This document shows positions 1-7,825 of a stretch of DNA of 7,825 nt, piece after piece. The notes under the pieces are model-generated. The model saw only the letters and a list, made by a program, of their open reading frames with translations. It was not told the origin of the DNA and did not search any database. Position numbers and translations under genes: made by a program. Numbering within the stretch: the first letter of the stretch is position 1; each line of letters begins with the position of its first letter. Source of the stretch: Candidatus Dormiibacterota bacterium. Lineage in GTDB: Bacteria; Chloroflexota; Dormibacteria; UBA8260; Bog-877. Location: contig PLTL01000103.1 in NCBI GenBank assembly GCA_003164475.1, positions 1,541 to 9,365 on the forward strand, written 5' to 3'.

Positions 1-1
1 G

Positions 2-1531
2 CTGCGCCGGGCCATGGGCAAGAAGGACAAGGCCAAGATGGCCGCTCAGCGAGCCAAGTTCATCGCCGGGGCGATGGCCCGGGCGGTCCCCGAGAAGACT
101 GCCGTGGAGCTCTTCGATTACATCGACTACTTCGCCGGGTACGGCTTCGGCAAGGCGCACTCGGTGGCCTACGGGCTGATCAGCTACCAGACCGCCTACT
201 TCAAGGCCCACTATCCCCTGGAGTTCATGGCCGCGCTCCTCAACAGCAAGGCCAGCGACTTCGAGCGGCTCAAGCTGGCGATCCAGGACGCCCAGGCAAG
301 GGGCATCATGGTCCATCCCCCTGACATCAACCGCTCCCGGGCGGCGTTCAGTGTCGTGGGCAGTTCGCCAGACGCATCCCCGGTGCCGGGGGTCCGCGGG
401 GAGATCCTCTACGGTCTTCAGCACATCAAGAACGTGGGCGAGGCGGCAGCCAGGTCGCTGGTGGCCGCCCGCGAGCAGGGTGGGCCCTTCCGCTCCCTGA
501 TCGATCTCTGCTCCCGGGTGCGGGGCCGGGATCTCAACCGCCGGGCGCTGGAAGCCCTGATCCGCAGTGGCGCCTGTGACCCGCTGGGGGACCGGGGGCT
601 CAACCTGGCTCAGCTGGAGAGCGCCATGCGCCGAGCGGAGATCGAGGTCCGGGTCCGAGAGTCCGGCCAGATCCTGCTCTTCGAGCCCGACGCCGCCCTG
701 GTGGGCCCGGGTCTGCCGGGGGACTCGGCCCTGGCCGTGGTTGAGGTGACCGCGGAGATGCGGCGGGAACGGTTGGCCTGGGAGCGCGAGCACCTGGGGA
801 TCTACCTCAGCGACCACCCTCTCCGGCGCCTCAGCGAGGAGCTCCACCAGCGCACCGACACCACCTTGGCTGAGCTGGGGCGGCTGGAGGGCACCATGGT
901 CCAGGTCGGGGGCGCTGTCCGGGAGTGCCGGAGGGTTCAGAGCCGGCGCGGCGAAGCCATGGCGTTCGCCCAGCTCGAGGACCTGACCGGGATCTGCGAG
1001 GTGGTGGTCTTCCCATCGCTTTACCAGGAGGTTTCCGGGCTGCTCCAGGCGGATGCAGTGGTCGTGGTCAGGGGACGGGTCGAGGTGGGGGTGCGTCGCG
1101 CTGCAGGCGCAGGCAGCAGCTCAACCCCGCAGGCACACGGCTGGGAGGCGGAGGAGGGCCCCGATGTGGGGAGCACCGAGGAGCCGGAGGAGGCTCGAGT
1201 GATCGCCGAGCAGGTGCTCGCGCTGGAGGATCCCTCGCTGGAAGGGTGGCGGGCCCCGGCGGTGATCCACATCCTGGCCCACCGAGGTGGGGAGCCGGAG
1301 CTGCACCGGCTCGCCGAGCTGCTCCAGCAGCATCCTGGCGACTCCCGGGTCTTGCTCCACCTCCGGGACGGGGATGGGGACCACGAGCTGGACCTGGGCA
1401 GCGAGTACGCTGCCGCCCCGGTGCCGGGCCTTCGGGCGGCGGTGGCGGAGCTCTTCGGCGAGGGTTCCTACCGGGAGGAGGCCATCCGAGCCCCAGCTCC
1501 CCTGCCGCGATTCCGAGGACGGAGCCGCTGA
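2..1531 (+). CDS. dnaE: DNA polymerase III subunit alpha, C-terminal part (5' end outside the window)
   Basis: This is the 3' part of the replicative polymerase catalytic subunit gene. The frame is open from base 2 (LRRAMGKK, a hallmark of bacterial DnaE), so the ATG at 14 is internal and not a start. The first ~85 residues are the conserved end of the polymerase region, including YFAGYGFGKAHSVAY and SYQTAYFKAHYPLEFMAALL. A helix-hairpin-helix region follows (about residues 85-195, with GLQHIKNVGEAAA and LIRSGACD). An OB-fold lies around residues 290-355 (VQVGGAVRE to VVVVRGRVEV). After an acidic, low-complexity linker (about 360-395) comes the usual C-terminal domain, with HPGDSRVLLHL. About 510 residues are present, which matches the last part of an ~1,150-residue DnaE. 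The gene ends in TGA, 12 bases before the convergent yggT stop. Polymerase active-site aspartates and the PHP domain lie upstream. Family identity is near certain; DnaE1 versus a DnaE2/ImuC paralogue is judged only from the complete C-terminal domain. Confidence 0.96.
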   Translation: MRRAMGKKDKAKMAAQRAKFIAGAMARAVPEKTAVELFDYIDYFAGYGFGKAHSVAYGLISYQTAYFKAHYPLEFMAALLNSKASDFERLKLAIQDAQARGIMVHPPDINRSRAAFSVVGSSPDASPVPGVRGEILYGLQHIKNVGEAAARSLVAAREQGGPFRSLIDLCSRVRGRDLNRRALEALIRSGACDPLGDRGLNLAQLESAMRRAEIEVRVRESGQILLFEPDAALVGPGLPGDSALAVVEVTAEMRRERLAWEREHLGIYLSDHPLRRLSEELHQRTDTTLAELGRLEGTMVQVGGAVRECRRVQSRRGEAMAFAQLEDLTGICEVVVFPSLYQEVSGLLQADAVVVVRGRVEVGVRRAAGAGSSSTPQAHGWEAEEGPDVGSTEEPEEARVIAEQVLALEDPSLEGWRAPAVIHILAHRGGEPELHRLAELLQQHPGDSRVLLHLRDGDGDHELDLGSEYAAAPVPGLRAAVAELFGEGSYREEAIRAPAPLPRFRGRSR

Positions 1532-1543
1532 CCGCGGGAATGC

Positions 1544-2113
1544 TCAGATCTGGTTGAGGCCGCTCTGAAGGATGGGGAAGAGCACCTGGGCGAGCGCGAT
1601 GTAGATCACCACCGCGGCCACCAGCCCGATCACCGCGGCCAGGTCCGGCTGGACCCGGGCGGCTCGCTGGATGGGGGAGATGAGCCCGTCGGTGAGGCGC
1701 CGCACCGAGTAGGCGAAAGGGTGCCAGGGGTCAACATGGAGGAAGGTGATCAGGACCCTGATCAAGAGCAGCACCAGGAGCACCAGCACCACCGCGCTGA
1801 TGAACGTGAAAATGACCGAGAACACCGCCGCGACCGGGTCGACGAAGCCGTTGTCCGCCAGCTGCTCCAGCAACTGGGCGACCGCGTACACCAGGACCAG
1901 GGCCAGCAGGGGGGAGAAGTCGAGCCCGGCGACCATGGGAAGGACGCGCCGCAGTGGCCGAATCACCGGCATGACCAGCTCTTCCAGGAGGTGTCCGATC
2001 GGGCTGGCGTAGGAGTTGGGGAAGAAGGACATGAACGCCCACGCGAGGATGCAGAGCGCATACAGGTCGAGCAGCACCGCCACGTCCTTCACCAGGATCT
2101 CGGCGAGATGCAT
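1544..2113 (-). CDS. YggT-family integral membrane protein
   Basis: This is an inner-membrane protein of 189 residues with two YggT repeats and about four hydrophobic helices. Repeat 1 (about residues 12-85) carries LDLYALCILAWAFMSFFP, then VIRPLRRVLPMVAGLDFSPLL. Repeat 2 (about 110-185) carries VLLLIRVLITFLHVDPWHPF, then GLISPIQRAARVQPDL. The pattern of a helix, a proline/arginine-rich amphipathic stretch and another helix is the family signature. YggT proteins are linked to envelope maintenance, osmotic tolerance and, in Gram-positives, division loci, but the biochemical role is unsettled. I chose the ATG at 2113 because a TATACT box lies 7 bases upstream, which implies a leaderless mRNA. 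The longer frame from a GTG at 2167 would start upstream of that promoter. The gene is not next to ftsZ/sepF here; it converges on dnaE. Confidence 0.9.
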   Translation of the reverse strand: MHLAEILVKDVAVLLDLYALCILAWAFMSFFPNSYASPIGHLLEELVMPVIRPLRRVLPMVAGLDFSPLLALVLVYAVAQLLEQLADNGFVDPVAAVFSVIFTFISAVVLVLLVLLLIRVLITFLHVDPWHPFAYSVRRLTDGLISPIQRAARVQPDLAAVIGLVAAVVIYIALAQVLFPILQSGLNQI

Positions 2114-2120
2114 GTTCACG

Positions 2121-2126
2121 AGTATA
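2121..2126 (-). promoter_or_regulatory. -10 element (TATACT) for leaderless yggT
   Basis: On the minus strand TATACT is followed by seven bases and then the ATG of yggT, so transcription should begin at or within a base of the start codon. No convincing -35 hexamer is seen. There is no Shine-Dalgarno in the short space available, which agrees with leaderless translation. Confidence 0.6.
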
Positions 2127-2245
2127 GGTTCGGGCCAAATCTGACCCGCGCTGGGCCGGGGCACCACGACCCTTCCGCTCCAAGTTCGCGCGCCGCTTTC
2201 GCGCTCCCCTACCTGGTGCTGAGGACGCCGGCGCTGGGTGGGCCT

Positions 2246-2266
2246 GGCCAGCCAGCGGGACTGGCC
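2246..2266 (-). terminator. Hairpin just after the SHOCT gene; possible terminator
   Basis: A 6-bp perfect stem (GGCCAG/CTGGCC) with a 9-base loop begins 8 bases after the SHOCT gene stop codon on the minus strand. There is no T-tract, so it may be a weak or factor-dependent terminator, or chance in GC-rich DNA. The ~160 bases between this gene and yggT otherwise hold only the yggT promoter. Confidence 0.3.
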
Positions 2267-2274
2267 CGGTGTCC

Positions 2275-2901
2275 CTACATCCTCGCCAGCAGGTCAGCCT
2301 TCTTGGCCTCGAACTCGGCTTCGGTGATGATGCCGTCGTCGCGGAGCTGCGCCAGCTTGCGGATCTCCTCAGCCTCGGCGCGCGGCTGAGGAGACCTGGC
2401 TCGGCCCGGGCGCAGGTGGCCGTGGACCCGGGCCAGCCTGACATTCAGCTCCTCCGCGGTCCACGAGCGGGTCTGGAAGAACGCCTCCTCGCCCGACTTG
2501 AGCCGGACGGCAATCACCGGGCAGGCCGACCTCTGCATGGCCTCAGGGGGGAAGCGGTCGCTGGCCGGGCCCCGTCCAGAGCTGGCTCGGCCCGATGCCT
2601 CCTGGGGGGTCTCGATGTCGATCGCCGCCACTTGTTCCCAATGGATGAGGATGATCGTCCGCATGGTGAGCAGCAGATCCTGGTAGTAGAGGACTCCCAA
2701 CGGGCCGATCATCAGCATCCTGTTGCTGAGGGGTTTGGGCTTGTCAGAGAGGCCGCCCAGGTAGTCGCAGCGGGTGATCTTCAGAACACCCCAACCCAGC
2801 GGCGGGAACGCATCCGGTTGCAGCCACCATGGAACCTCCTCGCTTGAGCTCGGCGGCTCCACGTCGGCCTCCTCGGCCTCAGCGCGGTCGTTCGGTACCA
2901 T
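2275..2901 (-). CDS. SHOCT-domain protein with a PH-like N-terminal region
   Basis: This is a predicted soluble protein of 208 residues. Residues 1-24 are acidic and probably disordered. Residues ~30-130 are alternating hydrophobic strands (MLMIGPLGVLYYQDLLLT, IILIHWEQVAAIDIET, CPVIAVRLKSGEEAFFQTR), which looks like a bacterial PH-type fold. Residues ~180-208 are a clear SHOCT domain (IRKLAQLRDDGIITEAEFEAKKADLLARM with the GIIT-EAEFEAKK core), ending at the stop as usual. SHOCT modules are thought to mediate protein or nucleic-acid contacts and are often appended to PH-like domains, but no specific role is known. The start is set by an excellent Shine-Dalgarno, AAGGAGG at 2909-2915, seven bases before the ATG. 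A TACACT box lies further upstream. The domain call is firm; the cellular role is unknown. Confidence 0.85.
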   Translation of the reverse strand: MVPNDRAEAEEADVEPPSSSEEVPWWLQPDAFPPLGWGVLKITRCDYLGGLSDKPKPLSNRMLMIGPLGVLYYQDLLLTMRTIILIHWEQVAAIDIETPQEASGRASSGRGPASDRFPPEAMQRSACPVIAVRLKSGEEAFFQTRSWTAEELNVRLARVHGHLRPGRARSPQPRAEAEEIRKLAQLRDDGIITEAEFEAKKADLLARM

Positions 2902-2941
2902 CGCTCGGCCTCCTTCCCCCGCCTGTACCTGACGGCACGAG

Positions 2942-2947
2942 AGTGTA
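2942..2947 (-). promoter_or_regulatory. Candidate -10 box (TACACT) for the SHOCT gene
   Basis: TACACT on the minus strand lies about 40 bases upstream of the ATG at 2901. It would give a ~33-base leader containing the AAGGAGG Shine-Dalgarno. The -35 position (CAGGGG at 17-bp spacing) is not a good match, so this rests on the -10 hexamer alone. Confidence 0.35.
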
Positions 2948-3241
2948 CCGGGCCGGACGGATCTCCCCTGGCCTCGGCGGCCTGGGTGCGGCCGCCGCTC
3001 TGCGCCACGGACACCCTCGGCAGCCGCGCCGGGACGACACCGCCGGTCCGGCTTGCCGCGATCTGCCGCGCCCGCCGGTTTGCGACCGCACAGACCCGCA
3101 GCTCACCCGCTCCACCACGGTGATCCCTCGCCGGGGCGACGACCCGGCCAGGGGGTGGGACAGGGACCCGGGGAGGCGCTGGCCCAGTGCTGCGCCCGCG
3201 GAGAGAGCTCGGGCGCCTGGTGCAGCGCCCCCAGGTCGGAC
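2948..3241. other. Gene-poor stretch between the SHOCT promoter and the EAL gene
   Basis: About 290 bases of GC-rich sequence with open frames in several registers, none with a recognisable domain, good ribosome site or conserved motif. It contains a 14-base copy (3114-3127) of a sequence also in the EAL gene (3366-3379). A 6-bp inverted repeat (GGGCGC/GCGCCC, about 3212-3235) lies just after the EAL stop and could be a weak terminator. I see no gene here. Confidence 0.5.
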
Positions 3242-4039
3242 TCAGCCCACCAGGGCGACCACCCCTTCCGGTGGGAGTGGGCGGGCCAAGAGGAATCCCT
3301 GGCCCTGGTCGCACTCCGATGCGGTGAGGGCGTCGAGTTGGAGGCTGGTCTCGATCGCCTCGCCAACCACGGTGATCCCCAGCGCGTGCGCCATGGCGGT
3401 CACCGCGGCGACGGCCGCGTGGCCGCGCGGGCTTCCATCGATCTGCGCTACGACGCTCTGATCGATCTTCAAAATATCGACGTTCAGTCGTTGCAGGTGG
3501 GCAAGCGTCGAGTAGCCGGTTCCGAAGTTGTCCAGGGCGAGGCGGACGCCGAGTGCAGACAGCCCTGACAGGGTCTCCTCGACGTCGCCGAACTCTCCGA
3601 GGAACGCGGTCTCAGTGAGCTCCAGGCAGAGCCGCGCCGGTTCGATGCCATGCCGGCGGATCACCTCAGCCACACTCTCGGCGAAGCCGGGGATCGACAG
3701 CTCGTGCCCGGAAACGTTGACCGATATGGTGAAGGAGCTGGGCCAGCCGTCGCGCGCCCTCCACTCCGCGAGCTGACGGCAGGCCTCGTTGAGGACGAAC
3801 GAGTCGATCTGGTCGATCAGCCCATGCTCCTCGGCGAGGGGTATGAAATCGTGGGGCGGCACGACCCCCCGGTGGGGATGGCGCCAGCGCACCAGCGTCA
3901 GCCCGGTGGCCCGGACGACCAGGAACACCGCAGCGAGCACCACCACGAGGATCAGGAGGCGCCGAAGCCAGCGCCTTCGATAGCGCTTCGAGGCGAGAAG
4001 TCCAGCCCCCAGCAGAGCGACGCGAGTCCTAGGCCTCAT
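3242..4039 (-). CDS. Membrane-anchored, truncated and degenerate EAL-domain protein
   Basis: A 265-residue protein. Residues 1-27 are basic, residues ~28-42 form one membrane helix (LLILVVVLAAVFLVV), and an EAL domain fills residues 47-265. EAL domains hydrolyse cyclic di-GMP. Conserved residues present are RWRHP (51-55), FIPLAEE (65-71), N108 (SVNVS), E140 (LELTE), D170, K191 (LKID), E227, and Q247 in QGFLLARPLP. Two metal or catalytic positions are altered: the EAL motif reads LTL, losing its glutamate at L47, and DDFGTG reads DNFGTG (N171). The ~30-40 residues normally before the EAL motif are replaced by the membrane helix. It is therefore probably not an active phosphodiesterase. It may be a c-di-GMP sensor or a decaying fusion. 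The ATG overlaps the upstream gene's end by 11 bases, with no clear Shine-Dalgarno, suggesting translational coupling. Confidence 0.88.
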   Translation of the reverse strand: MRPRTRVALLGAGLLASKRYRRRWLRRLLILVVVLAAVFLVVRATGLTLVRWRHPHRGVVPPHDFIPLAEEHGLIDQIDSFVLNEACRQLAEWRARDGWPSSFTISVNVSGHELSIPGFAESVAEVIRRHGIEPARLCLELTETAFLGEFGDVEETLSGLSALGVRLALDNFGTGYSTLAHLQRLNVDILKIDQSVVAQIDGSPRGHAAVAAVTAMAHALGITVVGEAIETSLQLDALTASECDQGQGFLLARPLPPEGVVALVG

Positions 4040-4247
4040 GTTTTTCGGCCGCCGCCTTCGCTGCCACGTGCCTGCGCCCGTAGACGATGAGCGCTCCGAG
4101 GCCGCCGAAGATGAGCACCGCGACCAGGACCATCAGCACATGGGTCCCGGTCGAGCTACCCTGCCACGCCTCGAGCAGCAGGCCGGCGGCGAACAGCAGG
4201 ACCAGGATGGTGATGCAGCCGCCACACCCGGATCGGTTCCCTCCCAT
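4029..4247 (-). CDS. Small two-helix membrane protein, unrecognised
   Basis: A 72-residue protein I cannot assign to a named family. It begins MGGNRSGCGGC, with cysteines at 8 and 11. The first hydrophobic helix (ITILVLLFAAGLLL, about 12-25) is followed by a short polar loop (QGSSTGTH). The second helix (about 36-56, VLMVLVAVLIFGGLGALIVYG) precedes a charged tail rich in Ala/Lys/Glu. By the positive-inside rule the C-terminal tail (GRRHVAAK) is probably cytoplasmic. Its ATG shares one base with the TGA of the upstream zinc-finger gene (TGATG). Its own 3' end overlaps the EAL gene start, so the three genes form one coupled operon. The role is unknown; it could be a membrane partner of the EAL protein. 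Confidence 0.75.
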   Translation of the reverse strand: MGGNRSGCGGCITILVLLFAAGLLLEAWQGSSTGTHVLMVLVAVLIFGGLGALIVYGRRHVAAKAAAEKHEA

Positions 4248-4654
4248 CAGGCGGTCGCCTCTCGCCGGGCCTCATAAGCCCTTTGGCGACAACTTCTGGA
4301 GCAGTAGAGGCGCGCCCCGGACGATGGCGGCATAGGGCCGTCACAGTGTCGGCACTTGGCACCATCCGTCACAGTGATGCGGGCCAGACGCCTCAACTCC
4401 CGTTGCAGCCGGTGGAGGGCTGGCACGGCCTCATCGAGAAGCTCTAGGCAGTTCTGGCGCACCTCGGGGTTGACCAGCGAGAGGCCCGGCAGGTCATCGG
4501 CCAGCCGCCAGGCTATGTCGGCGATCCCCCTTGCCTGGCCGGATAGGATCTGCCAATTCCGCGCCCGCTGAGCCTCAGCCTCAGCCTCAGCCTTTTTCCT
4601 AGAGAGCTGCGCTGCCTCAAGTTCGGGTCGGCTGCGTCGCTTTGTAGCTGTCAC
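4247..4654 (-). CDS. Four-cysteine zinc-finger protein with N-terminal coiled coil
   Basis: A 135-residue protein starting at GTG. Residues 1-9 are basic (TATKRRSR). Residues ~10-35 are a charged helix with an EAEAEAE run, likely coiled coil. Residues ~36-92 are helical (including DLPGLSLVNPEVRQNCLELLDEAV). The C-terminus holds Cys101-x2-Cys104, then Cys118-x3-Cys122 in the context YCSRSCRQRAYEARR. This finger resembles the YCS..CRQRAY type seen in many small actinobacterial and mobile-element proteins; zinc binding and DNA contact are inferred. The start is supported by TATACT ending six bases before the GTG, predicting a leaderless mRNA. The start codon lies inside a perfect 13-base dyad, so a regulator bound there would block transcription initiation. 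It is the first gene of the operon with the small membrane protein and the EAL protein. Confidence 0.8.
   Translation of the reverse strand: MTATKRRSRPELEAAQLSRKKAEAEAEAQRARNWQILSGQARGIADIAWRLADDLPGLSLVNPEVRQNCLELLDEAVPALHRLQRELRRLARITVTDGAKCRHCDGPMPPSSGARLYCSRSCRQRAYEARREATA
4340..4350. repeat. Intragenic operator-like site (one mismatch)
   Basis: GTCACAGTGTC differs at one position from the perfect dyad GTCACAGTGAC found at the promoter. It lies in the codons for the first cysteine pair of the zinc-finger gene. Its centre (4345) is 28 bp from the next copy. Confidence 0.45.
4368..4378. repeat. Intragenic operator-like site (one mismatch)
   Basis: GTCACAGTGAT differs at the last base from GTCACAGTGAC. 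It is centred at 4373, 28 bp from the copy at 4345, the same spacing as the promoter pair. It lies in the codons for ITVTDG of the zinc-finger gene. Confidence 0.45.
4571..4592. repeat. Hexanucleotide tandem repeat (AGCCTC, about 3.7 copies)
   Basis: An in-frame 6-base tandem repeat inside the zinc-finger gene. On the coding strand it encodes the alternating Glu-Ala run (AEAEAEA) in the predicted coiled coil. Copy-number change would add or remove Glu-Ala pairs without shifting the frame. Confidence 0.7.
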
Positions 4655-4661
4655 AGTGACA
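4649..4661. promoter_or_regulatory. Operator-like perfect dyad over the start codon
   Basis: TGTCACAGTGACA is a perfect 13-base palindrome around a central base. It covers the predicted transcription start and GTG codon of the zinc-finger operon. With its partner centred 28 bp away, it brackets the TATACT box, as expected for a repressor site. Confidence 0.65.
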
Positions 4662-4666
4662 GTATA
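4661..4666 (-). promoter_or_regulatory. -10 element (TATACT) of the zinc-finger/EAL operon
   Basis: TATACT on the minus strand is six bases from the GTG start, predicting a leaderless transcript. The -35 region at 17-bp spacing (around 4684-4689) is covered by the second dyad and has no consensus TTGACA. Confidence 0.65.
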
Positions 4667-4676
4667 CCCCTCCCGT

Positions 4677-4689
4677 CGTCACTGTGACG
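4677..4689. promoter_or_regulatory. Operator-like perfect dyad over the -35 region
   Basis: CGTCACTGTGACG is a perfect 13-base palindrome around a central T. Its centre (4683) is 28 bp from the dyad at 4655, with the -10 box between them. It overlaps where the -35 element should be. Confidence 0.65.
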
Positions 4690-4866
4690 GGAGCAGCCCC
4701 TTGCGAGGCAGCTCCCGCCCCGGTGCCGGCTCGATCCCGCGAGCCTGAGGGTAAAGCCCGGACTCCGCCGGCCCAGCTGTCAGTGTCGCATGGCCCCAAT
4801 CCGCGCCACTGTGCGGGCCGTAGAGCCCCGCTAGGGGTAGCCGGCGATTCCCAGTACCCCGAGGTT

Positions 4867-5160
4867 CTAGGCTACGAACGGCCCCTCTTGGGCAGGCAGC
4901 GGGTTGGGCAGGATCTTCGGCTGGCCATCATCCCCGAGGACGATACCAACCGCCATTCCGGGACGGATTCTCCTCACCATGGCGAGAACCTCGTTGCGGA
5001 ACGCGTTCTGCGGGGGGAGTTGCACCCTTGTCGGATCCAACCGCAACCCACCGTCATCTCGAAGCCGCACCAGTATTAAGTCGATATTGGATGCTTTCTC
5101 GGCCAGCCCGTGCGCCTCTTCGTAGAAGTCGATCTTCTCCTGGTCGGTGATCTCAGCCAT
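4867..5160 (-). CDS. Small hypothetical acidic protein of the island
   Basis: A 97-residue protein I do not recognise. It begins MAEITDQEKIDFYEEAHGLAEKASNIDLILVRL, an acidic helical stretch. A strand-like core follows (NEVLAMVRRIRPGMAVGIVLGDDGQPKIL), with a proline-rich tail. There is no signal peptide, membrane segment or cysteine motif. I chose the ATG at 5160 because a GGGGGA Shine-Dalgarno-like run lies about seven bases upstream; two GTG codons (5166 and 5163) lie in the same frame. It starts 23 bases after the stop of the 83-residue gene, so they are probably co-transcribed from the recombinase side. The ~175 bases downstream hold no gene before the zinc-finger promoter. Confidence 0.65.
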   Translation of the reverse strand: MAEITDQEKIDFYEEAHGLAEKASNIDLILVRLRDDGGLRLDPTRVQLPPQNAFRNEVLAMVRRIRPGMAVGIVLGDDGQPKILPNPLPAQEGPFVA

Positions 5161-5183
5161 CACCACTTCCCCCTAGGCGTCGT

Positions 5184-5435
5184 TCAGTTCCACTTCGCGC
5201 CCTGGACGCGCCATCCGCGTCCAACGGCCTCCGCGATGGCGCTGGCGCGGTCGTTGTAGGCGACCGTTCCAGCGACACACTGTGTGCCATTCGGGTGGGT
5301 GATCCGGTACTGCCGGGGCAGCGTCCCAGGCGGATCCAGCTTCACCGCGACAATCTGGAAAGTCCCTATCACCCAGGGCCGGGTTGTATCGGTGCGGCGC
5401 TGCTTCATCTGCTCCTCGCCTGAGTCCCGATTCAT
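5184..5435 (-). CDS. Small hypothetical protein coupled to the recombinase stump
   Basis: An 83-residue protein with no family I can name. After a polar N-terminus (MNRDSGEEQMKQRRTD) it has alternating strands (WVIGTFQIVAVKLD, RQYRITHPNGTQCVAGTVAYND), then a helix (RASAIAEAVGRGW) and a basic end. The first ATG overlaps the recombinase stop codon (ATGA), suggesting translational coupling. A 30-base duplication has copied the GAGGAG ribosome site plus start region, so a second in-frame ATG at 5408 also has a GAGGAG, but only three bases away. The first start (six-base spacing) is preferred. A position beside an integrase can suggest an excisionase, but no helix-turn-helix is evident and I do not assign that role. 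Confidence 0.6.
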   Translation of the reverse strand: MNRDSGEEQMKQRRTDTTRPWVIGTFQIVAVKLDPPGTLPRQYRITHPNGTQCVAGTVAYNDRASAIAEAVGRGWRVQGAKWN

Positions 5436-5458
5436 GAGCTGCTCCTCGCCTGAGTCCC
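5409..5458. repeat. 20-bp direct repeat, 30-bp period, spanning two ribosome-site/start regions
   Basis: Two perfect 20-base copies (5409-5428 and 5439-5458) are offset by 30 bases, exactly ten codons. On the minus strand each encodes DSGEEQ in the frame of the 83-residue protein and contains GAGGAG followed by an ATG. The upstream copy is also read as the last residues of the recombinase stump. Confidence 0.9.
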
Positions 5459-5653
5459 AAGACGTGAGAAGTCCGGGAGCCCAGCGATCGCCTGGACTTT
5501 GCGCTCCCGGAGGACCCCGGTGTAGATCCGGGCCGTGATGCCGACATTCTGATGGCCGAGGAGCTTACTGATGGTGTTCAGCTCGGCTCCTCCAGCGTCG
5601 AGCAGACCGGCGAACACGTGGCGAAGGTGATGCCAGTGCATCGGGTATCCGCT
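5432..5653 (-). pseudogene. Tyrosine recombinase (phage-type integrase), C-terminal stump
   Basis: About 70 residues remain of an enzyme that is normally 350-400 residues. The stump has the second half of the catalytic centre: HLRH in WHHLRHVFAGLL (the His-x-x-Arg box), LLGHQNVGITARIY with the second histidine, and the tyrosine nucleophile in RIYTGV. The N-terminal arm-binding and core domains and the first catalytic arginine are missing. A TAG stops the frame four codons before the ATG at 5641, and upstream bases show no integrase similarity in any frame I read. The fragment cannot recombine DNA by itself. It lies on the 3' side of tRNA-Leu with the tRNA's orientation, as expected for an element inserted at the tRNA 3' end. 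Its stop overlaps the next gene's ATG. Confidence 0.85.
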
Positions 5654-5932
5654 CTACGTGGGGAGCGCCCTTCGCGAGCACTGGCACGGGCACCGGCGGG
5701 CGGGTCGCTGACCGCTCGCCAGCCGTAGACTCAGCCCACCGCTTAGGGACCCCCCTCGGCGGTCACCTGGGCCGGACGTCCCCATGTCGCGGCCCTTTCT
5801 CGTGAAGAGGGTGGCCGCGCGCGGCCCCGGTCGCTGGTCGCTCCAGGACCACTGGCAGTCAGATTGGCAGTCAATCGCCGCTGGGTAAGTCAGTGGCCGG
5901 TGCCCTAAAGCTCGGATCTGATCTCAAAAAGC
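5654..5932. other. Gene-poor stretch between recombinase stump and tRNA-Leu
   Basis: About 280 bases with no supported gene. Short frames exist on both strands, including a 34-codon plus-strand frame ending at 5888 whose tail reads DHWQSDWQSIAAG, but none has a family match I trust. It contains the paired TGGCAGTCA repeats. This is where the missing N-terminal two thirds of the recombinase would have been, so a deletion is likely. Confidence 0.5.
5853..5873. repeat. Two TGGCAGTCA direct repeats, 12-bp period
   Basis: TGGCAGTCA occurs at 5853-5861 and 5865-5873, and a partial GTCAGTGG lies at about 5889-5896. Short direct repeats between an integrase and a tRNA 3' end can be arm-type integrase sites; that role is inferred. 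Confidence 0.5.
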
Positions 5933-6018
5933 TGGTGCCAGCAGTGGGAGTCGAACCCACACGAGCTTGCGCTCAACGGTTTTTGAGACCGCCGCGTCTG
6001 CCATTCCGCCATGCTGGC
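5933..6018 (-). tRNA. tRNA-Leu (anticodon CAA), CCA encoded
   Basis: An 86-base class II tRNA. The acceptor GCCAGCA pairs fully with TGCTGGC, followed by discriminator A and an encoded CCA (5935-5933). The D arm is GCG/CGC. The anticodon stem GCGGT/ACCGT closes a seven-base loop CTCAAAA, with anticodon CAA at 5985-5983 (reads UUG). A long variable arm (GAGC-GCAA-GCTC) confirms the leucine class. The T arm is GTGGG-TTCGACT-CCCAC. It begins 12 bases after the stop of the BFN nuclease gene on the same strand, so the two may share a transcript. No clear terminator follows, only TTTTT at 5926-5930. Confidence 0.97.
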
Positions 6019-6030
6019 CGCTGAGGTAGA

Positions 6031-6525
6031 TCAGGCGTCGGGGGTGTCGAGATCGGGAAGGTTCATGTCGTTGACCATCTGCTGGAAGACCTCCAGGCGG
6101 CTGCCTGCGTCGGTTTGGTCATCAGGCAGAACCGCGGCCTGGTCCAGGACCTCCTTGGCCACGTAGATGGGGGACTCGACCCTGACCGCCAGCGCGATGG
6201 CATCGCTCGAACGCGCGTCGATCACCAACTCCTTCTCGCCTTGGAGGCCGACGATCCGGGCGTGGAAGGTGTCGTCGCGCAGCTCGGAGACCACCACTCG
6301 AGTGATGGTCACGTCGAGAAGCTTGAGCATGTTGACCATCAGGTCGTGGGTGACCGGCCGGTCGGGCTTTATCCCGGAGATCTTGAGGGCGATCGAGTTG
6401 GCCTCGGCCATTCCGACCCAGATGGGCAGAAATCGCTCGGCGTCCTTCTCCTTGAGCACGACGACGTGCTGGCCGCTGGGCATGTGGACCCGGATGCTGT
6501 CCACCGACATCTCGATCAGGTCCAT
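6031..6525 (-). CDS. Bifunctional nuclease (BFN/DUF151) family protein
   Basis: A 164-residue protein covering the whole BFN domain. It has the conserved LPIWVGMAEANSIAL (33-47), VTHDLMVNMLKLL (about 58-70), the central strands TRVVVSELRDDTFHARI, and DARSSDAIALAVRVESPIYVAKEVLDQA near residues 107-134. BFN proteins include plant nucleases acting on both RNA and DNA; bacterial members are widespread in actinobacteria and their physiological role is poorly known. I chose the ATG at 6525 because family members normally begin with a short hydrophobic/acidic lead (MDLIEMSVDSIRV), and GAGGAG lies just upstream, although only two bases away. Longer frames to 6762 run through the methyltransferase remnant and lack family similarity. 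A GC hairpin sits in the leader, and tRNA-Leu follows 12 bases after the stop. Confidence 0.9.
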   Translation of the reverse strand: MDLIEMSVDSIRVHMPSGQHVVVLKEKDAERFLPIWVGMAEANSIALKISGIKPDRPVTHDLMVNMLKLLDVTITRVVVSELRDDTFHARIVGLQGEKELVIDARSSDAIALAVRVESPIYVAKEVLDQAAVLPDDQTDAGSRLEVFQQMVNDMNLPDLDTPDA

Positions 6526-6548
6526 GGCTCCTCGCAGTTGGCGTACCC

Positions 6549-6568
6549 CGCCGGGCGGAGGCCCGGCG
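6549..6568 (-). promoter_or_regulatory. GC hairpin in the BFN leader with a CUCC loop
   Basis: A perfect 8-bp stem (CGCCGGGC/GCCCGGCG) closes a four-base loop that reads CUCC in the mRNA. It ends about 18 bases before the GAGGAG ribosome site. The loop is complementary to the GGAG of that site and of other Shine-Dalgarnos, so a regulatory role is possible but inferred. Confidence 0.4.
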
Positions 6569-6608
6569 CCCAAGGGTCCGGCCGCCGGGATGTCGCGCCG
6601 TCGCTGCC

Positions 6609-6614
6609 ATGATA
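6609..6614 (-). promoter_or_regulatory. Candidate -10 box (TATCAT) for the BFN gene
   Basis: TATCAT on the minus strand would start a leader of about 75-80 bases that includes the GC hairpin. No good -35 hexamer is seen at 17-18 bp. Confidence 0.3.
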
Positions 6615-6639
6615 GCCCCGCCCGAAGAGCCCTCCGACG

Positions 6640-7208
6640 GCCGCCCGGGTCCGTCGCAACAGCGCCGACCTGCCCAAGGTCGCCGTGGAGGAGTTCTCCT
6701 TCGAGTCCTGCCAGCTGCCCAGCTCGGGGGCCAGGGTCTTGGTCGCCGCCCAGGCCTGGCACCGAGTCGCTCCGGAGGTGGGTTTCCCCAGGGGGGGCAG
6801 GCCCTGGTCAAGCGAGGTTCCCTGGCTCTGCTGTGGAACCGGCCCAGTCGCGGTGTCCCGCACGACCGCGCAATCCACCTGGCACTGGCCGCCGCCTACC
6901 GTGGGCCGCCTCCCCAGCCCCTTCCCGGGGTGTCCGCCGGGAAGCTCGTGAACCGCCGGCTGGAGATCGCGGCCAGCGGGGAGTTCGTGGAGGCTACGCG
7001 CGGCGACTTCTCCTGGACGACGACCCCCACAACCCAGGAGTGCCTCGGCCCGCTGGAGACCCAGTCAGAGCGCCGGTTCCTGGAGCCACGGACCTGGATG
7101 CGGTCCTTCGACGAGCTTGCCCAGGCGCTGGTGGCCCATGGTGGCTGCCTCACCCGGGCCTACTCGACCCCCTCTCCCTCGCCAGACGGGACGCCCGGCG
7201 ACTCTTGA
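6640..7208 (+). pseudogene. Decayed class I SAM-dependent methyltransferase
   Basis: Read across frames, this stretch resembles class I methyltransferases. Positions ~6646-6790 give VRRNSADLPKVAVEEFSFES, then VLVAAQAWHRVAPEVGFP. After a frame change the next frame gives QALVKRGSLALLWNRP (the usual LRPGGxLALFWNRP motif), LEIAASGEF, ETQSERRFL and DELAQALVAHGG. A second change near 7168-7172 restores LSLARR, the typical end. Both changes need one lost base and fall at homopolymers (G7 at 6791-6797, C5 at 7168-7172). The N-terminal third, including the SAM-binding glycine motif, is absent; the remnant stops at the BFN promoter region. It should not make an active enzyme. Homopolymer sequencing errors could explain the shifts but not the missing N-terminus. 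Confidence 0.7.
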
Positions 7209-7357
7209 GCCGGGGCAGTCGGAGCCGTTCGCCACTGGGACTGATGCAGGGGCGCGGGTTCAGCGTCGCATGGGCGGGTCGTCGGACCAGGCCCCGGGCC
7301 TGCCCTGTCGGCAGCCGCAGGAAGGCCGGCGGGATGGGCGGGCCACTCGGCGGCCTT
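7209..7357. other. Non-coding stretch between methyltransferase remnant and LacI gene
   Basis: About 150 bases of very GC-rich sequence. The open frames here are by-products of composition and show no conserved motifs. I see no gene or RNA. Confidence 0.4.
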
Positions 7358-7379
7358 GTCGGCCGACGGCCGGGCCGTC
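7358..7379 (-). terminator. Overlapping inverted repeats after the LacI-family gene
   Basis: GACGGCC-C-GGCCGTC (7365-7379) begins one base after the stop codon and overlaps a second palindrome, GTCGGCCGAC (7358-7367). There is no T-tract. Such tail-less GC hairpins may terminate in GC-rich bacteria; this is a candidate only. Confidence 0.35.
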
Positions 7380-7380
7380 T

Positions 7381-7825
7381 CTACAGTTGGACGGGCGGCG
7401 CGGTTGAGGCCCGAATCACCAGCTCCGCCGGCAGGACCCTGGAGGCGACCGGTGCCCTGTGGTCGGAGATCCTGTCCAGGATCAGCTCTGCAGCGGCAGT
7501 GCCAACCTCGTAGTGCGGTATGCGGACCGATGAGAGTGGCGGCCGAAGCTGGTCGATGAAGGGCATGTCGTTGAAGCCGACCACCGACACCTGATCGGGA
7601 CAGCGGAGACCCGCATCTTCCAAGGCCAGGTAGCATCCCAACGCCAGCAGGTCGTTGCCGGCCACCACCGCGGTGAAGCTGCGCCCGCTCTGGAGCAGCG
7701 CTGCCATGCAGGTGCGACCCGCATTTCTGGTGAACGTCTCGGCGACGACGATGAGGTCAGGATCCGGGTCCAGCCCGGCGCGGCGCAAGCCCTCTTCAAA
7801 TCCCCGAAGGCGTCCCACTCCGGTA
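7381..7825 (-). CDS. LacI/GalR-family regulator, ligand-binding C-terminal part (5' end outside the window)
   Basis: The last 148 or so residues of a sugar-type transcriptional repressor. The frame is open through the right edge, so the GTG at 7818 is internal (TGVGRLRGFEEGL matches the usual TG..R..GF.EAL of the family). The periplasmic-binding-like sensor fold is clear: FTAVVAGNDLLALGCYLALEDAGLRCPDQVSVVGFNDMPF, then LRPPLSSVRIPHYEVGTAAAELILDRI. These correspond to the family's NDxxAxG, DVSVVGFDD and PPLTTVR-G-A motifs. The helix-turn-helix and hinge lie beyond 7825, and the ligand cannot be told. A hairpin follows the TAG stop. The methyltransferase remnant points toward it from the other strand, with no visible functional link. 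Confidence 0.94.
   Translation of the reverse strand, partial: TGVGRLRGFEEGLRRAGLDPDPDLIVVAETFTRNAGRTCMAALLQSGRSFTAVVAGNDLLALGCYLALEDAGLRCPDQVSVVGFNDMPFIDQLRPPLSSVRIPHYEVGTAAAELILDRISDHRAPVASRVLPAELVIRASTAPPVQL

Follow-up and report, generated by a model that had tools for sequence, protein, structure and literature searches.

The closest described system is that of SpdA2, a zinc-finger protein of the Streptomyces plasmid pIJ101 that shifts the sps palindrome CGTCAC-GTGACG in gel shift experiments (PMC4170104). In the plasmids pSVH1 and pEN2701 the palindrome carries a central T/A insertion, and a pSVH1 fragment of this form was also shifted by SpdA2. One sps overlaps the start codon of spdA in pSVH1 and three lie upstream of spdA in pEN2701. 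Most SpdA members encode sps as SRDD/E repeats, a motif that those of pSVH1 and pEN2701 are without. When spdA2 or sps was lost, three sporulation cycles led to 16-21% plasmid loss, with transfer unchanged (PMC4170104). SpdA homologues were stated to be restricted to Streptomyces plasmids and their molecular function was left open; the BLAST search of Thoma et al. 2014 also met putative actinomycete regulators with the same DNA-binding region (PMC4170104). The accessible part of that paper reports the stability phenotype and describes no test of repression. A search of the open-access literature gave no further paper on SpdA2/sps among the matches listed, and nothing relevant on leaderless start-codon operators among the best 10 of 18 matches.

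We analysed 7,825 nucleotides of a Candidatus Dormiibacterota contig (the window), in which a sequence-only reading had noted four GTCACWGTGAC dyads forming two pairs with the same 28-bp spacing. Sites and spacing were both borne out. Dyads A (4678-4688, GTCACTGTGAC) and B (4650-4660, GTCACAGTGAC) have no mismatches, dyads C (4368-4378, GTCACAGTGAT) and D (4340-4350, GTCACAGTGTC) one each. The centres at 4655/4683 and 4345/4373 are 28 bp apart within each pair, and the pairs are separated by 310 bp when corresponding dyads are compared and by 282 bp between the nearest two. When fitted to the 13-mer CGTCAC-N-GTGACG, dyad A is perfect (CGTCACWGTGACG), C and D have one mismatch each and B has two, with symmetrical flanks. 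Allowing two mismatches to GTCACWGTGAC yields two more matches elsewhere in the window (3609 and 7231). Among 2000 first-order Markov simulations of the window, dyads with at most one mismatch occurred at a mean of 0.119 and a maximum of 3; four were reached in 0/2000, and two perfect copies were also found in 0/2000. The half-site GTCAC is common to pIJ101 and the window, and the central T/A insertion is shared with the palindromes of pSVH1 and pEN2701, two plasmids compared here by the paper's description (PMC4170104). Judged by sequence, we regard the window dyads as the spacer-1 form of sps.

Read along the minus strand, dyad A is followed after 11 nt by TATACT and then by dyad B. Dyad A overlaps the -35 region of the promoter, TATACT (4661-4666) forms a -10 box 6 nt ahead of a GTG start codon (4654-4652), and this codon is held within dyad B. 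The window thus carries a TANNNT box followed by an sps with the in-frame GTG start, which is the signature of the putative leaderless start-codon operators described below. The gene that starts here (4247-4654, minus strand) encodes a 135-aa zinc-ribbon protein with an SpdA-like core (C101, C104, C118 and C122 together with SCRQRAYEARRE). Its length and its four conserved cysteines agree with those of SpdA proteins, which have 117-163 aa and a zinc-finger DNA-binding region, and residues 114-132 are identical to SpdA2 at 15 of 19 positions. Searches of Pfam, NCBIfam and PHROGs did not assign the protein to any family with confidence (best PHROG E 0.0015, function unknown). The predicted structure (mean pLDDT 86.7) is helical in its N-terminal part, and a fold search of the PDB with it returned nothing usable (best E 0.52).

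Two more minus-strand genes follow, each overlapping the one before it end-to-start (4654-4247, 4247-4029 and 4039-3242). The first (4029-4247), whose start overlaps the zinc-ribbon stop by 1 nt, encodes a 72-aa membrane peptide that is hydrophobic by eye and has no confident Pfam family. The second (3242-4039) overlaps the membrane-peptide gene and encodes a membrane-anchored EAL-domain protein. Its match to Pfam EAL begins only at profile position 33, the EAL motif is missing, and the protein reads DNFGTGYS. The usual form of this motif in EAL proteins is DDFGTGYS. Given these degenerate motifs, the protein may be non-catalytic.

SpdA2 of pIJ101 and the window protein are both small zinc-finger proteins with the RSCRQRAYEARR core, and both genes have sps inside them; the pIJ101 record shows the same core and two intragenic sps 33 bp apart. 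The association of sps with the gene is also seen in the window, where dyad A equals the full 13-mer and dyad B lies over the start codon. Several features differ, however. The zinc ribbon is C-terminal in the window protein (residues 101-130 of 135), whereas it is N-terminal in SpdA; a possible domain permutation, with the helical part moved from behind the ribbon to before it, reached a probability of 3.7 and P 0.011 in hhalign and was not adopted. The window, unlike pIJ101, has dyads not only inside the gene but also at its promoter and start codon. The copies inside the gene coincide with TVTDG and CRHCDG, in two different frames, and not with SRDD/E repeats (TVTDG and HCDG versus SRDE in pIJ101), and only the window has the membrane-peptide and EAL-like genes downstream. 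In placing a palindrome over the start codon the window resembles pSVH1, whose promoter layout is not described in the accessible part of the paper (PMC4170104).

A search of 5.8 billion proteins returned 9 sequences including the window's own, and the stretches conserved among them include VTVTDG, CRHCDG and YCSRSCRQRAYEAR. Profile scans gave 23 loci in genome contigs (L002-L024) and one in viral contigs (L025). A palindrome with an in-frame GTG precedes the ribbon in 9/24 of these (L003, L005, L008, L011, L012, L013, L017, L018 and L019), with one mismatch in L012 and L013 and with identical sequence there in L017 and L019. In L010 and L007 the palindrome precedes the ribbon and has no in-frame GTG. 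Copies that follow the ribbon, two or three per locus, are found in Streptomyces, at a spacing of 24 bp in L002 and of 33 bp in L006, L009 and L020. No copy with at most one mismatch was found within 300 bp at 9/24 loci (L004, L014, L015, L016 and L021-L025; the sequence of L021 ends 50 bp past the match). The locus most like the window is L003, from an Acidimicrobiaceae MAG, which encodes the long form and has the perfect 11-mer twice, once covering its GTG start (5782) and once at VTVTRD (6064); the two are 282 bp apart, as are B and C. Conservation of the dyads at homologous loci, proposed earlier as a check, is therefore seen in L003 both at the start and inside the gene. L005 has a 21-bp palindrome at its GTG start, which is the sole copy of the 11-mer in the genome, and a genome-wide search found the 11-mer to be rare, with 15 copies in total in 15 genomes and at least one in 8/15. 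Neither of the two outcomes named beforehand as refuting, absence of the dyads from orthologous operons and many scattered copies of the 11-mer, was thus encountered. In phage and plasmid records, positions 4200-4800 had no relatives at the DNA level; protein-level relatives were found on 4 Streptomyces plasmids and in no phage. A stretch with 100% identity to pIJ101 SpdA2 over 107 residues (H5, NZ_CP061946.1, 2493-2813) is present in a 5.2-kb plasmid whose record bears the name Pseudomonas sp. SK2; it is possibly a vector.

The identical spacing of the two pairs had been taken to indicate a cooperatively binding regulator, which we do not uphold: 28 bp corresponds to ~2.7 helical turns, and L003 and L005 have a single dyad at the start. 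A promoter pair with 28-bp spacing was found in none of the zinc-ribbon relatives. The spacing of C and D follows from the TVTDG-to-CRHCDG distance, which is fixed in the protein. Same-face cooperativity was also considered for the 28-bp spacing and rejected, given the ~2.7 turns and the viral-contig pairs described below, among which only those of one contig (L001) are 28 bp apart.

We then surveyed 198 genomes of the class of G001, the Acidimicrobiaceae genome that contains L003, with a core profile (A2, E <= 1e-5) whose search alignment was seeded by three of the 31 loci counted below (G001, G011 and G204). Counts were taken from the HMM scan, and all 60 core places were examined. The profile matched 60 cores in 57 genomes, corresponding to 52 non-RQW and 8 RQW loci. 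Within -250 to +450 of the core, sps (at most one mismatch) was present at 35/52 non-RQW and 0/8 RQW loci and thus absent from 17/52 of the former; the background elsewhere in the same loci was 14 matches in 120,263 bp, some true sites included, from which 4.9 would be expected for the 60. Within -100 to +40 of the core, 31/52 non-RQW loci had sps, 30 of them at the start and one internal (G001), compared with at most 1/52 (mean 0.05) for 119 permuted half-sites. The spacer is 0 in 11 of the 31 and 1 in the other 20. The palindrome begins 13-94 nt (mostly 13-28 nt) before the core match, with the start codon within it. A TANNNT box ends 6-9 nt, most often 7, before the GTG inside the palindrome in 29/31, the arrangement also found in the window; as a control, TANNNT occurs 4-9 nt before GTGAC at 41/572 places in the same loci, sps matches included. 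When 395 genomes of the class were searched, 7/7 additional loci had sps at the start, although the profile used for this (A1) favours VTVT. A phylum-wide draw of 296 genomes gave sps in 0/8 new loci, whose cores are AYEQR or AYEHR.

These data bear on two of the original proposals. The layout over the -35 region, the -10 box and the leaderless start had been compared with that of a repressor, and relatives in one actinobacterial class with the same palindrome in the same place support this view. The zinc-finger protein had been named as a possible binder; it gains likelihood from the same positional evidence and from SpdA2, which shares the zinc-ribbon core and binds the palindrome (PMC4170104). 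Presence of the palindrome in a genome says less than its position. CGTCACGTGACG occurs in 56/198 genomes and GTCACWGTGAC in 77/198, and CGTCACGTGACG is found in 21/57 genomes with a core match versus 35/141 without one. This tie to the gene is weak at the genome level, and the case therefore rests on position.

The 35 genomes that have CGTCACGTGACG and no core match could point to a different regulator of the dyads, for example a phage-type ribbon-helix-helix or helix-turn-helix repressor of the former mobile element or the LacI-type regulator encoded at 7381-7824, whose sensor domain lies 2.7 kb away and is cut by the window's end. Viral contigs favour such a factor. In L001, two small genes resembling Arc-type ribbon-helix-helix genes (family by eye) enclose three perfect dyads, of which the first two are 28 bp apart, and 43 viral contigs with dyad pairs showed no zinc-ribbon match in the stretches fetched. 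For spacer-0 pairs, a zinc-ribbon match was present in one of 12 contigs (L209). Dyad pairs that occur without a zinc-ribbon match mean that the motif alone does not name the binder. The viral pairs contain the same GTCACWGTGAC dyad as the window but are mostly spaced differently: the gaps in the 43 contigs are 8-37 bp, and 51/62 of the intervals under 60 bp are 22-23, 33 or 42-45 bp. No ribbon-helix-helix or helix-turn-helix gene was detected among the 9 window frames scanned (6 of them with further profile sets), and the palindrome stands at the own start of many zinc-ribbon genes. We therefore consider control by a different regulator unlikely. Two AT-rich viral contigs have larger arrays, with seven (L236, 2152-2452) and five (L258, 2567-2783) GTCACWGTGAC, several of them 42 bp apart.

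The intragenic copies call for a separate judgement. Dyad C covers the codons I-T-V-T of TVTDG and contains an in-frame GTG (4372-4370, codon 95), and dyad D covers the codons of CRHCDG, the first zinc knuckle. The sequence-only reading had allowed that coding constraint might make both coincidental. In synonymous resampling, both copies arose at a frequency of 0.006 with window codon usage, 0.047 with the gene's own usage and 0.082 with codon permutation, and at least one arose in 18-50% of trials; taken alone, the intragenic pair is thus only weakly beyond chance. With 0.6% to 8% of trials giving both, C and D might be functionless coincidences of the conserved TVTDG and CRHCDG codons, which is compatible with A and B acting as operators. 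Dyads elsewhere in the 15 genomes searched for the 11-mer are often inside genes, several of them as V-T-V-T codons, and perfect dyads often encode V-T-V-T in other reading frames. Against this, the codons of L003 that correspond to C hold a perfect dyad, and C itself lies at the place where short relatives have their start operator. We give coincidence a little less than an even chance. Dyad D has no positional support of this kind. In the window, dyad C retains the in-frame GTG and has no -10 box, and the perfect dyad of L003 at the same place likewise has none. Dyad C is probably a relict start operator of the short form. The presence of dyad C and of the internal L003 dyad at the short-form start suggests to us that the long form is the product of an upstream extension.

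Additional sps copies are also found near the other end of the gene. In 9/60 loci an sps begins 3-40 nt downstream of the first stop-codon base, and among the 31 loci a second sps lies 367-410 bp downstream in 5 and 200-450 bp upstream in 0 (permuted half-sites: mean 0.08, maximum 3). A second sps in 5/31 relatives makes bridging possible, and operators at both gene ends, those of the window included, may be bridged. More distant copies were seen in several genomes. In L161 (9157) and L162 (3774) a second CGTCACGTGACG is located ~3.3 kb from the zinc-ribbon gene, between divergent genes that by eye are enoyl-CoA hydratase-like and HAD-type hydrolase-like, and could be a regulon site. In L163 (5251), L164 (7579) and L165 (1996) a second CGTCACGTGACG is 2.1-2.3 kb from the copy at the zinc-ribbon start, and in L163 it precedes a reading frame that by eye is thioredoxin-like. 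Two more CGTCACTGTGACG sites are found in G207 (L160, 13641 and 15418), at distances of 7.6 and 9.4 kb from the copy at the zinc-ribbon start.

The surroundings of the locus suggest a decayed integrated element. A 69-aa C-terminal fragment of a tyrosine integrase (5432-5641, minus strand) is adjoined by a tRNA-Leu(CAA) gene (5933-6018, minus strand); a search for an attachment-site copy of the tRNA-Leu end gave chance-level matches only. Besides the tRNA-Leu gene, the flanks hold a YGGT gene, a BFN-domain gene and the end of a gene with HHH_6 and OB domains that by eye is dnaE-like, and these flanking genes suggest that the SpdA-like locus is integrated or chromosomal. The integrase remnant next to tRNA-Leu would also suit sites that help to maintain or position a plasmid or element, as has been proposed for SpdA2/sps, with any effect on transcription as a by-product; loss of spdA2 or sps does lower the stability of pIJ101 (PMC4170104). 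However, the sites of the class survey abut the -10 box and hold the start codon, which fits transcription control, and L003 and L005 lie among genes that are chromosomal by eye, with no tRNA gene in their 12-kb stretches. A maintenance role as the primary function seems decidedly improbable.

We consider it likely that the SpdA-like zinc-ribbon protein is a leaderless autorepressor of a three-gene unit and that dyad C is a former start operator. What the analysis shows directly is the four sites, how rarely they arise by chance and the return of one promoter-operator-start arrangement in relatives. Which protein binds, that it represses, that the mRNA is leaderless, which genes are controlled and how the long form evolved are all inferred from the fixed position of the palindrome at the gene's own start across genomes, combined with the published binding of SpdA2. 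The protein would bind dyad B, over the transcription start and the GTG of its own leaderless mRNA, and also dyad A, over the -35 region, so that RNA polymerase would be blocked. The unit repressed would comprise the overlapping zinc-ribbon, membrane-peptide and EAL-like genes. An upstream extension of the gene would have taken the former start operator, dyad C, into the reading frame, where it is perhaps still bound.

The T/A form of the palindrome, its binding by SpdA2 and the overlap with the pSVH1 start codon were already known (PMC4170104); what is new is the sps just before the zinc ribbon in genomes of other actinobacteria. We tentatively suggest, as a possibility only, that SpdA/sps is one branch of a mostly chromosomal family of leaderless autorepressors, in which a 12-13 bp palindrome would be operator, initiator and start codon in one. 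In the branch of the window, the old operator would have become the VTVTDG motif with the DNA site kept in use, and the operators at both ends may bridge. A group outside the Streptomyces plasmids whose site is fixed on promoter and start offers autorepression as a testable function. TANNNT, sps and GTG provide a simple signature for finding further members, and the locus may be a case of a DNA site turned protein motif.
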